Source: a virus
Virus record (IMG/VR): IMGVR_UViG_3300032086_003078
Span: 1 to 64,000 of that record
DNA length: 64,000 nt
Strand: one strand, 5' to 3'
Position numbers and translations under genes: made by a program. The notes under the pieces were generated by a model that saw nothing but the letters and a program-made list of their open reading frames with translations, made no database searches and had not been told where the DNA came from. Positions 1 through 64,000 of this stretch are shown here, in pieces (the stretch's first letter is position 1; each line of letters opens with the position of its first letter).

Positions 1-2
1 CC

Positions 3-716
3 CAAGGTGTTATCGTCTTTACATTTAAGCCAACCGACACCCAAGAGCAGATCGACACCAATCTCAAGTTCGTTAAGTATCTTGACGAGAACTCAGAACC
101 AATCCAAGCCGCTATTCAAAAAGAGTGGGACGATATCTTGGATGAGTTTGAAAAAGAGATGCCTCTAGTAAAGGAGCCACCAAAACAAGAATCTCTAAAA
201 TCAATTCTTCGAAACCTAATTAAAGAAGCCATGGAAGACGAAGAATACGAAGGTGTAGAACCAATTGACTACAAGGGCGAGCACTCCGCTCCAATGGCGG
301 AAGATGGTGCTCCTCTATGGAACCTAGCAGACAAAGGTGTTTATCCAGAAGATGTTTATGGTCCTAATGGTCGCAGTTGGTATGGAACTGGTGATGTTCT
401 AGACTGGGATGCTTATGATATTATTCGTGGAGCCTATGGACGACGGGACAAGCAACTAACAATCTACCGAGCAGTTCCAAAAGGCATACGAGGCATTAAT
501 CGTGGCGACTGGGTTACGATTGTAAGGCAATATGCTAAAGACCACGGCGAGAGTGCTCTCAACGGCGAGTATGATATTCTAAAGAAATCAGTAACTGCCC
601 GAGATATTTTCACTGACGGCAACTCTTGGTTAGAGTGGGGATACGACCCACAGCCACGAGTTCCCTATTCAGAACGAGAAGACTGGGAAAGATACCCAGG
701 GAAGAAGAAAAAATGA
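3..716 (+). CDS. 3' part of a protein with a C-terminal ADP-ribosyltransferase-like domain
   Basis: The reading frame is open from the first bases of the window, so the gene starts upstream; the ATG at 138 is internal. About 237 residues are visible. An internal segment (LKSILRNLIKEAME) resembles the leader helices of the following genes and carries an I-K-E site. After it come the patterns HSAPMAEDGAPL, YRAVP, GDWVTI and EWGYDP, which I associate with ADP-ribosyltransferase-like domains of phage head or ejected proteins (candidate Arg in YRAV, S/T-x-T-like strand in DWVT, Glu in LEWGY). Family assignment is from memory of such patterns and is moderate. The gene overlaps the next by ATGA at 713-716. 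The protein ends in a Lys-rich tail. Confidence 0.55.
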   Translation, partial: QGVIVFTFKPTDTQEQIDTNLKFVKYLDENSEPIQAAIQKEWDDILDEFEKEMPLVKEPPKQESLKSILRNLIKEAMEDEEYEGVEPIDYKGEHSAPMAEDGAPLWNLADKGVYPEDVYGPNGRSWYGTGDVLDWDAYDIIRGAYGRRDKQLTIYRAVPKGIRGINRGDWVTIVRQYAKDHGESALNGEYDILKKSVTARDIFTDGNSWLEWGYDPQPRVPYSEREDWERYPGKKKK

Positions 717-898
717 AAATCACAATGAATGAATTAAGAAAAGTGGTCCGCCAAGTAGTGGAGCAAAAGAAAAAAGAAAAGGGCTGGCTTGACATGTTTG
801 TCGATGCCATTACTACAGCAGCACCCCTCGGGCAAGTTGACTTGCTAAAGAGGGGGATGGATTCTATTGAAAAACCCAAGGCTAAAAAGAAAAAATGA
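713..898 (+). CDS. Small basic leader-type protein, 61 aa
   Basis: ATG at 713 overlaps the preceding stop (ATGA), and this start gives an N-terminus (MKITMNELRKVVRQVVEQ) of the same kind as the MKITKSQLRQIIKEE leaders further on. The site after the helix would be V-V-E rather than the usual I/L-x-E, so processing is less certain. The remainder (about 40 residues) contains a short hydrophobic helix (WLDMFVDAITTAAPLG) and a Lys-rich tail like that of the upstream protein. No domain is recognised. It sits in a run of overlapping leader-tagged genes and is probably co-translated with them. Confidence 0.6.
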   Translation: MKITMNELRKVVRQVVEQKKKEKGWLDMFVDAITTAAPLGQVDLLKRGMDSIEKPKAKKKK

Positions 899-1383
899 AA
901 AAACTCCTAACAGAGTGGCGGAAGTATATCAAAGAGGTTGAGAAGATTGCTGATATAGCAACCGACCAAAGCGAAATACAAAAGAGCCTAGATTACTTTT
1001 ATAAAGAACATGCTCCCAGCAAAGCCAAGCGACAAGACCTTGGTGATTTTAAGGGACACCAAATAGCACTCTTTACAGGTGGTGAGTTCGGTAAAGACGA
1101 ACTAATGTTTGTGGTTGATAAAGACGACAGACCTATTGCCTATGTTGCGACCAATCCACACGAAGATGCTTATGCTATTGGGAATGTCCGCAAAGTCAAG
1201 GGTGGAGGCTTTTATATCACCGACCTTTACAACTTCCTAGTTGATAGGTATGGAACTCTGTATAGCGACTCCAAGCAGACAACTGCTGGCGAGAGCATTT
1301 GGAAGAGGCTACAACAAGACCCAGCCCTCAAAGTTGAGGAACCAAGCAAAGAGACAGGCAACCGCTGGCGAGCAACAAAATGA
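895..1383 (+). CDS. Leader-tagged protein of unknown domain, 162 aa
   Basis: ATG at 895 overlaps the previous stop. The protein begins with the class II leader MKKLLTEWRKYIKEV, which contains an I-K-E site. The body has alternating strands and helices, with ELMFVVDKDDRPIAYVAT, a glycine-rich turn (VKGGGFYITDLY) and TLYSDSKQTTAGESIWKRL. The last segment recalls GNAT-fold acetyltransferases, but I see no clear acetyl-CoA loop, so function is open. The first 30 or so bases are almost identical to those of the genes at 1380 and 1894 while the bodies are unrelated, which shows that the leader is a separate module. Stop overlaps the next start. Confidence 0.7.
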   Translation: MKKLLTEWRKYIKEVEKIADIATDQSEIQKSLDYFYKEHAPSKAKRQDLGDFKGHQIALFTGGEFGKDELMFVVDKDDRPIAYVATNPHEDAYAIGNVRKVKGGGFYITDLYNFLVDRYGTLYSDSKQTTAGESIWKRLQQDPALKVEEPSKETGNRWRATK

Positions 1384-1889
1384 AAAAACTCCTAACAGAA
1401 TGGCGGAAGTTTTTGAATGAATCAAGTATCTTCGATAAGAAGTTGATTTATCGTGGGATGACTATTGATACAGGAAATGCTGCCTTGGCTTCCCAAATAA
1501 GAAAGTTAGCCCGAGGACAAAAGGCAACAATCAGCGAAAAAGAAGCGGGAGATATAATCATTTCCAGCCTCAAGTCGGGCAATGTCGGCGAATCGTGGAC
1601 AACAAATATTGATGTTGCTTCCAATTTCGCAGATGTCTGGGATGCGAAGAATAGAGGTCCAAAACTCCATGTAATATTTACAGCCGCTGTCCCAAAAGAT
1701 TTTGGCTATGACCCTCAATCTGCGGAAGAAGAGCCCGATATGTTTTCAGACGAAAGCGAAGTAAGAATACCTAAAGGCGAAGAGATTGAGATTACCTCGG
1801 CTTCGGTGTTTATTGCTGATAAGAAGCCAAGCAAAAACTGGACGAAATTTAAGAAGGTCGCTCATAAGCCGGGTATTGTGAGGGCATAA
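1380..1889 (+). CDS. Leader-tagged ADP-ribosyltransferase-like protein, 169 aa
   Basis: The protein starts with MKKLLTEWRKFLNES (L-N-E site after the leader helix). The body has the three elements of an R-S-E type ADP-ribosyltransferase: Arg25 in LIYRGM, the S-x-T strand at Ser72-Thr74 (ESWTTN), and a Glu-x-Glu pair at 125-127 (DESEVRIP). About 150 residues is the size of a compact ART domain. By analogy with T4 Alt, which is packed in the head and injected to modify host RNA polymerase, this would be an ejected NAD-dependent modifier of a host protein; the target cannot be read from sequence. It overlaps its upstream neighbour by ATGA and is followed by another tagged gene 4 bases on. Confidence 0.65.
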   Translation: MKKLLTEWRKFLNESSIFDKKLIYRGMTIDTGNAALASQIRKLARGQKATISEKEAGDIIISSLKSGNVGESWTTNIDVASNFADVWDAKNRGPKLHVIFTAAVPKDFGYDPQSAEEEPDMFSDESEVRIPKGEEIEITSASVFIADKKPSKNWTKFKKVAHKPGIVRA

Positions 1890-1893
1890 ATAA

Positions 1894-2358
1894 ATGAAAA
1901 AACTCCTAATAGAGTGGCGGAAGTTTTTGAAAGAAGAATCTTACATCACCCCTGGGCAAGAGTATGTGGGGCTGATTTTAGATGATGATGCTGTTAAACT
2001 TTTACAATCAAAGATGCCTGAAGTTCCCCAAGGCTGGACCCCAAGGATGCATCATATGACTGTTAAGTTTGGGAGAGAAGGGGTTCCAAATCGCTACAAA
2101 GGTCGCAACAAAGTAAAGGTTGTGGGACTAGCCCAGGACGATAAAGTGTGGGCAGCCAGAGTTGAGACCGATGTTCCTACTCAAAACGACATTCCTCACA
2201 TTACAATTGCTACAGCACCTGGAGTAAGGCCAAATCAATCTAATGATTTTTCTATGGAAGATTACAAACCTATTCCTCCTTTTGAGTTGGAGGGAGAAGT
2301 AAAAGAAAATATACAGACCAACTTCAAAAAAGAAGACCCAAGATTGAGCCATAAATAA
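1894..2358 (+). CDS. Leader-tagged 2H phosphoesterase-like protein, 154 aa
   Basis: After the leader MKKLLIEWRKFLKEE (L-K-E site) comes a domain with two H-x-T motifs about 48 residues apart: His54-Met-Thr56 (RMHHMTVKF) and His102-Ile-Thr104 (IPHITIAT). This pair is the catalytic signature of 2H phosphoesterases (LigT, CPDases, tRNA-ligase CPD domains). Members open 2',3'-cyclic phosphates or cleave 2'-5' or 3'-5' linkages; the phage anti-CBASS protein Acb1 (T4 57B) is also of this superfamily. With the leader, the simplest reading is an enzyme carried in the capsid and delivered at infection. Substrate is unknown: cyclic nucleotide signal or damaged RNA are both possible. Stop is followed by a short A/T-rich gap. 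Confidence 0.72.
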   Translation: MKKLLIEWRKFLKEESYITPGQEYVGLILDDDAVKLLQSKMPEVPQGWTPRMHHMTVKFGREGVPNRYKGRNKVKVVGLAQDDKVWAARVETDVPTQNDIPHITIATAPGVRPNQSNDFSMEDYKPIPPFELEGEVKENIQTNFKKEDPRLSHK

Positions 2359-2372
2359 AACAACCTTCTCAA

Positions 2373-2382
2373 ACTATTTAAT
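2373..2382 (+). promoter_or_regulatory. ACTATTTAAT motif ahead of the gene at 2385
   Basis: ACTATTTAAT is one of six intergenic copies of ACTATTTAWW in the window. This one ends only 2 bases before the ATG at 2385, so if it is a promoter element the transcript for that gene would need another start codon downstream; it may instead act on transcription of the protease gene. Confidence 0.25.
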
Positions 2383-2384
2383 AT

Positions 2385-2876
2385 ATGGATAGAGAAAGGG
2401 AAGCCTGGAAAAATATTAAGGATAATGCTACAAGCGATTATCACTATGCCGAGGTGTTTGATGCTACACCAACAACCAAGCCAAACTACATTTCAGCAAC
2501 CTTATGGACTACACTAGTTGCCGTTCTTGTGTGTTCGGTGTTCGCAGGTTTCCTGCTCTATCTTTACAATGAGAGCAATATAGAAGAGACCCTCTCAATG
2601 GCCGTCAGCCGTGCGATTATCTCTTTGGAGCAAACCATAGAACTCCAAAGCAAAGAGATTACGAAACTGAAGGCAGAGAACAAGAAGATACACGATTACC
2701 TACAACTTTGGACCCCGCTAGATTTACAACGACTTCAGCGGAAACATAAAAATAAAACACCAACAGAGGACGACCTACTAGACCTTGGTCCTGAAATCAT
2801 TATCAATGGTCGAGCATTACCTCCTCTCAGAAGACTTAACTTGGAGGACGGATTATGCTTACCTTCCTTGGAATAA
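2385..2876 (+). CDS. Single-span membrane protein with coiled coil, 163 aa
   Basis: A cytoplasmic N-terminus of about 40 residues is followed by one strong membrane segment (about residues 44-62, LWTTLVAVLVCSVFAGFLLYL) and then a coiled-coil helix (SLEQTIELQSKEITKLKAENKKIHDYL). The C-terminal 60 residues are polar. No Shine-Dalgarno site is visible before the ATG at 2385, and the true start may be further in. It overlaps the M50 protease gene by 22 bases, so a functional link (substrate, adaptor or anchor) is worth considering. A membrane anchor plus coiled coil is also seen in inner-membrane spanins, but nothing else supports that. Confidence 0.55.
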   Translation: MDREREAWKNIKDNATSDYHYAEVFDATPTTKPNYISATLWTTLVAVLVCSVFAGFLLYLYNESNIEETLSMAVSRAIISLEQTIELQSKEITKLKAENKKIHDYLQLWTPLDLQRLQRKHKNKTPTEDDLLDLGPEIIINGRALPPLRRLNLEDGLCLPSLE

Positions 2877-3658
2877 TTGTTTTAGTAATTTTTGTCCACG
2901 AATTGGGACATTATCTTGCTGCCCGAGCAATGGGTGTCGCAGTTGATAGTTTTTCAATTGGCTTCGGTAAAGTGCTCCTTAAAAAGAAGATGTGGGGAAC
3001 TGAATGGCGATTGTCGCTCCTACCTTTTGGCGGCTATATTATGCCCCGTGGCGAGCAGGATTATTACAACAAAGATGACGACCCAGAATCATTTTGGGCT
3101 GTTGCTCCTTGGCGACGAGGTGTAATCGCTGTAATGGGTCCAGTATTCAACTTGTTGCTTCCCTGGCCTCTATACTTTATGTTCCTTGTGGGACAGCCGT
3201 TCCCCGATGTTGTTGTGCCTGATGGTGCCGAACCAGCAAGGATTGGAGTTATGGATGCGGCTTACTACTCACACAAGATTTCCACCAACTTCTACAAGAA
3301 GATTTGGACTGCCGTCAATACACCAAGAGAACAGCCAATGTCTATCAAAGATGTCGGCGGTCCTGTAGCAGTCTATGAATTCACGGAAAATGCAAAAAAA
3401 AGAAGTCAAGAAACTGGAGACTGGGGGTTCCTTGTAGATTGGATTGTGTTCTTCTCAATTAACCTCGGTGTAATCAACCTATTACCGATCCCAGTATTAG
3501 ACGGCGGACATATAGCCATGGCTGGTTATGAGACTGTAACAAGGAGAAGATTATCAATACTTGCTCGTCGAAGACTAAACTATGTTGGTCTATATCTAGT
3601 AGGTGCTATATTTTTGCTAGCTATACTTTCAGATGCCTCCAGACTTTTTGGAATTTAG
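2855..3658 (+). CDS. Site-2 protease, M50 family (RseP-like, short form)
   Basis: The zinc-binding HELGH motif lies at residues 15-19 in the first membrane helix, and the second family motif (NLLPIPVLDGGH) lies near residues 205-218, giving the HExxH...LDG pair of intramembrane metalloproteases. It is 267 residues, against about 450 for RseP, and the periplasmic PDZ region is reduced to a short remnant around PDVVVPDGAEPA. The start is supported by GGAGGA 7 bases upstream. Host site-2 proteases release membrane-held sigma factors, so a phage version could trigger or mute an envelope stress response, or process the membrane protein encoded just upstream. The family call is firm, the role is inference. 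Confidence 0.88.
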   Translation: MLTFLGIIVLVIFVHELGHYLAARAMGVAVDSFSIGFGKVLLKKKMWGTEWRLSLLPFGGYIMPRGEQDYYNKDDDPESFWAVAPWRRGVIAVMGPVFNLLLPWPLYFMFLVGQPFPDVVVPDGAEPARIGVMDAAYYSHKISTNFYKKIWTAVNTPREQPMSIKDVGGPVAVYEFTENAKKRSQETGDWGFLVDWIVFFSINLGVINLLPIPVLDGGHIAMAGYETVTRRRLSILARRRLNYVGLYLVGAIFLLAILSDASRLFGI

Positions 3659-3660
3659 AA

Positions 3661-3670
3661 ACTATTTATA
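3661..3670 (+). promoter_or_regulatory. ACTATTTATA motif, candidate late promoter element
   Basis: Intergenic copy of the ACTATTTAWW motif, 21 bases before the start codon at 3692 and just after the protease stop. GGGGG lies at 3681-3685 as a ribosome binding site. Position and recurrence suggest a -10-like late element; no -35 partner is obvious. Confidence 0.35.
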
Positions 3671-3691
3671 AAGACCTTTAGGGGGAATAAA

Positions 3692-4000
3692 ATGAAAATC
3701 ACAAAATCACAACTTCGTCAAATCATTAAAGAAGAAATTCAAAATGAATATAATACAATGAAGGTGAGTTCTGGTAAAAGACCAGTACAGCGACAAGCGT
3801 CAAGCAAGACACCACTAGAGAGAGCAGGTCGAGGCAAATACTTCGCTGCTGTCGCCGCTTTTAAAAGGTTCATGGAAGAAAACCCAGATGCTGACAGAGA
3901 CATGCTTGGTAATGAATTAGTGAATAATCCACCAGGCGGCAGTTTGCAGGGGTATGAAGAAAGAGTCACACAAATGCTAAGGAACCTCGCTGCGAGATAA
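3692..4000 (+). CDS. Leader-tagged small protein, 102 aa
   Basis: It opens with the canonical class I leader MKITKSQLRQIIKEE, an amphipathic helix ending in an I-K-E site. The body is basic and Ser/Arg-rich in its first half (KRPVQRQASSKTPLERAGRGKYFAAVAAF) followed by an acidic helix and a predicted helix at the end. No known domain is recognised. A strong ribosome binding site (AGGGGG) precedes the ATG. It heads a run of four leader-tagged genes (3692, 4003, 4341, 4687) directly downstream of a candidate late element, which fits production together with capsid proteins. Confidence 0.7.
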   Translation: MKITKSQLRQIIKEEIQNEYNTMKVSSGKRPVQRQASSKTPLERAGRGKYFAAVAAFKRFMEENPDADRDMLGNELVNNPPGGSLQGYEERVTQMLRNLAAR

Positions 4001-4002
4001 AA

Positions 4003-4344
4003 ATGAAGATCACAAAATCACAACTACGACAAATTATCAAAGAAGAAATGGAAGCCATGATGGGCGACGTCCAGGTCGGCGATGAAGTAGATGTCATCGG
4101 CGGTGTTATGGTCGGAGCAGTCGGAGAGATAGTAGCAATGGGTTCAGAAGACGGCAAGCAGATTGTCGTTCTTAATCTACTCCGCCCAGCCGCTGACGAA
4201 AATTACAAAGATCTTGGACCCCAAGTCATAATTCAGCCTGACTTTATTGAAAAGCGAACTGATCTTTTTGCTAAGAGAATGGGGCGCAAAGCAGAGAACC
4301 CTGGACGTGGACCAATGAAATACTACGGAGTCAAAGACGTATGA
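4003..4344 (+). CDS. Leader-tagged SH3-like (KOW/GDEV) protein, 113 aa
   Basis: Leader MKITKSQLRQIIKEE is followed directly by a small beta-barrel type domain: DVQVGDEVDVIGGVMVGAVGEIVAM and IVVLNLLRP, with the G-D-x-V and turn spacing of KOW/SH3-like proteins. This same barrel type occurs without a leader in about eleven other small proteins of the window (MKxGDLV family), so this gene looks like a leader joined to a member of that family. The tail is Arg/Gly-rich. Start follows the previous stop by 2 bases, and the stop overlaps the next ATG. Confidence 0.7.
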   Translation: MKITKSQLRQIIKEEMEAMMGDVQVGDEVDVIGGVMVGAVGEIVAMGSEDGKQIVVLNLLRPAADENYKDLGPQVIIQPDFIEKRTDLFAKRMGRKAENPGRGPMKYYGVKDV

Positions 4345-4685
4345 AAATCACAAAAACACAACTACGACAAATTATCAAAGAAGAGCTTCTTAAGGAAGCT
4401 GAATTTACAATTCCTGACGAGCAAGGTCTAGAGAAAGAATACAATAAGATTAGAAGAGTATTCAAGATAGCAAAATCTGGGAAATTCAATAAAGACTTGA
4501 CCGATCAGGTTCAAAATGCGGCAGTTGAATATAAAAGAGAAATATATGAAATTGAAAAAGTTTCCGCCGAACTCGATAACTGGAAGAGGTTACTTGAGAA
4601 TACTCAAAAATTGTTCTATTTTATGAGTCGAGGCGGTGATCTACCAGCATTTCAAGAGATGTCTGACGATCCACGGGACGACTGA
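4341..4685 (+). CDS. Leader-tagged helical protein, 114 aa
   Basis: The leader MKITKTQLRQIIKEE is encoded by bases nearly identical to those at 4003. A second I/L-x-E type site may follow (LLKEA). The body is almost wholly helical and charged, with heptad-like spacing (YKREIYEIEKVSAELDNWKRLLENTQKLF), so a coiled-coil or helical bundle is likely. No family is recognised. It overlaps both neighbours (ATGA upstream; the downstream GTG lies 2 bases after the stop). Confidence 0.65.
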   Translation: MKITKTQLRQIIKEELLKEAEFTIPDEQGLEKEYNKIRRVFKIAKSGKFNKDLTDQVQNAAVEYKREIYEIEKVSAELDNWKRLLENTQKLFYFMSRGGDLPAFQEMSDDPRDD

Positions 4686-4686
4686 G

Positions 4687-5079
4687 GTGAAAATCACCAG
4701 AGATCAAATCCGTGAGATGGTGAAGAGGCAACTTGACGAACGTTGCCAGAAGGGCTACAAGACCCACGAAACTCGCAAAACCAAAAAGATGTTCGGCAGA
4801 ACATACAGAAACTGCGTTAAGGCAGAATCTGAGGAGCCTGTTGAGGACGAGACACTAGAAGAACGTGCCGCCATCCCTATGGAAGATATTATGCGTGCGG
4901 AAGACATTATCAAAAAGCACCTAGAAGAAATGTTTGATGAGATCGGCAGAGATGGTCTGCCTGATAATTTCTCAACAGATATTCTTGTAGAGCCAATCGT
5001 GAAGAAGTATATCAGCGGACGCCGTGCTGACAGAAAACCAAGATTCAACAAAATAACTGGTCGAATGACCCGTCGTTAA
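4687..5079 (+). CDS. Leader-tagged protein with a CxxGY...NC motif, 130 aa
   Basis: I place the start at GTG 4687, because it gives the leader MKITRDQIREMVKRQLDE and lies right after the upstream TGA; the longer frame from 4636 runs into the previous gene. An L-D-E site ends the leader. Next comes a Cys pair in the pattern RCQKGYKTHET...MFGRTYRNCVKAE, a motif I have seen in structural or packaged proteins of aquatic phages. The rest is acidic helix and then a basic tail (GRRADRKPRFNK). Function unknown. This is the last leader-tagged gene before the Mre11-Rad50 gene. Confidence 0.65.
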   Translation: MKITRDQIREMVKRQLDERCQKGYKTHETRKTKKMFGRTYRNCVKAESEEPVEDETLEERAAIPMEDIMRAEDIIKKHLEEMFDEIGRDGLPDNFSTDILVEPIVKKYISGRRADRKPRFNKITGRMTRR

Positions 5080-5095
5080 GATAATCTAAAAACCC

Positions 5096-5123
5096 TTTAC
5101 AACTAAAATATACCTGCTACAAT
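5096..5123 (+). promoter_or_regulatory. Sigma70-like promoter for the Mre11-Rad50 gene
   Basis: TTTACA at 5096-5101 and TACAAT at 5118-5123 are separated by 16 bases. The predicted transcript starts near 5130 and has GGAGGAG at 5141-5147 ahead of the ATG at 5155. Confidence 0.7.
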
Positions 5124-5154
5124 AGTTCTGGAAAACTATAGGAGGAGTTCGTCT

Positions 5155-8100
5155 ATGGTACGGCTCGCACATTTTGGTGATACACACATCAAGAACCTCA
5201 AATACCACTATGAATATCGCAAGGTGTTTGAACAAGCCTACGAGATGCTACGGGAGCAGAAGGTTGATTACATTATCCACTGCGGCGACCTAGCCCATAC
5301 AAAGACACAACTCTCACCAGAGTATTTCGAGTTGGCTACAGAGTTCCTAAAGAACCTAGCCGACATCGCTCCAACCCATATCATCCTTGGGAACCACGAC
5401 GGCAACCTACGGAATAGCAGCCGCCAAGACGCCATCAGTCCAATCGTTGATGCGCTCGACCACCCTGACCTTCACCTACACAAGTTTTCAGGGGAAGTAA
5501 AATTAGATGATAACATTACACTAAATGTTCTATCAGTCTTTGACGAGACCAACTGGACTGACCCAACAGATACAGACAGGATTAACATTGCCCTGTATCA
5601 TGGAGCAGTCAATAACAGCCGAACAGACCTTGGCTGGATTATGGACCACGGCGACCATGACGTTTCAGTCTTTGATAAATTTGATTATGCGTTCCTTGGA
5701 GATATTCACAAGACTAATCAGTGTCTCAATGACTCAGGCACCATTCGCTATTGCGGTTCTACTATCCAGCAGAATCACGGCGAGACAAACGACAAGGGCT
5801 TTTTGATTTGGGATATTGAGGACAAGACCAATTATGAGGTCAATCACCACGTCCTAGAAAACCCCAAACCCTTTATGACGATTGAACTCACACAAAAGGG
5901 CAATATGCCTCGCAACCTAAACGTGCCCGAAGGTGCTCGTCTTCGCATTGTTACGCACCACAAGGTTTCGCTAGACAAGATCCGCCGTGTGATGGATATT
6001 GCGAAGAGCAGGTTCAAGCCAGAGAGTTTGTCGTTCGTCAACAAAGCAGGGCTAAAGCGGGACAGCGTGAATGTCGATGACCTTGGCAACACAGAGAACC
6101 TACGAGACCCAGCCGTCCAAGAGCGACTTATTCGGGAATACCTAAAAGAATATGAACCCGACACCAAAACACTAGAGCGAGTATTCCAACTTAACTCTCG
6201 CTACGACGCTCAAGTCAATGGCGAAGACGCTGGACTACGCAATGTGAATTGGTCCCTAAAGAGTATGGAGTTCGACAACCTCTTTAACTACGGAGAAGGC
6301 AATAGTGTTAATTTTGAAAAGCTTAGCGGCGTTGTCGGTATCTTTGGTAAAAACTATTCAGGCAAGAGTTCTATTATCGATAGTATGCTCTACACTGTTT
6401 ATAATTCGATCAGTAAGAACAATCGTAAGAACCTAAACATTATCAACCAGAACAAGCCCGCAGGCTGCGGACGAGTTGAGATTGACGTTGCGGGCAAAAC
6501 CTACATCATTGAGCGGAAGTCAGAGAAATACACTAAGAAGCTTCACGGGGAAGAAACAGAAGAAGCCAAGACCGATGTAGAGTTTTCAGTGATTGACCCA
6601 GCCACTGACGAAGAAGTCAGCCTAAACTCGTTGGACCGCAACGGCACAGATAAGGCAATCCGTAAAATCTTTGGAAGCCTTGATGACTTCTTGCTTACAA
6701 GTATGTCTAGTCAAATGGGGGCAATGACTTTCATCAACGAGGGCTCAACCAAGCGCAAGGAAATCCTAGCCAAGTTCTTGGACCTCGACCAGTTTGAGAA
6801 GAAGTTTAAGCTTGCGAAGAACGACAGTATAGAAACCCGTGCTCTTTTAAAGAAGCTGGAAGACAACACTTTTGATGACGATATTGCTAATCTTCAGGAA
6901 CAACTAGCTACAAACGAAGAACAAAAGACAGAACAAGAAAACTCTTGTAAAAAGTTTAAAGACAAGTTAAACAAAATCACAGAACGTGTCGATGAAATAC
7001 AAGACCTCTTTGCGTCCGCTCCAGTTGAGATTATCAACATCAAGAAAGAGAACAAGCGTCTTACGACAGCAACTGCTGAACTAGAAGAATGCGAACTACG
7101 AATTGCGGGAGCACAAAAGAAAAAAGAAATACTTCTAGAAAAACTAACCAAGATTAATGATTTCTTGGAAGAGTATGATAGCGAAGCATTAGACGCTCAA
7201 ATCGCTGAAGTCCTATTAATCAAAGAAGAGATTAGAGATGTAGAGACAAAACTTACGATTGAGAACCGCAACAGGAAGAACTACGAGAAGCGTGTTAAGC
7301 TTTTGGGAGAAGTTCCTTGTGGTCCAGAGTTTTCACATTGTAAGTTTATTAAGGACGCCTACAAGAGCAAGTCAAAGCTCACCGACGTTCGCATTACAAT
7401 CCACAATCTAGAAACAGAGCTTCGTCAGCACAATGAAAAGCTTGATGAAATGAATGTTGATAGTTTGCGTTCTCAAAAGGAAAAGCACGATAAACTCCTA
7501 GAGAAACAAAGAGATTTGTCAACTGAAGCAACCAGCCTTGATTTGCTGGTAGAAAAAACAAACAATGAAATTAATACGCTTACTAATGATATCAAAGATG
7601 CTACCGACCGCATCCAAATCTACGAAGACAACAAAGAAGCTATTGAAAATCGTGAAGGACTTATTCAAGAACAGTCCGATTTAGGGGAACAAAAAATCCT
7701 AACAGAGAATGAGCTAGTTATTTGTGAATCTAAGATTATGGACTTCATTAAGCAGCACGGCGGCATTGAACAACAGATTGCGAACCTCCAAGATAAGAAG
7801 CAAGAATTGGAAGACCTTCGCACAGAGTATTCAGCCTATGACTTGTTTATGCGTTGTACTCACAGCAACGGCATCAGTTATGATGTAGTGAAGCGTATGC
7901 TACCTCTTATCAATGAAGAGGTCAGCACTGTTCTATCTAACGTCACTGACTTTGAGATTTTCTTCGAGGCAGAAAAGAATAAACTAGACATTTTTATTAA
8001 GCACCCCAAATACGAAGCACGACCTTTGGAAATGGCTTCAGGTGCTGAAAAGACTTTGGCGGCTATCGCTATCCGCATCGCTCTAACCAATGTATCAACT

Positions 8101-8307
8101 CTACCCAAGAGTTCGCTAATGGTACTTGATGAGCCCGGTACAGCATTGGATGCTGAAAACCTTGAGGGCTTTACAAGGATTTTGGAAATGATTAAGGGAT
8201 ACTATAAAACTATTCTTTTAATCACTCACGTCCAAGACCTCAAAGACCACGCTGATATGACGATTGATATTGACCACGTAGATGGCTACGCAAAAGTAGT
8301 ACAATAA
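5155..8307 (+). CDS. Fused Mre11-type nuclease and Rad50-type ATPase (gp47-gp46 fusion)
   Basis: One open frame of 1050 residues joins two enzymes that are separate in T4 (gp47 and gp46) and bacteria (SbcD and SbcC). Residues 1 to about 340 are a calcineurin-like nuclease with FGDTHI (Asp9, His11), CGDL (Asp45), GNHD (80-82) and a later LGDIH. From about residue 360 the Rad50 part begins: Walker A GKNYSGKSS near 397-405, two long coiled-coil arms, a hook near 721-728, the signature SGAEK near 962 and Walker B MVLDEPGTALD near 988. The hook reads C-GPEFSH-C, six residues between the cysteines instead of the usual two. It would process DNA ends for recombination-dependent replication. The start follows GGAGGAG. 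Confidence 0.93.
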   Translation: MVRLAHFGDTHIKNLKYHYEYRKVFEQAYEMLREQKVDYIIHCGDLAHTKTQLSPEYFELATEFLKNLADIAPTHIILGNHDGNLRNSSRQDAISPIVDALDHPDLHLHKFSGEVKLDDNITLNVLSVFDETNWTDPTDTDRINIALYHGAVNNSRTDLGWIMDHGDHDVSVFDKFDYAFLGDIHKTNQCLNDSGTIRYCGSTIQQNHGETNDKGFLIWDIEDKTNYEVNHHVLENPKPFMTIELTQKGNMPRNLNVPEGARLRIVTHHKVSLDKIRRVMDIAKSRFKPESLSFVNKAGLKRDSVNVDDLGNTENLRDPAVQERLIREYLKEYEPDTKTLERVFQLNSRYDAQVNGEDAGLRNVNWSLKSMEFDNLFNYGEGNSVNFEKLSGVVGIFGKNYSGKSSIIDSMLYTVYNSISKNNRKNLNIINQNKPAGCGRVEIDVAGKTYIIERKSEKYTKKLHGEETEEAKTDVEFSVIDPATDEEVSLNSLDRNGTDKAIRKIFGSLDDFLLTSMSSQMGAMTFINEGSTKRKEILAKFLDLDQFEKKFKLAKNDSIETRALLKKLEDNTFDDDIANLQEQLATNEEQKTEQENSCKKFKDKLNKITERVDEIQDLFASAPVEIINIKKENKRLTTATAELEECELRIAGAQKKKEILLEKLTKINDFLEEYDSEALDAQIAEVLLIKEEIRDVETKLTIENRNRKNYEKRVKLLGEVPCGPEFSHCKFIKDAYKSKSKLTDVRITIHNLETELRQHNEKLDEMNVDSLRSQKEKHDKLLEKQRDLSTEATSLDLLVEKTNNEINTLTNDIKDATDRIQIYEDNKEAIENREGLIQEQSDLGEQKILTENELVICESKIMDFIKQHGGIEQQIANLQDKKQELEDLRTEYSAYDLFMRCTHSNGISYDVVKRMLPLINEEVSTVLSNVTDFEIFFEAEKNKLDIFIKHPKYEARPLEMASGAEKTLAAIAIRIALTNVSTLPKSSLMVLDEPGTALDAENLEGFTRILEMIKGYYKTILLITHVQDLKDHADMTIDIDHVDGYAKVVQ

Positions 8308-8325
8308 AATCAATAAAAAGTTACT

Positions 8326-8354
8326 TTTTAGTAACCTTCCAAACTATATACTAT
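8326..8354 (+). promoter_or_regulatory. Weak sigma70-like promoter for the RHH-HNH pair
   Basis: TTTTAG at 8326-8331 and TACTAT at 8349-8354 are 17 bases apart, followed by AGGAGG and the ATG at 8366. The -35 box is poor. A small hairpin (GTTAC...GTAAC, 8320-8335) overlaps it. Confidence 0.35.
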
Positions 8355-8365
8355 AGGAGGAAAAA

Positions 8366-8524
8366 ATGAAGGTATTAAGGATTAATCAAGACACGCACAA
8401 TGCTCTAAAGGAGTATTGTAAAAGAAATGGATTAAAGTTAAACGCCTTCGTAGAAATAATCCTCCGCAAGAAGTTAAAAAGTTTGGAGGAACAAGAAAGT
8501 GAAAGAGACCAAGACTTGTACTAG
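8366..8524 (+). CDS. Ribbon-helix-helix (CopG/Arc-like) protein, 52 aa
   Basis: The 52 residues fit a ribbon-helix-helix fold: a short strand (KVLRIN), a first helix (DTHNALKEYCKRNG), a turn and a second helix (LNAFVEIILRKKLKSL), then a polar tail. Such proteins bind DNA as dimers and often repress their own operon. AGGAGG lies 5 bases before the ATG. It overlaps the HNH endonuclease gene by 26 bases in another frame, so the two are translated together and it may regulate that gene. No specific family is claimed. Confidence 0.65.
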   Translation: MKVLRINQDTHNALKEYCKRNGLKLNAFVEIILRKKLKSLEEQESERDQDLY

Positions 8525-9182
8525 GTGTAAAGTAGAGAAGCCAATGACTAAAGAGTATTTTTATACGGCTCCTCTACACAGGCAGAAAACAGGGTTCAGG
8601 TCCCAGTGTCGTGACTGTTATGCTCTTTATCGTCAAGAAAATAGAGAGAAGATAAGAAAGTCAAATAAAGCAACTTACGACAAGAACTATGCTAGCAAAT
8701 ACAGTGCTAGAAGAAAAGAGTATGTTAAAACGGAGCACGCTAGAGAAGTCAATAGGAAATGGAAAGAAAAAAACAAAGATAGGCTCTTGGAACATAAAAG
8801 AAAGTATATGAGAGAATACTATGGGAGAAGGCTTAAAGAAGAGCCAGAGTTGCGACTACGATTTAATGTATCTAGAAATGTTCGCTTCGCCATAAAAAGA
8901 AGCCAAGGCTCAAAGCGTGGTAAAAGCACTTTTGATTATTTACCCTATACACCAGAAGAGTTAAGGCAGCATTTAGAACTACAGTTTGACGATAATATGA
9001 ACTGGGAAAACTATGGAGCATATTGGGACATAGACCACATTTATCCTCAATCAAAACTTCCTTATGATAGTTTAGAGCACCCAAACTTTACAAAATGTTG
9101 GTCCCTTGATAATCTACAACCACTAGAGAAAAAAGAGAACATAAGAAAAGGAAATAAGACCATTGACGGAAACAAAAAATAA
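8499..9182 (+). CDS. HNH endonuclease with N-terminal zinc finger, 227 aa
   Basis: Starts at GTG 8499 inside the preceding gene, with GGAGG at 8484-8488. The N-terminus has a four-cysteine finger (CTRCKVEKPM...CRDCYALY), the middle is a basic helix of about 70 residues, and the C-terminus holds the nuclease: YWDIDHIYPQSK, an Asn region (CWSLDNLQPLEKKEN) and RKGNK, the H-N-H/N arrangement. This build is usual for free-standing homing endonucleases of phages. It would cut related genomes and spread its own cassette. The base composition is more A-rich than the neighbouring replication gene. Its last codons fall in a 20-base repeat found again at 10088. Confidence 0.88.
   Translation: MKETKTCTRCKVEKPMTKEYFYTAPLHRQKTGFRSQCRDCYALYRQENREKIRKSNKATYDKNYASKYSARRKEYVKTEHAREVNRKWKEKNKDRLLEHKRKYMREYYGRRLKEEPELRLRFNVSRNVRFAIKRSQGSKRGKSTFDYLPYTPEELRQHLELQFDDNMNWENYGAYWDIDHIYPQSKLPYDSLEHPNFTKCWSLDNLQPLEKKENIRKGNKTIDGNKK
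9163..9182 (+). repeat. Copy 1 of a 20-base direct repeat
   Basis: TTGACGGAAACAAAAAATAA covers the last codons and stop of the HNH gene. An identical copy lies at 10088-10107 in a different reading frame, and the core GACGGAAACAAAAAA occurs again at 46140-46154 before a promoter. Confidence 0.7.
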
Positions 9183-9217
9183 TATTATTATGTGCCCGCA
9201 AAGTGCGGAACAAAAGG

Positions 9218-9246
9218 TTGACATTTAGTGCTAGGTGAGGTATAGT
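9218..9246 (+). promoter_or_regulatory. Strong sigma70-like promoter
   Basis: TTGACA at 9218-9223 is a perfect -35 box, with a 17-base spacer to TATAGT at 9241-9246. It is preceded by a small GC hairpin (CCGCA...TGCGG at about 9196-9208). It is the best promoter in the window and reads into the structured leader at 9253. Confidence 0.78.
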
Positions 9247-9252
9247 TGTATC

Positions 9253-9330
9253 AAATGAAGTTACCCCGCTCGTAGCGGGTGGGGCTGGAAACAGCCAGTT
9301 AGGTGGGGTGGTTGCCTAACACCTTTTTAG
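9253..9330 (+). ncRNA. Candidate structured leader RNA or small RNA with three hairpins
   Basis: Just after the promoter come three consecutive stem-loops: CCCGCT/AGCGGG with a 3-base loop (9265-9279), GGCTG/CAGCC closed by a GAAA tetraloop (9283-9296), and GTTAGG/CCTAAC (9298-9320). The last is followed by ACC and TTTTT at 9324-9328. The end could be a terminator or attenuator, giving either a small RNA of about 75 bases or a regulated leader for the gene at 9343. The GAAA tetraloop suggests tertiary docking. I do not recognise a known riboswitch class. Confidence 0.5.
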
Positions 9331-9342
9331 GGAAAACAAAGA

Positions 9343-9921
9343 ATGAACAACATTGAGGACATTAAAAACAAATGGGAGAACGCAAGGCTTCTAGAAGAAC
9401 TACCAGAAGACGAGCAATATTCTATGAGTCAATTGTTAGAAAATGAAGCAAGACATATTCTATCTACTTACCAAGATGTAAATGAAAGTCAATTAGCATA
9501 CATTTGTTTTCCTTTAATTCGCAGGATATTCCAATCATTAGGTTTTTTTGAAGAAGGTGATTGCCCACTCACTTTCACATACGAAACAAGTGCTCTTCCC
9601 GCATTTACCTACTTCAAGCCAGACGAAGAAGAATCAAGTGTTGCAACAACTCAGGTTTATGATTTTGAATCCTCGCCAAGCAAAGAAGTAGTTGAGAAAA
9701 TCTGTTCTAATTGTTATTATTCTCTGGATGCGGAAGTTGGACTAACAGCAGAACTCGCTGAAAGATTCAGAAACGAACTTAACGAGAAACACAAAGGAAA
9801 ACATCTTATTTTTGGAGATCCAATTATGATGAGAGAAGAAGACGGCGAAAGGATTTATTCTTATCGTTGTGCGGTTTTACCGGGAGGTTCAAGATTACAC
9901 GAAGGAGGATATAAAGAATGA
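9343..9921 (+). CDS. Shortened paralog of the major capsid protein, 192 aa
   Basis: Residues 8-75 match the N-terminal arm of the major capsid protein at 25428: KW...LLE.L, SM..LLENEA against SMARLLENQA, and FPLIRRIF against FPIVRRVF, in the same order and spacing. A second match lies near residue 130: YYSLDAEVGLTAEL against YHNLDAEVELTSIL in the capsid protein. The capsid protein is 583 residues; here about 290 residues between the two segments and most of the C-terminal part are missing. The L-K-E cleavage site of the arm is not conserved (HILSTY). The gene is behind a strong promoter and a structured leader, away from the head module. Role unknown; a capsid-assembly modulator or decoy is possible. 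Confidence 0.7.
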   Translation: MNNIEDIKNKWENARLLEELPEDEQYSMSQLLENEARHILSTYQDVNESQLAYICFPLIRRIFQSLGFFEEGDCPLTFTYETSALPAFTYFKPDEEESSVATTQVYDFESSPSKEVVEKICSNCYYSLDAEVGLTAELAERFRNELNEKHKGKHLIFGDPIMMREEDGERIYSYRCAVLPGGSRLHEGGYKE

Positions 9922-10082
9922 AAGCCGGTGACTTGGTAAAAGCACACAATAAAGCACAAACTATTGGGGTTGTTATGTGTGTTGAGGCATCCCGTATACA
10001 GGTTCTTGCCGAGGGCGAAATGTGCTGGTGGTGGGAACATAATGCGACGATTATTTCAGAGGTTGTAAGTGAAAGTCGGTGA
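9918..10082 (+). CDS. Small SH3-like GDLV-family protein, 54 aa
   Basis: Starts MKAGDLVKAHN and continues in the strand-turn pattern of the family (TIGVVMCVEASRIQVLAEGEMCWWWEHN), ending in a last strand. ATG overlaps the upstream stop (ATGA) with GGAGG 10 bases before. It is one of about eleven such small proteins in the window. These look like one small barrel, perhaps binding RNA or protein, but function is unknown. Confidence 0.65.
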   Translation: MKAGDLVKAHNKAQTIGVVMCVEASRIQVLAEGEMCWWWEHNATIISEVVSESR

Positions 10083-10273
10083 TGATTTTGACGGAAACAA
10101 AAAATAAGATTATAAAACATCCGTACATTAGAGTAGAATATGAATGGGAAGTTCTAGAAGAGAACATTCCAGGCAAAGAAGTTTACCCTCCAATGACAGC
10201 ACTTCACGATGTTATGTTTATGAGGCTCCGAAGATTGAGCGACGGATTTATTTATGAAACTAGACAAAAATAA
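10082..10273 (+). CDS. Hypothetical protein, 63 aa
   Basis: ATG at 10082 is joined to the previous stop as TGATG; a GTG three bases earlier is possible. The product is a mixed strand/helix polypeptide with no domain I recognise (YIRVEYEWEVLEENIP, MTALHDVMFMRLRRL). The first codons lie in the second copy of the 20-base repeat. The stop lies inside the next gene, which starts 20 bases earlier, so translation is coupled. Confidence 0.5.
   Translation: MILTETKNKIIKHPYIRVEYEWEVLEENIPGKEVYPPMTALHDVMFMRLRRLSDGFIYETRQK
10088..10107 (+). repeat. Copy 2 of a 20-base direct repeat
   Basis: TTGACGGAAACAAAAAATAA, identical to 9163-9182 and about 925 bases downstream. The two copies flank the promoter, structured RNA, mini-capsid gene and one GDLV gene, so the block between could have been inserted or duplicated by recombination at the repeat. 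Confidence 0.7.
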
Positions 10274-10757
10274 AATAGTTAAACAAATGACCGACTATGT
10301 TGTTGATGTTTTGGAGGAGAGGAGACCTGAGTTTTCAGGAATGCCAGTCTGTCCTTTTGTAAAACCAGACAGAATAACAGACCAGCTTTATATGGATGTT
10401 TTTGATAATACTCGTGACACACTTGTAGAAACGATCTTGAGGTTTGTTAAGTCAGGGAAAAGAAGCGCCCTGTTCGCACAGCCTAACGTTGATATTGGCA
10501 GCGAGGAAACAAAAGGATACCAAGAGTTTATAAACATTGTACTAGAAGAAAGTGGAAATGGGGATATTCTAGCTTTGTGTTTCAACCCTAATGATGATTT
10601 GGAGGTGGATGGTTATAACCCAAGATCAAGAGCGCCTTATTTTTTGATAAACATGGCATATAGGGATCATCTATCTAAGTCGCATCATATTCTACGAGAA
10701 ACAAAATACTATGATAACCTGCCCCCAAGCTATAAAAAGTACCTGAATGTAAAATGA
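10254..10757 (+). CDS. DUF1415-like protein, 167 aa
   Basis: The order of short motifs resembles DUF1415: a CPF near the start (MPVCPFVKP), a paired hydrophobic helix, a strand ending in P-N-V, an aromatic-rich helix (GYQEFINIVL), a strand with F-x-P (ALCFNPNDD) and a late R-A-P-Y-F (SRAPYFLINMAYRD). This is a remote resemblance from memory and needs profile comparison. DUF1415 proteins have no settled function. The gene overlaps both neighbours and precedes a DUF523-DUF5522 fusion, also a Cys-motif protein family of unclear role. Confidence 0.4.
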   Translation: MKLDKNKIVKQMTDYVVDVLEERRPEFSGMPVCPFVKPDRITDQLYMDVFDNTRDTLVETILRFVKSGKRSALFAQPNVDIGSEETKGYQEFINIVLEESGNGDILALCFNPNDDLEVDGYNPRSRAPYFLINMAYRDHLSKSHHILRETKYYDNLPPSYKKYLNVK

Positions 10758-11383
10758 AAATACTAATCAGTTCTTGTGTGTTTGGAAACAGAGTGAGGTG
10801 GAATGGTAGCAATCGCCGCTCTGAAGAGATACACGAGTGGGCTGAAGCCAACGGCTTTGAACTTGTTCCAATATGTCCAGAGCACGAGCTTTTTGGCACC
10901 CCACGAAAGCCAATCAGGCTCCGTCAAAAAGATGACGAAGTTTTGGGAATTATGGGCAACCAAGAAGTTTTCGGGCAACTAAAAGATAAATGCGATGAAA
11001 TCGCAGAAAGACACAACGATGTAGTTGGCTTCATTGGAATATCTAATTCACCTTCCTGCGGCTTATCTACAGGTGTAAAAGACAGAGGTTCAACAATAAA
11101 AGCACCTATGCATCAGAGCCTTGACTGTCCAACAACAGAGATAAGCTCAATGAATACGGAAGCAAATTGCAATACATTTTTAAAAAGAGTAAGAAAATAC
11201 GAGAACGACAAGAAGATAAAGAAACTTCACGACCTTGCTGTGTTGAGAGGGTCAAGTACATACCAAGATCCTGAGACCGGCTTCTTGGTTATGACGAGCC
11301 AGTATCTAAGTTCCAAAGGGTCTTGTTGCGAAACAGGCTGCCGCCACTGCCCTTGGGGAAAAGTAAGAAAGAACGGGAAATGA
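10754..11383 (+). CDS. DUF523 (TudS-like) and DUF5522-like fusion, 209 aa
   Basis: The N-terminal 150 residues have the DUF523 pattern: ISSCVFG (Cys8), VPICPEHELFGTPR (Cys about 41) and ISNSPSCG (Cys about 102), three cysteines that in thiouracil desulfurase TudS hold a 4Fe-4S cluster. The last 40 residues carry DPETGFLVMTSQYL and GSCCETGCRHCPW, the signature of DUF5522. Joining the two in one chain is unusual to me. An iron-sulfur enzyme acting on thiolated bases would make sense for RNA or nucleotide metabolism, but this is inference. ATGA overlaps at both ends. Confidence 0.72.
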   Translation: MKILISSCVFGNRVRWNGSNRRSEEIHEWAEANGFELVPICPEHELFGTPRKPIRLRQKDDEVLGIMGNQEVFGQLKDKCDEIAERHNDVVGFIGISNSPSCGLSTGVKDRGSTIKAPMHQSLDCPTTEISSMNTEANCNTFLKRVRKYENDKKIKKLHDLAVLRGSSTYQDPETGFLVMTSQYLSSKGSCCETGCRHCPWGKVRKNGK

Positions 11384-11577
11384 AAATAGGCGATTTAGTA
11401 CAAAGCAATATCTTTTTAAAGACAGGTTCAGGACCATACGGACTTATAGTAGGAGAGTACCCAACACCAGGCTACTGGAATGTCAAATGGACTACCGCAG
11501 ACTGGGACCTCTCATATCAGCTTGCCGCAATGTACGAAGTGCATGAGAGAGATTTGGTGGTAGTTTCAGAATCATGA
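11380..11577 (+). CDS. Small SH3-like GDLV-family protein, 65 aa
   Basis: I use ATG 11380, which overlaps the previous stop, rather than the longer frame that runs back inside the DUF523 gene. Sequence MKIGDLVQSN, then alternating strands (YGLIVGEYPTPGYWNVKW) and a last strand (DLVVVSES). Same family as 9918, 11574 and the 61-64 kb set. Confidence 0.65.
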   Translation: MKIGDLVQSNIFLKTGSGPYGLIVGEYPTPGYWNVKWTTADWDLSYQLAAMYEVHERDLVVVSES

Positions 11578-11777
11578 GAGCAGGCGACCTCGTAAGATTC
11601 AGGGAATGTATTTGGCATATCGAGCCTAAAAAATATACTGATTGGAAAGTTGGACTTTTAATGGAGTATGTTTCCTGGACGAAGATAGCAAAGATACTTT
11701 ACGAGGGAGAGATATATACTGCTCGTGCTTGCGATGTTCAACTCCACAAGCGAGCCAAAAGAGAACGCCAGAACTAA
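11574..11777 (+). CDS. Small SH3-like GDLV-family protein, 67 aa
   Basis: MRAGDLVRFRE start, overlapping the previous stop by ATGA. Strands WKVGLLMEY and WTKIAKILYEGEIYTARACDVQLH fit the barrel pattern, with a basic tail. Tandem with its paralog at 11380. Last gene of the overlapping block that begins at 9343. Confidence 0.65.
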   Translation: MRAGDLVRFRECIWHIEPKKYTDWKVGLLMEYVSWTKIAKILYEGEIYTARACDVQLHKRAKRERQN

Positions 11778-11805
11778 TTACTCTTACTAAGGAGGTGTTA
11801 ATATT

Positions 11806-11991
11806 ATGCAAGAGAAACTTGATAATATACTTGGAAAATGGGCATCTCGCAAACTTATTGTTTGGGGCACAGCCACGGTTTTTTTAGCAGTCGGTTCTTT
11901 AACTAGTGGCGACTGGGTTGCTGTTTCACTAGCATATATCGGACTTCAGGGCGCTGCTGATATTGCTGCGACTTGGAGGCACGGCAAGTGA
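11806..11991 (+). CDS. Small membrane protein, possible holin, 61 aa
   Basis: AAGGAGGTG 7 bases upstream of the ATG is the strongest ribosome binding site in this part. The product has a short charged N-terminus and two hydrophobic stretches (LIVWGTATVFLAVGSL and WVAVSLAYIGLQGAADIAA) with a basic end. Size and layout are compatible with a class II holin, but the window holds no endolysin beside it, so the call is only a possibility. The next gene starts inside its stop codon. Confidence 0.5.
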   Translation: MQEKLDNILGKWASRKLIVWGTATVFLAVGSLTSGDWVAVSLAYIGLQGAADIAATWRHGK

Positions 11992-12302
11992 AAGGACTTT
12001 GGTACAAGATGAAAAGCAGCGCTTGGTCACTTGCTTTCTTGGTTGTTATGGTCCTTGGTATGGCTTGGTTTGTTTATAATATTTTGCGTCCCACCAAAAA
12101 CAAGACTCAATACTTGGAAGGTGTTCAAGGAAAAATTAACGCTGCTATAAAAGAAAACCAAATCCGTGCTAAACTAGAGAAAGATAAGATTGGGGCAATC
12201 AAGAAGATTTACGATCAAAAACTTAAGGAAACAAAAGAAATACAAGATCGTGAAGAAAGATTGAAAGCCCTAATTAGATTGCACGAAGAACTAGATTTAT
12301 AA
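11988..12302 (+). CDS. Membrane-anchored coiled-coil protein, 104 aa
   Basis: I choose GTG 11988, overlapping the previous TGA and 8 bases after GGAGG. One membrane helix (SLAFLVVMVLGMAWFVYNIL) is followed by about 70 residues of charged coiled coil (IKENQIRAKLEKDKIGAIKKIYDQKL...). This is the outline of an inner-membrane spanin, and the neighbour at 11806 could be a holin, but neither is proven. It is followed after 13 bases by the tubulin-like gene, with GGAG as ribosome binding site. Confidence 0.5.
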   Translation: MKGLWYKMKSSAWSLAFLVVMVLGMAWFVYNILRPTKNKTQYLEGVQGKINAAIKENQIRAKLEKDKIGAIKKIYDQKLKETKEIQDREERLKALIRLHEELDL

Positions 12303-12315
12303 GGAGACTAGTAAA

Positions 12316-13452
12316 ATGGTAGATATCCCTACACTAGACATTGAAGATTACGACCCAGACCTCAATGAGGAACAGGAGACGGTTGAAGATAAATCGGGTG
12401 GTGCCCTAACTTACGCTATTGTTGGCGCAGGTCAAGGTGGTGGTCGTATGGCTAAAGCCTTTTATGATATGGGCTACACAAAGACCGTTGCTGTGAATAC
12501 AGCCCGCTCTGACCTTAATGGTCTAGATATCCCAGAGAACCAAAAGTTCTTGGTCGATGAACACGGCGAGCAGGGTGCTGGCAAAGACCAAGCCAAAGCC
12601 GAAGCAGCCATCGAGCGTAAAGAACAAGAAGTGTTCAACAAGTTCCGTGAAGTATTCGGCAGCAACGTTGATCGCATTTTGATTTGTCTTGGTGTTTCGG
12701 GCGGCTCTGGCGGCGGCACAGTCAATACTCTTATCAAGGTAGCCAAGAAGTACTTCACCTACATCGGCGTTGAGAACGTTGATGAGCGTGTTGGTGTGAT
12801 TGCTTCCCTTCCAACTGCTGGTGAGTCTGCTTCCCCAACCGTAGCCAAGAACGCTCACACTCGCATTACCCAACTTTGCGGGCTCGCAGAAAAAGGAAAG
12901 ATCGCTCCACTCATTATGGTGGATAACGAAAAGATCAAAAAACTATATCCAAAACTCACAGTCAAGAAGTTCTGGACCACAATCAACAACACAGTCGCTG
13001 GCTTGTTCCACGTCTTCAACGTTCTAGCAAACCAAGACTCAGAATACACAACCTTTGATGCTACAGATTACGACAGTATCATGAAGCAGCCAGGCTGTAT
13101 GATTATGGGTGTTACCAGTGTCAAGAACCTTGAGAACGAAACTGCTGTCTCAAGTGCTCTCAAGAAGAACCTAGAGAAAACACTTCTCGCTGAAGGTTTC
13201 GACCTAACAACTGCTACAGGTGCTGCTTGTATTGTTGTTGGTAGCGAAGAGATCTTTGAAGAGACTGTTGGTTTGATGGACAACATTGAGTTCGGCTTCG
13301 ATACTTTAGCTGCTTTGACTGGTGGTGCTATGGTTCACCGTGGTATCTACGAGGACGACAAGAAAGACAAGCTCGTAACTTACACATTGGTCAGCGGTCT
13401 TAAGCGACCAGCCAAGCGAATTGAAGGACTAAAGAAATTCCTAAAGAAGTAA
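12316..13452 (+). CDS. FtsZ/tubulin-superfamily GTPase, 378 aa
   Basis: Residues 37-45 (GAGQGGGRM) form the first nucleotide loop. Residues about 126-135 (GVSGGSGGGT) are the glycine-rich signature loop of the family, with an altered order compared with the usual GGGTGSG. Further on is a Pro-rich SLPTAGES loop, an Asn/Asp contact region (MVDNEKIKKLYPK) and a T7-like loop (FDATDYDSIM, about 246-255) with acids able to act in GTP hydrolysis. Length matches a full two-domain FtsZ-like protein; the N-terminal 30 residues are an acidic extension. Phage tubulins (PhuZ) position DNA or capsids; whether this one does so is unknown. A divergent relative is at 44765. Confidence 0.8.
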   Translation: MVDIPTLDIEDYDPDLNEEQETVEDKSGGALTYAIVGAGQGGGRMAKAFYDMGYTKTVAVNTARSDLNGLDIPENQKFLVDEHGEQGAGKDQAKAEAAIERKEQEVFNKFREVFGSNVDRILICLGVSGGSGGGTVNTLIKVAKKYFTYIGVENVDERVGVIASLPTAGESASPTVAKNAHTRITQLCGLAEKGKIAPLIMVDNEKIKKLYPKLTVKKFWTTINNTVAGLFHVFNVLANQDSEYTTFDATDYDSIMKQPGCMIMGVTSVKNLENETAVSSALKKNLEKTLLAEGFDLTTATGAACIVVGSEEIFEETVGLMDNIEFGFDTLAALTGGAMVHRGIYEDDKKDKLVTYTLVSGLKRPAKRIEGLKKFLKK

Positions 13453-13453
13453 A

Positions 13454-13837
13454 ATGAGATTACTGGTTACAACATTATTATTGTTTTCCCTCAATGCTAC
13501 TGCTGGCGAGGTCACTGAATTCAAACCTCGCCCAGCAGCAGTTGAGGAAGGCAGCGACACTTATGTCGGCATTCTATTGAGCGAAGAAGACTTCCGCAAA
13601 CTCCTACAAGACAAGATCGACACCAATGCAAAAGTTGCAGAGTGCGATGTGGATAAAAAGGTTTGCACTCAACTCCAAGAGCAGTACAAACTATCCATCA
13701 AAAGTCTTCAGGAAACAATCCAAAAAGAAAACACTTGGTTTAAAAGAAACAAGGGCTCCCTTGGCCTATTGACTGGTGTTGTTATTGGAGTAGGGACTTC
13801 CATCGCTATTGTAAGGGCGGTACAGCCTAGCCAATGA
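13454..13837 (+). CDS. Exported protein with C-terminal membrane anchor, 127 aa
   Basis: The first 18 residues are a clear signal peptide (MRLLVTTLLLFSLNATA, cut before GE). The middle is a polar and coiled-coil region with a Cys pair (AECDVDKKVCTQL), and the end has a membrane segment (SLGLLTGVVIGVGTSIAIV) and a short tail. Signal peptide plus C-terminal anchor is the layout of a single-chain spanin, but no lipobox Cys follows the signal, so that role is uncertain. It begins 1 base after the tubulin-like gene stop and ends overlapping the next gene. Confidence 0.55.
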   Translation: MRLLVTTLLLFSLNATAGEVTEFKPRPAAVEEGSDTYVGILLSEEDFRKLLQDKIDTNAKVAECDVDKKVCTQLQEQYKLSIKSLQETIQKENTWFKRNKGSLGLLTGVVIGVGTSIAIVRAVQPSQ

Positions 13838-14250
13838 ATAAAAAGAAAGACTATACATATATTGCTTCTATTGAAAAAGCAATTGCTGAAAAGTATGGAA
13901 AAGAAACAGTACAAGATTTTCGTAACTATTGGCACGAAGAAAAAGAAAAAGAATACTTGAACCAACTCAAGAGTATGAGAATAAAAAGAGATAAGTTTGC
14001 TTCAAATAAAGAAGAGTTGATTGTTGGCGATGTTCGCATATCCAAAAAAAGAAATACACAAAAAGAAGATCGCACCTGTCCTGTTTGTAAAACATATTCA
14101 TTTTCCAGGAAGGACGACCTATATATGAATAGGTTTAAATGCTGCCATGATTGCTATATAGACTTTGTATTTGGTCGAGAGCAAGAATGGAAAGACGGCA
14201 ACAGACCAACAGAAGAGCATATTGAAAATGCTTTAAGGAGACGAAAATAA
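13834..14250 (+). CDS. Zinc-ribbon hypothetical protein, 138 aa
   Basis: Helical, highly charged N-terminal half, then a four-cysteine ribbon (CPVCKTYSF and CCHDCYIDF about 25 residues apart). No family recognised. It overlaps the genes on both sides by ATGA or a shared base and sits just upstream of the packaging genes. Confidence 0.5.
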   Translation: MNKKKDYTYIASIEKAIAEKYGKETVQDFRNYWHEEKEKEYLNQLKSMRIKRDKFASNKEELIVGDVRISKKRNTQKEDRTCPVCKTYSFSRKDDLYMNRFKCCHDCYIDFVFGREQEWKDGNRPTEEHIENALRRRK

Positions 14251-14816
14251 TGGCTACTGTCCTAGACGTAATTAGAGGTTTGAATCAAGCTGCTGCAAAT
14301 GCTGGTGATTATGGTGGTGAATATGATGAAGATCAAAAGATTGGACTCAAGAGGGAAGAAGGTCACCCCATCCTAGATAGTCGTCTTATGGATGGTTTTA
14401 GGGTTCGTTTCTCTGGACCTAAAATGATTATCACTTATCAAAGCGAAATGCGTGTTGAAGAATTACACCCAAGAAACCAGTTCGAAAACGAAATCAACGC
14501 AAAGTTTGCAGACATCGTTAAGTTCCTAAAGAAGGAATATAAAAACATTACTAAAAACACTGTATCCCTAACAGAAGACTCCGATCCAGATATTTTAGTT
14601 CAAACAACATCACGTAAACATACATGGGTCCAGGCAACCAAGCAGTACGGCATAGGTGGTCTTGATGGTGTTGAGTCTAATCGTAAAGACTCTGAAAGAA
14701 CTGCCGACGCTAATAAGAGTTCTCATAAGAAGTTCTTGGACTTTTTAGAACAAGAAACAAACAAGAGATCTCCAAACGACAAGGCAAAGAAGAACCCAGA
14801 AACACCAGAGGCATAA
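14250..14816 (+). CDS. Hypothetical protein upstream of terminase, 188 aa
   Basis: Soluble mixed protein. The N-terminal part is Gly/Asp-rich (GLNQAAANAGDYGGEYDEDQK), the middle has strands and a helix (FRVRFSGPKMIITYQSEMRVEEL) and the C-terminus is Lys/Pro-rich. Stop is directly followed by the terminase start, so it probably belongs to head assembly or packaging. I do not recognise it as a small terminase. Confidence 0.5.
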   Translation: MATVLDVIRGLNQAAANAGDYGGEYDEDQKIGLKREEGHPILDSRLMDGFRVRFSGPKMIITYQSEMRVEELHPRNQFENEINAKFADIVKFLKKEYKNITKNTVSLTEDSDPDILVQTTSRKHTWVQATKQYGIGGLDGVESNRKDSERTADANKSSHKKFLDFLEQETNKRSPNDKAKKNPETPEA

Positions 14817-16388
14817 ATGTCTTTGAATAAGAAGGAGATGATGGCGGAGATAGTCCGCTGTGGTAAAGACCCTGCCTTCTTCTGTAAAAAGTATGCTAAG
14901 ATCTCTCACCCAATGAGAGGATCGATTCCGTTTGATCTTTATGACTTCCAGGAGGAGGCATTAAAAGATTTCAAAGAGAACCGATTTAGCGTTATTCTAA
15001 AAGCCCGTCAGTTAGGTATCTCCACAACCGTGGCTGCTTATGTTGCTTGGTTAATGCTTTTCCACAAAGACAAGAATGTTCTTGTCGTAGCAACCAAGCT
15101 AGGCACCGCAGCCAACCTTGTAAAGAAAATCAAGGCAATACATAAAAACTTACCAGCATGGTTGAAAATATCTGATATTGCTATTGACAACAGGAACTCT
15201 TTTGAGTTAACTAATGGCTCTCAAGTAAAGGCTTCATCAACTTCTGGCGATGCTGGTCGTTCAGAGGCATTGTCCCTACTTGTAATTGACGAGGCTGCTT
15301 TCGTCGAAGGTATTGACGAACTGTGGGCTGGTCTTTATCCTACTCTGTCAACTGGTGGTCGCTGTATCGCCCTCTCTACACCAAACGGTGTTGGTAACTG
15401 GTTCCACAGGACCTATACGGAGGCAGAAGAGAAAAAGAATGACTTTCATACTATCAAACTGCCCTGGAATGTACACCCAGAGCGAGACCAGGCTTGGTTT
15501 GAAAAAGAGACAAGAAATATGTCTCGCCGTGAAATCGCACAGGAGCTTGAGTGTAACTTTAATGCTTCAGGTGATACTGTAATTCACGGGGACGATCTAA
15601 AAAGAATTATTGAAAACTCTTACGAACCAAATCATAAAACTGGGTTTGATCGAAATTATTGGATCTGGAAGGAACCAGATCCGCATAGAGAGTACCTTTT
15701 AGTTGCCGACGTCGCAAGAGGAGACGGGTCAGATTTCAGCGTCGCTCACATCTTTGAGGTTGAAACCATGGAACAGGTTGCAGAGTATCAAGGAAAATTA
15801 ACACCCGATATGTTTGCACCTCTACTATATTCAATGGCATCAGAATATAATGATGCTTTGTTAGTCATAGAGAACAACTCTTTGGGTATCGGAGTGTTAA
15901 GCAGGTTGCAAGATTTAGACTATAAAAATTTATATTATAGTATAAAATCAACACATGAGTATGTTGACGAAGTCTCCGCTCAGGCACTGGGAGGTGTTGC
16001 TGGTTTCACAATGTCTATGAAAACCAGACCACTTGTTATTGCGAAGTTTGAGGAATTCGTGAGAAATAAACTAATTACTATTAATTCCATTCGCCTCGCA
16101 AACGAGATGAAGACATTTGTATGGCACAACGGAAGACCACAAGCCATGAGGAGCTATAACGACGACCTAGTAATTGCGGCTTGTATCGGTTGCTGGGTAA
16201 GAGGGACAGCCCTGACGGCAAACCAACGGGAGGCAGATTATAAAATGGCATTATTAAACAATATTTCTGTTTCCACTACTTCGTTAAACACAAAGATTGA
16301 AGGACAGCACGGCTTTCGAGGTCAAAAAACTACATTTACTGGCAATGATGGTAGAGTACATAACCTCGACTGGATAATTAAAGGATAA
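14817..16388 (+). CDS. Terminase large subunit (TerL, gp17-like)
   Basis: 523 residues. The packaging ATPase is shown by the adenine region and Walker-A-like KARQLGISTT (about 62-71) and Walker B LLVIDEAAF (about 155-163), followed by a coupling motif (ALSTPNG). The C-terminal RNase H-like nuclease shows VADVARGDGSDF (about 296-307), IENNSLGIG and a final DDLVIA acid. It cuts and pumps DNA into proheads with the portal next to it. A small terminase subunit is not obvious nearby. Start follows the upstream stop with no gap. Confidence 0.93.
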   Translation: MSLNKKEMMAEIVRCGKDPAFFCKKYAKISHPMRGSIPFDLYDFQEEALKDFKENRFSVILKARQLGISTTVAAYVAWLMLFHKDKNVLVVATKLGTAANLVKKIKAIHKNLPAWLKISDIAIDNRNSFELTNGSQVKASSTSGDAGRSEALSLLVIDEAAFVEGIDELWAGLYPTLSTGGRCIALSTPNGVGNWFHRTYTEAEEKKNDFHTIKLPWNVHPERDQAWFEKETRNMSRREIAQELECNFNASGDTVIHGDDLKRIIENSYEPNHKTGFDRNYWIWKEPDPHREYLLVADVARGDGSDFSVAHIFEVETMEQVAEYQGKLTPDMFAPLLYSMASEYNDALLVIENNSLGIGVLSRLQDLDYKNLYYSIKSTHEYVDEVSAQALGGVAGFTMSMKTRPLVIAKFEEFVRNKLITINSIRLANEMKTFVWHNGRPQAMRSYNDDLVIAACIGCWVRGTALTANQREADYKMALLNNISVSTTSLNTKIEGQHGFRGQKTTFTGNDGRVHNLDWIIKG

Positions 16389-16391
16389 AAC

Positions 16392-18269
16392 ATGGCTGAT
16401 AATAACAACAACAATGCAAATAATCCAAGAAACAATCAGTCTCCTTTATTTAAGAGACTCACAAGGTTGTTTAGTGGTCCAATTGTAAATTATGACCGAC
16501 CATCTGTCATCAGAGGAACACGCAGAGACGTCAAGAAGTATACTTTTACTTCCTCAACAGGCAGAGAGTTTAAAAAGAAAGAGTATCATAACCCTTTTAG
16601 TGGTCTGAGTAATAAAGTCCTATATCAGAGAAACAAGCAAGTAAGATATACAGACTTCGAACAGATGGAGTATATGCCAGAGATTGCTTCTGCTATTGAT
16701 ATTTATGCTGACGAGATAACAACCTCAACTGCGTTTAATCCACTAGTAAACATTGATTGTCAAAATAGGGAAATAAAAGACATAGTAAGCACCTTGCTTT
16801 ATAATGTACTAAATGTTGAGTCAAACTTATTTGGCTGGTCTAGAAGCATGTGTAAATACGGTGACTATTATTTATATCTTGACATCGATGATAAGATGGG
16901 TATCACAAATGCGATACCGCTTCCAGTCCGTGAAATAGAAAGGATCGAAGGAACAGATCCAACTAATCCAAACTATATCCAATATTTTTGGCAAGGAGCC
17001 GAAGGGAATAAAGGCGTAACTTTTGAGAACTGGCAAATTTCACACTTCCGTGTTCTAGGAAATGATAAGTATGTTCCCTACGGAACCTCAGTCCTGGAAC
17101 CATCACGACGCATTTGGCGACAGCTTACACTTCTAGAAGATGCGATGATGGCTTATCGTATCGTCCGATCGCCCGAGCGCCGAGTATTCTACATTGATGT
17201 CGGCAATATTGCAGCGGAAGACGTAGAACAATATATCGAACAAGTCAAGACCCAGATGAAAAGAAACCAGGTTGTAGACGAAGATTCTGGTCGTGTGGAT
17301 TTACGTTACAATGCGATGAGTGTTGATGAAGATTATTATATACCAGTTCGTGGTGCTAGTAATAATACTAGGATTGAGACTTTAGCTGGCGGTCAGTTCA
17401 CTGGGGACATTGATGATGTTAATTACCTTCGTGATAAACTGTTTTCAGCACTAAAGGTACCAAAAGCTTATTTGGCACAGTCTGACGCCCAGGAAGACAA
17501 AACAACATTGTCACAAAAAGACATTCGTTTTGCTAGAACAATACAAAGATTACAAAGAGTCGTAGTCGCTGAATTAGAGAAGATTGCTATTATTCATCTT
17601 TATACACTAGGCTACAGGGATTCTGATTTGCTCTCGTTCAAGTTGTCACTTAACAATCCATCAAAAATAGCTGAACTACAAGAGCTAGAGCATATGAGAC
17701 TTAAGTTTGATGTCGCAGGGTCTGCGACTGAAGGATACTTCTCTAAGCAGTGGGTATACCGAAACATCTTCAAGGCATCAGAAGAGGAAATCGAAAGAAT
17801 ACAAGTCGAGCAGTTTTCAGATGCTTTACACGCCGCCGCTTTGGAGCAGACAGCTACACCGCCAGAAGAAGGCGGCGGAGGTGATTTAGGTGGCGACCTT
17901 GGAGGCGATGATTTAGGTGGCGACCTTGGCGACGAAGAAGTTGGAGAAGAACCAGCAGATGAAGGACCACTTTTGGCTGAGCCTGAGATAGAGCCAGGTC
18001 AAAGAAATGACAATGGTTACATGAGAGTTAAGCGCCCAAAATGGAAAGAAGGAGCCTTTAGAAGAAGTGCCCTAGCAGCTTCTGGAACTAATTTAGCATC
18101 ATCGTCACATAGAAACCTATTTAAAGGGTGGAGCGGTCAGATGTCTCCATTATCTAGAGGAATAGTTGGCGAAGGAACAAACCCAGAAGAACAAATGTTG
18201 TTTGACACTGAAAACAGCATCAAGAAACTTATAGAGCAATTGGAAACTAAAAATGAAGGTCAAGCATAA
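16392..18269 (+). CDS. Portal protein (gp20-like)
   Basis: 625 residues, right after TerL as in most tailed phages. Features include the conserved early region (MEYMPEIASAIDIYADE), WSRSMCKYGDYYLYLDID, the crown/stem region (RIVRSPERRVFYIDVGN) and an acidic Gly/Asp repeat tail (GGDLGGDLGGDDLGGDLG, about 497-515). It forms the dodecameric ring through which DNA passes. The repeat gives a short internal DNA repeat. The end overlaps the next gene by 17 bases. Confidence 0.9.
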   Translation: MADNNNNNANNPRNNQSPLFKRLTRLFSGPIVNYDRPSVIRGTRRDVKKYTFTSSTGREFKKKEYHNPFSGLSNKVLYQRNKQVRYTDFEQMEYMPEIASAIDIYADEITTSTAFNPLVNIDCQNREIKDIVSTLLYNVLNVESNLFGWSRSMCKYGDYYLYLDIDDKMGITNAIPLPVREIERIEGTDPTNPNYIQYFWQGAEGNKGVTFENWQISHFRVLGNDKYVPYGTSVLEPSRRIWRQLTLLEDAMMAYRIVRSPERRVFYIDVGNIAAEDVEQYIEQVKTQMKRNQVVDEDSGRVDLRYNAMSVDEDYYIPVRGASNNTRIETLAGGQFTGDIDDVNYLRDKLFSALKVPKAYLAQSDAQEDKTTLSQKDIRFARTIQRLQRVVVAELEKIAIIHLYTLGYRDSDLLSFKLSLNNPSKIAELQELEHMRLKFDVAGSATEGYFSKQWVYRNIFKASEEEIERIQVEQFSDALHAAALEQTATPPEEGGGGDLGGDLGGDDLGGDLGDEEVGEEPADEGPLLAEPEIEPGQRNDNGYMRVKRPKWKEGAFRRSALAASGTNLASSSHRNLFKGWSGQMSPLSRGIVGEGTNPEEQMLFDTENSIKKLIEQLETKNEGQA

Positions 18270-19083
18270 TAAGAAAAGAAATACAGCGTTTCTATTTGAA
18301 GCCCTTGTCAGAGAGTTGACAAAATCTGTTATTGAAAAAGATAAAGATAGAACTGCCAAAGTTAAGAATATACTGAAAGAGCACTTTCAATCAAGTTCAA
18401 TTTTAGGAAAAGAACTAGATTGCTATCAAGCTCTAAGTGAAGAATCTGGCTTAGATCAATACACCGCAGAGAAGCTAGTCTTTCGTGCCAAGAAGGCATA
18501 TGATGACCTAGATCAAAAAAAGGTATTTGAGGCACAATCTAGCGTTATTTCTAAAATAAACAAACTTCTAGGAAAAGAAGTTTATAACACTTTCATTCCA
18601 AACTATCAATCACTTGCATCTATAACTCAAATTTTCAACGAAAAGATTCCAGTTAAAACTAGAGTCTTGATGGAACAAAAGGTTATTGAGAAACTGACTG
18701 ATTCCGAAAGAACTACTGAAGATGTAAAACCAATTGATTCTTTGGTAGTCAAGTCTTTCACAGACACCTTTAATAATACATATTCAGATCTATTAGAGGA
18801 ACAAAAGGAACTACTAACAAAGTACATTACTTCATTTGACAATAATGGGGTTGAATTTAGACTTTTTGCAGGGAGAGAACTGCAAAGACTTTATGGATGC
18901 ATAGAGGAATCTCTAACTCTAAAAGAAGTTTCAGAAGATCCAGAGATGATAGAAAACACTAAACGAGTGTTGGATAAAATAAACGAACTTAATGTTTCTA
19001 AGTTGAGCGAAAAAGATATACTAAAAGTATTAAAGTTGCAGAACTTAGTAAGCGAGTACACAAAAAATGCCAATCAAGATTAA
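18253..19083 (+). CDS. Hypothetical head-module protein, 276 aa
   Basis: Almost entirely helical and charged, without membrane segments or known motifs (examples KKRNTAFLFEALVREL, YTAEKLVFRAKKAYDDL). Between portal and protease in a head-module block, overlapping both neighbours by 17 bases. A structural or assembly role is likely; no family recognised. Confidence 0.55.
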   Translation: MKVKHNKKRNTAFLFEALVRELTKSVIEKDKDRTAKVKNILKEHFQSSSILGKELDCYQALSEESGLDQYTAEKLVFRAKKAYDDLDQKKVFEAQSSVISKINKLLGKEVYNTFIPNYQSLASITQIFNEKIPVKTRVLMEQKVIEKLTDSERTTEDVKPIDSLVVKSFTDTFNNTYSDLLEEQKELLTKYITSFDNNGVEFRLFAGRELQRLYGCIEESLTLKEVSEDPEMIENTKRVLDKINELNVSKLSEKDILKVLKLQNLVSEYTKNANQD

Positions 19084-19615
19084 AATAGGGGATACAACCC
19101 AAAAAGAATCCAAACCAGTTCAGGCTTCGATTCCACTTAAAATAACAAAAACCTTAGATGGTAATCTGATTATTGACGACCATCAATACCTTGACATAAT
19201 CGTGTCTCCCTCTGAAGCTAAAATAATAACTATGCCAAAGCCATTTGTTGAAAAAGACGTGTATGATTATCAGAAAGATTTCATGTATAGCCTTTTCAAG
19301 GGAGGCGTCTCAGAAGCTTCTTCTCCAACTGGAGGTCCTCGTTTTGGCATGGTAGAGACCAGTTTTCCAAAGGAAGGCGACGTCAATACTCTTCAGGCAG
19401 TGTTGTATCAAATTTCAAGCTACGTTAATAAGACAGCCCACGATGAAGATATAGCTAGAGAATATGATGAAAATATAGAAGACCGTTTCACAGACCCCGA
19501 CGCAAAGGATTCTACCGAATACGGCGCAGTCCCTCCATATCAGGACACCCCAGAAGGCTCATCAAATCAAGCCGACCCAACTTATACATTTGCGGGATAC
19601 GGCTACTACTACTAA
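19067..19615 (+). CDS. Hypothetical head-module protein, 182 aa
   Basis: Begins MPIKIKIGDT and has a beta-rich N-terminal domain (DGNLIIDDHQYLDIIVSP) and a disordered Asp/Tyr/Gly C-terminus. Co-translated with both neighbours (17-base overlap upstream, TAATG downstream). No known family; structural role inferred from location. Confidence 0.5.
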   Translation: MPIKIKIGDTTQKESKPVQASIPLKITKTLDGNLIIDDHQYLDIIVSPSEAKIITMPKPFVEKDVYDYQKDFMYSLFKGGVSEASSPTGGPRFGMVETSFPKEGDVNTLQAVLYQISSYVNKTAHDEDIAREYDENIEDRFTDPDAKDSTEYGAVPPYQDTPEGSSNQADPTYTFAGYGYYY

Positions 19616-19959
19616 TGTCTCTCGTATATTTTATTCTGTGTTCCTACGGAATCACACAGATTTTAGCATTCGCTAAAATATTCGAACCTATTCGTCCAAA
19701 ACATCACTTCTTCCACTGCCCAATGTGTATTGGCTTCTGGGTTGGGGTATTGTTAGTGATACTAAACCCTTACACCGAACTATTTACATATAATGTTAGT
19801 TTGGTGAATGCTTTTCTATTAGGAGCGCTTTCATCAGCAACATCATACGCTTTATGTATGATAATAACAGATGGAGGTATCCGACTTGAACAACGAACGA
19901 AAGGGAGCTTGGACGCAAAAGTGGATGTTGCGACCCGTAGCAAACTGCTGTCGTGGTAG
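19615..19959 (+). CDS. Small membrane protein, DUF1360-like, 114 aa
   Basis: Two to three membrane segments, with FHCPMCIGFWVGVLL in the first half, the C-P-x-C-x-G-F-W pattern I associate with DUF1360. It is odd to find a membrane protein in the middle of the head genes. The C-terminal tail is basic. Function unknown. Confidence 0.5.
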   Translation: MSLVYFILCSYGITQILAFAKIFEPIRPKHHFFHCPMCIGFWVGVLLVILNPYTELFTYNVSLVNAFLLGALSSATSYALCMIITDGGIRLEQRTKGSLDAKVDVATRSKLLSW

Positions 19960-19967
19960 CAGTATCG

Positions 19968-19984
19968 TGCGGGTAGCGCCCGCA
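19968..19984 (+). other. GC hairpin before the prohead protease
   Basis: TGCGGG (19968-19973), loop TAGCG, CCCGCA (19979-19984), just ahead of AAAGGAG at 19990. It may protect or control translation of the protease mRNA. No U-tract, so not a terminator. Confidence 0.35.
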
Positions 19985-20002
19985 TTCCAAAGGAGATAAA
20001 AA

Positions 20003-20596
20003 ATGACTAAGAAATACGTACTACAAGAGTTTATGAACCTAGATTACAGCGACGATCTTCTCACAGAAGAAGAGCGTGAAGGTAATCGCCAAGGGATACA
20101 CCTTATTGTAGCAGGGAAGATACAGGCTGCCGGCAAAAAGAACGGCAACGGGCGTATTTACCCCCGACCAATCCTCGAAAGAGAGATGAAGAACTACGAA
20201 AAGCTTGTTCGTGAGGGTCGTGCTATTGGTGAACTAGACCACCCAGACAGTTCAGTCGTAGAATTGAAGAATGCTAGCCATCTAATCACACAAGTGTGGT
20301 GGGAAGGTGACGATGTCATGGGCAAAATGAAGATTTTGGATACTCCAGCGGGTCAGATCGCCAAACAACTAGTAGAAGGTGGCGTTCAGTTAGGTATTTC
20401 AAGTCGTGGTCTTGGCTCAACTCGCCAACAAGGCGGAGTTACCATGGTTGAAGACGATTTCCAACTACTTTGCTTCGACTTGGTATCAGAACCAAGCACA
20501 ACAGGTGCCTTTTTGGTTGCTGAAAGTCAAGTTAAGACACACTTAACCAAGGCTGACCGAATCAATCGTGCCTTGAACGACATTTTGGGCGACTAA
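20003..20596 (+). CDS. Prohead maturation protease (gp21-like)
   Basis: 197 residues. The catalytic His lies in IGELDHP (His80) and the Ser in LGISSRGLGS (Ser133 or 134), the S77-type signature of T4 gp21. T4 gp21 cuts after (I/L)-x-E and matures capsid, scaffold and internal proteins. Such a site occurs in its own N-terminus (LLTE, residues 19-22), in the capsid protein (LLKE, 55-58) and at the end of the leader helices. It is thus the presumed processing enzyme of the leader-tagged set. Ribosome binding site AAAGGAG is well placed. Confidence 0.9.
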   Translation: MTKKYVLQEFMNLDYSDDLLTEEEREGNRQGIHLIVAGKIQAAGKKNGNGRIYPRPILEREMKNYEKLVREGRAIGELDHPDSSVVELKNASHLITQVWWEGDDVMGKMKILDTPAGQIAKQLVEGGVQLGISSRGLGSTRQQGGVTMVEDDFQLLCFDLVSEPSTTGAFLVAESQVKTHLTKADRINRALNDILGD

Positions 20597-20598
20597 TA

Positions 20599-21615
20599 AT
20601 GGCTGGCGCTGGATTTGCAGTAGATAACAACAGTGGCGGATATGCTTTTAAAGTAGATCCCGACGGAAACGTTAAAGTTGGAGACGAATCCAGTGATCTT
20701 CTAGAGATTACAGGCACCCTTAATGTAAATGGTCCTACTGTATTTAACGAAGCGGGTTCTACCACTGGAGATTTTCGTGTAGAGAGCAACGCATCAGAGA
20801 ATATGCTCTTTGTTGATGCAAGTTCTAATCGCATCGGTATTGGTACAGCCTCGCCACTTTTTACAATTGATGTCCAAGAACGAACAGGTATTGAAGCCTG
20901 TCTTCGCCTAAAAGGTACTGGCGATGTTGGAATCCGACTCCAAGCTGATAGCGACGGCGCTGGGGGAGAAAATGATAATCCTTACATAGATTTTTATCAA
21001 GACACGGCAAATTCTAACACCCGTGCTCAGAGACTAGCTTCGATCGGCATGGAAGGCGATGCAGGAGCAACCTTTACAGATTCTCTGGATAATACTTTTT
21101 TTATGGATGCGGCATATCCAACTACCCTAGGTTCCAATCTACGAACACTTCAGCTTGCTAACGATTCCAAAAACAATGGACATAAGGCTCGCATCACACT
21201 TGAGGGAAATAATGGCTATGTCGGCATTCACACAAATGCCCCAACAACACCTCTAGAAATTGAGGGCACAACTAAATCTACAGAATATGCTACTGCTGTT
21301 GGGACACAGGACCTTGGAACTGGAACAAGCAGCACATTATCTTTAGACGCTGGTATTATGCTTTTGGACGCTGACTCCATCAACGGAACTGATATGGGTG
21401 GCTATGAAGTTCACACCCTAAACATTCCTAACGGCTCTACAAGCGGACAAAGACTTACCATCATCGCCCAGAGCACAACAAACAGTACAACTATTATGCC
21501 TGCTGGAAGTATTAACGGCTCCTTCGGAAGCCTTAGTGATGCTAGCGGCACAACAGCATTAGAATTCGTATGGATTTCCGAAGGCAGTATTTCAGCCTGG
21601 TATCAAGTGAGTTAA
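20599..21615 (+). CDS. Fibre-like head-module protein, 338 aa
   Basis: Beta-rich and repetitive; it has the fibre repeat unit NRIGIGTASP and YVGIHTNAP, each followed by a strand (LFTIDVQ, PLEIEG), as in trimeric phage fibres. Ends with a W-rich strand (EFVWISEGSISAWYQVS). Its place between protease and scaffold suggests a head decoration or fibre rather than a tail fibre, inferred from location. Starts 3 bases after the protease stop. Confidence 0.6.
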   Translation: MAGAGFAVDNNSGGYAFKVDPDGNVKVGDESSDLLEITGTLNVNGPTVFNEAGSTTGDFRVESNASENMLFVDASSNRIGIGTASPLFTIDVQERTGIEACLRLKGTGDVGIRLQADSDGAGGENDNPYIDFYQDTANSNTRAQRLASIGMEGDAGATFTDSLDNTFFMDAAYPTTLGSNLRTLQLANDSKNNGHKARITLEGNNGYVGIHTNAPTTPLEIEGTTKSTEYATAVGTQDLGTGTSSTLSLDAGIMLLDADSINGTDMGGYEVHTLNIPNGSTSGQRLTIIAQSTTNSTTIMPAGSINGSFGSLSDASGTTALEFVWISEGSISAWYQVS

Positions 21616-21627
21616 GAAGGGAAACAA

Positions 21628-22023
21628 ATGAAAAAATCGGAACTCAAAAATATTATTAAAGAATGTGTCCGTGAGGTAATCTTTGAAGAAGGTATGCTAT
21701 CAGGCATCATCTCAGAGGTTGTACGAGGCATGGGAACAACCTTGGTACAGGAAGCTAGAACAGCACCTGTCTCACAACCATCAAAAGCCTTTTCGGAGAG
21801 CAAAAAGCAAGTTCTTGATGCTATTGGTAAGAACTCCTACGAAGATGTGAAGAAGAAGTTCTCTAACCCAGAACTTTTTGAAGGTACCCGACCTATCGCT
21901 GAATCTAAGAGCGCTAAGGGCGGAGCACTATCTGGCGTAGCACCTAGTGACCCAGGTGTAGACATTTCAAATATTCCCGGCTTTGGAAGCTGGTCTGCTG
22001 TTGCGAGCGCAACAAGAAAGTAA
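21628..22023 (+). CDS. Leader-tagged head-module protein, 131 aa
   Basis: Opens MKKSELKNIIKECVREVIFEE, a leader helix with I-F-E and other I/L/V-x-E sites (ISEV, LVQEA, LFEG, PIAES) along the chain. Multiple sites suggest that the protease cuts it into peptides, as happens to T4 core proteins gp67 and gp68. The rest is Ser/Ala/Gly-rich and probably disordered. It links the leader family to the prohead core by position. Moderately confident as a core protein. Confidence 0.65.
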   Translation: MKKSELKNIIKECVREVIFEEGMLSGIISEVVRGMGTTLVQEARTAPVSQPSKAFSESKKQVLDAIGKNSYEDVKKKFSNPELFEGTRPIAESKSAKGGALSGVAPSDPGVDISNIPGFGSWSAVASATRK

Positions 22024-22030
22024 TTTAAAA

Positions 22031-22309
22031 ATGAGAAAAAACAAAAGAAATAAACAACTAATTGAACCTTGTGTTACCGTTCGAGCGGAAGATCATAGAG
22101 GCGATCCAGAAAGAATGATACGGAAGTTTCGCAAACTCGTAAAAAACGAAGGAATCATTGAGGAATGCCGCAGTCGAAGTTATTTTGTATCTGAAAGTGA
22201 AATCAGAAGGCAAAGAAAAGAAGACAAACAAAGACTGATTGACAAGGTAAATAGAAGAAGAGATGAACTACTTAAGCCTAGGGACAGGTTTATAAAGAGG
22301 AGAAAATAG
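22031..22309 (+). CDS. Ribosomal protein bS21-like, 92 aa
   Basis: I place the start at ATG 22031 rather than inside the previous gene. The core RMIRKFRKLVKNEGIIEE followed by CRSRSYFVSESEIRRQRKED follows the bS21 order: a helix with R-x-F-K/R, G-I/V-L/I-x-E, an aromatic after R-R/S-x, then a very basic helix. bS21 acts in start-site choice on the 30S subunit, and phages, mostly from aquatic samples, carry homologs thought to favour phage mRNA. It lies within the head module, which is unusual. Weak Shine-Dalgarno site. Confidence 0.65.
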   Translation: MRKNKRNKQLIEPCVTVRAEDHRGDPERMIRKFRKLVKNEGIIEECRSRSYFVSESEIRRQRKEDKQRLIDKVNRRRDELLKPRDRFIKRRK

Positions 22310-22310
22310 T

Positions 22311-22754
22311 ATGGCGATTTCCCCAGATACTACGAATTATCAAATAACTTCAGGGCATCGACCTGGTCTTGCAAGTGTAGGTCAGTACCAATCAGCAGGA
22401 CATCCCTATGTAACAGGGTCAGAAACACTCAATGATGGTGCGGAACATCAGATTACCTTCCCCACTGTCACTAAGTCTATAACTGTAATTAATAGACCAT
22501 CTGGATCAGGTGACGCTCCTGACATAAGAGTTCATTTTGCAGCTACAGGGAGTGGAAACGTAGTAGGAGGTCAACACTATATTCTGCTTACTTCGAACAA
22601 AGACAGTATGACAATGAATGTCAAATGTAGCCGACTTTATATTTCAAGGGATGATGCGACTGCCGGCGCTGCTTCTTATACGGTGTTTGCAGAGTGTACG
22701 GGGATTGATCCAATAGAGATGTATCCTCTAACTGGTTCTGGTATAACTGAGTAA
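22311..22754 (+). CDS. Beta-rich head-module protein, paralog of 55518, 147 aa
   Basis: Aligns along its length with the protein at 55518: YQSAGHPY, EHQITFPTVTKSITV, DIRVHFAATG, RLYISRDDATAGAASYTVFAECTGI. A single beta-sandwich is likely. Location suggests a decoration or head surface protein. Starts 1 base after the bS21-like gene; GGAG at 22299-22302 serves as ribosome binding site. Confidence 0.6.
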   Translation: MAISPDTTNYQITSGHRPGLASVGQYQSAGHPYVTGSETLNDGAEHQITFPTVTKSITVINRPSGSGDAPDIRVHFAATGSGNVVGGQHYILLTSNKDSMTMNVKCSRLYISRDDATAGAASYTVFAECTGIDPIEMYPLTGSGITE

Positions 22755-22773
22755 ATAGAAGAGGGAGATTGTC

Positions 22774-24345
22774 ATGGGCGGATTTAAGCCATCTAGAAGT
22801 GATATAGCAGGTAGCACAGTTGTAGGGTCAGACAAGGATGTCGATTCACATCAGTTTACTGGCTCCGTTGACATTACTGGTTCCCTTCTAATTAACGGGG
22901 TTCAAATTACACAAAACGGCGGCGGTGGCGGCGGTGGCAGCCCTGGTGGATCAAATACTCAAATACAATACAATGATGGAGGTGCTTTTGGTGGAGCCTC
23001 TTCTTTAGTTTATGATGATGTTAATAATCATGTTGGCATCGGGGTTACAGACCCAGATGTTATCTTAGAGGTTCTTGACACCTCCACACAACAAAAGTGG
23101 TCTTATGATGCAGATAGTTTTGCAACTCTGACTGTTGAAGATGATAGTAATACTACACTAGCAACTGGAGAAAACGGAAACATAACACTTCATGCTGGAC
23201 CAGCAGGCGACATTTTTCTAGTAGCAGATGGGGGACAGGTCAACCTTCAAAACCCCGCTGGAACTAATAAATTAGCATTTGATGTTGAAAATGCAGGTGG
23301 ACTAGCATATATTTCTAATGTAAGAAATAACGATTTAATCTTTAGAGTTGGCACAAATGTCAAAGAGGTCTTCCGACTTGACCAAAGCGAAGGTGCTTTG
23401 TTGATGTCTGGTAACTTTGCTGAACCAGGCGGCTTCGCCCCAATTCACTTTAGAGACACAGCAACTAGCATTCACTCACCAGGTTCTAACCGACTAGCCA
23501 TAACTGCTCCAACCTTGGAAGTCACAGGGACACTGAGCGTTGAGAAAGATACTGATGCAACCGCAATTGTTGGCAGAGCTAACGTTGGTGCAGTGCCTGG
23601 TGGCGCCTCTGATTATGCTTATTTTTCTCATATAGACCAAGCTGGTGTTAACACTTACGCTTTGGAACAAAGAGCCAACGGGACTACCAGTGTTAATGCA
23701 CCATCAGGCGGTCAGATTTATTTTCGCCTTGGTAATGTCTCAACTGCTATGATAATTGATGGTACCAGCAACAACAATATTGGCATCAATGGAACACCAT
23801 CTGCAAGACTTCACGTACAGACAAATTCGCCTGAAAAAGACGTATTCCGTTGCGACGGCGACGAAGACCATATCTTGTTTGTATCTGGATCAGGGCGTGT
23901 GGGTATTCTCTCCGCAGCCCCAGCCCAAACACTTTCAGTTAGCGGTAGCGCTGCTTTTTCTGGCACATACGGCTCAACAGCGGTTGAGACAGTAAGCACA
24001 AGCCTTAGTACACTTACAGCAACTGATGGTGTGGCTATTATTGATTTGACTTCCGCAGCAACTAACACAAGCTTTGCTTTCTTTATAAACAACGGAACAT
24101 ACATTGGGCAAGAAAAAATTGTTTATGTAAAAACAATTGTTGGTGCTGATGGAAACAATTCAAACGATGCTGCACTACAGGGAAGCAATATTGATAGCCC
24201 CCTTGGAAACGCAAATGGGACACTATCCCTTAGTGCGTCTGATCAAGGCGAAGGCTTTTTTGGCATGAACCGTGGAGCAGCAAGGCTTTTGTGGGATGGC
24301 ACTGACTGGGCACCAATATCAGTAACAAACCTTAACTGGTCGTAG
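22774..24345 (+). CDS. Fibre-like head-module protein, 523 aa
   Basis: Beta-rich with fibre repeat units VGIGVTDPDVILEV, IGINGTPSARLHV and VGILSAAPAQTLSV, a Gly-rich linker (residues about 50-58) and NTQIQYNDGGAFGGA, typical of trimeric fibres. It ends with a W-rich strand (RLLWDGTDWAPISV) like the 20599 protein, so the two are probably related head fibres. Ribosome binding site GAGGGAG. Followed by an 81-base gap with the ACTATTTATT motif. Confidence 0.65.
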   Translation: MGGFKPSRSDIAGSTVVGSDKDVDSHQFTGSVDITGSLLINGVQITQNGGGGGGGSPGGSNTQIQYNDGGAFGGASSLVYDDVNNHVGIGVTDPDVILEVLDTSTQQKWSYDADSFATLTVEDDSNTTLATGENGNITLHAGPAGDIFLVADGGQVNLQNPAGTNKLAFDVENAGGLAYISNVRNNDLIFRVGTNVKEVFRLDQSEGALLMSGNFAEPGGFAPIHFRDTATSIHSPGSNRLAITAPTLEVTGTLSVEKDTDATAIVGRANVGAVPGGASDYAYFSHIDQAGVNTYALEQRANGTTSVNAPSGGQIYFRLGNVSTAMIIDGTSNNNIGINGTPSARLHVQTNSPEKDVFRCDGDEDHILFVSGSGRVGILSAAPAQTLSVSGSAAFSGTYGSTAVETVSTSLSTLTATDGVAIIDLTSAATNTSFAFFINNGTYIGQEKIVYVKTIVGADGNNSNDAALQGSNIDSPLGNANGTLSLSASDQGEGFFGMNRGAARLLWDGTDWAPISVTNLNWS

Positions 24346-24381
24346 TAGAGAAACATTTCTAGTCGTTTACATTTTTAATCT

Positions 24382-24391
24382 ACTATTTATT
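24382..24391 (+). promoter_or_regulatory. ACTATTTATT motif, candidate late promoter element
   Basis: Intergenic copy 35 bases ahead of the scaffold start. TTTACA lies at 24366-24371, 16 bases before TATTTA. AAGGGG at 24413-24418 is the ribosome binding site. Confidence 0.45.
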
Positions 24392-24426
24392 TTTGATGTA
24401 ATATCATCAATTAAGGGGATTAATCT

Positions 24427-25407
24427 ATGTCTACTATGTTAGAACAAGCAATCGTTGACGCAAAGGCTCTTCGTGAAGCCGCTGTTAAAAGTGCTGAAGC
24501 CGCTATCGTCGAAAAATACAACGACGAAGTAAAAGATGCTGTAAGCAAACTTTTGGAACAAGATGATGAAATGGATCTTGGGATGGATTCTGGCGCAGAG
24601 GCAGAGATTGATACTACTGCTATGGAGCAAGTCCCAATGGCTCATCTTTCAGATGAAGACGAAGACATCGTTGTCGTAGACCTTGATGACATTATTGCCG
24701 CTGCTGAGTCCGAAGAGGGCGACGAGCTTGATGAGCCTATGCTTGATAGAGAAGAGATAGCAGATGAAATTGGACTTCCTCTTGAGGACGACTTGCCTGC
24801 TAATCGTGATGACGAAATAGAAATTGAGGAAGACAGGCTAGTTGACCTATTCAAAGAAATGTTGACTGTAGACGTCCCCCAAATTGAGCTTGACCGAGCC
24901 CAAGAGGAAATTGCAAACGAAAACAATGATAGAGTAGAGCAAGATGAAGATCCTGACTCTTTCTATACTGACGGAATGGACAAGGAAGATGTTGAAAATC
25001 TCCGCCGCTCCGAAGAACAAAACGAAAGCCTCCAGAAGGAAAATGCTGAACTCAAGCAACTTCTAGGGCAAGTAAAAGAAAAACTACAAGAAATAAACTT
25101 GCAAAACGCAAGGTTATTATATGCGAACCGTGTGCTTGGAGATTCCTCCTTGAATGAGCAGCAAAAAGCTAAAATTGCTGAGTTAGTTTCTGGAGCACGT
25201 TCGGTAGAAGAAGCGAAGATGGTCTATGAGACTCTTCAAAAGACAATGGCGGGTATTCAAAAGAGCGCCCCACAATCGTTGTCTGAAGCTGTAACTAAGA
25301 GATCATCTGTCATTCTTAGTGGGAATCGTACAGAGGAACGCACTACCGAATCCAGTCCAACATATAGTCGTTGGGCAACTCTCGCAGCAATAAACAAGAC
25401 AAAATAA
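24427..25407 (+). CDS. Prohead scaffold/core protein (gp22-like)
   Basis: 326 residues, very acidic in the middle (runs of Asp/Glu between about 45 and 190), then a coiled coil (SEEQNESLQKENAELKQLL...). It stands between the protease and fibre genes and the capsid gene, the usual place of gp22. Acidic coiled-coil composition, location and L-x-E sites (KLQEI) fit a core protein destroyed during maturation. No sequence motif is decisive. Confidence 0.8.
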   Translation: MSTMLEQAIVDAKALREAAVKSAEAAIVEKYNDEVKDAVSKLLEQDDEMDLGMDSGAEAEIDTTAMEQVPMAHLSDEDEDIVVVDLDDIIAAAESEEGDELDEPMLDREEIADEIGLPLEDDLPANRDDEIEIEEDRLVDLFKEMLTVDVPQIELDRAQEEIANENNDRVEQDEDPDSFYTDGMDKEDVENLRRSEEQNESLQKENAELKQLLGQVKEKLQEINLQNARLLYANRVLGDSSLNEQQKAKIAELVSGARSVEEAKMVYETLQKTMAGIQKSAPQSLSEAVTKRSSVILSGNRTEERTTESSPTYSRWATLAAINKTK

Positions 25408-25427
25408 TATTTTAAGGAGAAATAAAA

Positions 25428-27179
25428 ATGTCTGTAATTAACACACTCACCGAAGGCATTAGACAACGCTCTCTTGCCAATGAAGGTGAAGCTCTTCTTG
25501 AGAAGTGGCAGAAGACTGGACTCCTCGAAGGACTTGACGACCACAAAGCTGGTTCGATGGCTCGCCTTCTTGAGAACCAAGCCGCTCAGCTTCTTAAGGA
25601 ACAATCTACAATGGCTGCCGGCGATGTCGAAGGTTTTGCCTCTGTTGCTTTCCCAATCGTTCGTCGTGTATTCGGCAACCTTATCGCACAAGACCTAGTC
25701 TCAGTGCAACCAATGTCTCTACCAAGTGGACTCATTTTCTTCCTTGACTTTGTGTTCTCTGTTGATGGTGGCATGGTTGATCCAACAGACGGCACCGACG
25801 GCTTCCGCCTAGGTCAGAGACAAGACACCTCTGTTTACGGTGGTGGCAAAGTTGGTTCTGGCATCATTGATGGCGTCGATCTAGGTGGCAACAACGGTCA
25901 GCTTTCTGCTTACAGCTTGAATAACGGCTACTCTAGTCCAACAGGCTCTCAGACAGGTGTCGTTGAAGTTCTCGCCTCTGGTACTTTCGGCGACGTAGCT
26001 TCTATTCACGACTGGGCCGACGTTCTTCACAGTGATCCAGTATTTACCTCTGGTACATCTGGTTACCTCGTTGGTAAAATTCCAACACCTTCTAGCCTTA
26101 ACAAGGATGACTTGGTAGCTGTTACCTTGTCTAGTTCTCTTGGTAACGCTGGTCTATTTGACGGCGGCGCTCGAAGCTGTTTCCAAGTACGTCGCTTGAC
26201 ACAGTTCTCTGGTACAGCCGAAGACCACCTACTAGTTGTTTTGGCTCAGCCAACAATAGCTACTGCTGATGACGCACACACAATTCTTAGTGCTGCTGCC
26301 GGTGAGGTTGGTTCTAGCACCTTCCCAATTGTTGATGGCTTCAACAACGGCGGCGCTATTGGTTCTATAGTTGGTGAGGCAACTTGGGGTCTTGAAGCCC
26401 AAGCCGGCATCCCAGAAATCGACATCAAGGTTGATTCTACTGCCGTAACAGCTATCACCAAGAAGCTTAAGGCTAAGTGGTCTCCAGAGCTAGCTCAAGA
26501 CTTGAATGCTTACCACAACCTCGACGCTGAAGTTGAGTTGACAAGCATCCTTTCTGAGCAAGTTGCTCTTGAAATCGACCAAGAAATCCTTGAAGATCTC
26601 GTCAAGGGTGCTACCGCTGGTACATTGTACTGGTCTCGCAGCCCAGGTAAGTTCCTCAACCGTGAAACAGGTCGTCGTCTTGTCGGCACCACATACCCTG
26701 ACTTCACAGGTACTGTCTCCGAATGGTACGAAACACTTCTTGAAACAGTCAACGAAGTAAGTGCTCGTATTCACCGTAAGACACTTCGTGGCGGCGCAAA
26801 CTTTGTTGTTTGCTCTCCAGAAATGGCTAACATTCTTGAATTCACAAGCGGCTTCCGTGCCAACGTCAACGTTGATGCTGACGGCTCTTGGGGTGCTATG
26901 AATGTCGGTTCTATTAGCCGTAAGATGGACATTATTGTCGATCCTTACTTTACCCGTAACTTGCTCCTTGTCGGTCGTAAGGGCTCTAGCTTCCTCGAAA
27001 GTGGATATGTTTACGCTCCTTACGTCCCACTACAAGTCACACCAACCATCTTTGGTACAGAAGATTTCGTGCCCCGCAAGGGCGTCATGACTCGCTATGC
27101 CAAGAAGATGGTGCGTCCTGACATGTACGGACTAGTTATTTGTCAAGATTTGGTCTCTAACGTCGATCATGCGTCGTAA
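25428..27179 (+). CDS. Major capsid protein (gp23-like)
   Basis: 583 residues, right after the scaffold with AAGGAG as ribosome binding site. The N-terminal arm (about residues 20-85) includes LLENQAAQLLKEQ: L-K-E at 56-58 is the likely cleavage point, as T4 gp23 loses its first 65 residues. Then an HK97-type order is likely (FPIVRRVFGNL, E-loop-rich region, C-terminal DPYFTRNLLLVGRKG). Codon use is strong and regular as expected for the most abundant protein. A truncated relative is at 9343. Confidence 0.9.
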   Translation: MSVINTLTEGIRQRSLANEGEALLEKWQKTGLLEGLDDHKAGSMARLLENQAAQLLKEQSTMAAGDVEGFASVAFPIVRRVFGNLIAQDLVSVQPMSLPSGLIFFLDFVFSVDGGMVDPTDGTDGFRLGQRQDTSVYGGGKVGSGIIDGVDLGGNNGQLSAYSLNNGYSSPTGSQTGVVEVLASGTFGDVASIHDWADVLHSDPVFTSGTSGYLVGKIPTPSSLNKDDLVAVTLSSSLGNAGLFDGGARSCFQVRRLTQFSGTAEDHLLVVLAQPTIATADDAHTILSAAAGEVGSSTFPIVDGFNNGGAIGSIVGEATWGLEAQAGIPEIDIKVDSTAVTAITKKLKAKWSPELAQDLNAYHNLDAEVELTSILSEQVALEIDQEILEDLVKGATAGTLYWSRSPGKFLNRETGRRLVGTTYPDFTGTVSEWYETLLETVNEVSARIHRKTLRGGANFVVCSPEMANILEFTSGFRANVNVDADGSWGAMNVGSISRKMDIIVDPYFTRNLLLVGRKGSSFLESGYVYAPYVPLQVTPTIFGTEDFVPRKGVMTRYAKKMVRPDMYGLVICQDLVSNVDHAS

Positions 27180-27231
27180 GAATCGGTAAGTCGATGACAT
27201 AATCTTTGTTCGAATGAATAAAGATATAGGG

Positions 27232-27256
27232 AACCCCGTCCTTGTGGCGGGGTTTT
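27232..27256 (+). terminator. Intrinsic terminator after the capsid gene
   Basis: AACCCCG (27232-27238), 9-base loop, CGGGGTT (27248-27254) and TTTT. It closes the capsid transcript and lies 60 bases after the stop; a new candidate start element follows at 27289. Confidence 0.85.
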
Positions 27257-27288
27257 CTTATTAGTGGGATAAAATAAGAAAGTCTAAA

Positions 27289-27298
27289 ACTATTTATA
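27289..27298 (+). promoter_or_regulatory. ACTATTTATA motif, candidate late promoter element
   Basis: Copy of the motif 17 bases ahead of the ATG at 27316 and 33 bases after the capsid terminator, with GCGAGGA as ribosome binding site. A terminator followed directly by this motif is the best support for its role as a transcription start element. Confidence 0.5.
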
Positions 27299-27315
27299 CA
27301 AAGCGAGGAAGTTAG

Positions 27316-28566
27316 ATGCCAACTAATCTACAACCAGTTAGCACCACAAGTGCTGTTGTTCTGCCTTCGACAGGGACCCACTCCGATGTAGAGTCTGCTT
27401 TGTCTTATGGTGTGTATACCACAGATGCATTCATTAGTGGTGCAGTAGATCAAGTATCTTATACCTACAATAAGTTAGGTGGTAGAGTTCTTGATTTAGA
27501 AATAACACCAGAAATAGTTTATAATGCATATGAAGAAGCGTGCTTAGAGTATTCTTACTTGGTAAACACACACCAAGCTAAGAATGTCCTTTCTGACATG
27601 CTAGGTAACACTACAGGGTCTTTTGACCAGGACGGTGAGTTTACTGAATATGCTAATGGCACAGATGTAAAGCCAAATTTGAAATTTCCTCGTTTTCAGC
27701 TTGGGTATGCCACCCATGTTGGGCGTGGGAGTAGCGTCCATGCCGGCATAGGTGCATCACAAACAGTTTATTCTGCTTCTTTTGTTCCTCGAAACGACGT
27801 TCAAGACTATGATCTTCAGGCAATCATATATTCTGCCTCATTAGAAGCAGATTCACCATTCCAAGATGCCGTAGGCAGAAGTGCAATAACAATACAGAGA
27901 GTGTACTATCGGACACCACAGACAATGTGGAGCTTTTTTGGAGGATATTCCATAGGGGCAGTTGGCAACCTGTCAACTTATGGGATGTATGCGGATGATA
28001 GTGCATTTCAGCTAGTACCAGCATGGCAAAATGTCCTACAGGCTTATGCTTTTGAAGAAGACATGAATGTCCGTGCATCACATTACTCTTTTAGGATCAA
28101 TAATAATAAACTAAGAATTTTCCCAACCCCTGACGGACTAAATCCCGATAGATTTTGGGTAGACTTTAGAGTATCTGAAGACGCTTTCCAGGAAGAGTTT
28201 GATAGAAAATATGGTGCTGATGGTGTTAATAATATGAATACACTTCCATTTCCAAATGTACCATATAAAAATATCAATAGCATTGGCAAGCAGTGGATTA
28301 GAAGATTCGCTCTATCTCTATCTAAAGAAACTCTGGGACAAGTTCGTTCAAAGTTGGCTAGTATACCAATACCTGGAAACGAGGTAACCCTAAACGGACC
28401 ATCTTTAATATCAGAAGCAAAAGACGAGCAAAATGCTCTCAGGGATGAATTGAAGACTGTTCTTGATGAGATGGCTTATGGTGCCCTCATGGAAGGTGAT
28501 GCACAATTGCAAAACAACTTGTCTGAAGTAATCAAACATGTGCCAACTGGCATATACGTAGGATAA
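27316..28566 (+). CDS. Neck or head completion protein (gp13-like)
   Basis: 416 residues, first gene after the capsid gene, as is usual for head-completion proteins of this group. Segments such as YNAYEEACLEYSYLVNTHQAKNV, WSFFGGYSIGAVG and RRFALSLSKETLGQVRSKL recall neck proteins of T4-type phages. Assignment relies mainly on order and general pattern, so moderate. Confidence 0.6.
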   Translation: MPTNLQPVSTTSAVVLPSTGTHSDVESALSYGVYTTDAFISGAVDQVSYTYNKLGGRVLDLEITPEIVYNAYEEACLEYSYLVNTHQAKNVLSDMLGNTTGSFDQDGEFTEYANGTDVKPNLKFPRFQLGYATHVGRGSSVHAGIGASQTVYSASFVPRNDVQDYDLQAIIYSASLEADSPFQDAVGRSAITIQRVYYRTPQTMWSFFGGYSIGAVGNLSTYGMYADDSAFQLVPAWQNVLQAYAFEEDMNVRASHYSFRINNNKLRIFPTPDGLNPDRFWVDFRVSEDAFQEEFDRKYGADGVNNMNTLPFPNVPYKNINSIGKQWIRRFALSLSKETLGQVRSKLASIPIPGNEVTLNGPSLISEAKDEQNALRDELKTVLDEMAYGALMEGDAQLQNNLSEVIKHVPTGIYVG

Positions 28567-28570
28567 TTAG

Positions 28571-29086
28571 ATGGCTTCACGAAACAGATGGACTCAACCT
28601 AGCTCGCCACCACCACCTCTTTTTGTTGGAAAAGCAGAGCGTGACTTTGTTAAGCAAATAAATGACGAAATAATAGAACACGTCATAGGTCAGCAGTTAT
28701 TGTATTTTCCAATCGATAGAAATAGAACAAATTATAATGAACTATATGGAGAAGCAATAGACAAGACTTTTCTTCCTCCTATTAGAGTTTATAGCTTGGT
28801 AGAGTTCAATGGTTCTGATAGAAAACAGGAAGAATATGGCTTTGACAACCTCTATAACATAACAGTTCACTTTCACAAAAGAAGATTGACACAAGATCAA
28901 AATTTATTTGCTCGTCTCGGAGATTTCGTGCAATATGATGGAATGTACTTTGAGATAGTAGATATTTCTGAACCAAGATATCTGTTCGGACAGGACAGTG
29001 ATTTTGCCGACGGCACTTCTTTGGAAATCTCAGCAGTCTGTAGACAAGCTAGAAAAGGTTTATTCAATCCTGGAAAAAACATTTGA
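28571..29086 (+). CDS. Neck protein (gp14-like), 171 aa
   Basis: Contains ERDFVKQINDEIIEHVIGQQ, YFPIDRNRTNYNELYGEA and PPIRVYSLVEF, a pattern I connect with gp14-type neck proteins, with a beta-rich second half (YNITVHFHKRRL, YDGMYFEIVDISEPRY). Order capsid, gp13-like, gp14-like supports the call. Confidence 0.65.
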   Translation: MASRNRWTQPSSPPPPLFVGKAERDFVKQINDEIIEHVIGQQLLYFPIDRNRTNYNELYGEAIDKTFLPPIRVYSLVEFNGSDRKQEEYGFDNLYNITVHFHKRRLTQDQNLFARLGDFVQYDGMYFEIVDISEPRYLFGQDSDFADGTSLEISAVCRQARKGLFNPGKNI

Positions 29087-29098
29087 GGAAAATAGCCA

Positions 29099-29989
29099 AT
29101 GCCTAAGAGAACAGATTTAAATGAAAAATTAGAGTCTGAATATCCTTTCTCACCGTCTACTCTGGAGAGTATCGATAAAGCTCTTTATAATTTTATAAAC
29201 GATGATCTAAATGTATCCTGTGACACTAACAGTGGCTTCAAGAAAGTACCAATAATCTTTGCTACTCCAGAAAGGGCATTTCAAATAAAAGACATACCAG
29301 ATGAGGGCAGCATCAGAACGGATGGTAGGGTCCTAGAGTACCCCTTGATTTCGATTATTCGAACCAATCTTGTAAAGAACCCTCAAAACAAAGCAAAATA
29401 CGGAGTACACATACCTCCATACTACGATTTCTATAAAAAGGGTGGCTCTATCCCAATAGCTAGAAGGGTGGTACAGGACAAAACAAGAAACTTTGCCAAT
29501 GCTGAGGCTAAAAAAAGGTTCGGAGCAAGTACAAACGAAAATTATGACAACTTTCCGTTCCAAAATAAAGAGGTTGTGTATGAAACATTGTATGCACCAA
29601 TGCCTACCTATGTCGAAGTCAACTATGACATTAAAATGATCTCTAACTACCAGCAACAAATGAACCAAATGCTGGCTCCTTTCCTAGCCAGGTTCTCAAC
29701 GCCAGCCGTTTTTAACATTTATCATGAAAAAAACACATATGAGGCTTTTGTGGAGCAAAACTTTAACAACGAGAGCAATAATGCGGGATTACAGACCGAC
29801 GAAAGGATCTTTAGGACCACTGCTAATATTAAAGTTTTGGGATATCTTGTCGGGGAGCAGGAAAATCAAGAGACACCCGCTGTAATTGTCCGTGAATCTG
29901 CTGCGAAAGTTACTATTGGCAGAGAAAGAGTTGTTGTTGGTGACGAACCAGAATTTCACGCAGGAAGAAAAGATAAATATAGACGATAA
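29099..29989 (+). CDS. Tail completion/sheath stabiliser-like protein (gp15-like), 296 aa
   Basis: Lies between the neck gene and the sheath gene. Has YPLISIIRTNLVKNP, VVYETLYAPMPTYVEVNYDI and a conserved-looking strand pair (FRTTANIKVLGYLVG) near the C-terminus. Layout fits the terminator that joins tail to neck. Call rests on position, size (T4 gp15 is 272 residues) and overall mixed structure. Confidence 0.5.
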   Translation: MPKRTDLNEKLESEYPFSPSTLESIDKALYNFINDDLNVSCDTNSGFKKVPIIFATPERAFQIKDIPDEGSIRTDGRVLEYPLISIIRTNLVKNPQNKAKYGVHIPPYYDFYKKGGSIPIARRVVQDKTRNFANAEAKKRFGASTNENYDNFPFQNKEVVYETLYAPMPTYVEVNYDIKMISNYQQQMNQMLAPFLARFSTPAVFNIYHEKNTYEAFVEQNFNNESNNAGLQTDERIFRTTANIKVLGYLVGEQENQETPAVIVRESAAKVTIGRERVVVGDEPEFHAGRKDKYRR

Positions 29990-30017
29990 TCTAGTAGGGA
30001 GTTTGGAAATACGACCT

Positions 30018-30027
30018 ACTATTTATT
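30018..30027 (+). promoter_or_regulatory. ACTATTTATT motif, candidate late promoter element
   Basis: Copy of the motif 61 bases before the sheath start, within the 99-base gap between the gp15-like gene and the sheath gene. The ribosome binding site is CGAGGAG at 30070-30076. Confidence 0.45.
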
Positions 30028-30088
30028 ATTGGTGTTTAGTGTATAAACCCTGCGAATATTTTATGCTAACCGAGGAGAAAACATTTCG

Positions 30089-33000
30089 ATGGCTGATAAC
30101 TCTTCCAGAAAATTTAAGTTTATATCACCTGGTGTCTTCATTAAGGAGATCGACAACTCAGAGCTTCCTGCTGTACCAGCAGAAGTTGGTCCTCTTCTAA
30201 TAGGAAGAGCCAGGAAAGGTCCGGCTAACAAGCCAGTTCAAATAACCTCATACTCTGACTTCGTTCAGACTTTTGGTAACCCATCTGCTGGTAATGAAGG
30301 TGGTGATGTTTGGCGTGTTGGTGATTTTAATGCTCCAACCTATGCTCCTTTTGCAGCAAAAGCGTGGCTTGCTAGCAGCAATCCAATTACTTATATCAGA
30401 GCGCTTGGTGATGAGTCAGAAGGATATACTGCTGCAACTGGTCGAGCCGGGTGGAACCTAGATGCTACACAAGGGACGTCTTTAGCTCAAGGTGGTGCCT
30501 ATGGTCTTCTTGTTTTCCCAAGTGGCAGTGGAACTGAGAATTTGACTGGTACTCTTGCAGCACAGTTTTACTGCCAAGACAGCCGAGTTCTTTTGTCGGG
30601 TAGTGTTAGAGGTACTGATAATGGCGGTTCGTTTGGTTCTACCCTGATTGATTTGGGTACAAACCTAGATAGCATTCCTTTGGTGTTTACTGGTAGCGAT
30701 ATGAACCATAAAGAGTTTGTTAGTTTTAACGAAAGCAAACCAAATTATATTCGTAGGGTTCTCAATACAGACCCAACAGTCACAAACAGTACAATTACAA
30801 ACAGTGAAACTCAAACATTTTATCAAGGCGGAAAGTACTTTCTTGGAGAAACATACGAGAACCGTATTGGTGAGGGTTCTTCTACATCACTAGGTCTTTT
30901 GAATGTTGGCGGTGGTGTTAGTAAATATTATGGTGCCATTGTTCCAATGGTAACTAAAACTGCTGCTACAACATTTACTAACGATCAGGCTAATTTCTTG
31001 GGCGCAGCAAGAAAAGCATCTACAGGATGGTTCTTCTCTCAAGACCTCGGATCAAACCCAGCCGCATACGCACACAAGAACATGCAGAGGTTGTTCCGTA
31101 TTGAAGCATTAACCGCTGGTGAAAACTTCAATAGAGATGTAAAGATTTCTATCGCAAACATTAAAGCAGGCAGAGGAGACTTCCAACCTTATGGCAGCTT
31201 CTCTCTTCTAGTTCGTTCCTTGAATGACACTGATAACAATCAAGTTATCTTGGAAAGATATGACAACTTGAACTTGAATCCTGCTTCTCCAAATTATATC
31301 GCTGCTCGAATTGGTGATAAATATCAAGTCTATTCTCAGGCAGAGAAGAGATCCACAGAATACGGTGAATTTGAAAATAGATCAAATTATATTAGAGTTG
31401 TAATGGATCCTGATATCGCTGCTGGTATTGGTGAGACTAGGTTGCTACCTTTTGGTGTTTTTGGACCACCTAAATATCGAGACGTAACAATTACCTCTGG
31501 TTCAACAGGTTTGCAAAATCTTGCTTCAATACCCGATGGAGACCCAGTAACAGCGGCAGGTCCACTTTCTGCTCTAACCATGATTGCTCCTGGCGCTTCA
31601 GCATCTTTTGGCGCTGACGGTCACGATATTCAAGATAAAGGAACATATGTTGCTGCACCTCTTCTTATGAGATATGCTGATGATCGAGCCAGAGGGGATG
31701 TTCTTACAACTAAATTTACAGGTTCAATTAAATTCCCAGCACCTGTTTGCAGAGCCAGTTCTTTACAAGGTTCTCCAAGGTCTCTAGATAACACATTCTG
31801 GGGTGTCTGGACTGGTAAAGCCTGGAACAACGCTCAATATAATCATGAGATGTCTGACTATCTTAGACCAAGAAACTTTGACGCATCTAGCGAGTCTTCT
31901 GTTTATGATCCAGCACAGGATGTTGATGGTGAGACCACAAATAGTGGCTCTAGCCCTCTTGTTCTTTCATACGCATTCTCTCTTGATGATGTTGCTGGAA
32001 CTCTCAATGGCACCGCACTTAGCGGCGCTGCTACTTGGGCCAGCGGTAACAGAGCCGGCTCAACTAGTATTAGTGCAAACTACAGCTACACTGGCACACT
32101 AGATGCAGGTATAGATAGGTTCACCACAGTTCTTGCTGGTGGGTCTGATGGCTATAATAAAACTGAGCGTGATCCATTTGCAAACAAAGATATGGATGGG
32201 AAAACAGAACAAACATCTTATGGGTTGTTCTCCCTACGCAAGGCTGTAAACATTGCATCTGATCCCGAAGTGGTCCAGATGAATGCAATATCAATTCCAG
32301 GCGTTTGGGCTCCAGGAGTAACAAATTATGTTCTTGACACAGCAGAGTCAAGAGGTGATGCTCTTGCAGTGGTTGATTTGCAGTACGGCTGGACTCCTCA
32401 AGCCGAAACAAATGACGATCCAGTTACAGCAAACGCAGGAAACACTCCAAAAGCTGCTGCTGATGCTCTTGCTAATAGAAGCATAAACAACAGTTACGGT
32501 GCTGCATACTATCCATGGGTACGCATCTATGATGATAACTCAGATAGATCTTTGTGGGCTCCACCTAGCGTCGCAGCTTTGGGTGTTCTATCTAACACAG
32601 ATAGGCTTCGTGCCCCATGGTTCGCTCCCGCTGGATTCACCAGAGGTGGGCTTTCTGAGGGTGCTGCTGGTATTCCTGTTACAGATGTAACTCGTCGCTT
32701 GACTTCTGACGATAGAGACTTGTTGTATGACAACAACATTAACCCTATCGCCAAGTTCCCTGCTGAAGGAATTGTTGTTTTCGGTCAAAAGACCTTACAA
32801 CAGACAGCATCAGCCCTTGATCGAATCAATGTTCGTCGCTTGATGATCTACTTGAAGCGTGAAATTTCATTCATCGCCTCAAGACTATTGTTCGGTCCAA
32901 ATACCTCAGTAACCTGGGATACCTTCAAGGGGCAGGCTCTTCCAATCCTTAGAGATGTGAAGACAGATTTTGGTATTGAAGACTTCAAGTTGATTTTGGA

Positions 33001-33136
33001 CGAATCTACCACTACGCCTGACTTGGTTGACAGAAACATAATCTATGCTAAGTTGCTAGTAAAACCAACTCGTGCAGTTGAGTACTTTGCTATTGACTTC
33101 GTAGTCACAAATAGTGGAGCATCTTTCGAGGATTAA
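30089..33136 (+). CDS. Tail sheath protein (gp18-like), 1015 aa
   Basis: N-terminus KFKFISPGVFIKEID and PVQITSYSDFVQTFGNP are the sheath family signature. The C-terminal 250 residues have NVRRLMIYLKREISFIASRLLFGPN and the terminal strand-rich region (EYFAIDFVVTNSG). At 1015 residues it is well above T4 gp18 (659), so it carries large surface insertions between about 150 and 700. It forms the contractile outer tube. Confidence 0.92.
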   Translation: MADNSSRKFKFISPGVFIKEIDNSELPAVPAEVGPLLIGRARKGPANKPVQITSYSDFVQTFGNPSAGNEGGDVWRVGDFNAPTYAPFAAKAWLASSNPITYIRALGDESEGYTAATGRAGWNLDATQGTSLAQGGAYGLLVFPSGSGTENLTGTLAAQFYCQDSRVLLSGSVRGTDNGGSFGSTLIDLGTNLDSIPLVFTGSDMNHKEFVSFNESKPNYIRRVLNTDPTVTNSTITNSETQTFYQGGKYFLGETYENRIGEGSSTSLGLLNVGGGVSKYYGAIVPMVTKTAATTFTNDQANFLGAARKASTGWFFSQDLGSNPAAYAHKNMQRLFRIEALTAGENFNRDVKISIANIKAGRGDFQPYGSFSLLVRSLNDTDNNQVILERYDNLNLNPASPNYIAARIGDKYQVYSQAEKRSTEYGEFENRSNYIRVVMDPDIAAGIGETRLLPFGVFGPPKYRDVTITSGSTGLQNLASIPDGDPVTAAGPLSALTMIAPGASASFGADGHDIQDKGTYVAAPLLMRYADDRARGDVLTTKFTGSIKFPAPVCRASSLQGSPRSLDNTFWGVWTGKAWNNAQYNHEMSDYLRPRNFDASSESSVYDPAQDVDGETTNSGSSPLVLSYAFSLDDVAGTLNGTALSGAATWASGNRAGSTSISANYSYTGTLDAGIDRFTTVLAGGSDGYNKTERDPFANKDMDGKTEQTSYGLFSLRKAVNIASDPEVVQMNAISIPGVWAPGVTNYVLDTAESRGDALAVVDLQYGWTPQAETNDDPVTANAGNTPKAAADALANRSINNSYGAAYYPWVRIYDDNSDRSLWAPPSVAALGVLSNTDRLRAPWFAPAGFTRGGLSEGAAGIPVTDVTRRLTSDDRDLLYDNNINPIAKFPAEGIVVFGQKTLQQTASALDRINVRRLMIYLKREISFIASRLLFGPNTSVTWDTFKGQALPILRDVKTDFGIEDFKLILDESTTTPDLVDRNIIYAKLLVKPTRAVEYFAIDFVVTNSGASFED

Positions 33137-33175
33137 TTGAGATGCTACTACTTACTATAAGGAGCTAAAAAACAA

Positions 33176-33745
33176 ATGGCAAGTCTATTTTGGACCAATT
33201 CAAAAAGCGAACCAAAACGCAGGTACCGATTTGAACTGAGTTTTTCTTCTCGTGGTGACGAGACCAGGGGTTCTATTCCAGTCTGGACTGTGAAGACCGC
33301 TGCTAAGCCTCGTGCATCAGTCAATGTAGTAGAACATCAGTACATCGATCACACATTCAAGTACCCTGGAAGAGTAACCTGGGAAACCATCCAGGTAACA
33401 TTGGTTGATCCTGTCAACCCTGACTTGTCATACTCTTTCCTTGATGTTCTAGGCGCTGCTGGTTACAAGTATCCAACCGACGCTGCTCTCTCTAAGAACA
33501 GCTTGAGCAAAGATGCTTTCAGAAGAGCCATTGGTTCTGTGTTCCTTAAGCAGCTTGACGACCAAGGTAGACCAATCGAAGAGTGGGAACTTATCAACCC
33601 ATTCATCACCAGCATTGACTTTGGTGGAACTTTGAGCTATGAAGATGACATGATGAATGAGATCACCATTGAACTAGCGTTCGATTGGGCTCAGTTGAAC
33701 TTCACAACTCAAGGCGTCCCTAGTAGCACAGGACAGGGCGCATAA
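33176..33745 (+). CDS. Tail tube protein (gp19-like), 189 aa
   Basis: Directly follows the sheath gene with AAGGAGC upstream. Contains KRRYRFELSFSSRG, VKTAAKPRASVNVVEH, GRVTWETIQVTLVDPVNPD and a terminal INPFITSIDFGGTLSYE, the tube-protein fold pattern. It stacks as hexamers inside the sheath. Confidence 0.88.
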   Translation: MASLFWTNSKSEPKRRYRFELSFSSRGDETRGSIPVWTVKTAAKPRASVNVVEHQYIDHTFKYPGRVTWETIQVTLVDPVNPDLSYSFLDVLGAAGYKYPTDAALSKNSLSKDAFRRAIGSVFLKQLDDQGRPIEEWELINPFITSIDFGGTLSYEDDMMNEITIELAFDWAQLNFTTQGVPSSTGQGA

Positions 33746-33802
33746 AAAATAAACAAATTTTCAATAGTGTAATACTATTAGAAAAAAGAAAGGTTATAAA
33801 AT

Positions 33803-34666
33803 ATGAGTAGAAACCAGAATAGACTGGGAATTGAAGAAGAAAAATTCTTACAGGACGAGACACCCGCACCTTTCACAGGTCAGGAGTCTGGTCCTGCTTT
33901 TAATTGGTCTGTACCAACAGAACTAGTTGAACTACCTAGCAAGGGTCTGTTTTACCCAGCAAATCACCCTCTTCATAAACAAGAGACTGTTGAGATTCGC
34001 TACATGACAGCGAAAGAAGAAGATTTGCTAACTTCTAGAGCACTTCTCAGAGAAGGCGTAGCATTAGACCGTATGCTTGCTAATCTCCTTGTAGATAGAA
34101 GCATTGATATCGGCACTTTGCTCCTCGGCGACAAAAATGCACTTTTAGTAGCTGCCAGAAGAACAGGGTACGGACCAGAGTATGAGACCTCTGTCACCTG
34201 TCCTTCGTGCGAAGAGAAATCAGAATTCTCTTTTGATATCTCTGAACCAAAGTCTGTTGAGTTTGAAGAGCAAGCCAATGCATGGGGTGTCTCTTATAGC
34301 GATGAGGGACATGTCAACATTAAGTTACCCATGACAAAGGCTGTAGTTACTTGTCGTTTGTTGACCTCAGAGGATGAAGTGAGGCTAGCAAAAGAGTTGC
34401 AGCGCAAAGAGAAGAAAAAAATAACATCCTCATCTACTACCGATACTCTAAGGGCAATTATCGTCGCAGTAAATGGAGACTCAGACAGAGTGACCCTAGA
34501 GTCTTTCATACAGGCTATGCCAGCTAGAGATGGTAGAACATTTCGAATGATTTATGGAGATATTACTCCAAACATTGATTTAACCCAATTTTTTGAATGT
34601 GGCAATTGCGGTCATGGAGCGGACCTGGAGGTTCCGCTGGGTATTGACTTTTTTTGGCCTGGGTGA
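33803..34666 (+). CDS. Baseplate hub/assembly protein (gp26-like, T4_baseplate family), 287 aa
   Basis: Has VELPSKGLFYP and EIRYMTAKEEDLLTSRALLREGVALDRML, the signature of the T4_baseplate family, a central CPSC...CGNCG zinc ribbon (cysteines at about 132-135 and 272-275) and a C-terminal domain. The last codons run through a seven-T stretch (34649-34655), within the overlap with the next frame. Ribosome binding site AAAGG. Confidence 0.75.
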   Translation: MSRNQNRLGIEEEKFLQDETPAPFTGQESGPAFNWSVPTELVELPSKGLFYPANHPLHKQETVEIRYMTAKEEDLLTSRALLREGVALDRMLANLLVDRSIDIGTLLLGDKNALLVAARRTGYGPEYETSVTCPSCEEKSEFSFDISEPKSVEFEEQANAWGVSYSDEGHVNIKLPMTKAVVTCRLLTSEDEVRLAKELQRKEKKKITSSSTTDTLRAIIVAVNGDSDRVTLESFIQAMPARDGRTFRMIYGDITPNIDLTQFFECGNCGHGADLEVPLGIDFFWPG

Positions 34667-34862
34667 TGACTATATCGAAGCTGTATACGAACAACTCTTC
34701 CAATTGAAATATTATGGCGGTTGGAGCTTCTTTGAATCATACAATCTGCCTGTAAGTGTTCGAATGTGGTTTTTAGAGCGATTGATAAAGCAAAAGCAAG
34801 ACGAGAATGAGGCAAGCAAGAAAGCATCATCCTCTTCTCGTGGCAAATCCTTTAGAACGTGA
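34644..34862 (+). CDS. Small tail assembly protein (gp51-like), 72 aa, possibly read by frameshift
   Basis: The conserved-looking part is DDYIEAVYEQLFQLKYYGG, then WSFFESYNLP and MWFLERLIKQKQDE. No good ATG precedes it: the in-frame ATG at 34593 is deep inside the gp26-like gene, and TTG 34644 has GGAGG 12 bases upstream. The frame is +1 (or -2) to the gp26-like frame and the two overlap at the T7 run 34649-34655. It lies where tail assembly chaperone pairs made by frameshift usually are, directly before the tape measure region. The Ser/Lys-rich tail looks disordered. Confidence 0.5.
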   Translation: MTFFGLGDDYIEAVYEQLFQLKYYGGWSFFESYNLPVSVRMWFLERLIKQKQDENEASKKASSSSRGKSFRT

Positions 34863-34877
34863 TAATATTATTTAGAT

Positions 34878-34887
34878 ACTATTTAAT
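34878..34887 (+). promoter_or_regulatory. ACTATTTAAT motif, candidate late promoter element
   Basis: Copy 26 bases before TTG 34914, in the gap ahead of a three-gene tail block, identical to the copy at 2373. Confidence 0.4.
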
Positions 34888-34913
34888 AGACGAGCTTTTA
34901 TGAGGGTTTGTTC

Positions 34914-35255
34914 TTGAAGATTGATTTTGAAAATGAGATTCTCGATTTATCTGACTTTAAGAAGTTAGATGAGAATGAAGTAATTAATGAAAACATTCTA
35001 AACGTCTTTGCTGCATGGCTTCAGTACCTCTTGTCTAAGATGTACAAAGGGCGTCGAATTCCTGTTCGTGTTCGAGGAAACAGAATAGAGGTTGAAAGAT
35101 TCACTGATGCCTTGGTGAACGAAAAAAAGTATATGGATCTTATCAAGAAGTATGGTCTTGATGACCCCATGACATACAAGCAAAAAGCTAAACTTGATTT
35201 GGCTATCAAGAGATTCGAAAGAGAGTCAGGCATTACTTGGCCTATACGTCGCTGA
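34914..35255 (+). CDS. Hypothetical tail-region protein, 113 aa
   Basis: I use TTG 34914, because GAGGG lies 7 bases upstream; an in-frame TTG at 34908 is too close. Helical and charged (LNVFAAWLQYLLSKMYKG, VNEKKYMDLIKKYGLD), ending WPIRR. Between tail chaperone-like genes and the tape measure gene. No family recognised. Confidence 0.5.
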   Translation: MKIDFENEILDLSDFKKLDENEVINENILNVFAAWLQYLLSKMYKGRRIPVRVRGNRIEVERFTDALVNEKKYMDLIKKYGLDDPMTYKQKAKLDLAIKRFERESGITWPIRR

Positions 35256-35268
35256 AGGTAATTAAGTA

Positions 35269-37500
35269 ATGGCACGAGACCCATCAGAGATAAAACGTGT
35301 AACTGATGCTATTGCAGCCGAAACCGCTGCACTAGATAGAGCAGCAAAAGCTCAAGAGAGAATGAATGCTGCCAAAGATCAGGGTAGCGACAGTTACAAG
35401 AAAGCCAAGCAGGACTATGACGACGCCACTGCTGCTGCGAAAAAGTACGGAAAAGAAATAGATAACATAAGGGGCAAAGCAGCAGAAGCTGGCGATGCGG
35501 TTACTACATTTGGTGCTGCAATTGCTTCAATGTCTCAAGAAGTAACCAGAAACATAGACATGGTTGCTGGGACAAGCATTACAAATCTTACTAGTGGCGT
35601 AGCTGGTCTCGCTGGGGAGATTAATAAGTATACTGTTGCTTTGGCTGATATGCAAACCGAAAGCCGACGAGCTACAGGCTTTCAACAAAGATATAATAGA
35701 GAATTCGTTCAGCTTAAAGGGCTTTTCCAAGCCATGGGTATCCCCATGGCAAACCTACAAAAAGCACAATTAGCACTCAACAAAGAGTTTGGAGCTTTTG
35801 ACTTCCTGTCTGGAAATGCCCGACTTAACTTAACTACTTTAGTCGGACATTTTGGAGAGCTTGGCGCAGAGGCTGGCACAACAGCTAAAGCCATGGATTT
35901 GATGATGTTTTCATTCCACAAGAGCTATCAGTCAGCCAATGTGGCTCTTGCTGAAATGCAAGAATTTAGGAAAGAAGTCGGTCTTGGCATGGAGCAGTTA
36001 TTGCAAAACTTCAATCAAATGGCTCCTGCTCTTGCAAGATTCGGAAATGCTGGAAAAGAGGTCTTTAAAGATCTTCAACGTTTTTCAAGGCAGTTCAACG
36101 TTGAAATTAAGAGCGCTTTTGATATTCAAGACCAGCTAGACACTTACAGGGGTGCATCAGAGATTGTAGGTAAGCTCCAGGCTCAGTTTGGGATGAGTCT
36201 AAACGCTGTTGAATTGATGAGGCAGCATGACCCGAGAAAGCGCCTTGAAATGGTTCAAAACGAGTTCTTTAGGCAAGGGCTTACTATGGAGAGTATCGGC
36301 TATCGAGGGAGGCAAATGATAGCCGAAATCTTTACTAAAGGTGACGTGGACGCCGCCCAGAGAATATTCAGAAGGGGCATGGACTTAAGAGCCGCTCAAG
36401 AAGATGTTGGAAGAGCAGATGACATGGGTGCCAAAGGTTTTGGTAAACGTTCCGATGAGATGACTGCACTTAATGAAATGCTTATGGATAGTCTACAAAG
36501 AATTTTTGGCGGACACGAAGCTATTCTAGACGTCCAGTTAGCTATCTTGAGAGGGATGCAAAATAATATTGACTCTATTGCCCAGGCAACTGTTGGCGTT
36601 GCTGGTGCCAGATCAGGATTGGACCTAGCAGCATACGGTATCAGCGGTTATGTCGGTATCAAAGGGCTAACAGCCTTATTTAGGAATAAAGGTGTCGGCG
36701 GCGTAGTTGAGCAGATGGCTAAGGCTCCAGGTAGGATCGGGACCATCGGAAAAATACTCGCTGCTGTTGGTCTCGGCGGCGCTGCTGCCACCACAGTCAT
36801 GACTAAAGGAGGTGGAGCGCAAGAGTTAGCGAAACAACTAGCAAAAGCATCAACTAAAGGACAGAGAATCCCAGTTGCAGGAACCAGACCCAACACAGTA
36901 ATTAATCCAAGAACAGGCGCTGACATCCAAAAAGGCGGCAATGCATTTAGAAAGATATTCGGGAAAAATAATGTCAATCCCATTCAGGCAAATCCTGGTA
37001 ACATTCCTGTAAATACTGCTTCACGCACCGCCGCTAAAGTCGCTGGAAAAGCAATAACAGGTGGTCTTAAGATGATCCCAGTCCTTGGAGCAGGAGCGAG
37101 TCTTTATGATGCATATCATAGGTTCCAACGAGGTGACAATATAGGGGCGGCAATGGAATTAGGGATGGCGGGTGTTAACCTGTTTGGCGGTAGCTTGGTT
37201 AGCACACTTGGACGAGCGGCTGTTACGAACGCTCTTGGATATGGTGGAATCATGGCTTATGATGCTTACGGAAATCCAACTCTTGCTACGCCTGCCACAC
37301 AAGCGCCTGCTATGAATGTACCACCAGGAATTGACCCAGCCATTTTCAATGACCCCGCAGCCGCTCAAGGTCAAGGAGGAGTTCCAGGTGTGGTATATGT
37401 TGATGAGATGGTTTTGCCAATAACCTTCCAAGACAAAGATGGAACTCTTACAAAAACTGTAACCAGAGTCTTTAATCAAGAGCTTAGGTTTAATCAGTAG
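35269..37500 (+). CDS. Tape measure-like tail protein, 743 aa
   Basis: Long helical N-terminal half (KAAAEAGDAVTTFGAAIASM..., residues about 1-400), hydrophobic Ala/Gly-rich central segments (IGTIGKILAAVGLGGAAATTVM near 490-515), then a Gly/Ala/Pro-rich C-terminus with another hydrophobic stretch and a beta end. Longest helical protein of the tail module and located after tube and chaperone-like genes. At about 1.5 A per residue, 743 residues would set a tail near 110 nm, which is an estimate only. Confidence 0.72.
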   Translation: MARDPSEIKRVTDAIAAETAALDRAAKAQERMNAAKDQGSDSYKKAKQDYDDATAAAKKYGKEIDNIRGKAAEAGDAVTTFGAAIASMSQEVTRNIDMVAGTSITNLTSGVAGLAGEINKYTVALADMQTESRRATGFQQRYNREFVQLKGLFQAMGIPMANLQKAQLALNKEFGAFDFLSGNARLNLTTLVGHFGELGAEAGTTAKAMDLMMFSFHKSYQSANVALAEMQEFRKEVGLGMEQLLQNFNQMAPALARFGNAGKEVFKDLQRFSRQFNVEIKSAFDIQDQLDTYRGASEIVGKLQAQFGMSLNAVELMRQHDPRKRLEMVQNEFFRQGLTMESIGYRGRQMIAEIFTKGDVDAAQRIFRRGMDLRAAQEDVGRADDMGAKGFGKRSDEMTALNEMLMDSLQRIFGGHEAILDVQLAILRGMQNNIDSIAQATVGVAGARSGLDLAAYGISGYVGIKGLTALFRNKGVGGVVEQMAKAPGRIGTIGKILAAVGLGGAAATTVMTKGGGAQELAKQLAKASTKGQRIPVAGTRPNTVINPRTGADIQKGGNAFRKIFGKNNVNPIQANPGNIPVNTASRTAAKVAGKAITGGLKMIPVLGAGASLYDAYHRFQRGDNIGAAMELGMAGVNLFGGSLVSTLGRAAVTNALGYGGIMAYDAYGNPTLATPATQAPAMNVPPGIDPAIFNDPAAAQGQGGVPGVVYVDEMVLPITFQDKDGTLTKTVTRVFNQELRFNQ

Positions 37501-37547
37501 CAAAAAGCATCTCAGCAACTAAATAAGTTTGTAGGAGATATACCACT

Positions 37548-38423
37548 ATGTCAACAGCTAATGGAAAATTCGGTTCTTCTGGAATGCATGGAATGCTGCT
37601 GTACATACAGCATGTTCCAACTGGTCTTATAGTGGAGTTTCCCGCATTTTTAGAAAACTTCAGTGATCAGTATTCATCACACTGGAACAAGGAGCATGTT
37701 TTTGGTCGCATGGACCCAATTTCAACGTTTTCTCACACTGAAAGAAATTTATCTCTTGCGTGGCATGTTCCTGCTGAATCTTTCGAGGACGCACAAAGAA
37801 ACTTAACAAAAGTAAACAAATTAATGTCTTTTTTGTATCCTCTATATGACTCCACATCTGCTGGTGGTGCAACAGCTATGAATATGGGACCGCTTTTGAG
37901 ACTTAAGTTTGGAAACCTAGTCCAGTCTGCCAATGGCGGTGGTTTATTAGGTTGGGTTAACGGCTTTACTTTTGATCCAATGTTAGAATATGGTATGTTT
38001 CACAAAAAGTCTGACAAAGCAGCTACTGCGGGGAACAACACCTCAGCAGTACCAACAGCGGACGTAGAATATTATCCAAAAACATACAGACTAAACTGTG
38101 AATTGAATGTTTTACACGAGCATAAGCTTGGTTTTGAACCAAATAAGACATCAGGTTCCAAGAGTAAGTTTTCTTTACGATCTAGCAACGGCAAAGGCAA
38201 CCAAAATAATTTTCCATATGAAGTGGGTAATGCACCACCACATACAGGCATTCTTAGCGCTCAGTGGAATTCAGAAAACAAAGGACCAGTAGAAGCCTCG
38301 GATCCAAATTACCAACGTGCCCTTGATCTAGCTATTCGCAGTAATTCTACACTTGGCGGGAGAGACAGGATCAGTGCTGCCGTAAACCAGACTATCTTAT
38401 TCCCTTCCAAAGAGGAGAAGTAA
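37548..38423 (+). CDS. Baseplate or tail initiator-like protein, 291 aa
   Basis: Beta-rich with IQHVPTGLIVEFPAFLENFSD, WNKEHVFGRMDPISTFSHTERN, AWHVPAESFEDAQRNL and a Gly/Ser-rich tail. The first parts look like a tube-type fold that starts the tube on the baseplate (gp48/gp54 role) but no sequence signature settles it. GTAGGAG is the ribosome binding site. Confidence 0.5.
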   Translation: MSTANGKFGSSGMHGMLLYIQHVPTGLIVEFPAFLENFSDQYSSHWNKEHVFGRMDPISTFSHTERNLSLAWHVPAESFEDAQRNLTKVNKLMSFLYPLYDSTSAGGATAMNMGPLLRLKFGNLVQSANGGGLLGWVNGFTFDPMLEYGMFHKKSDKAATAGNNTSAVPTADVEYYPKTYRLNCELNVLHEHKLGFEPNKTSGSKSKFSLRSSNGKGNQNNFPYEVGNAPPHTGILSAQWNSENKGPVEASDPNYQRALDLAIRSNSTLGGRDRISAAVNQTILFPSKEEK

Positions 38424-38765
38424 ATGACATACTCAAGGTACACTCGCCGTGAAATTTTTTTGAATGAAGATGAAGGATATAGAAAACAATTCTTTATCGA
38501 CAGGGACATAGAACAAACTTTTCAGTATGAAATGCCAAAAATATCCTTCCCTTCGGAGGAAGTAATAGCTAGTCTCAATAATGTCCTGCAAGTCTGGGGA
38601 TCGACAGATAAGCTTTATAATATTTCGAACAAATACTATGGTTCGCCAAATTATTGGTGGGTTATAGCGTGGTATAACGAAAAAGCATCTGAAGCAGAAT
38701 TCAAGACAGGCGATCAGTATTATATACCACTGCCGCTAGACCAAGTATTGAGCTATATTGAATAG
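38424..38765 (+). CDS. Baseplate wedge protein (gp53-like, LysM-type), 113 aa
   Basis: Contains VWGSTDKLYNISNKYYGSPNYW, split as a LysM-like unit (D-x-L-Y-x-I-S...Y-G-x-P-x-Y-W), WVIAWYNEK and IPLPLDQVL, the known pattern of gp53-type wedge subunits. Starts right after the previous stop (TAAATG). Confidence 0.7.
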   Translation: MTYSRYTRREIFLNEDEGYRKQFFIDRDIEQTFQYEMPKISFPSEEVIASLNNVLQVWGSTDKLYNISNKYYGSPNYWWVIAWYNEKASEAEFKTGDQYYIPLPLDQVLSYIE

Positions 38766-38774
38766 AGGAAATGA

Positions 38775-41700
38775 ATGACTACACCTCCAGTCAAGGACGA
38801 TAAATATTGGAATAATGGAGAGGGTATTCATGACCCCGAAAATCCATATAATAGTCAAGACAACCTACCAGGATCCGACAATTACGATCGGGAACTGGCT
38901 GCGATTGATGCTAACATAAGAAGACTAAGAAAGGACTTAAAAACAAGTCCTGCTAAAGAAGCAGCAGCATTAACTAAAGCTATCCAAGCATTCGAAAAAA
39001 ACGCTTACACTCGCCGCCAAGAAAGAGCGGGAAAAGAGACAGATTTACAAAGAAAAAAGAGAGAAAGAGCAGAATTCGAGGATTCACCTTCTCGCCGCCG
39101 TGAAAGAGCGGTTCAGGCACAAAAAGATTTTCGAGATCTTAGTGATGAAAAGAGACTTCAATATTTTGATTCCTTGGTGCCACTAGCGGGTGGTTATGTT
39201 AGGGACAAGAAAAATAATCTTTATTATGCGCTTGTCTATAAATCAGATCCAAACAGAATGTCTCCCAGAATTGAAATGTCTGAGGATGACACTGATAAAC
39301 TATTAAAAGCAATTGTTAAGGCATTAAGCAGTGAAGGGGCGGATTTATACAAGCTTTTTAAAACAGGCGAATGGCCTGGTAGATACGATGGCGACGGTCT
39401 TTACCGCACCACAGAACAAAATAGTAAAGCCCAGGTTCAGGTTGCCGAGGAGTCTCAAAAAGCAACACAAGAGCCACCTCCGCAATTACCAAAGTATATT
39501 CAGAACATACAAGCTCTTCTTATCAATGATATTGATACTATCTCTGAGAATTTTAGAAGATTTGATGCTAAGAACGGCGGAGTAAATAGTAAAGATATTT
39601 TAGCACTTGATAATCAATTTGAAGCAGGTGCTTTTATGAACAGAATGTCTGGATTTGCGACTCCTCACGGAATGATGTCTAGTTTCATACATGCAACACC
39701 AGCGCAGCTTAGTCTTTTGGTGCCAACAATGCGATTTTTCATGGTTGATTCTGAGGGCAAAGAAGAGGAAATATATTTTAGCGATTATGGTGATGCAGAG
39801 CACATAAAGAAGATGGCGAAAATAAGACGTGATGGTTCAATTTATGAGTTTTTTGGTTCCAAGGCACAAAAAGGCGCACAAGCTGGAATAAGCAGTTTCG
39901 AATGGTCCATAAATACACTACACGAAGGACACTTCACATTTGACGCAACTTTAGACCTTTATTTTGGCTCTTTGGCTGAGTTAGCAAATAAAAATTATTT
40001 ACAGTTTATATTCCCAACAGGACTTGAGGAACCCGAAGCACTTAAAGTTCAGGACCCGTACAGAAAACAATTTAGAGAAGCCGCAGGCGAAACGCCACGA
40101 GAAAAAATAACAAAAGAAATCGCTGAACTGTCTAAAACACTTAGTAAAAGCGAGGCAGAGATCAAGAAAGTATCTTTGTCTAAAAATCAGCGAGCCTCAG
40201 TGAAAAGAAACTATAGGAATTTGAAAGTTCTTTGTGGATGGGCTCTCCCCGCTGGCAACGAAGCTCAGATGAAGAAGTTGTTTCCGAATGATAACCGTGG
40301 AAATCGCTATAAAAGCTTCATGGCTGGAATAAAAGCAACTACAAGGGCATATCTTCTAACATATAAAACACATAACATCAATTTTACACAAGAAGGTCCA
40401 ACCACGCTTACGGTTGATTATACAGCGAGCTTATTGTCATATCTAAAAAATTCTAGTTCTGATATTTTTGGATCAAGTAATTTTTCAAAAAACTCTAGAA
40501 TGTGGGACCTAACAAAAGTCTCCATAGATGGCTTCAAGATGTACAAGGGGTCCATCGTTGATTCAAAAGGTGCCGACGCAAATTCTAGTAAAAAAGACAA
40601 AGCGATATATCAAGTAGGGAGACAAGTATCAGCACTAGAGCTAGACGAGGATGCTGCCTTTAGTCCGTATATAAAGAATGCAGCAAAGACCCGTTTTATC
40701 GACGACCAAGGAGAGGTGAGTATCAGGCTCAGTATGGGCGGACTCTACATGGCAGCAGATTTAGTTAGGAAGCAGCTAGCTTTGCAAGAGATGAATAATG
40801 CCAAACCAGACAGCCGAAGAGTTACACAACTTAGACGTATGGGTACAATCATATCCCTTCTTAGCGAGAGAATACGCATGAAACAAAAGAGGGCTCTTTA
40901 TGCTTCTTTTTTGGAGACCATGGTAAAAGAAAAAGATAGGATTTTCAAAGCTAGGGTTGTTTTAGCACCAGACGCACAGACAAAAGTAAAGATATTATAC
41001 AATCAAAAAGAAATAGAGAAAAGAGATCGCAAAAGAGAGATGCGAAATGAAACTGATGTTGCGAAGCAAGAGAAAATAAAAGAACAAAAACAAAAAGAGC
41101 AAGATCTCGGAATGTCTCTTTTTGCACCAGAGGACCCTCCTTTGCCACCAGAACAGAACGAAATTGATGTTTATTATATGCGTCTCGGGGACATAATAAA
41201 AACAGCCTGTGAAAACGCTGAGATGAGAGATGACATTACGTTTGTATTGGGTAATCACGAGACAAAGACAGGGTTTAGATATTCTATCTACGATATCCCA
41301 GTAACCGTAGGAACCTTCGGGCAACTTTTTTACGACAATATTGTCAATATTGGTGCAACACAGTTTCCAATTCAGGAATTTGTTAATTTGCTTCTAAAAT
41401 ATATAACCAACATGTTTAATAGGGACCCAAGTTCCTCTGAAAAGATAAGCTTTCAATCTTCACAGGTTACAACAAAGACAACTGTTGGAGATTTTACAAA
41501 AAAACAGGAGAGACTTTCTGTTTCTGACTTGAGAAAGATAGGCAACGGAGAGTTGGATCCAGGTGTCAGGACAAAATTCAAGCTTCATCACTACTATACT
41601 ATTTCAACCAAAAATACGGACAAGGATAGGCTTGTCGGGGATAGGAAAAAAGATGAGAGTGAGGGCATTTATCACTATGTAATAGGTTCTGACACTGGTC

Positions 41701-42032
41701 TGGCAAAAAGATTTAATTTCAAAGCGTCAGAGATACCTTTTTATACAGAAATGAACATTGAAGCAGGAACAGATTTTTCAGTCAACAGGTCAGTTTTTCT
41801 GCCGCAGAATGTATCAATAGATATGGTAGGCAATGGCATCCACAAAGTTGGAGACATGATTTTTGTCGATTCTGACCCAGCGATGGGTTCTTATGCTGGT
41901 CCTGTTTTGGGTATCGGTGGTTACTATAGGATTGTCTCCATTAATAATAAAATTCAGGCTGGTCAAACATATAGTTCTGTGTTAGAGTGTCTTCTAGTGA
42001 AGAAAGACCCCAGAGGCACTGGAGGCGAATAA
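38775..42032 (+). CDS. Large baseplate protein, 1085 aa
   Basis: Charged, helical first 180 residues (KETDLQRKKRERAEFEDSP and similar), then mixed domains (GFATPHGMMSSFIHATPAQLSLL, FEWSINTLHEGHFTFDATLDLYF) and a beta-rich C-terminus with a strand-turn-strand end (GGYYRIVSINNKIQAGQTY). Member of the tail/baseplate operon by position. No T4 counterpart is recognised with confidence; a hub or wedge role is possible. A long Lys/Glu-rich helix (about 735-780) links two parts. Confidence 0.6.
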   Translation: MTTPPVKDDKYWNNGEGIHDPENPYNSQDNLPGSDNYDRELAAIDANIRRLRKDLKTSPAKEAAALTKAIQAFEKNAYTRRQERAGKETDLQRKKRERAEFEDSPSRRRERAVQAQKDFRDLSDEKRLQYFDSLVPLAGGYVRDKKNNLYYALVYKSDPNRMSPRIEMSEDDTDKLLKAIVKALSSEGADLYKLFKTGEWPGRYDGDGLYRTTEQNSKAQVQVAEESQKATQEPPPQLPKYIQNIQALLINDIDTISENFRRFDAKNGGVNSKDILALDNQFEAGAFMNRMSGFATPHGMMSSFIHATPAQLSLLVPTMRFFMVDSEGKEEEIYFSDYGDAEHIKKMAKIRRDGSIYEFFGSKAQKGAQAGISSFEWSINTLHEGHFTFDATLDLYFGSLAELANKNYLQFIFPTGLEEPEALKVQDPYRKQFREAAGETPREKITKEIAELSKTLSKSEAEIKKVSLSKNQRASVKRNYRNLKVLCGWALPAGNEAQMKKLFPNDNRGNRYKSFMAGIKATTRAYLLTYKTHNINFTQEGPTTLTVDYTASLLSYLKNSSSDIFGSSNFSKNSRMWDLTKVSIDGFKMYKGSIVDSKGADANSSKKDKAIYQVGRQVSALELDEDAAFSPYIKNAAKTRFIDDQGEVSIRLSMGGLYMAADLVRKQLALQEMNNAKPDSRRVTQLRRMGTIISLLSERIRMKQKRALYASFLETMVKEKDRIFKARVVLAPDAQTKVKILYNQKEIEKRDRKREMRNETDVAKQEKIKEQKQKEQDLGMSLFAPEDPPLPPEQNEIDVYYMRLGDIIKTACENAEMRDDITFVLGNHETKTGFRYSIYDIPVTVGTFGQLFYDNIVNIGATQFPIQEFVNLLLKYITNMFNRDPSSSEKISFQSSQVTTKTTVGDFTKKQERLSVSDLRKIGNGELDPGVRTKFKLHHYYTISTKNTDKDRLVGDRKKDESEGIYHYVIGSDTGLAKRFNFKASEIPFYTEMNIEAGTDFSVNRSVFLPQNVSIDMVGNGIHKVGDMIFVDSDPAMGSYAGPVLGIGGYYRIVSINNKIQAGQTYSSVLECLLVKKDPRGTGGE

Positions 42033-42035
42033 AAA

Positions 42036-43544
42036 ATGGCTTACCAACCAGATCAAGACCCATATCGGTTTTCGGATAAATACACTTATGGATCGAATCG
42101 ATCTGGGGCGAAAGAAATTTTCAAAGAAAGAGTTCGATATGACACAAAGTTCGACTTATTTTATGGTGATAGAAAAACTTTTTCAACATGGACCAAAGAT
42201 CGTTTTTACGGCATTGTTAATACAAAGGGCAATACGGTAATTCCAGACCAGAGAAGGCTGAAGTCTCTTAGGTTCTCTGGAGACTCAGGTCGCCAGTTGT
42301 TTGCTCTTGATTTTGTTGCTGATGCGTGGAATGATTTATCTCTTCGTTTGATAGAATTATCTAATAAGAACCTCATATTCAAAAACAGCCCATGGGCTAA
42401 TCCTACTGTTTTCAGAGCCTGGCAGCCTTCACAAGATGCTTACGATATTTATCTTAGAGAGGAAATATACCCTATATTTGCAAATGAATATATGCAAACT
42501 TATGGAAATGATCTACAGGTTAAAGACTTCCATACTTTTTTGGCAAAGTTTGATGATTTTGCAAAAAACGTTGTAAGTAAAGCCGGTCCTCTAACCCGCT
42601 CAGGGATGATAGAGGGCTATAGTTCTCCAAACTACATGTCTGGTCTTATAATAGAGATTTCAGATGATGATTATGATGATGACTATAATAAGACTTCAAA
42701 GTTTCTGGATGATAATTTTGATCTTATTTCCGCAGTTGTCACACAGTATGGTTTCTCAATTGATAAAAACATACCCTGGAGGTTGGTGGCAGATGTCTCA
42801 AATCCTGCTATGCAAGAATACATGGCAGGGGTGCCAATCGTTGGCTTTGATATCGAGCAAAGTTATGATTATGTGTGTAAGCCCGCTCAGCTTGGCAATG
42901 AGGTACCACCAATCGCATTTGGTTATTCTCAAATACCAGGGCTAGAGAATGTAAAAAGACATATAGCGTTTTATAAAATCCCTGGAGGTGAATTTGTCCC
43001 AGGGTATGCAAGATATAAGCAAAGTCGAGGAGATTCTTCAATTGCAGACAATTGGACTTCAATTTTAGACTCTTTGTCTACTGAGGAAGTTTATTCAACG
43101 ATGTTCCTCTTGGATTTTATTGAGACATGGACTTCAGATATAGACACGCTGCAACAATATCTTGTATATTTTTATAATTTCTATGTTTCAGCGAGACCCT
43201 CAGTTTTGGCTCAAAGACCATCAACGCAGACTTGCCCTCCTCTGAACTACTCTGTTGAGCGCCGACCAATAAGTCTCGACGATTTTAACAGGATGTATGG
43301 AAATCCTTGGAAATTAAAAACATTCTATGTCCTGAGGAACATCGAAAGAGACAATAATTTGAGTGTCGCAGCGATGTCTAAGGCAGTGCAAGATTTTTAT
43401 AATATTTACAATTTATCCGCACCTGAAAATGATACAGAGGCTTATCGTCGTGCATTGACTTATATTCAAGGTGAATATATAGGACCTGCTGACACCGACC
43501 CATTAACAATGGAATATGTCTACGATATAATCTTATCGAAATGA
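42036..43544 (+). CDS. Tail/baseplate protein, 502 aa
   Basis: Last gene of the structural run, starting 3 bases after its neighbour. Rich in Tyr and Asp (FSDKYTYGSNRSGAKEIF, SDDDYDDDYNKTSKFLDDNF), with a helical second half. No family recognised; baseplate or tail-fibre-network role inferred from location. The replication genes follow after 7 bases with no terminator. Confidence 0.55.
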   Translation: MAYQPDQDPYRFSDKYTYGSNRSGAKEIFKERVRYDTKFDLFYGDRKTFSTWTKDRFYGIVNTKGNTVIPDQRRLKSLRFSGDSGRQLFALDFVADAWNDLSLRLIELSNKNLIFKNSPWANPTVFRAWQPSQDAYDIYLREEIYPIFANEYMQTYGNDLQVKDFHTFLAKFDDFAKNVVSKAGPLTRSGMIEGYSSPNYMSGLIIEISDDDYDDDYNKTSKFLDDNFDLISAVVTQYGFSIDKNIPWRLVADVSNPAMQEYMAGVPIVGFDIEQSYDYVCKPAQLGNEVPPIAFGYSQIPGLENVKRHIAFYKIPGGEFVPGYARYKQSRGDSSIADNWTSILDSLSTEEVYSTMFLLDFIETWTSDIDTLQQYLVYFYNFYVSARPSVLAQRPSTQTCPPLNYSVERRPISLDDFNRMYGNPWKLKTFYVLRNIERDNNLSVAAMSKAVQDFYNIYNLSAPENDTEAYRRALTYIQGEYIGPADTDPLTMEYVYDIILSK

Positions 43545-43551
43545 GGCTAAG

Positions 43552-44772
43552 TTGTTATTTCAGACTCTTGACGATAAAACCGAGTGCGTCGGCATTTACG
43601 CCGATAGTCAGCTAATCTTCGACCCTGACGGCTTCCCACCAGAACTCACCCAAACTTGGAAATACGCTCCTTACCTGCGAGACCTCGATATTGAGTATAT
43701 TTCGCTGTACCTTGAGGGCGGCAAGATTGGGGACGCAATCCCAGAATACCTAAAGGACGACTGGGAAGACGTATCTAAGAAGATTATGGCTTTCAGGCGC
43801 TCTTTGAGCATTTCCCAAGTGGATACCTACGAGAACTGCTTCTTTGACTTGGTGCCCGAAAGGTTCCTAGTTGAGTTTTGCGAGGTAAAAAATAAAATAA
43901 CTGAATACGTCGCCAAGAACGTACAAAAGCCCGAAAGGTATGAGTTCTATAAGCACGTATCTATGATGCTAGAAGATATAAGCAACCAGAAGGTCAGCAT
44001 AGACGCCCAGCGAGTATCATCATACCTACAAAGCCCAAAACTAAAGAACCATGCCAAGAACATTTTATCAGCGGCTCCATACGTTCGTTATAACCAGTTC
44101 GGCACGAAAACAGGCAGGCTCACAACCAAAAAGGGAAGTTTCCCAATCCTAACGATGAGCAAAGAGTTCCGTTCAGCGGTTAAGCCACAGAATGACTGCT
44201 TTGTAGAACTAGATTTCAACGGAGCAGAAGTTCGCACTTTGCTCGGGCTTCTTGGCAAGGAGCAGCCAGAGGGCGACGTACACGATTTCCACCTTCAGGA
44301 AATCTTTACAAAAATCAACACCCGTGACCAAGCCAAGATTGCCTTTTTCGCTTGGTTGTACGGCTCAAAAACAGCCGCCGACCAGCAAGAAATGACCAAA
44401 CTAGCGGAGTTCTACGAAAAGGACCGACTACTCAAAGAATATTGGGACGGAACAACAGTTAGAACGCCATTTAAAAAGCAAATACCCGACACAAGCGAAC
44501 ATCACGCCCTGAACTACTTGGTCCAATCAACAGCCGCAGAACTCACTCTAAAGCAGGCTCTAAAGATAGAGTATCTTCTACGGAAACAGTCACAAGGCTC
44601 ACACATCGCTTTCCTAATCCACGATGCTATTGTGATTGACATGAAAAACGAGGATGCGAACCTACTTAAATCAATGGTTGCACTTATGGGTTCCACGAAT
44701 TTCGGCAAATTCAGGGTAAACATAAAAAGAGGTAAAACTCTCGGTTCTATGAAGGATATACGACTTGGATAA
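43552..44772 (+). CDS. Family A DNA polymerase without exonuclease domain, 406 aa
   Basis: TTG start 5 bases after GAGG. Motif A is ELDFNGAEVRTLLG (about 219-232), motif B RDQAKIAFFAWLYG (258-271) with the finger Lys and Tyr-Gly, motif C LIHDAIVID (about 354-362), where the usual His-Asp-Glu is His-Asp-Ala. The N-terminal 180 residues are divergent and show no 3'-5' exonuclease motifs. At 406 residues it is only the polymerase part of a Pol I-type enzyme; the separate FEN-type exonuclease at 48573 may supply the other activity. It overlaps the next gene by 8 bases. A different replicase (DnaE type) is at 56224. Confidence 0.88.
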   Translation: MLFQTLDDKTECVGIYADSQLIFDPDGFPPELTQTWKYAPYLRDLDIEYISLYLEGGKIGDAIPEYLKDDWEDVSKKIMAFRRSLSISQVDTYENCFFDLVPERFLVEFCEVKNKITEYVAKNVQKPERYEFYKHVSMMLEDISNQKVSIDAQRVSSYLQSPKLKNHAKNILSAAPYVRYNQFGTKTGRLTTKKGSFPILTMSKEFRSAVKPQNDCFVELDFNGAEVRTLLGLLGKEQPEGDVHDFHLQEIFTKINTRDQAKIAFFAWLYGSKTAADQQEMTKLAEFYEKDRLLKEYWDGTTVRTPFKKQIPDTSEHHALNYLVQSTAAELTLKQALKIEYLLRKQSQGSHIAFLIHDAIVIDMKNEDANLLKSMVALMGSTNFGKFRVNIKRGKTLGSMKDIRLG

Positions 44773-45634
44773 AGTTATTGGTTTAGGGAAGCTCGGCTGT
44801 GCTATCGCAGAAGAACTAACAGCCTACCCAGAATACAGAATTTACAAGATTGACGGCGATATTGACGAGCGAGGAAGCTTGTCTATCGGCGAATATGGTG
44901 ATATGGCCTCTTTTGAGGCAAATGTTGACAGTGATGAAGTGAGCGTTTATCTCCGATCTATCAAAAAAGGGGATGAAGTCCTGTTTGTCCTACAGGGCGG
45001 AGAACCAATCTCAGGTGCAACATTGAAAATATTGGAAACAATCAAGGATGTGAACCTAAACATCCTTTATATCTGTCCCGATCGACAAATGATTTCAGAG
45101 ACCCAGAAGAGGGATGATAAGATAGCTTTTATGATTTTGCAGGAATATGCTCGCTCAGGCAAGTTTCAGAACATGTTCTTGGTCGATAAAACAAAAGTCG
45201 AAGAATTAGCAGGACACGTCCCAATAAATGAATATGAAAAGACAATATCCTACTTCATATCTTATGTTGTTGCCATGATAAACTTTTTCAAAAATACTAA
45301 ACCAATCTTGGCAAACCCAATTAGTCCTCCTAATATTGCAAGACTTGTTGCTTATGGTGTTTCATCCCTAGATGAAGGAAATAGTGCGATCAACTTGCTC
45401 TTCCCTTTGGCGGAAACAAAAGACATTCATTTTTATTACGGCATACCAAAAAAAGAACTATCTGAAGATGCAACCCTAGTCAAGCGTATTAAAGAGCACG
45501 TCAAAAGTTATAAGACCGAAGACGTCTCCACCAGTTTTTCAGTCTATGAGACAACGCTTGAGTCTAAGATGGTTCTTTGTGTTGCCTACTCTTCTAAGAT
45601 CCAAGATCTAGTGCTAGGTAAAAACACTCCTTGA
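44765..45634 (+). CDS. Divergent tubulin/FtsZ-like protein, 289 aa
   Basis: I match it to the 12316 protein by order: VIGLGKLGCAIAEEL with GAGQGGGRMAKAF, VLFVLQGGEPISGATLKIL with ILICLGVSGGSGGGTVNTL, CPDRQMISETQKRDDKI with LPTAGESASPTVAKNAH, MFLVDKTKVEELAG with IMVDNEKIKKLYP, and INEYEKTISYF with VKKFWTTINNT. The glycine-rich signature is broken (GGEPISGAT) and the T7 acids are absent (ANPISPPNIARL instead of FDATDYDSIM), so GTP hydrolysis is unlikely; binding may be retained. It would be a partner or cap for the other. TTG start overlaps the polymerase gene. Confidence 0.65.
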   Translation: MDKVIGLGKLGCAIAEELTAYPEYRIYKIDGDIDERGSLSIGEYGDMASFEANVDSDEVSVYLRSIKKGDEVLFVLQGGEPISGATLKILETIKDVNLNILYICPDRQMISETQKRDDKIAFMILQEYARSGKFQNMFLVDKTKVEELAGHVPINEYEKTISYFISYVVAMINFFKNTKPILANPISPPNIARLVAYGVSSLDEGNSAINLLFPLAETKDIHFYYGIPKKELSEDATLVKRIKEHVKSYKTEDVSTSFSVYETTLESKMVLCVAYSSKIQDLVLGKNTP

Positions 45635-45678
45635 TAAACTATATATTAGTGCTTATTTGATCGAGGAAACATTTGTAA

Positions 45679-46119
45679 ATGGCGAATAAAAGAGGGGCTT
45701 TGCTAGCATCGTTCATAATGACCGATAGCGAAGAACAAATACAAGAAGAAGTTGAATATATTGTCAATAATATTGAGATTACTAACAATCTCATTTTTTT
45801 GCTAGAGGAAAAAGAGAATCCTCTTAAAAAAATTATTACATACAATGCAGTTGTCGAAAAAGGAAAGTCTTTTAATGAAAGGCTTTTCACAATGCGTATG
45901 CATCGCAAGAAGCAGACCAACACCCTCTACACAATCAACGCCCTCAATGCTGCTGTAGCTTCCCAGCACGAAGGCAAAACAGGAAAAGACCTAAAACTAG
46001 ACTGGACCCAGTATGAGAATTCCATTCTATTGACTGCTGGAAAAGAACTAAAAGTCCACTCAGTACAAGTCAGTAAAATCTTCAAAATTGAAGACGAACC
46101 AGTAGAAGACGACCAATAA
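45679..46119 (+). CDS. Hypothetical replication-module protein, 146 aa
   Basis: CGAGGAAAC ahead of the ATG. Helical N-terminus, hydrophobic strand (NNLIFLLEEKENPLKKIITY), basic helix (FTMRMHRKKQTNTLYTINALNAAV), acidic C-terminus. No domain recognised; context suggests a regulatory or replication accessory role. It precedes the promoter for the SSB gene. Confidence 0.5.
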   Translation: MANKRGALLASFIMTDSEEQIQEEVEYIVNNIEITNNLIFLLEEKENPLKKIITYNAVVEKGKSFNERLFTMRMHRKKQTNTLYTINALNAAVASQHEGKTGKDLKLDWTQYENSILLTAGKELKVHSVQVSKIFKIEDEPVEDDQ

Positions 46120-46139
46120 GTCTAAGCCGTTCATTTCTC

Positions 46140-46154
46140 GACGGAAACAAAAAA
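46140..46154 (+). repeat. Third, partial copy of the GACGGAAACAAAAAA repeat
   Basis: GACGGAAACAAAAAA is shared with the 20-base repeat at 9163 and 10088. Here it lies between a gene and the promoter at 46170. It may be an A-rich site bound by a protein, or a remnant of an insertion. Confidence 0.5.
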
Positions 46155-46169
46155 ACATCAATAAAAAGC

Positions 46170-46197
46170 TTTACACGCCCTAGACGTGTGATACTAT
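46170..46197 (+). promoter_or_regulatory. Sigma70-like promoter for SSB
   Basis: TTTACA at 46170-46175, 16-base spacer, TACTAT at 46192-46197. The spacer holds an inverted pair (ACACG...CGTGT, 46173-46189) that could be an operator. AAAGGAG before the ATG at 46234. Confidence 0.7.
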
Positions 46198-46233
46198 ATG
46201 TTCAAGGTCAACTAACCAGTAAAGGAGAAAAAC

Positions 46234-47004
46234 ATGGGTATTGACTTAAACAAAATGCGGCAGAAGCACGCCGCCCTTACTAACCGAGGTGGAGATACCT
46301 CTGACAACTTTTGGAAGCCAGACGAAGGGACACATCAGATCCGCCTAGTCTGCCCTCCCAACGGTGACCCCTTCTTTGAAGCATATTATCACTACGGCAT
46401 GGGATCTGAAGGAAAGACCACTGTTCTCAGCCCACGGACTAACGGTGATGCTGACCCAATCGCCGAGTGGGGGACCAAGCTCTGGAACGAGGGTACCGAT
46501 GGCTCCAAGGAAGCAGCCAAGCGCTTCTGGCCTAAGATGCGAGTATTCGCTCCTGTCGTCGTCCGTGGAGAAGAGGACAAGGGTGTTCGCTGGTGGGGCT
46601 TTTCCCGCACCACCTACCAAGCGCTCCTCGATGTAGTTCTTGACCCCGAGTACGGTGATATTACAGACCCAGAAAAGGGCACCGATATCCGTATTGATTA
46701 CGGCAAGAAGCAGGGACAATCTTTCCCAACGACCGATGTCCGCCCAATGCGCCGAACCAGCACCTTGGCTGATTCCGAAGAGAATGTCAACACTCTTCTA
46801 GAGAGCATCAAGTCGGCTGACGATGTATTTGATGTTGCATCATATGAAGAATGCGAGAAGGTTCTCAATGAGACTCTTGGCGGTGCTGACACCACAAGCA
46901 CTAATGAGACAACTCGCTACGACAACACCGCAACCACGACTAACAACAGTGGTATGGAAGGTGTTAGCGACATCGAGTCAGCATTTGACGATCTACTGGC
47001 GTAG
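46234..47004 (+). CDS. Single-stranded DNA-binding protein (gp32-like), 256 aa
   Basis: A basic N-terminus (MGIDLNKMRQKHAALTNRGG) followed by an OB-type core with HQIRLVCPPNGDPFFEAYYHYG, VFAPVVVRGEEDKGVRWW and a Ser/Thr/Asn-rich linker, ending in an acidic tail with a hydrophobic last segment (GVSDIESAFDDLLA), as in gp32-type proteins. It protects single strands in replication and recruits recombination partners through its tail. RecA/UvsX follows. Confidence 0.85.
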   Translation: MGIDLNKMRQKHAALTNRGGDTSDNFWKPDEGTHQIRLVCPPNGDPFFEAYYHYGMGSEGKTTVLSPRTNGDADPIAEWGTKLWNEGTDGSKEAAKRFWPKMRVFAPVVVRGEEDKGVRWWGFSRTTYQALLDVVLDPEYGDITDPEKGTDIRIDYGKKQGQSFPTTDVRPMRRTSTLADSEENVNTLLESIKSADDVFDVASYEECEKVLNETLGGADTTSTNETTRYDNTATTTNNSGMEGVSDIESAFDDLLA

Positions 47005-47022
47005 TTGACCGCCAAACCCGCA

Positions 47023-47049
47023 GGGAGGCACGGGGTACAGGTGCCTCTC
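47023..47049 (+). other. Strong hairpin between SSB and RecA genes
   Basis: GGGAGGCAC (47023-47031), 9-base loop, GTGCCTCTC/C (47041-47049) with one wobble pair. No good U-tract follows (ACTTTTGG), so it is unlikely to be a clean terminator. A partial attenuator or a protein-binding site in the SSB mRNA is possible. Confidence 0.45.
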
Positions 47050-47065
47050 CACTTTTGGAGATAAA

Positions 47066-48136
47066 ATGACAAAGAAGTCTGCAAACAGTCTTGTAAGTGA
47101 TCTACGCACAGAACTAAACAAGGCAGCTAAAGAAAACATTGCGTATGATCTGCATGGGGACAACCCAACAGATGTAAAGACCTGGATCTCTACTGGATCA
47201 ACTCTGCTTGATTATATTATCTCTAACCGCCGAGACGGTGGTATTCCTGTCGGCAAACTCACCACGATTGCTGGCGAGTCTGCCAGCGGCAAGAGTCTCA
47301 TCGTCACACAGATTTTGGCGAACACACAAAAGATGGGAGGGGTTGCTGTATATATTGATACAGAGAACGCAGCCTCTCCAGACTTTATGGAGCAGTTGGG
47401 ACTTGACACCAAGAACAGCTTCTTGTATGTTCAGCCTGGTACGGTTGAGGAAGTTTTTGAGACAATTGAGCGGCTGATTGGACGTATCCGTGAAAAAGCA
47501 CCTGATCGCTTGGTTTGTATTGTGTGGGACAGCGTTGCCGGCACACCAGTCAAAGCGGAGGTTGAGGGCGACTATGACCCTAACAGTCGTATCGGTCTGA
47601 CAGCCAAGGCACTAGCCAAAGGTATGCGGAAAGTCACAGAGACGCTCGGCAAGGAACAGATTGCCATGGTCTTTACTAACCAGTTGAAGACCAATATCGG
47701 TGTGATGTTCGGAGACAACCGAGTTGAGCCAGGCGGCAAGGCTCTGCCCTACCATGCTTCCAGCCGTATCTGGCTTACCCAGCACAAGGGCAAAGCTAAC
47801 GGTCAGATCCTCAACGAGAAGAAGCAGGTCATTGGTTTTCATACCAGCGCCAAAACAATGAAGTCTCGCTTCGGACCATCACCAAGGAGTTGTGAGTTTG
47901 ATGTATTATTTGACCTTGCTAACGACCGTGTTGGCGTTGATGATGAAGGTTCCTGGCTTAGTGCTATCGCTGGTACGCCTGGGTGTGTTCGCAGCGGTGC
48001 TTGGTATACTATCAACGTTGACGGCGAAGATAAGAAGTTCCAAGCTAAAGAGTTTTTGAACCTACTGGAAGATAAGAAATTCCGTGCAAGAGTTCTTGAC
48101 ATTCTAGAAGATGAGTATAGAATAGGGAAGAAGTAG
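47066..48136 (+). CDS. RecA/UvsX-type recombinase, 356 aa
   Basis: Walker A GESASGKS (70-77), Walker B LVCIVWDSVAG (about 150-160), followed by KAEVEGDYDPNSRIGLTAKAL and QIAMVFTNQLKTNIGVMFGD. Length is typical of UvsX. It forms filaments on single-stranded DNA for recombination-dependent replication, with the SSB upstream and Mre11-Rad50 elsewhere. GGAG before the ATG. Confidence 0.93.
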   Translation: MTKKSANSLVSDLRTELNKAAKENIAYDLHGDNPTDVKTWISTGSTLLDYIISNRRDGGIPVGKLTTIAGESASGKSLIVTQILANTQKMGGVAVYIDTENAASPDFMEQLGLDTKNSFLYVQPGTVEEVFETIERLIGRIREKAPDRLVCIVWDSVAGTPVKAEVEGDYDPNSRIGLTAKALAKGMRKVTETLGKEQIAMVFTNQLKTNIGVMFGDNRVEPGGKALPYHASSRIWLTQHKGKANGQILNEKKQVIGFHTSAKTMKSRFGPSPRSCEFDVLFDLANDRVGVDDEGSWLSAIAGTPGCVRSGAWYTINVDGEDKKFQAKEFLNLLEDKKFRARVLDILEDEYRIGKK

Positions 48137-48144
48137 GGAATGAA

Positions 48145-48576
48145 ATGGAATACGACCCGACAAGTGAGATCCGCAACAAGTTTCTCAAACTGGCTCTCCG
48201 CCGCATCGACGGAGAAGAATACAGCGACCACATTCAGCATCGCCACGCTGCTGTTATTGTAAAAGCGGGTCGAGTACTTTCAATCGGCAGAAACCGAAAC
48301 AAGACGCATCCTGACTCAGTTGGAATTGACAATGATGGCGAAGCCTTCACTAGAACTATCCATGCTGAGATGGATGCGATCTTGCGGGTAAAAAACAAAT
48401 CACACTTAAAAGGTGCGACCATATATGTTGCTCGCAAGGGAAGAAACGAAAAAGCGGGGATGTCCTGTCCCTGTAAGATGTGTCAGAAACTGATTAACAA
48501 GCATGGACTGAAAAAAGCAGTCTTTACAACTGAGTACGGCACAGGTACATTAGAGTTTGAGGGAGAAGAGAAATGA
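48145..48576 (+). CDS. Cytidine/deoxycytidylate deaminase-like protein, 143 aa
   Basis: Zinc-binding HAE in RTIHAEMDAIL (His75, Glu77 about) and PCxxC in SCPCKMC (about 109-115), with HAAVIVKAGRVLSIG as the first strand. These define the CDA family. A dCMP deaminase role in dTMP supply is likely given dUTPase and ribonucleotide reductase in the window, but the substrate is not certain. Overlaps the exonuclease gene by 4 bases. Confidence 0.82.
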   Translation: MEYDPTSEIRNKFLKLALRRIDGEEYSDHIQHRHAAVIVKAGRVLSIGRNRNKTHPDSVGIDNDGEAFTRTIHAEMDAILRVKNKSHLKGATIYVARKGRNEKAGMSCPCKMCQKLINKHGLKKAVFTTEYGTGTLEFEGEEK

Positions 48577-49529
48577 AGCGACTTTTGATTATTGACGGAC
48601 AGAATATGTTTATTCGAAACTATGTTATGTCCCCACAACTGGATATCAATGGAAATCCTATTGGAGGGCTAACTGGTTTTATGAGGTCCCTTCAAAAAGA
48701 GGTCCGTCGAGCAAAGCCTGATCGAGTTGTAGTCTGCTGGGAAGGTCCTGGCGGCTCTCAAAAACGACGGGAAAAAAACAAAAACTATAAACTTGGTCGT
48801 AAGGCTCCCAAGCTGAACCGTGAGTATGAATTTTCAACTCCAGAAGAGGAAAGAGAAAACAAATATGAGCAACTGCTGCGATTGACAGAATACCTAGAAA
48901 ACCTGCCAATCCTTCAGATGTCCCTTGAGAATGTCGAAGCTGATGACATTATTGCATGGTTGTGTCACTGCAATGAGTACGCTGAATGGCAAAAAGTTAT
49001 TGTATCTAACGACCAAGATTTTCTTCAGTTGTGCGATGACAAGACCATCTTGTTGCGACCTGGCAAAAACGAACAAGTTCTCAATAAGAATAAAGTCTTG
49101 GAAGAATATGGTATTCATCCTCGCAACTTTGCCTGGGCTCGTGCCATCGTAGGTGACAAGTCTGACAACCTTGCTGGCGTTAAGGGCTTGGGACTGAAGA
49201 CGGTTTCTAAAAGATTTCCTTTCCTTTCGGAAAATAAAGACTATGGTCTTGATGATATTCTGACGCACGCAAAAAATAATAATTCTAAAATCAAGGCTTA
49301 TCAAAGCGTTGTAGACAATGAAGAAATTATTGCTTCAAATTACGAAATTATGCAGCTATATACCTCTACCATCTCGTCACAAGGAGTTCAAAAGCTCAAA
49401 TATGCGGTTAAGAATGACGGGGTCACTCTCAACCGTTCCGAAATTAGAAAAATGCTCCTAAAAGACGGAATTGGTACTCTAAACATAGATGAGCTTATGG
49501 TATTATTGAACTCTCATAGGAAAAAATGA
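48573..49529 (+). CDS. 5'-3' exonuclease (FEN/RNase H-type), 318 aa
   Basis: LLIIDGQNMFIRNY at the N-terminus, RVVVCWEGPGGS, VEADDIIAWL (metal-binding acids), VIVSNDQDFLQL, and GDKSDNLAGVKGLGLKTVSKRF (helix-hairpin-helix). These are all FEN/Pol I 5' nuclease motifs; it removes RNA primers and flaps, and complements the exonuclease-less polymerase at 43552. ATGA overlap with the deaminase gene. Confidence 0.93.
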   Translation: MKRLLIIDGQNMFIRNYVMSPQLDINGNPIGGLTGFMRSLQKEVRRAKPDRVVVCWEGPGGSQKRREKNKNYKLGRKAPKLNREYEFSTPEEERENKYEQLLRLTEYLENLPILQMSLENVEADDIIAWLCHCNEYAEWQKVIVSNDQDFLQLCDDKTILLRPGKNEQVLNKNKVLEEYGIHPRNFAWARAIVGDKSDNLAGVKGLGLKTVSKRFPFLSENKDYGLDDILTHAKNNNSKIKAYQSVVDNEEIIASNYEIMQLYTSTISSQGVQKLKYAVKNDGVTLNRSEIRKMLLKDGIGTLNIDELMVLLNSHRKK

Positions 49530-49537
49530 GAGTTTGC

Positions 49538-49565
49538 TTTATATTTTCGTTTTATAGGTTATAGT
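49538..49565 (+). promoter_or_regulatory. Sigma70-like promoter for DnaB
   Basis: TTTATA at 49538-49543, 16 bases, TATAGT at 49560-49565. Weak -35. ACAAGGA precedes the ATG at 49583. Confidence 0.55.
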
Positions 49566-49582
49566 AGAGACAAGGAAAACAA

Positions 49583-51112
49583 ATGACCGAACAACAATTT
49601 GATACATTCAGCAAGTTCGGAAAGTCCTTCCAAGAAAAATTAGTAAAAACCATTCTATTTGATCGCAACTTTGCGAACCAAATGGAAGAGGTTCTTGATA
49701 CGAACTATTTGGAACTGAAATACCTACAGGTCTTTGTTGACCTTTTGTTCCAACACAAGCAAGCTTATCCGCACCCAACTTATGAAGCAATGGTCTCGGT
49801 GGTGCGGACTCAAACAGAAGATTATTCTGATAGCATCATTAAGCAAGTTATTGAGTTCATGGCTCGCATCAAAAGCAATGCCATTGGAGATGAGGACGAA
49901 GAGTATGTGAAGGAGAAGTCGCTTGACTTCTGTAAAAAACAGAAACTAAAAGAAGCAATTCTTAAATCGGTGGACCTTCTTCAATCACAGAGTTTTGATC
50001 AGATTCAAAAAGTCATCAATGATGCTATGAACTTGGGCGCTGATAACGATCACGGTCACGATTATCATCAAGATGTCTTGGATCGCTTTGAACTCAAGAT
50101 GAGAAACCCAGTATCAACAGCCTGGGATGAAATCGATGACATTACAAAAGGTGGTTTGGGGAAACGAGAACTTGGCGTCGTTGTGGCTCCAACTGGTGCT
50201 GGTAAGTCAATGGCTCTCGCCCACCTTGGTGCAATGGCGGTAGTAAAAGGGAAAACAGTAGTTCATTATACACTAGAGTTAGCAGATACAGTGGTGGGTC
50301 AGCGTTATGACTCGTGCATTACTGGAATTGAGCTAAAAAATCTAATGAATATGAAAGACACAATCATGATGGCTGTCGAGCACATCCCAGGCAAGCTTAT
50401 CATCAAGGAGTATCCAACTAAGTCTGCCTCTACTCGTACCTTGTCTACTCACCTAGAAAAGTTGCGACAAAAAGGTATCAACCCTGATATGATTATTGTG
50501 GATTATGCTGACCTTCTCAAACCAACAGCAACAGGCTTCAAATCACAAGAATTGCGCCATAGCTTAGGGAATCTCTACGAAGAGTTGCGAGGAATCGCTC
50601 AAACGTGGGATATTCCAGTATGGACGGCATCCCAGACAAATCGCAGCGGATTGAACGCTGAGGTAATCACTATGGAATCGATTAGTGAAGCATTTAGCAA
50701 ATGCTTTGTAGCCGATTTTATCTGTTCTATCTCTCGCACGATTGAGGATAAGACCGAGAACAAAGGTCGCATGTTTGTCGCCAAAAACCGTAACGGCATT
50801 GACGGCATTGTCTATCCAATGGAAATTGACACTTCAAAGGTCCATCTTCGGGTACTCCCACCAGGAGAAGATTCCTCCATTGACGCTGTCGTTATGAAGA
50901 CTAAGCAAGAACAAGACGAGCATTTGCGAAAGAAATATAGAAAATATCAAGAAGAGCGAAGAAAAGCTGCCGAAGAAGCAGAACAGAAAGCGAAAAAAGA
51001 AGAAGAGAAGCAGACTGCTAAAAACATCAGCAGTACGCTTCGAGAATTGAATAGGGAGCTAAAACAAAAATTGGTTAACGAAGAACAAAAACAACAAGGA
51101 ACAACAGTATGA
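49583..51112 (+). CDS. Replicative DNA helicase (DnaB/gp41-type), 509 aa
   Basis: N-terminal helical domain (about 1-150), then RecA-type ATPase with Walker A APTGAGKS (about 203-210), Walker B MIIVDYADLLK (about 304-314), SQTNRSG and the arginine finger region (FVAKNRNGIDG). The C-terminus is Lys/Glu-rich helix with an acidic/Gln tail. It unwinds DNA at the fork. No DnaG-type primase is seen in this window. Overlaps the next gene (ATGA). Confidence 0.92.
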   Translation: MTEQQFDTFSKFGKSFQEKLVKTILFDRNFANQMEEVLDTNYLELKYLQVFVDLLFQHKQAYPHPTYEAMVSVVRTQTEDYSDSIIKQVIEFMARIKSNAIGDEDEEYVKEKSLDFCKKQKLKEAILKSVDLLQSQSFDQIQKVINDAMNLGADNDHGHDYHQDVLDRFELKMRNPVSTAWDEIDDITKGGLGKRELGVVVAPTGAGKSMALAHLGAMAVVKGKTVVHYTLELADTVVGQRYDSCITGIELKNLMNMKDTIMMAVEHIPGKLIIKEYPTKSASTRTLSTHLEKLRQKGINPDMIIVDYADLLKPTATGFKSQELRHSLGNLYEELRGIAQTWDIPVWTASQTNRSGLNAEVITMESISEAFSKCFVADFICSISRTIEDKTENKGRMFVAKNRNGIDGIVYPMEIDTSKVHLRVLPPGEDSSIDAVVMKTKQEQDEHLRKKYRKYQEERRKAAEEAEQKAKKEEEKQTAKNISSTLRELNRELKQKLVNEEQKQQGTTV

Positions 51113-52980
51113 GTAATCAAGACCTATCAACACAAATTTTATCAGACATCACAGTCTACATGAAGTACGCTCGCTACTTGCCTGAAAAGCAACGACGAGA
51201 AACTTGGGATGAACTGGTAACTCGCAACTTGGAGATGCACGTAAAGAAGTATCCCGAACTCAAGGGCGAGATTGTTGAAACTTATAGAAACGTTTTCGAC
51301 AAGAAGGTGTTGCCTTCAATGCGCTCAATGCAGTTTGCAGGTAAGCCCATCGAAATCTCACCAAACCGTGTTTTCAACTGTGCTTATGCTCCAGTGGATG
51401 ATTGGCGAGTTTTCGGCGAGATTATGTTTTTGCTTCTCGGCGGCACAGGCGTTGGCTACTCTGTCCAGCAGCATCACGTCGATGAATTGCCAGAAATCCG
51501 CAAACCCAACCCTAACCGTTCAAGGAGGTACCTAGTAAATGACAGTATTGAAGGATGGGCTGATGCCGTCAAATATCTTATCCGCAGCTACTTTTATGGT
51601 GGCTCAAAGCTACGATTTGATTTTAGCGATATTCGCCCTAAAGGTGCTCGCCTTGTAACTTCTGGCGGAAAGGCTCCAGGACCACAGCCACTAAAAGAGT
51701 GCCTGGTCAAAGTAGAGGGTGTTCTCGCAGAAAAGAATGACGGAGACAAGCTTTCAGCTATTGAAGTCCACGATATTGTTTGCCACATTGCTGACGCTGT
51801 TTTGGCTGGTGGTATTCGCCGTGCTGCTCTCATCTCCTTATTTTCTGCAAGCGATAACGAGATGATCTCAGCCAAGGCTGGCAACTGGTGGGAGACCAAC
51901 CCACAGCGTGGTCGAGCTAACAACTCTGCTGTACTTTTGCGGCACAAAGTAACAAAATCATTCTTCCTAGACCTATGGAAGCGAGTAGAGGCATCCAATG
52001 CTGGAGAACCAGGCATCTACCTTTCTAACGACAAAGACTGGGGAACCAACCCTTGCTGTGAAATCGGACTACGACCATTCCAGTTCTGTAACCTCACAGA
52101 AGTCAATGTCAGCAACATCAAGGACCAAAAGGACCTTGAGGATCGAGTTCGTGCTGCTGCCTTTATCGGCACACTCCAAGCAGGCTACACAGATTTTCAC
52201 TATCTCCGCCCAGTTTGGCAACGAACCACAGAAAAGGACGCTCTCATTGGCGTCTCAATGACTGGGATCGCCTCAGGACGAGTCCTACAAGATGATATTG
52301 ATTTGGTTGCTGCCGCCAATGTCGTCAAGGAAGAGAATGCCCGTGTCGCTCAGTTGATCGGCATTAACAAGGCTGCTCGCACAACCTGCGTCAAGCCAGC
52401 AGGAACAACCAGCCTAGCACTCGGCACTTCCAGCGGTATTCACGCTTGGCACAACGACTACTACATTCGTCGTATCCGTGTCGGCAAGAATGAGCCAATC
52501 TACTGGCACCTCGCTATTCACCACCCAGAACTAGTAGAAGACGAGTACTTCCGCCCACACGATACAGCCGTAATCTCGGTTCCACAAAGGGCACCTGAAG
52601 GCTCTATCTTCCGCACCGAAAGTGCTTTCCAACTTTTGCGGAGAATCAAAAAAATCACTAGTGAATGGGTCAAGGCAGGACACCGCTCAGGTCAAAACGG
52701 GCACAATGTCTCAGCAACCATTTCGCTCCGTGAAAACGAGTGGGTAGATGCCGGCGAGTGGATGTGGGACAACCGAAATGCTTACAATGGTCTTTCAGTT
52801 CTTCCCTACGATGGTGGCTCTTACCAGCAGGCTCCCTTTGAAGACTGCACCAGAGAACACTACGAGACAATGCTTAACACCCTTAAGGATGTGGATCTAA
52901 CTCAAATTGAAGAGACAGAAGATAACACAGACCTTAAGGACCAGGCGGCTTGTGCTGGTGGTGCTTGCGAAATCACCTGA
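51109..52980 (+). CDS. Class II (B12-dependent) ribonucleotide reductase (NrdJ/RTPR-type), 623 aa
   Basis: Single-chain type: radical-site motif NPCCEIG (about 314-320), NRVFNCAY with the first redox Cys, GGTGVGYSVQ, KPAGTTSLALGTSSGIH, and a C-terminal CAGGACEIT with Cys-x4-Cys as in RTPR of Lactobacillus. Size 623 is a little shorter than RTPR (739). It makes dNTPs from NTPs or dNDPs with adenosylcobalamin and needs no oxygen or small subunit. Host cobalamin uptake is therefore implied. Overlaps the helicase gene. Confidence 0.92.
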   Translation: MSNQDLSTQILSDITVYMKYARYLPEKQRRETWDELVTRNLEMHVKKYPELKGEIVETYRNVFDKKVLPSMRSMQFAGKPIEISPNRVFNCAYAPVDDWRVFGEIMFLLLGGTGVGYSVQQHHVDELPEIRKPNPNRSRRYLVNDSIEGWADAVKYLIRSYFYGGSKLRFDFSDIRPKGARLVTSGGKAPGPQPLKECLVKVEGVLAEKNDGDKLSAIEVHDIVCHIADAVLAGGIRRAALISLFSASDNEMISAKAGNWWETNPQRGRANNSAVLLRHKVTKSFFLDLWKRVEASNAGEPGIYLSNDKDWGTNPCCEIGLRPFQFCNLTEVNVSNIKDQKDLEDRVRAAAFIGTLQAGYTDFHYLRPVWQRTTEKDALIGVSMTGIASGRVLQDDIDLVAAANVVKEENARVAQLIGINKAARTTCVKPAGTTSLALGTSSGIHAWHNDYYIRRIRVGKNEPIYWHLAIHHPELVEDEYFRPHDTAVISVPQRAPEGSIFRTESAFQLLRRIKKITSEWVKAGHRSGQNGHNVSATISLRENEWVDAGEWMWDNRNAYNGLSVLPYDGGSYQQAPFEDCTREHYETMLNTLKDVDLTQIEETEDNTDLKDQAACAGGACEIT

Positions 52981-52982
52981 CC

Positions 52983-53011
52983 TTTACGGAACCAAAAAAC
53001 TAGAATATAAT
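52983..53011 (+). promoter_or_regulatory. Sigma70-like promoter
   Basis: TTTACG at 52983-52988, 17-base spacer, perfect TATAAT at 53006-53011. GAAAGGAA precedes the ATG at 53034. Confidence 0.75.
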
Positions 53012-53033
53012 ACTTAACCGAAAGGAATGTATT

Positions 53034-53267
53034 ATGAGTAAAGATTTAAATCATATCATGCCCTCATATGCATCCAGGGGGCTATGTAAGCGGGAAGACA
53101 AAAACAAGGTACAACATCGTTGGGTACCTAGCGGTCAGTCCCGTGCTCTCCCTGGAATGCATGTGGGGGTTGAGTGCTATTGCAAACATTGTGGAGAGCG
53201 AGAGTGGGGCACTGTTGCTCGTCAAGAATTTGTTTTATTATCTGAATCTTGGGAGGAGTTAAGTTGA
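53034..53267 (+). CDS. Small zinc-ribbon protein, 77 aa
   Basis: Contains CYCKHCGEREW (Cys-x2-Cys) and an upstream Cys, with a positively charged N-terminal half. Function unknown. The next gene starts inside its stop codon (TTGA). Confidence 0.5.
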   Translation: MSKDLNHIMPSYASRGLCKREDKNKVQHRWVPSGQSRALPGMHVGVECYCKHCGEREWGTVARQEFVLLSESWEELS

Positions 53268-53515
53268 AACCTTTAAATAGAAGACTACTTATAGAGATTA
53301 ATAAGGAGGAAACACATCAGGGAGCTTTCTACGTGCCTGTAGAAGAAAAGGTAGAAGAATTTGTTACTGCCACAGTTCTTTCTTGTGCTGATGACTGTTC
53401 GCAAGACTTCACGGGAAAGAATGTTGTTCTTCACTCCTTCGGTGTAGAACAAGTAACTGTTCGAGGCGAAACCTATACTTTTATCGGCGAAAATCACCTG
53501 ATCTGTGCGGAATAA
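53264..53515 (+). CDS. GroES-like co-chaperonin, 83 aa
   Basis: I use TTG 53264, 7 bases after GGGAGG and overlapping the previous stop. The chain follows the GroES order: KPLNRRLLIEI (as in RPLxDRVxV), QGAFYVPVEEK in place of the mobile-loop/SxGGIxLP region, a beta pair (FTGKNVVLHSFGVEQVTVRG) and a final TFIGENHLI strand. T4 gp31 replaces GroES in folding the major capsid protein; this could play the same part. The loop that contacts GroEL is shortened, which is odd. Confidence 0.68.
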   Translation: MKPLNRRLLIEINKEETHQGAFYVPVEEKVEEFVTATVLSCADDCSQDFTGKNVVLHSFGVEQVTVRGETYTFIGENHLICAE

Positions 53516-53516
53516 A

Positions 53517-54215
53517 ATGAATATATTCAATCCATGGCGAAAGTTTTTGTTACAAGAATCAGGATTCAACAGAATCATGAATATTTTGCAAGGTAAAGTG
53601 ACATCAGTAGATACTGTCGGTTTCTTAACTGGCGAAAACCCCATGGCTCAAAAGATGTCATCTAAGGAGAATCGAGCCCTCAACAAGGAGTTGATGGCTT
53701 GGATGCGTGATCGTGGCTACGGTCCCATTCGCATTCGTGGTAAGTTTGGCAACAAAGAGCGCTCTATGATTATTCCAAACATTACTAGGGAAGATATGGT
53801 AGAGGCGGGCAAAACATTCAATCAAGAGTCTGTAATCTGGGGGAAGAGAACCGAAAAAGATAAGTTTATTTTCGAATATATTGAGGGCGACAAGACTATT
53901 CAGAAAAGAGATGTTGTTCTTTTTGATAAAGATGTTCAAGCAAGGGAAGATTACTACTCGCAAGAGAGACAATCAGCCGGGCGTAAATTTTATATTCCAT
54001 TTTTTGATGATGAGTATGAGATGGAAGAAGGTCAGGAATCAGAATATGATTTGCCTGAATTGACCGAGAGGCAAATCGCCAAACACAAAGAACTTATCCA
54101 GGAAATCAATCACCGCCTGAAACTCTCTTTAGACGGATTGAGAACAGAGAAGTCTCGCTGGCAGCAGCGGCAGATCGCTCGTCTAAGACTTCGGGAACTA
54201 AAGAAGAAACTATGA
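53517..54215 (+). CDS. Leader-tagged DUF3293-like protein, 232 aa
   Basis: ATG 53517 lies just after the GroES-like stop. Starts MNIFNPWRKFLLQES, a class II leader with an L-Q-E site. The domain shows GFLTGENPMAQKMSSKEN and TFNQESVIWG, the order of DUF3293 (xTxxNPxSxxLsxxEN... fgQxSvI). C-terminal half is charged and helical. Far from the first leader cluster, but overlapping another tagged gene. Confidence 0.65.
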   Translation: MNIFNPWRKFLLQESGFNRIMNILQGKVTSVDTVGFLTGENPMAQKMSSKENRALNKELMAWMRDRGYGPIRIRGKFGNKERSMIIPNITREDMVEAGKTFNQESVIWGKRTEKDKFIFEYIEGDKTIQKRDVVLFDKDVQAREDYYSQERQSAGRKFYIPFFDDEYEMEEGQESEYDLPELTERQIAKHKELIQEINHRLKLSLDGLRTEKSRWQQRQIARLRLRELKKKL

Positions 54216-54724
54216 AATCATTTGAACAAAGCTTTCGAGAGTTCCTAACAGAGGCTGAACTGGGACAATATGTGGATGGTGGTCAGGTCACCTTGTTCCA
54301 CTATACTAAGCACCCAGAGGATTCCTTGGTTTTGGACCCAAAATACTTTGCGGATCGTGCGACTCGTAGTGCCTTTAGTAGAAATGAGTACGAGATCAGC
54401 CAGGTCCCAAGAACTTTTTATTATGTAGATCCCAAGCAGAGGGAGACATTCTTCGGTGCAGGGGTCCCACTTTTTACCACAAAAGTCCCCGCTAGTAAAA
54501 TATATGATCTAAAGAATGACCCTGAAGGATACAAAGAAAAGAATAGACATCCAGTTTACGGCTTAAGGAAAGGCGAAGAATGGAATACACTATTAGAGGA
54601 TATCCGTGAGGATTACGACGGAATTTTTTATTCCACCAACAGGTTCGATGTGGTCGCTTGGTTTCAGCCCATCGAAGTTAACAAGGTTTCCCAAGAGGAG
54701 CAAGCTCGCCTAGAAAACGAGTAG
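54212..54724 (+). CDS. Leader-tagged protein of unknown enzyme type, 170 aa
   Basis: Starts MKSFEQSFREFLTEA, leader helix with an L-T-E site. The rest has VTLFHYTKHPEDSLVLDPKYF, PRTFYYVDPKQRE and IFYSTNRFDVVAWFQPIEV. The FHYT, Arg/Tyr and strand order recall compact toxin-type or ADP-ribosyltransferase-like folds, but I cannot assign it. ATGA overlap with 53517. Confidence 0.65.
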   Translation: MKSFEQSFREFLTEAELGQYVDGGQVTLFHYTKHPEDSLVLDPKYFADRATRSAFSRNEYEISQVPRTFYYVDPKQRETFFGAGVPLFTTKVPASKIYDLKNDPEGYKEKNRHPVYGLRKGEEWNTLLEDIREDYDGIFYSTNRFDVVAWFQPIEVNKVSQEEQARLENE

Positions 54725-54736
54725 AAAGGCATATAA

Positions 54737-55033
54737 ATGAGATTTCAGGACGATTCATACAGCATTGAGGTCGGCACCTTTGTTATGAATAATCATCATG
54801 GGCTGTTGAGAATGGGCGTTGTAGAAGACATGCGTATCACTGAAGAGGGGTGGGCTATGTATAAAGTAAACTTCCTAGAAGATGAAATATATCAGCGCAA
54901 TAAAACGTTTCATAGTGAGATCTCTGGTAGAGACGAGTTTCAGTACGAACACAGAAGGGATCAACTTGTTAAAGTAAACCCTCAGTGGCTGCAAAATGTT
55001 GTAAATGCCTACGAGGAGATTCAAAATGTCTGA
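54737..55033 (+). CDS. Hypothetical protein, 98 aa
   Basis: AGAAAGG before the ATG. Mainly strands (SIEVGTFVMNNHHGLLRMGVVEDM), with YKVNFLEDEIYQR; resembles the GDLV family barrel in pattern but without the GDLV box. No family assigned. Confidence 0.5.
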   Translation: MRFQDDSYSIEVGTFVMNNHHGLLRMGVVEDMRITEEGWAMYKVNFLEDEIYQRNKTFHSEISGRDEFQYEHRRDQLVKVNPQWLQNVVNAYEEIQNV

Positions 55034-55376
55034 AGATAATAATATAAAAGAAGAGGTTGCGGATGATCTCATCCCAAAGCCACCACCAAAACTAGCACCA
55101 AGAGGGATTACCAGCTTCACAGTTTATCGCCAACAGGATGAAACAGGTGTATCAGGTGAGGGTGTCGTAATCGAGGGTGTTGTTATGGCTACGGGTCAAT
55201 GCGTTGTACACTGGCTCTATCCGCCACCCCGTGGAGGTATTGCCATCTTTGATAGTATGAGCGACTTTGTGAAGGTTCATATTGAACCCCACCCAGCGAA
55301 TCAAACTATTATAACTTATCAGGATGGCACTAAAGATGTGTATGGCGAGAAGCCAGAAGAAGAAAGCACTGATTAG
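55026..55376 (+). CDS. Hypothetical acidic protein, 116 aa
   Basis: ATG 55026 with GAGGAG at 55013-55018, overlapping the previous gene by 8 bases. Disordered acidic ends around a beta core (ITSFTVYRQQDETGVSGEG, GQCVVHWLYPPPRGG). No family recognised. Followed by a terminator. Confidence 0.5.
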   Translation: MSEDNNIKEEVADDLIPKPPPKLAPRGITSFTVYRQQDETGVSGEGVVIEGVVMATGQCVVHWLYPPPRGGIAIFDSMSDFVKVHIEPHPANQTIITYQDGTKDVYGEKPEEESTD

Positions 55377-55409
55377 AGAATATTAATACTATATATTCTA
55401 ATTGGAATC

Positions 55410-55459
55410 CCTGCCAAGGCAGGTGGCTGAGCAGGGAGATGGTGCCCTGCTCTTTTTTT
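55410..55459 (+). terminator. Two hairpins and an intrinsic terminator
   Basis: CCTGCC-AA-GGCAGG at 55410-55423, then GAGCAGGG (55429-55436), 8-base loop and CCCTGCTC (55445-55452), followed by seven T at 55453-55459. The second hairpin with T7 is a textbook terminator ending the 53034-55376 transcript. Confidence 0.9.
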
Positions 55460-55517
55460 GCGTTATAGTTTTTTTGGTAGCTAATTAAATATACAAAGAA
55501 GCAAGGAGCTAAGCATA

Positions 55518-55940
55518 GTGTCGGATTATTTTCAATACCCTCCTGGTCTTGGTAATGTTTCTTCTTACCAAGTTTCTGGTAAGCCCTTCGCCCAAGGTAA
55601 TTTGACCGCACCAGCTTCAAGTGGTACTCCAATAAAGGTAACCTTTCCTTCTGTTACAAACTGGGTTAAGGTCTTACCAGTCACTGGGTCTAGTTCTACT
55701 CATTTACGCATAGGATTCTCAGAAAATGGTGTTAAGGGCACAAATTATTTTAGATATTTGGCTGGGAATAATTTTAACCATGAACTGGCTTCTGCTGCGC
55801 CACTACAACTAAAAGTGACAGAATTATATTTTCTTGGAGATGATACAGCAACAGTCAATTTTGATGTCGTTGCTGGTCTTACGGGCATAAATGTCGATCA
55901 GATTTCGAATAATTGGTCTGGCTCAGTTGGCGTGGGCTAA
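55518..55940 (+). CDS. Beta-rich protein, paralog of the head protein at 22311, 140 aa
   Basis: Start is the GTG at 55518, with AAGGAG at 55503-55508. Matches 22311: SYQVSGKPF, IKVTFPSVTNWVKVLP, LRIGFSENG, ELYFLGDDTATVNFDVVAGLTGI. A single-domain virion surface protein is likely. It is in the replication region behind its own terminator and followed by a promoter, outside the head module. Confidence 0.6.
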   Translation: MSDYFQYPPGLGNVSSYQVSGKPFAQGNLTAPASSGTPIKVTFPSVTNWVKVLPVTGSSSTHLRIGFSENGVKGTNYFRYLAGNNFNHELASAAPLQLKVTELYFLGDDTATVNFDVVAGLTGINVDQISNNWSGSVGVG

Positions 55941-55945
55941 AAAAC

Positions 55946-55973
55946 TTTACTTTTCTCAGAACTAGTCTATAAT
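55946..55973 (+). promoter_or_regulatory. Sigma70-like promoter
   Basis: TTTACT at 55946-55951, 16 bases, TATAAT at 55968-55973; followed by GAAGAGGAG and the ATG at 55998. Drives the GDLV gene and probably DnaE. Confidence 0.7.
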
Positions 55974-55997
55974 AAACATATAGAAGAGGAGAGATAA

Positions 55998-56210
55998 ATG
56001 AAAGTCGGAGATCTTGTCAACTTCACAGACCGCAGCCACAGCCTTTATCGCAAGTATTCCAAAGGTCCAGGTGTCATCGTAGACATTGATTATATTGCCA
56101 AATACAACCGAATGTCCCGCCACAAATATCTTGGAGCAAAGGTCACAGTCCAGTTCCCAGGGCTAGACAAACCATCAGTCGTTACAGAATATTCACTACA
56201 AGCAATCTAA
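55998..56210 (+). CDS. Small SH3-like GDLV-family protein, 70 aa
   Basis: MKVGDLVNFTDRS start, then GPGVIVDID and GAKVTVQFPG strands and a last strand (VVTEYSLQAI). First gene behind the promoter at 55946, upstream of DnaE. Confidence 0.65.
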   Translation: MKVGDLVNFTDRSHSLYRKYSKGPGVIVDIDYIAKYNRMSRHKYLGAKVTVQFPGLDKPSVVTEYSLQAI

Positions 56211-56223
56211 AGAAAGGTTTTAG

Positions 56224-59200
56224 ATGACTAACCGAATTGAAAGCAAAATCCCTTTTGTGGGATTACACGCCCACTCAGGGCTTTCTCCGTTTGACGGACT
56301 AGGAATGCCTGGCGAGCATATGGACTTCGCCTATGAAAACGGAATGAATGCCCACGCTCTCACAGACCACGGGCATATGAACGGACTGTCGTTTCAGGTC
56401 GAACATTTGAAGAAAATGCGAGCAGACGGCAAAGAGTTCCGAGCCTTGTATGGCTGTGAATCCTACTTCATCCGCTCACACAAGAAGTGGCGGCAGATGT
56501 ACGAGGAGCACAAGGCTAATCAAAAGCGCCAAAAGAAAGAAGAGTTTGGCATGGTCATCGAGGACGAGGATCGAGGCAAGAAGCGTAATCCGCTCAACAA
56601 CCGCCGCCACCTCGTGATGATCGCCCAAAATCAGACAGGTCTAAACAACTTGTTCCAACTGGTATCGGATAGCTATCAGCCTGAGAACTTTTACCGCTAC
56701 CCTCGTATGGACTTTGAGATGCTGGATAAGTATAACGAGGGGCTAATCATCAGCAGCGCCTGTATGTCAGGTCCATTGTTCGAAGACTTTTGGAAGAATA
56801 GAGACAAGAGCCCTGACCACGTGCTTGCAGCGATGCGGGACACGATCGCCCAGTTCAAGGAGATCTTCGGAGACAGGTTTTACGGGGAAGTCCAGTGGAA
56901 TGATATTAAGGAGCAGCACGAGGGTAACAACCTCATTATCCAAGCCTGCATGGAAATGGGTGTTGAGGTTATCAGCACGGCGGACAGCCACTACCCACGA
57001 CCTGACTTGTGGAAAGACCGAGAGATGTATAAGCGCATCGGCTGGGGCGGCAAGATCCCAGAGTGGGCGGACCCTGATAGTCTTCTGCCAGCATCGGTTG
57101 ACGAGGTGGGCTACGAGTTGTACCCGAAGAATGGCGACCAAATGTGGGAGTCTTACAAAAAGTATTCGGGCAAGCACAACATCGAGTATGACGATACTTT
57201 TATCCGTGATAGTATTGAGCGCACACATCACATCGCCTTTGATCGCTGTGAAGACTTCCTGCCCGATAGCACTGTCCGACTCCCAGAGTTTGTTGTGCCC
57301 GAGGGCAAGACAGCCATCCAGGCCTTGACTTCTGACGCTCTCAAGGGGATGAAAAGTAAGAATCTTACGAGCCCTGAGTATGTTGATCGCCTGAAATATG
57401 AACTCAATATTATCAACGAGCGTGGCTTCGCTCAATACTTCTTGACGATGAAAGCCATCTCAGACAAAGCCCAAGAGGAAATGCTGGTCGGACTAGGACG
57501 AGGCTCAGCCGCTGGTTCACTCTTATCTTATGTGCTAGATATCACACAAGTGGACCCTATCAAATATCAGTTGCAGTTTGAGAGGTTCCTAACCAAGGGC
57601 GGCAGCGGCTACCCTGATATCGACTTTGACGTTGAAGAGCCAATGCTTTTGAAGGAGCAACTGGCAGAAGAGTGGGGACCGACTACAGTTGTACCGATCA
57701 GCAACTTCAACACGCTCCAACTTCGATCGCTCATCAAGGACATCGGTAAGTTTTATGGTATTCCGTTCACCGAAGTCAACAAGGTGACTAGCGTGATGAT
57801 GAGCGAAGCCACTCCAAAAGCCAAGGCAGCCAGGGGGCAAACTGCTGGCGTCTACACTCCAACATTTGACGAGGTAAAAGAATATAGTGAAACACTCCAA
57901 GACTTCTTTGACAAGTACCCAGAGGTTGCTACTCACGTTGATAACCTCTTCGGCAATATGCGGAGTATTTCTCGGCACGCTGGTGGGGTTGTGGTGGCAG
58001 AAAACCTTGACCGCCATATGCCCCTAATCAACTCTGGCGGTGTCATCCAAACGCCGTGGAGTGAAGGGCAAAACGTCAGGCACCTGGAGCCGCTCGGCTT
58101 TATTAAGTTTGACCTGCTTGGCTTGTCAACTCTCCGTATGATTTCGGGAGCCATTCGTCACATCCTCAAGCGTCACCAAGGCATTGAGGAGCCAACCTTC
58201 GAGCAGGTGAGAGATTATTATAATATTCACCTCCACCCAGACGTGATCGATTTTGATAATCAAGAAGTCTGGCGTGAGGTATTCCACAAAGGTAAGTGGG
58301 CTGGCATCTTCCAGATGACTAACGGCGGAGCCCAGCGGTTCTGCCAAGAAGCCCAGCCAACTTCACTTTTGGACTTCGCAGCAGTCACCGCTATTTTCCG
58401 CCCCGGACCACTTAGCGCCAAGGCTCACAGTCTGTATGTTGCGAACAAGTCTAACCCTAGCCAAGTACACTACGAGCACCCAATCATCAAAGAAGTGCTC
58501 GGAGATACATACGGCTTGCTGGTCTTCCAGGAGCAGTTGGCTATGCTCGCTCACAAGTTGGGCGACAACATCTCGCTGGATGAGGGCAACCTTCTCCGCA
58601 AAGTCTTGACGAAAAAGGGAACAGGCAAAGATAAAGTCAAAGACAAATTATATAAAAAGTTTGTCAAGGGCTGTAACAACCACGGACTAAGTGAAGATGT
58701 TGCCAAGAATCTCTGGTCCAAGATGGAGTTTTTCTCAGGCTACGGCTTTAACCTGTCTCACGCTGTCTCCTACGGTGCCGTGTCCTTCCAGTGCGCTTGG
58801 TTGAGCTACTACTATCCAGTTGAATGGATGGCTGCCTTCCTCGATAAGGAGCCAGAAGACAAGAAAGCAGGAGCGATCAACACTGCCAAGTCCTTTGGTT
58901 TTGAGATTGTCCCGCCAAGCATTAACAAGTCAGGACGAGTCTGGGAAATTGCTGAAGATGGCAAGACTCTGATTCAACCTCTTGCTGGTATCAAAGGTCT
59001 TGGCGATAGTGCTATCGATCAAATCGTTACTAACCGACCCTTCAGCAGTATTGAAGAGTTCTTATTCAACGAGAACATCACATACTCCAAGCTAAATAAG
59101 AAGGCGCTAGATGTTCTGGTTAGGAGCAAAGCCCTTGATGAATTGATGGATGATAGGTTCACGGGACTAAAGCATTTCTGGTCTGCCGTCGCAGTTGACC

Positions 59201-59634
59201 GCCCACGCAAGGAAAAGAACCTAGTGGAAAATATTGAGTTGTATGCGCCAGAGGGAGACTTCTCCGAAGAAGAGAAGTTGGAACACTTCGCTTCGCTCAC
59301 AGGCATTTTCCCAATCCACGAGATTATGCCGCAGGAAATCCAAGACAACCTAATGAACCGAGGTTGCCCTCCTATCAGCGAGTATGACCCCGACCTACAA
59401 CTGGTCTGGTTCATTCCAAGGGAAGTAAAAGTAAAGAAGACCAAGAACGGCAAGGAATACTGGATTATCCACACCACCGACAGCAATGCCCACGATGCTC
59501 GCATCCGTTGTTGGGGAGTGAAAGAAAACGATAGGATCTCCCTTAACAAAGTGTATGTTGCTAACTTAGAATATAACGAGAAGTGGGGGTTCAGCACCCG
59601 CTCGATCAAAAAGTCATTTAGGAGGCTCACATGA
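56224..59634 (+). CDS. DNA polymerase III alpha subunit (DnaE-type, family C)
   Basis: 1136 residues. N-terminal PHP domain: LHAHSGLSPFDGLGMP (about 14-29) and ALTDHGHMNG. Palm active site: GRGSAAGSLLSYVLDIT (about 425-440) and YPDIDFDVE (about 463-471), with three acids. Later GFNLSHAVSYGAVSFQCAW, helix-hairpin-helix region (LAGIKGLGDSAI) and C-terminal OB domain (VKVKKTKNGKEYWIIH). A phage with its own family C replicase and also a family A enzyme is rare. Its end overlaps the next gene (ATGA). Confidence 0.93.
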   Translation: MTNRIESKIPFVGLHAHSGLSPFDGLGMPGEHMDFAYENGMNAHALTDHGHMNGLSFQVEHLKKMRADGKEFRALYGCESYFIRSHKKWRQMYEEHKANQKRQKKEEFGMVIEDEDRGKKRNPLNNRRHLVMIAQNQTGLNNLFQLVSDSYQPENFYRYPRMDFEMLDKYNEGLIISSACMSGPLFEDFWKNRDKSPDHVLAAMRDTIAQFKEIFGDRFYGEVQWNDIKEQHEGNNLIIQACMEMGVEVISTADSHYPRPDLWKDREMYKRIGWGGKIPEWADPDSLLPASVDEVGYELYPKNGDQMWESYKKYSGKHNIEYDDTFIRDSIERTHHIAFDRCEDFLPDSTVRLPEFVVPEGKTAIQALTSDALKGMKSKNLTSPEYVDRLKYELNIINERGFAQYFLTMKAISDKAQEEMLVGLGRGSAAGSLLSYVLDITQVDPIKYQLQFERFLTKGGSGYPDIDFDVEEPMLLKEQLAEEWGPTTVVPISNFNTLQLRSLIKDIGKFYGIPFTEVNKVTSVMMSEATPKAKAARGQTAGVYTPTFDEVKEYSETLQDFFDKYPEVATHVDNLFGNMRSISRHAGGVVVAENLDRHMPLINSGGVIQTPWSEGQNVRHLEPLGFIKFDLLGLSTLRMISGAIRHILKRHQGIEEPTFEQVRDYYNIHLHPDVIDFDNQEVWREVFHKGKWAGIFQMTNGGAQRFCQEAQPTSLLDFAAVTAIFRPGPLSAKAHSLYVANKSNPSQVHYEHPIIKEVLGDTYGLLVFQEQLAMLAHKLGDNISLDEGNLLRKVLTKKGTGKDKVKDKLYKKFVKGCNNHGLSEDVAKNLWSKMEFFSGYGFNLSHAVSYGAVSFQCAWLSYYYPVEWMAAFLDKEPEDKKAGAINTAKSFGFEIVPPSINKSGRVWEIAEDGKTLIQPLAGIKGLGDSAIDQIVTNRPFSSIEEFLFNENITYSKLNKKALDVLVRSKALDELMDDRFTGLKHFWSAVAVDRPRKEKNLVENIELYAPEGDFSEEEKLEHFASLTGIFPIHEIMPQEIQDNLMNRGCPPISEYDPDLQLVWFIPREVKVKKTKNGKEYWIIHTTDSNAHDARIRCWGVKENDRISLNKVYVANLEYNEKWGFSTRSIKKSFRRLT

Positions 59635-59852
59635 GCAAAAAACTATTTCAAGCCGCTTTGTCGAAATACGAAGCACAACGTGACGAGGCACTAGCTGTTC
59701 TTGATGTTTATCTAAAGAGTTCAGTTGGGATCGGAGAACACTCGAATCTTCTAGAAGAAGTCACTAAATGGACGGAGACTTTGACGGAAGCAGAAGAAAA
59801 TATTGAAACTATTAAGCGCCACTTCAGCGCCGGAGGAAAAAACAATGGCTAA
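59631..59852 (+). CDS. Hypothetical coiled-coil protein, 73 aa
   Basis: Almost all helix (KYEAQRDEALAVLDVYLKSS, NLLEEVTKWTETLTEAEENIETIKR). Overlaps DnaE by ATGA and the next gene by 8 bases. A replication accessory role is possible by location only. Confidence 0.5.
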   Translation: MSKKLFQAALSKYEAQRDEALAVLDVYLKSSVGIGEHSNLLEEVTKWTETLTEAEENIETIKRHFSAGGKNNG

Positions 59853-60423
59853 TCATGTGACTTTCAGAGCTAATTTTGAACAAATCAACGAAGCAGCCCT
59901 AGAGAAGCTTCAAGAGCTATACAGCCGCTTCCAAGATAACGATTGTAATTTTGGAGATATGTTTGTAGATGGCGGAGAAGATTCACCAACTTATGAAGAA
60001 ACAAATAGTCGCAGTTGGTATATTGAAAATGTTGGAGCAAAGTGGTGCTACCTTGAGGAACATGATGAAGAAGGTATCTTTGGAACAAGTGCCTGGGATG
60101 CTCCAGAGTTAGGACTATGCTGGCTAGCCGAACAACTGGGAGACCTTGACCCAGAACTCTTAATGAATGTTTCCTATGAAGATGAAGGTCCAAACTTTGT
60201 CGGCTGGATGGTGTTCAGTGGTCCTGATCTATGGAGCGGCGGCATTGCGGAAACAGAAGATGAGGTTAGGGATATTGTCAGCCGATATTCCCCCGACACC
60301 AACCTTGATAATGAAGATGAATATTACGATGCCCTTTGGGAATCTATTGACGACTGGCAGCGAGATAACTTTAGGCAGACAGAAAAAGAAATCATTAACT
60401 CAAGGAGTTTTGAAGTTGATTGA
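59845..60423 (+). CDS. Api92/DUF1281-like protein, 192 aa
   Basis: I use ATG 59845, which has GGAGG 8 bases upstream. WYIENVGAKWCY, GTSAWDAPELGLCWLAEQL and VSYEDEGPNFVGWMVF follow the order of the Api92-like ferredoxin-fold domain (YubB family: nWGTKW, TAWxPP, YxExG). Function of the family unknown; it is common on plasmids and phages. C-terminal part acidic. Confidence 0.6.
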   Translation: MANHVTFRANFEQINEAALEKLQELYSRFQDNDCNFGDMFVDGGEDSPTYEETNSRSWYIENVGAKWCYLEEHDEEGIFGTSAWDAPELGLCWLAEQLGDLDPELLMNVSYEDEGPNFVGWMVFSGPDLWSGGIAETEDEVRDIVSRYSPDTNLDNEDEYYDALWESIDDWQRDNFRQTEKEIINSRSFEVD

Positions 60424-60988
60424 TGGAAAAGATTTAGTAAAAGACGAAGATTGCTTTGGTTGCGGTTGCAATCTAAAGCCAGCTTGCCCAGGATACTGGG
60501 ACGAAAAAAAGGAAGAAAATAATAATATGCGTGTAAGAGTCCAACGAGTTCACGAAAATGCTAAACTACCAAAACGAGCCCATGCAGATGATGCTGGCAT
60601 GGACTTGTTTTTTTGCCCACCGCCAAAACCAGAGCTAGATTCTCAGATTGAGACTGTACTACCTTTTGGCTCCTCGGTCCTCCCAACAGGACTAAAGATT
60701 GAAGTTCCTAAGGGTTATATGCTTGAGATCAAAAACAAGTCAGGCATTGCTTCAAAGCGAGGGTTGATTGTCGGCGCTTGTGTGGTTGACAGAGGGTATA
60801 CGGGAGAGATTTTTGTGAATCTTCACAACATTACCCATCGCAACCAGACCCTCCACGAGGGAGACAAAATCGCCCAGGCAGTTTTTGTAAAAGTCAGGAC
60901 TGACATTGAACTGATTGATTCAGATCACATCTACGACGAAGAGACCAGTCGAGCAGAAGGTGCTCTTGGCTCAACGGGAGACAGATAA
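60416..60988 (+). CDS. dUTPase with Cys-rich N-terminal extension, 190 aa
   Basis: From residue 38 (Met at 60527) it is a trimeric dUTPase: DDAGMDLFF, KNKSGIASKRGL, VVDRGYTGEIFVNLHN, GDKIAQAVF and a C-terminal RAEGALGSTGDR, motifs 1 to 5 in order. The frame stays open to TTG 60416, which overlaps the preceding stop and has AAGGAG 8 bases ahead, so I take it as the start; the extra 37 residues contain CFGCGC and PAC, a possible metal site. If ATG 60527 is used instead, the extension is not made. Removes dUTP, giving dUMP for dTMP synthesis. Confidence 0.88.
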   Translation: MIDGKDLVKDEDCFGCGCNLKPACPGYWDEKKEENNNMRVRVQRVHENAKLPKRAHADDAGMDLFFCPPPKPELDSQIETVLPFGSSVLPTGLKIEVPKGYMLEIKNKSGIASKRGLIVGACVVDRGYTGEIFVNLHNITHRNQTLHEGDKIAQAVFVKVRTDIELIDSDHIYDEETSRAEGALGSTGDR

Positions 60989-60993
60989 AAAAA

Positions 60994-61021
60994 TTGACCT
61001 CTTTGTAACTTGTGATAATAT
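60994..61021 (+). promoter_or_regulatory. Sigma70-like promoter with extended -10
   Basis: TTGACC at 60994-60999, 16 bases, TAATAT at 61016-61021, preceded by TGTGA. AAGGAGAG before the ATG at 61041. Confidence 0.65.
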
Positions 61022-61040
61022 AAGATAGAAGGAGAGAGTT

Positions 61041-61268
61041 ATGGAAGTCGGTAAAAAAGTAAGGCTTACAGGCATCACACGCCATGGCAAGAATCGTGTT
61101 CGAGAACAGGGAGATGTTTGGGAAGTCATTCGCATGAACCCATCAGTATCTTTCAAAACAAATGCTCCTGGACCTTTTATGTTGCTCCAGGCAACCACCA
61201 CTATCAATATGCGGTGGGTCTCAACAATTAATGACGACAACTTCTCAGTAGAGGTGATTGATGAGTAA
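61041..61268 (+). CDS. Small SH3-like protein (GDLV-related), 75 aa
   Basis: MEVGKKVRLTG, REQGDVWEVIRM strands and WVSTINDDNFSVEVI. A more divergent member: the GDLV box is GKKV. Overlaps the next gene by 8 bases. Confidence 0.6.
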   Translation: MEVGKKVRLTGITRHGKNRVREQGDVWEVIRMNPSVSFKTNAPGPFMLLQATTTINMRWVSTINDDNFSVEVIDE

Positions 61269-61473
61269 AAACGAATGGCGTAAAAATCTGAAGGTCGGCG
61301 ACCTCGTGAAGATGAAGTCAGGACATCTTGCGATTCTGACCGAGGTATATATGCGCCAAACTGGACCTAACGGCAGCGATTATCCGCACGTCAAAATACT
61401 ATATTGTGATGATCAGTCCGCCGGCGGGTGTAGTGCTTGGCGAGTTGCGGAGGTTCTCAATGAAGCCAGGTGA
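61261..61473 (+). CDS. Small SH3-like GDLV-family protein, 70 aa
   Basis: ATG 61261, 6 bases after GAGG. WRKNLKVGDLVKMKSGHLAI and later strands; tail AEVLNEAR. Overlaps the next gene by 14 bases. Confidence 0.6.
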   Translation: MSKNEWRKNLKVGDLVKMKSGHLAILTEVYMRQTGPNGSDYPHVKILYCDDQSAGGCSAWRVAEVLNEAR

Positions 61474-61654
61474 TCTAGTACGAATCTCAGACTGGGACAC
61501 CAAACTCAACCGAGGCTGGAATCCCATCGGGCTTGTTTTATCAGAGCCCGAAGTAAAGAATCACGGCACAACCTGTGTCCTTGTTGATTGGCTTGAGTCG
61601 CCAGACACTGAATATTACTCGGTTCACCACCTAGAAATAATTTCAAATTCATAA
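61460..61654 (+). CDS. Small SH3-like GDLV-family protein, 64 aa
   Basis: ATG 61460, GGAGG 6 bases upstream. MKPGDLVRISDWDTKL; first codons closely match the partial gene at 63928 (KPGDLVR), which suggests recent duplication. Strands LVLSEPEVKN, CVLVDWLES and HHLEIIS. Confidence 0.65.
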   Translation: MKPGDLVRISDWDTKLNRGWNPIGLVLSEPEVKNHGTTCVLVDWLESPDTEYYSVHHLEIISNS

Positions 61655-61659
61655 GAAAA

Positions 61660-61687
61660 TTTACAAAAGAAAACTTTGTGGTACAAT
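61660..61687 (+). promoter_or_regulatory. Sigma70-like promoter of the nuclease-methyltransferase pair
   Basis: TTTACA at 61660-61665, 16 bases, TACAAT at 61682-61687. The predicted start is just before GTTAGGAG and the ATG at 61710. Confidence 0.72.
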
Positions 61688-61709
61688 AAACCAGCGTTAG
61701 GAGAACGTA

Positions 61710-62315
61710 ATGGAAATGATGTTTGAAGTCGCATCTCGAATCACTAATGAAATTAGCAAGAAAAGAATCAAAGCAAACATCTGGGAAGGGTCTCGGTTTG
61801 AGGTTCTAAAAGATTATACTTGTGATGAGATTGGAGAGTGGGGTGAGAGTTTAGTCTATGACGTAATGAACTCTGATCCTGAGGTGACAGTCACTCATGG
61901 CGGCAATACCATTCTTGAAGACGGTCATTATGATTTTTACATGACAGGTCCGTTTGGAAATCTTCGTGTAGAGCAAAAAACTGCCCGTCTCAACTCTGGA
62001 CCAGGCGGCACTTTTCAGCACGAGAGTTTGCGCCTTGACGGAACTTGTGAATCTTTTATTTTCCTTGATGTGTGTCCGAACGAAATGTTCTTGACTGTGA
62101 TTGCTTCTAATTCCATCAAGCACGGCGAGCGCCACTCGATCCTGAAGAGGACACCTCACCAGCGTGCGGAGAGTAAAAAATATAAGTTTGATCTTAGCCG
62201 TAAGATCTGTGAGAGCCGAGGCATTCCTGCTGGTATCACAATGCGTATTGATATCAATACTACACCAACAGAGGTACGAAACTTTATTAAGGAGAGACTA
62301 AGTGCAGTTTCCTAG
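61710..62315 (+). CDS. PD-(D/E)xK-type nuclease, probable type II restriction enzyme, 201 aa
   Basis: Has the core GEWGESLVYDVM (helix), GHYDFYMTG (Asp) and LRVEQKTAR (E-x-K), the restriction-endonuclease-fold order, then ESFIFLDVCPNEMFL. It overlaps a DNA adenine methyltransferase by 14 bases, the arrangement of a type II restriction-modification pair. Recognition site is unknown. Could instead be a repair or packaging nuclease. Confidence 0.65.
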   Translation: MEMMFEVASRITNEISKKRIKANIWEGSRFEVLKDYTCDEIGEWGESLVYDVMNSDPEVTVTHGGNTILEDGHYDFYMTGPFGNLRVEQKTARLNSGPGGTFQHESLRLDGTCESFIFLDVCPNEMFLTVIASNSIKHGERHSILKRTPHQRAESKKYKFDLSRKICESRGIPAGITMRIDINTTPTEVRNFIKERLSAVS

Positions 62316-63366
62316 CATGGAATCACAAGAAGAACTGCTTGATCTTCTAGAGGATGTTATCGATGCTACAAGCATTAAAGAAGTGGCATCGATGTTTAAC
62401 GTTGTTCCCAACACAGTAGAGAGGTGGTTTCTGCTTGGAGAAATACCACGGCAATACTATTTTGATTTAGCACAAATGACTGGCTTTGAAATAGACTATT
62501 CAAAACACAGCTTCAGAGATAAAGATCAGTTTTTTACCCCATCCGAAACTGCTACTTATTGTTATAATGTTTTGTGCCGTAAATTAGAAGAGCTTGGAGT
62601 TGACGAGACGAAAGTAAATTACGTAGAGCCATCGGCAGGCTCTGGTAACTTCTTGAATGTTTTGCCACCAGATCGCCGCACTGGGCTAGATATCGAACCT
62701 AGATCACCAGAGATTATTGAAGGCGATTATTTGTCATGGAAACCAGAAACTGATAATAATATTGTTATTGGAAACCCACCTTTTGGTCTTCGAGGGCATT
62801 TAGCTCTCCGCTTTATGAATCACTCAAGTAAATTTGCTGACTTTGTTGCTTTTATTTTGCCGCAATTATTTGAGAGCGATGGGAAAGGTTCACCCAAGAA
62901 AAGAGTCCAGGGGTACAACCTTATCCACTCAGAGAAGTTAGACACTTCTTTTGTCGATCCTGAGGGAAAGACTATCCCAGTGAATACAGTATTCCAGATT
63001 TGGTCGAAAGAGTTTTCAGACCCTTCATATGTTGTCGATACTTCGTCTTGTGACAAGCATTTAAAAGTCTATTCTTTGTCTGATGGCGGCACTCCTGGGA
63101 CTACAAGAAACAAGCCACTATTAGATAAGTGTGATGTGTACCTTCCATCTACATGTTTCGGCGAAGATAAGATGAAAGTTTATAAAAGCTTCGAAGATCT
63201 ACCAGGAAGAAAAGGATACGGTGTGGTATTTCTATCGAAGAAGAATGAAAATAAAAAAGTATTTGAGAATATTAACTGGGCGCAGCAAAGTTTTAAGTCT
63301 ACAAATTCCGCTTTCAACCTTAGAACTTCAATTATAAAAAAAGCATTTATTGACAATAAAAGTTGA
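62302..63366 (+). CDS. DNA adenine methyltransferase with N-terminal HTH, 354 aa
   Basis: GTG start, AAGGAGA upstream. Residues about 20-45 (IKEVASMFNVVPNTVERWFLLG) look like a helix-turn-helix, which may bind DNA for autoregulation. S-adenosylmethionine motif YVEPSAGSGNFL (about 108-119) and catalytic NPPFG (about 155-159). Order X, IV fits the gamma class of N6-adenine enzymes. C-terminal target part is about 170 residues. Modifies the site of the upstream nuclease, if this is a pair. Confidence 0.88.
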   Translation: MQFPSMESQEELLDLLEDVIDATSIKEVASMFNVVPNTVERWFLLGEIPRQYYFDLAQMTGFEIDYSKHSFRDKDQFFTPSETATYCYNVLCRKLEELGVDETKVNYVEPSAGSGNFLNVLPPDRRTGLDIEPRSPEIIEGDYLSWKPETDNNIVIGNPPFGLRGHLALRFMNHSSKFADFVAFILPQLFESDGKGSPKKRVQGYNLIHSEKLDTSFVDPEGKTIPVNTVFQIWSKEFSDPSYVVDTSSCDKHLKVYSLSDGGTPGTTRNKPLLDKCDVYLPSTCFGEDKMKVYKSFEDLPGRKGYGVVFLSKKNENKKVFENINWAQQSFKSTNSAFNLRTSIIKKAFIDNKS

Positions 63367-63390
63367 CAGACTCCTCTTCCGTGGTAATAT
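63363..63390 (+). promoter_or_regulatory. Sigma70-like promoter
   Basis: TTGACA at 63363-63368 (starting inside the methyltransferase stop codon region), 16 bases, TAATAT at 63385-63390. AAGGAGAG before the ATG at 63411. Confidence 0.72.
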
Positions 63391-63410
63391 ACTAATGTAA
63401 GGAGAGAGTG

Positions 63411-63605
63411 ATGAGCGACTTCAATATGTTTCACGGCGAGCGTGTCAAGTACGCAGGGTACCATCCCCTTTACCGTGGCTGCAAGGGTGTCGTTGTCGGC
63501 GGCGACCACCACAACATTCGTGTGGAGTGGGAAGGTCATGAAGACTATCCCCCCCGTCTTCACGAGGCGTGGGAAATTGTTTGGCTCGTAGATAGCGGAG
63601 AGTAG
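63411..63605 (+). CDS. Small SH3-like protein (GDLV-related), 64 aa
   Basis: ATG 63411, ribosome binding site AAGGAGAG at 63399-63406; a GTG one codon earlier is also possible. FHGERVKYAG, CKGVVVGGDH, IRVEWEG strands. First of at least four such genes in a row. Confidence 0.6.
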   Translation: MSDFNMFHGERVKYAGYHPLYRGCKGVVVGGDHHNIRVEWEGHEDYPPRLHEAWEIVWLVDSGE

Positions 63606-63607
63606 TT

Positions 63608-63775
63608 ATGAAGATGAAAGAAGGCGATCTGGTTCGACACCTTGAGAATGGTCAAGCGGGAGTTATTGTTCTCTCTTGGGGCGTGATGGATGTCGTAGAG
63701 GTTCTTTGGAATGATGGTGAAGTCAGGGGACAGAACCTCTGCGAATTGGAGTTGATCAATGCAGCAAATAAATAG
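63608..63775 (+). CDS. Small SH3-like GDLV-family protein, 55 aa
   Basis: MKMKEGDLVRHLEN, GVIVLSWGVMDVVEV and LCELELI strands. Too short to be in a usual ORF list but shares the family pattern. Overlaps the next gene by 17 bases. No Shine-Dalgarno site is obvious (GCGGAGAG at 63595-63602). Confidence 0.6.
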   Translation: MKMKEGDLVRHLENGQAGVIVLSWGVMDVVEVLWNDGEVRGQNLCELELINAANK

Positions 63776-63941
63776 GTTCGGTGTCGGTGCCCTAGTCAAT
63801 GTTGATAAGCATTACAACAAAACTTTGGGTATGATTGTCCGCCAAAGCCGTGGGTACAACTGGATTGTCAAACGTATGAACGACGGTCAAAATGTCCTAG
63901 CTCACGAAGACAATATGGAGGTGGTCAGTGAAGCCAGGTGA
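63759..63941 (+). CDS. Small SH3-like GDLV-related protein, 60 aa
   Basis: FGVGALVNVDKHYNKTLGMIV in two strands and then WIVKRMNDGQNVL; tail VVSEAR. GALV replaces GDLV. Overlaps both neighbours. Confidence 0.6.
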   Translation: MQQINRFGVGALVNVDKHYNKTLGMIVRQSRGYNWIVKRMNDGQNVLAHEDNMEVVSEAR

Positions 63942-64000
63942 TTTGGTTCGGCACCGAGGGAACAAAAAAGTATACCTCATACTTAAAACCCGTAAGATCA
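63928..64000 (+). CDS. GDLV-family protein, 5' part only
   Basis: GTG 63928, overlapping the previous gene by 14 bases and 7 bases after GGAGG. Begins KPGDLVRHRG, nearly the same codons as the 61460 gene. Runs off the window end, so length is unknown. Confidence 0.6.
   Translation, partial: MKPGDLVRHRGNKKVYLILKTRKI

What the first reader, a model, noticed from the sequence alone, without database searches (positions are those of the whole stretch)
1894..2358. 2H phosphoesterase-like enzyme with a capsid-targeting-type leader
Two H-x-T motifs at 54-56 and 102-104 define the 2H fold. Phage 2H enzymes include Acb1, which degrades CBASS signal nucleotides. A version carried into the cell with the DNA would act before host signalling rises. 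Substrate is not known; RNA-end repair is an alternative.
Basis: partly seen in the sequence, partly recalled or inferred. Interest (0 to 1): 0.75.

Follow-up and report, generated by a model that had tools for sequence, protein, structure and literature searches.

The report
Capsid-tagged RNA-end enzyme in phage
A phage with a T4-type head carries a small enzyme predicted to open cyclic phosphates on broken RNA ends; it bears a portable tag, found on dozens of unrelated proteins in related phages, that most likely loads it into the virus head so it enters the cell with the DNA.

Summary
ORF 1894-2358 encodes 154 aa with H54-M-T56 and H102-I-T104. It is a 2H phosphoesterase: it passes Pfam's cut-off for PF08302 (fungal tRNA-ligase cyclic phosphodiesterase), both motifs are kept in 24 of 24 family members, and a confident model matches CNPase, fungal Trl1 and viral RNA ligases better than Acb1. 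Opening of 2',3'-cyclic phosphates is therefore likelier than an Acb1 role.

The leader is the larger finding. MKKLLxEWRKFLKE is a portable tag: 27 unrelated body clusters carry it (leader identity 85%, body 6%). It ends in a T4-gp21-type site, and the record encodes gp21. Twelve metagenomic relatives of this 2H also carry a leader or an equivalent internal site. In one the gene sits in the head operon; in four a tagged HAD phosphatase is beside or fused to it; in one a tagged CCA-adding enzyme is two genes away. A close relative lacks the ART-like+2H cassette.

Best reading: a virion-delivered RNA-end-healing enzyme, one cargo of an expanded T4-like internal-protein system. Packaging, cleavage and substrate are inferred, not shown. 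Packaged phage 2H domains and phage 2H RNA repair had been proposed before.

The parts
1894..2358 (+). 2H phosphoesterase, Trl1-CPD/CNPase-like, 154 aa, with 14-residue leader
1894..1935 (+). leader MKKLLIEWRKFLKE, predicted capsid-targeting sequence; predicted gp21 cut after E14
2053..2061 (+). first catalytic motif H54-M-T56
   Evidence: invariant in relatives
2197..2205 (+). second catalytic motif H102-I-T104 (in N..PHITI....P..SN signature)
   Evidence: invariant in relatives
1380..1889 (+). leader-tagged neighbour, ART-like by motif only (YRGM / SWTT / ESEV)
   Evidence: sequence; no Pfam hit; single-sequence model failed
895..1383 (+). leader-tagged neighbour, 162 aa; nearly identical gene in relative L074
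3..716 (+). protein running off the window start; internal leader-like SILRNLIKE, then a body that carries leader A in L073
713..898 (+). second leader family (MKITMNELRKVVRQ)
3692..4000 (+). second leader family (MKITKSQLRQIIKEE)
4003..4344 (+). second leader family (MKITKSQLRQIIKEE)
4341..4685 (+). second leader family (MKITKTQLRQIIKEE)
4687..5079 (+). second leader family (MKITRDQIREMVKRQ)
20003..20596 (+). gp21-type prohead protease (PF03420), predicted to cut the leader
   Evidence: E=5.6e-28
16392..18269 (+). gp20-type portal
   Evidence: E=4.5e-81
25428..27179 (+). gp23-type major capsid protein; N-terminal region holds a QLLKE|Q site like the leader end

Best explanation
The protein is a 2H phosphoesterase of the tRNA-ligase-CPD/CNPase type, made with a short N-terminal capsid-targeting leader. 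During head assembly the leader draws it into the prohead core, the gp21 protease cuts after LKE (residue 14), and the mature enzyme is packaged with the DNA and enters the next host at once. There it opens 2',3'-cyclic phosphates, most likely on RNA ends left by host anti-phage ribonucleases, as the first step of RNA-end healing or to remove the cyclic end as a signal. It is one exchangeable cargo in an array of leader-tagged effectors. Estimates: 2H fold 0.97; leader is a packaging tag cut by gp21 0.85; acts on 2',3'-cyclic phosphate of RNA or nucleotides 0.75; RNA end healing as the role 0.6. Fold is predicted from sequence and model; leader sharing and swapping are shown from sequence; packaging, cutting, substrate and role are inferred.
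For: 2H: PF08302 above cut-off in this protein and in four phage relatives; weak profile alignment to Candida Trl1 KIN-CPD 6tzo/6u00 covers both HxT and the trailing ESN (E~0.9); fold matches CNPase and 6u05 at probability 1.0 and viral RNA-ligase-type proteins at E 2.4e-7 and 2.3e-6, ahead of Acb1 at 1.4e-3; HxT x2 in 24 of 24. Tag: 62 leader ORFs, 33 body clusters; in 27 clusters leader identity 0.85, body 0.06, E14 in 26 of 27. gp21 in the window record, in G001 and LR756511 and in the three longest further leader-2H records. Leader swaps at the cut: window LKE|ESYITPGQEY against L009 LSE|QPYETPGQEY; the 3-716 body against L073 LKE|EDYKGEH. L119: 2H gene in the head operon after the portal and two further head-operon genes. 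Cargo: ART-PolyVal in 4, GNAT, CCA-adding, ParB_N. Role: tagged HAD beside or fused to 2H in L009, L117, L126, L129; motif absent from 314 kb of leader loci without this 2H; tagged CCA-adding enzyme two genes before 2H in L010.
Against: No virion proteome: packaging and cleavage are not shown. The leader does not match T4's IPI leader in sequence. No RNA ligase (PF09414), KptA or CCA-adding enzyme was found in the 88-kb record and the HAD motif is not in the window, though the record is probably a fragment. Relatives without a leader exist (crAss, B23 and others), so packaging is not required for the enzyme's function. Fold scores are moderate (PDB E ~1e-3).
Confidence: 0.6

Rival explanations
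1. Packaged anti-signalling enzyme: an Acb1-like 2H that degrades CBASS or other cyclic (oligo)nucleotide signals, delivered early.
For: Same superfamily and HxT/HxT tetrad; Acb1 models are matched by fold at E 1.4e-3 and a phage BCSR5 phosphodiesterase at rank 5 in PDB. Packaged 2H domains were proposed to act on signals (PMC9503650).
Against: No significant sequence match to T4 Acb1 (34 residues around the first motif, pairwise E=0.048); Trl1/RNA-ligase matches rank above; P..SN after motif 2 is absent from T4 Acb1; tagged HAD and CCA-adding neighbours point to RNA ends.
Confidence: 0.17
2. Scavenger of 2',3'-cyclic mononucleotides or of ADP-ribose cyclic phosphate: the 2H opens the ring and the neighbouring HAD nucleotidase removes the phosphate.
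For: CNPase is among the closest folds; one adjacent HAD passes the NT5C nucleotidase cut-off.
Against: The CCA-adding neighbour and RNA-ligase-type relatives favour RNA; HAD pairing is seen in only four loci and not in the window.
Confidence: 0.15
3. The leader is not a packaging tag but only a recombination handle, or a signal for another compartment; the enzyme acts after new synthesis.
For: Leader DNA is conserved beyond its protein (identical codon given identical residue 0.71, body 0.37); arrays recombine.
Against: The leader ends at a gp21-type site, swaps occur at that site, gp21 is found with the head genes in the leader-bearing records, and cargo includes known kinds of injected enzyme.
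Confidence: 0.1

Closest known systems
Fungal tRNA ligase Trl1, cyclic phosphodiesterase domain (PF08302)
   Same: Passes the Pfam cut-off; both HxT motifs; trailing SN motif; fold match to 6u05
   Different: Stand-alone 154 aa without ligase or kinase domains; carries a capsid-targeting-type leader; activity untested
T4 internal proteins IPI-III and Alt with capsid-targeting sequence
   Same: Short N-terminal propeptide removed after a glutamate; gp21 protease and gp20/gp23 head; conserved tag on diverse cargo (PMC3012670, PMC5694885)
   Different: Different leader sequence; tandem arrays of tagged genes; enzyme cargo including 2H, HAD, CCA-adding, Nudix, kinase-like; leader-like sites also inside fused proteins
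Jumbo-phage 2H phosphoesterases (Iyer et al. 2021, PMC7824862)
   Same: Predicted 2',3'-cyclic-phosphate specialists for RNA repair
   Different: No packaging tag was mentioned in the passages read
MuF/portal-fused 2H domains (PMC9503650)
   Same: 2H enzyme proposed to be packaged and injected
   Different: Delivered by fusion to a head protein, not by a short cleavable leader
Acb1 anti-CBASS
   Same: 2H fold, HxT/HxT
   Different: No significant sequence match; weaker fold match; T4 Acb1 lacks P..SN

Membership tests
2H phosphoesterase superfamily | two H-x-[ST] motifs | tested here: met
   H54-M-T56 and H102-I-T104; 24 of 24 family members
2H phosphoesterase superfamily | 2H fold | tested here: met
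   model core pLDDT ~95; CNPase, Trl1, VP3 PDE matches
2H phosphoesterase superfamily | both motifs face one cleft | not testable with these tools
   no coordinates available; motifs on strands 54-59 and 102-107
Trl1 CPD (PF08302) | score above Pfam gathering cut-off | tested here: met
   29.9 bits vs 23; local match to profile positions 157-216 of 250 only
Trl1 CPD (PF08302) | opens 2',3'-cyclic phosphate to 2'-phosphate | not testable with these tools
   needs an enzyme assay
Trl1 tRNA ligase | ligase and kinase domains in the same chain | tested here: not met
   154 aa single domain
Acb1 anti-CBASS | sequence homology to T4 Acb1 | tested here: not met
   34-residue match, pairwise E=0.048
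Acb1 anti-CBASS | nearest fold relative is Acb1 | tested here: not met
   an RNA ligase ranks first; named Acb1 proteins at ranks 11 and 13
Acb1 anti-CBASS | base-stacking residues and C-terminal lid | not tested
   no structural superposition possible
T4-type capsid-targeted internal protein | 10-20-residue N-terminal propeptide ending in hydrophobic-x-E | tested here: met
   position 12 hydrophobic in 27 of 27 clusters, E14 in 26 of 27
T4-type capsid-targeted internal protein | gp21-type protease in the same phage | tested here: met
T4-type capsid-targeted internal protein | same tag on unrelated cargo | tested here: met
T4-type capsid-targeted internal protein | leader homologous to the T4 CTS | tested here: inconclusive
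   T4 IPI MKTFKEFTSTTTPVSTITE differs; L012/LR756511 leaders look more T4-like by eye
T4-type capsid-targeted internal protein | present in virions, leader removed | not testable with these tools
   uncultured phage
phage RNA-repair set | RNA ligase, KptA or CCA-adding enzyme in the same genome | tested here: not met
   none in the 88-kb record, which is probably a fragment
phage RNA-repair set | phosphatase partner beside the 2H | tested here: inconclusive
   tagged HAD in four relatives, none in the window

The most novel reading that the evidence does not exclude
These T4-headed phages keep an array of exchangeable cassettes, each a different effector enzyme behind the same short cleavable capsid tag, and load a ready-made RNA-end-healing kit (2H, HAD phosphatase, CCA-adding enzyme) into the virion, so that tRNA damage is repaired before any phage gene is expressed.
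Probability: 0.4. Interest if true: 0.85.

Novelty: new variant of a known kind. Interest (0 to 1): 0.68.

Why it matters
T4 is known to inject a few tagged internal proteins. If the leader is a packaging tag, related phages carry much larger, recombining sets of injected enzymes, and the tag alone gives a sequence rule for listing them, including many of unknown function. A virion-delivered 2H enzyme would mean that RNA damage from host defences can be answered at the moment of entry. The tag is directly testable.

Tried and rejected
Scans with the single protein found no relative in the viral or genome collections; an alignment was needed. PHROGs, PADLOC and NCBIfam gave no useful hit for the 2H. 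The T4-type late promoter TATAAATA is not enriched (3 found, 2.4 expected), so late expression could not be argued that way. The ART reading of 1380-1889 stayed at motif level: no Pfam hit, related loci matched it mainly at the leader, and the single-sequence model failed (pLDDT 40.6). A second 2H-like tagged protein (L099, HVT/HIS) has motif support only. Acb1 membership was tested and not met.

Full report
Observation. The ORF at 1894-2358 is real and its two motifs are H54-M-T56 and H102-I-T104. The window lies in an 88,413-base virus record with a T4-type head: terminase, gp20 portal and gp23 capsid protein, plus a TubZ-like protein and a bacterial-type DNA polymerase III, and a gp21-type prohead protease at 20003-20596.

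What the protein is. Pfam PF08302, the cyclic phosphodiesterase domain of fungal tRNA ligase, is matched above its cut-off (E=5e-7), and so it is by phage relatives from LR756511, crAss phages and Synechococcus phage B23. The match covers only the later part of the profile. A profile of 12 relatives gives a weak match (E~0.9) to the Candida Trl1 kinase-CPD structures, aligned across both HxT motifs and the ESN that follows the second. The AlphaFold model has a core at pLDDT about 95 and a disordered first 21 residues. Its closest solved folds are CNPase and the fungal Trl1 structure; its closest viral models are an RNA ligase of a Marseillevirus and a protein of Cafeteria roenbergensis virus, with Acb1 proteins lower. 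T4 Acb1 shows no significant sequence similarity. In 24 family members both HxT motifs are present, and most keep P..SN after the second, which T4 Acb1 lacks (sequence).

The leader. The genes at 895 and 1380 open with the same leader, and five more nearby with a second kind, typified by MKITKxQLRQIIKEE. A search with the gene at 1380 returned 12 loci whose matches lie mainly at the leader. A DNA scan for the leader gave 29 stretches. Together with the 2H loci they hold 62 leader ORFs in 33 body clusters. In the 27 clusters with the MKxLLxEWR form, leader identity is 0.85 and body identity 0.06; position 12 is hydrophobic in all and position 14 is E in 26; the same codon is used for the same residue in 0.71 of leader comparisons and 0.37 of body comparisons. 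Bodies include four ART-PolyVal proteins, GNATs, a CCA-adding enzyme, a ParB_N protein and a DUF3990 protein; later loci add Nudix, kinase-like and RNase_T-type cargo.

Why a packaging tag. T4 internal proteins and Alt enter the prohead by a short N-terminal sequence that gp21 removes, cutting after a glutamate (PMC5694885; PMC3012670). Here the leader ends in hydrophobic-x-E, as do sites in this phage's gp23 N-terminal region (QLLKE|Q) and in a scaffold-like protein. Bodies change leader at that point: the 2H body follows LKE in the window and LSE inside a longer fusion protein in L009; the body at the window's left edge follows an internal IKE here and leader A in L073. gp21 occurs in the window record, in the L009 record and in LR756511, in the three longest of the further leader-2H records, and in seven of 14 other leader records; of the seven without it, six lack gp23 as well and one has gp23 at the contig start, so the head genes are simply not on those fragments. 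In L119 the tagged 2H gene follows the portal and the two genes that follow the portal in the window.

Relatives of the 2H. Tagged or internally tagged copies number 12 distinct ones beside the window's (L009, L010, L011, L012, L116, L117, L119, L120, L122, L123, L126, L129), plus LR756511. Leader type is clustered on the tree (6 label changes, shuffled mean 12.4). crAss, B23 and several others have no leader. In L009, L117, L126 and L129 a tagged HAD protein is fused or adjacent (in L117 with one small gene between); the HAD motif is absent from 314 kb of leader loci without this 2H. One HAD passes the NT5C cut-off; the others are below it or give no hit. In L010 a tagged CCA-adding enzyme lies two genes upstream.

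Exchange. In L074, from a relative whose 895-type gene is 97.7% identical in DNA, window 1381-2352 (the ART-like and 2H genes) is missing and replaced by about 136 bases before the next shared region. The pair is therefore an accessory cassette.

Mechanism. Shown from sequence: family, leader sharing, leader swapping, protease in the record, cassette loss. Inferred: packaging, cutting, injection, substrate. I favour opening of 2',3'-cyclic phosphates on RNA. Prior work predicted this for jumbo-phage 2H enzymes (PMC7824862) and proposed packaged 2H domains through MuF or portal fusion (PMC9503650). The literature searches here found no description of leader-tagged arrays of this kind, in open-licence papers only.

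Limits. The record is probably a fragment that begins inside the array, and lacks RNA ligase (PF09414), KptA and CCA-adding genes. The ART reading of the neighbour is motif-level. Leader copies are related to each other, so their counts are not independent events.

Noticed in passing
window 2855-3658: Membrane protein with FVHELGHYLAARAMG and PVLDGG, reading like an M50 site-2-type metalloprotease; its DNA is conserved beside the leader array in L064, L065 and L074.
   Followed up: partly
L099 6119-6574 (-): A second, different 2H-like protein (HVT / HIS) with the same leader; suggests 2H enzymes were recruited to the tag more than once.
   Followed up: partly
L009 4513-6432; L129 3509-4438: Fused proteins with internal leader-like sites before the 2H domain (HAD-x-2H; alpha/beta-hydrolase-2H), possibly cut by the prohead protease.
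   Followed up: partly
window 54212-54724: A 170-aa protein opening MKSFEQSFREFLTEAE, a third leader-like start far from the array; no Pfam hit.
   Followed up: partly
L013 5869-6864: Untagged 2H fused to a phosphoribosyltransferase-like domain.
   Followed up: no
window 21628-22023: Gene between gp21 and gp23 opening MKKSELKNIIKECVREVIFEE, like the second leader family.
   Followed up: no
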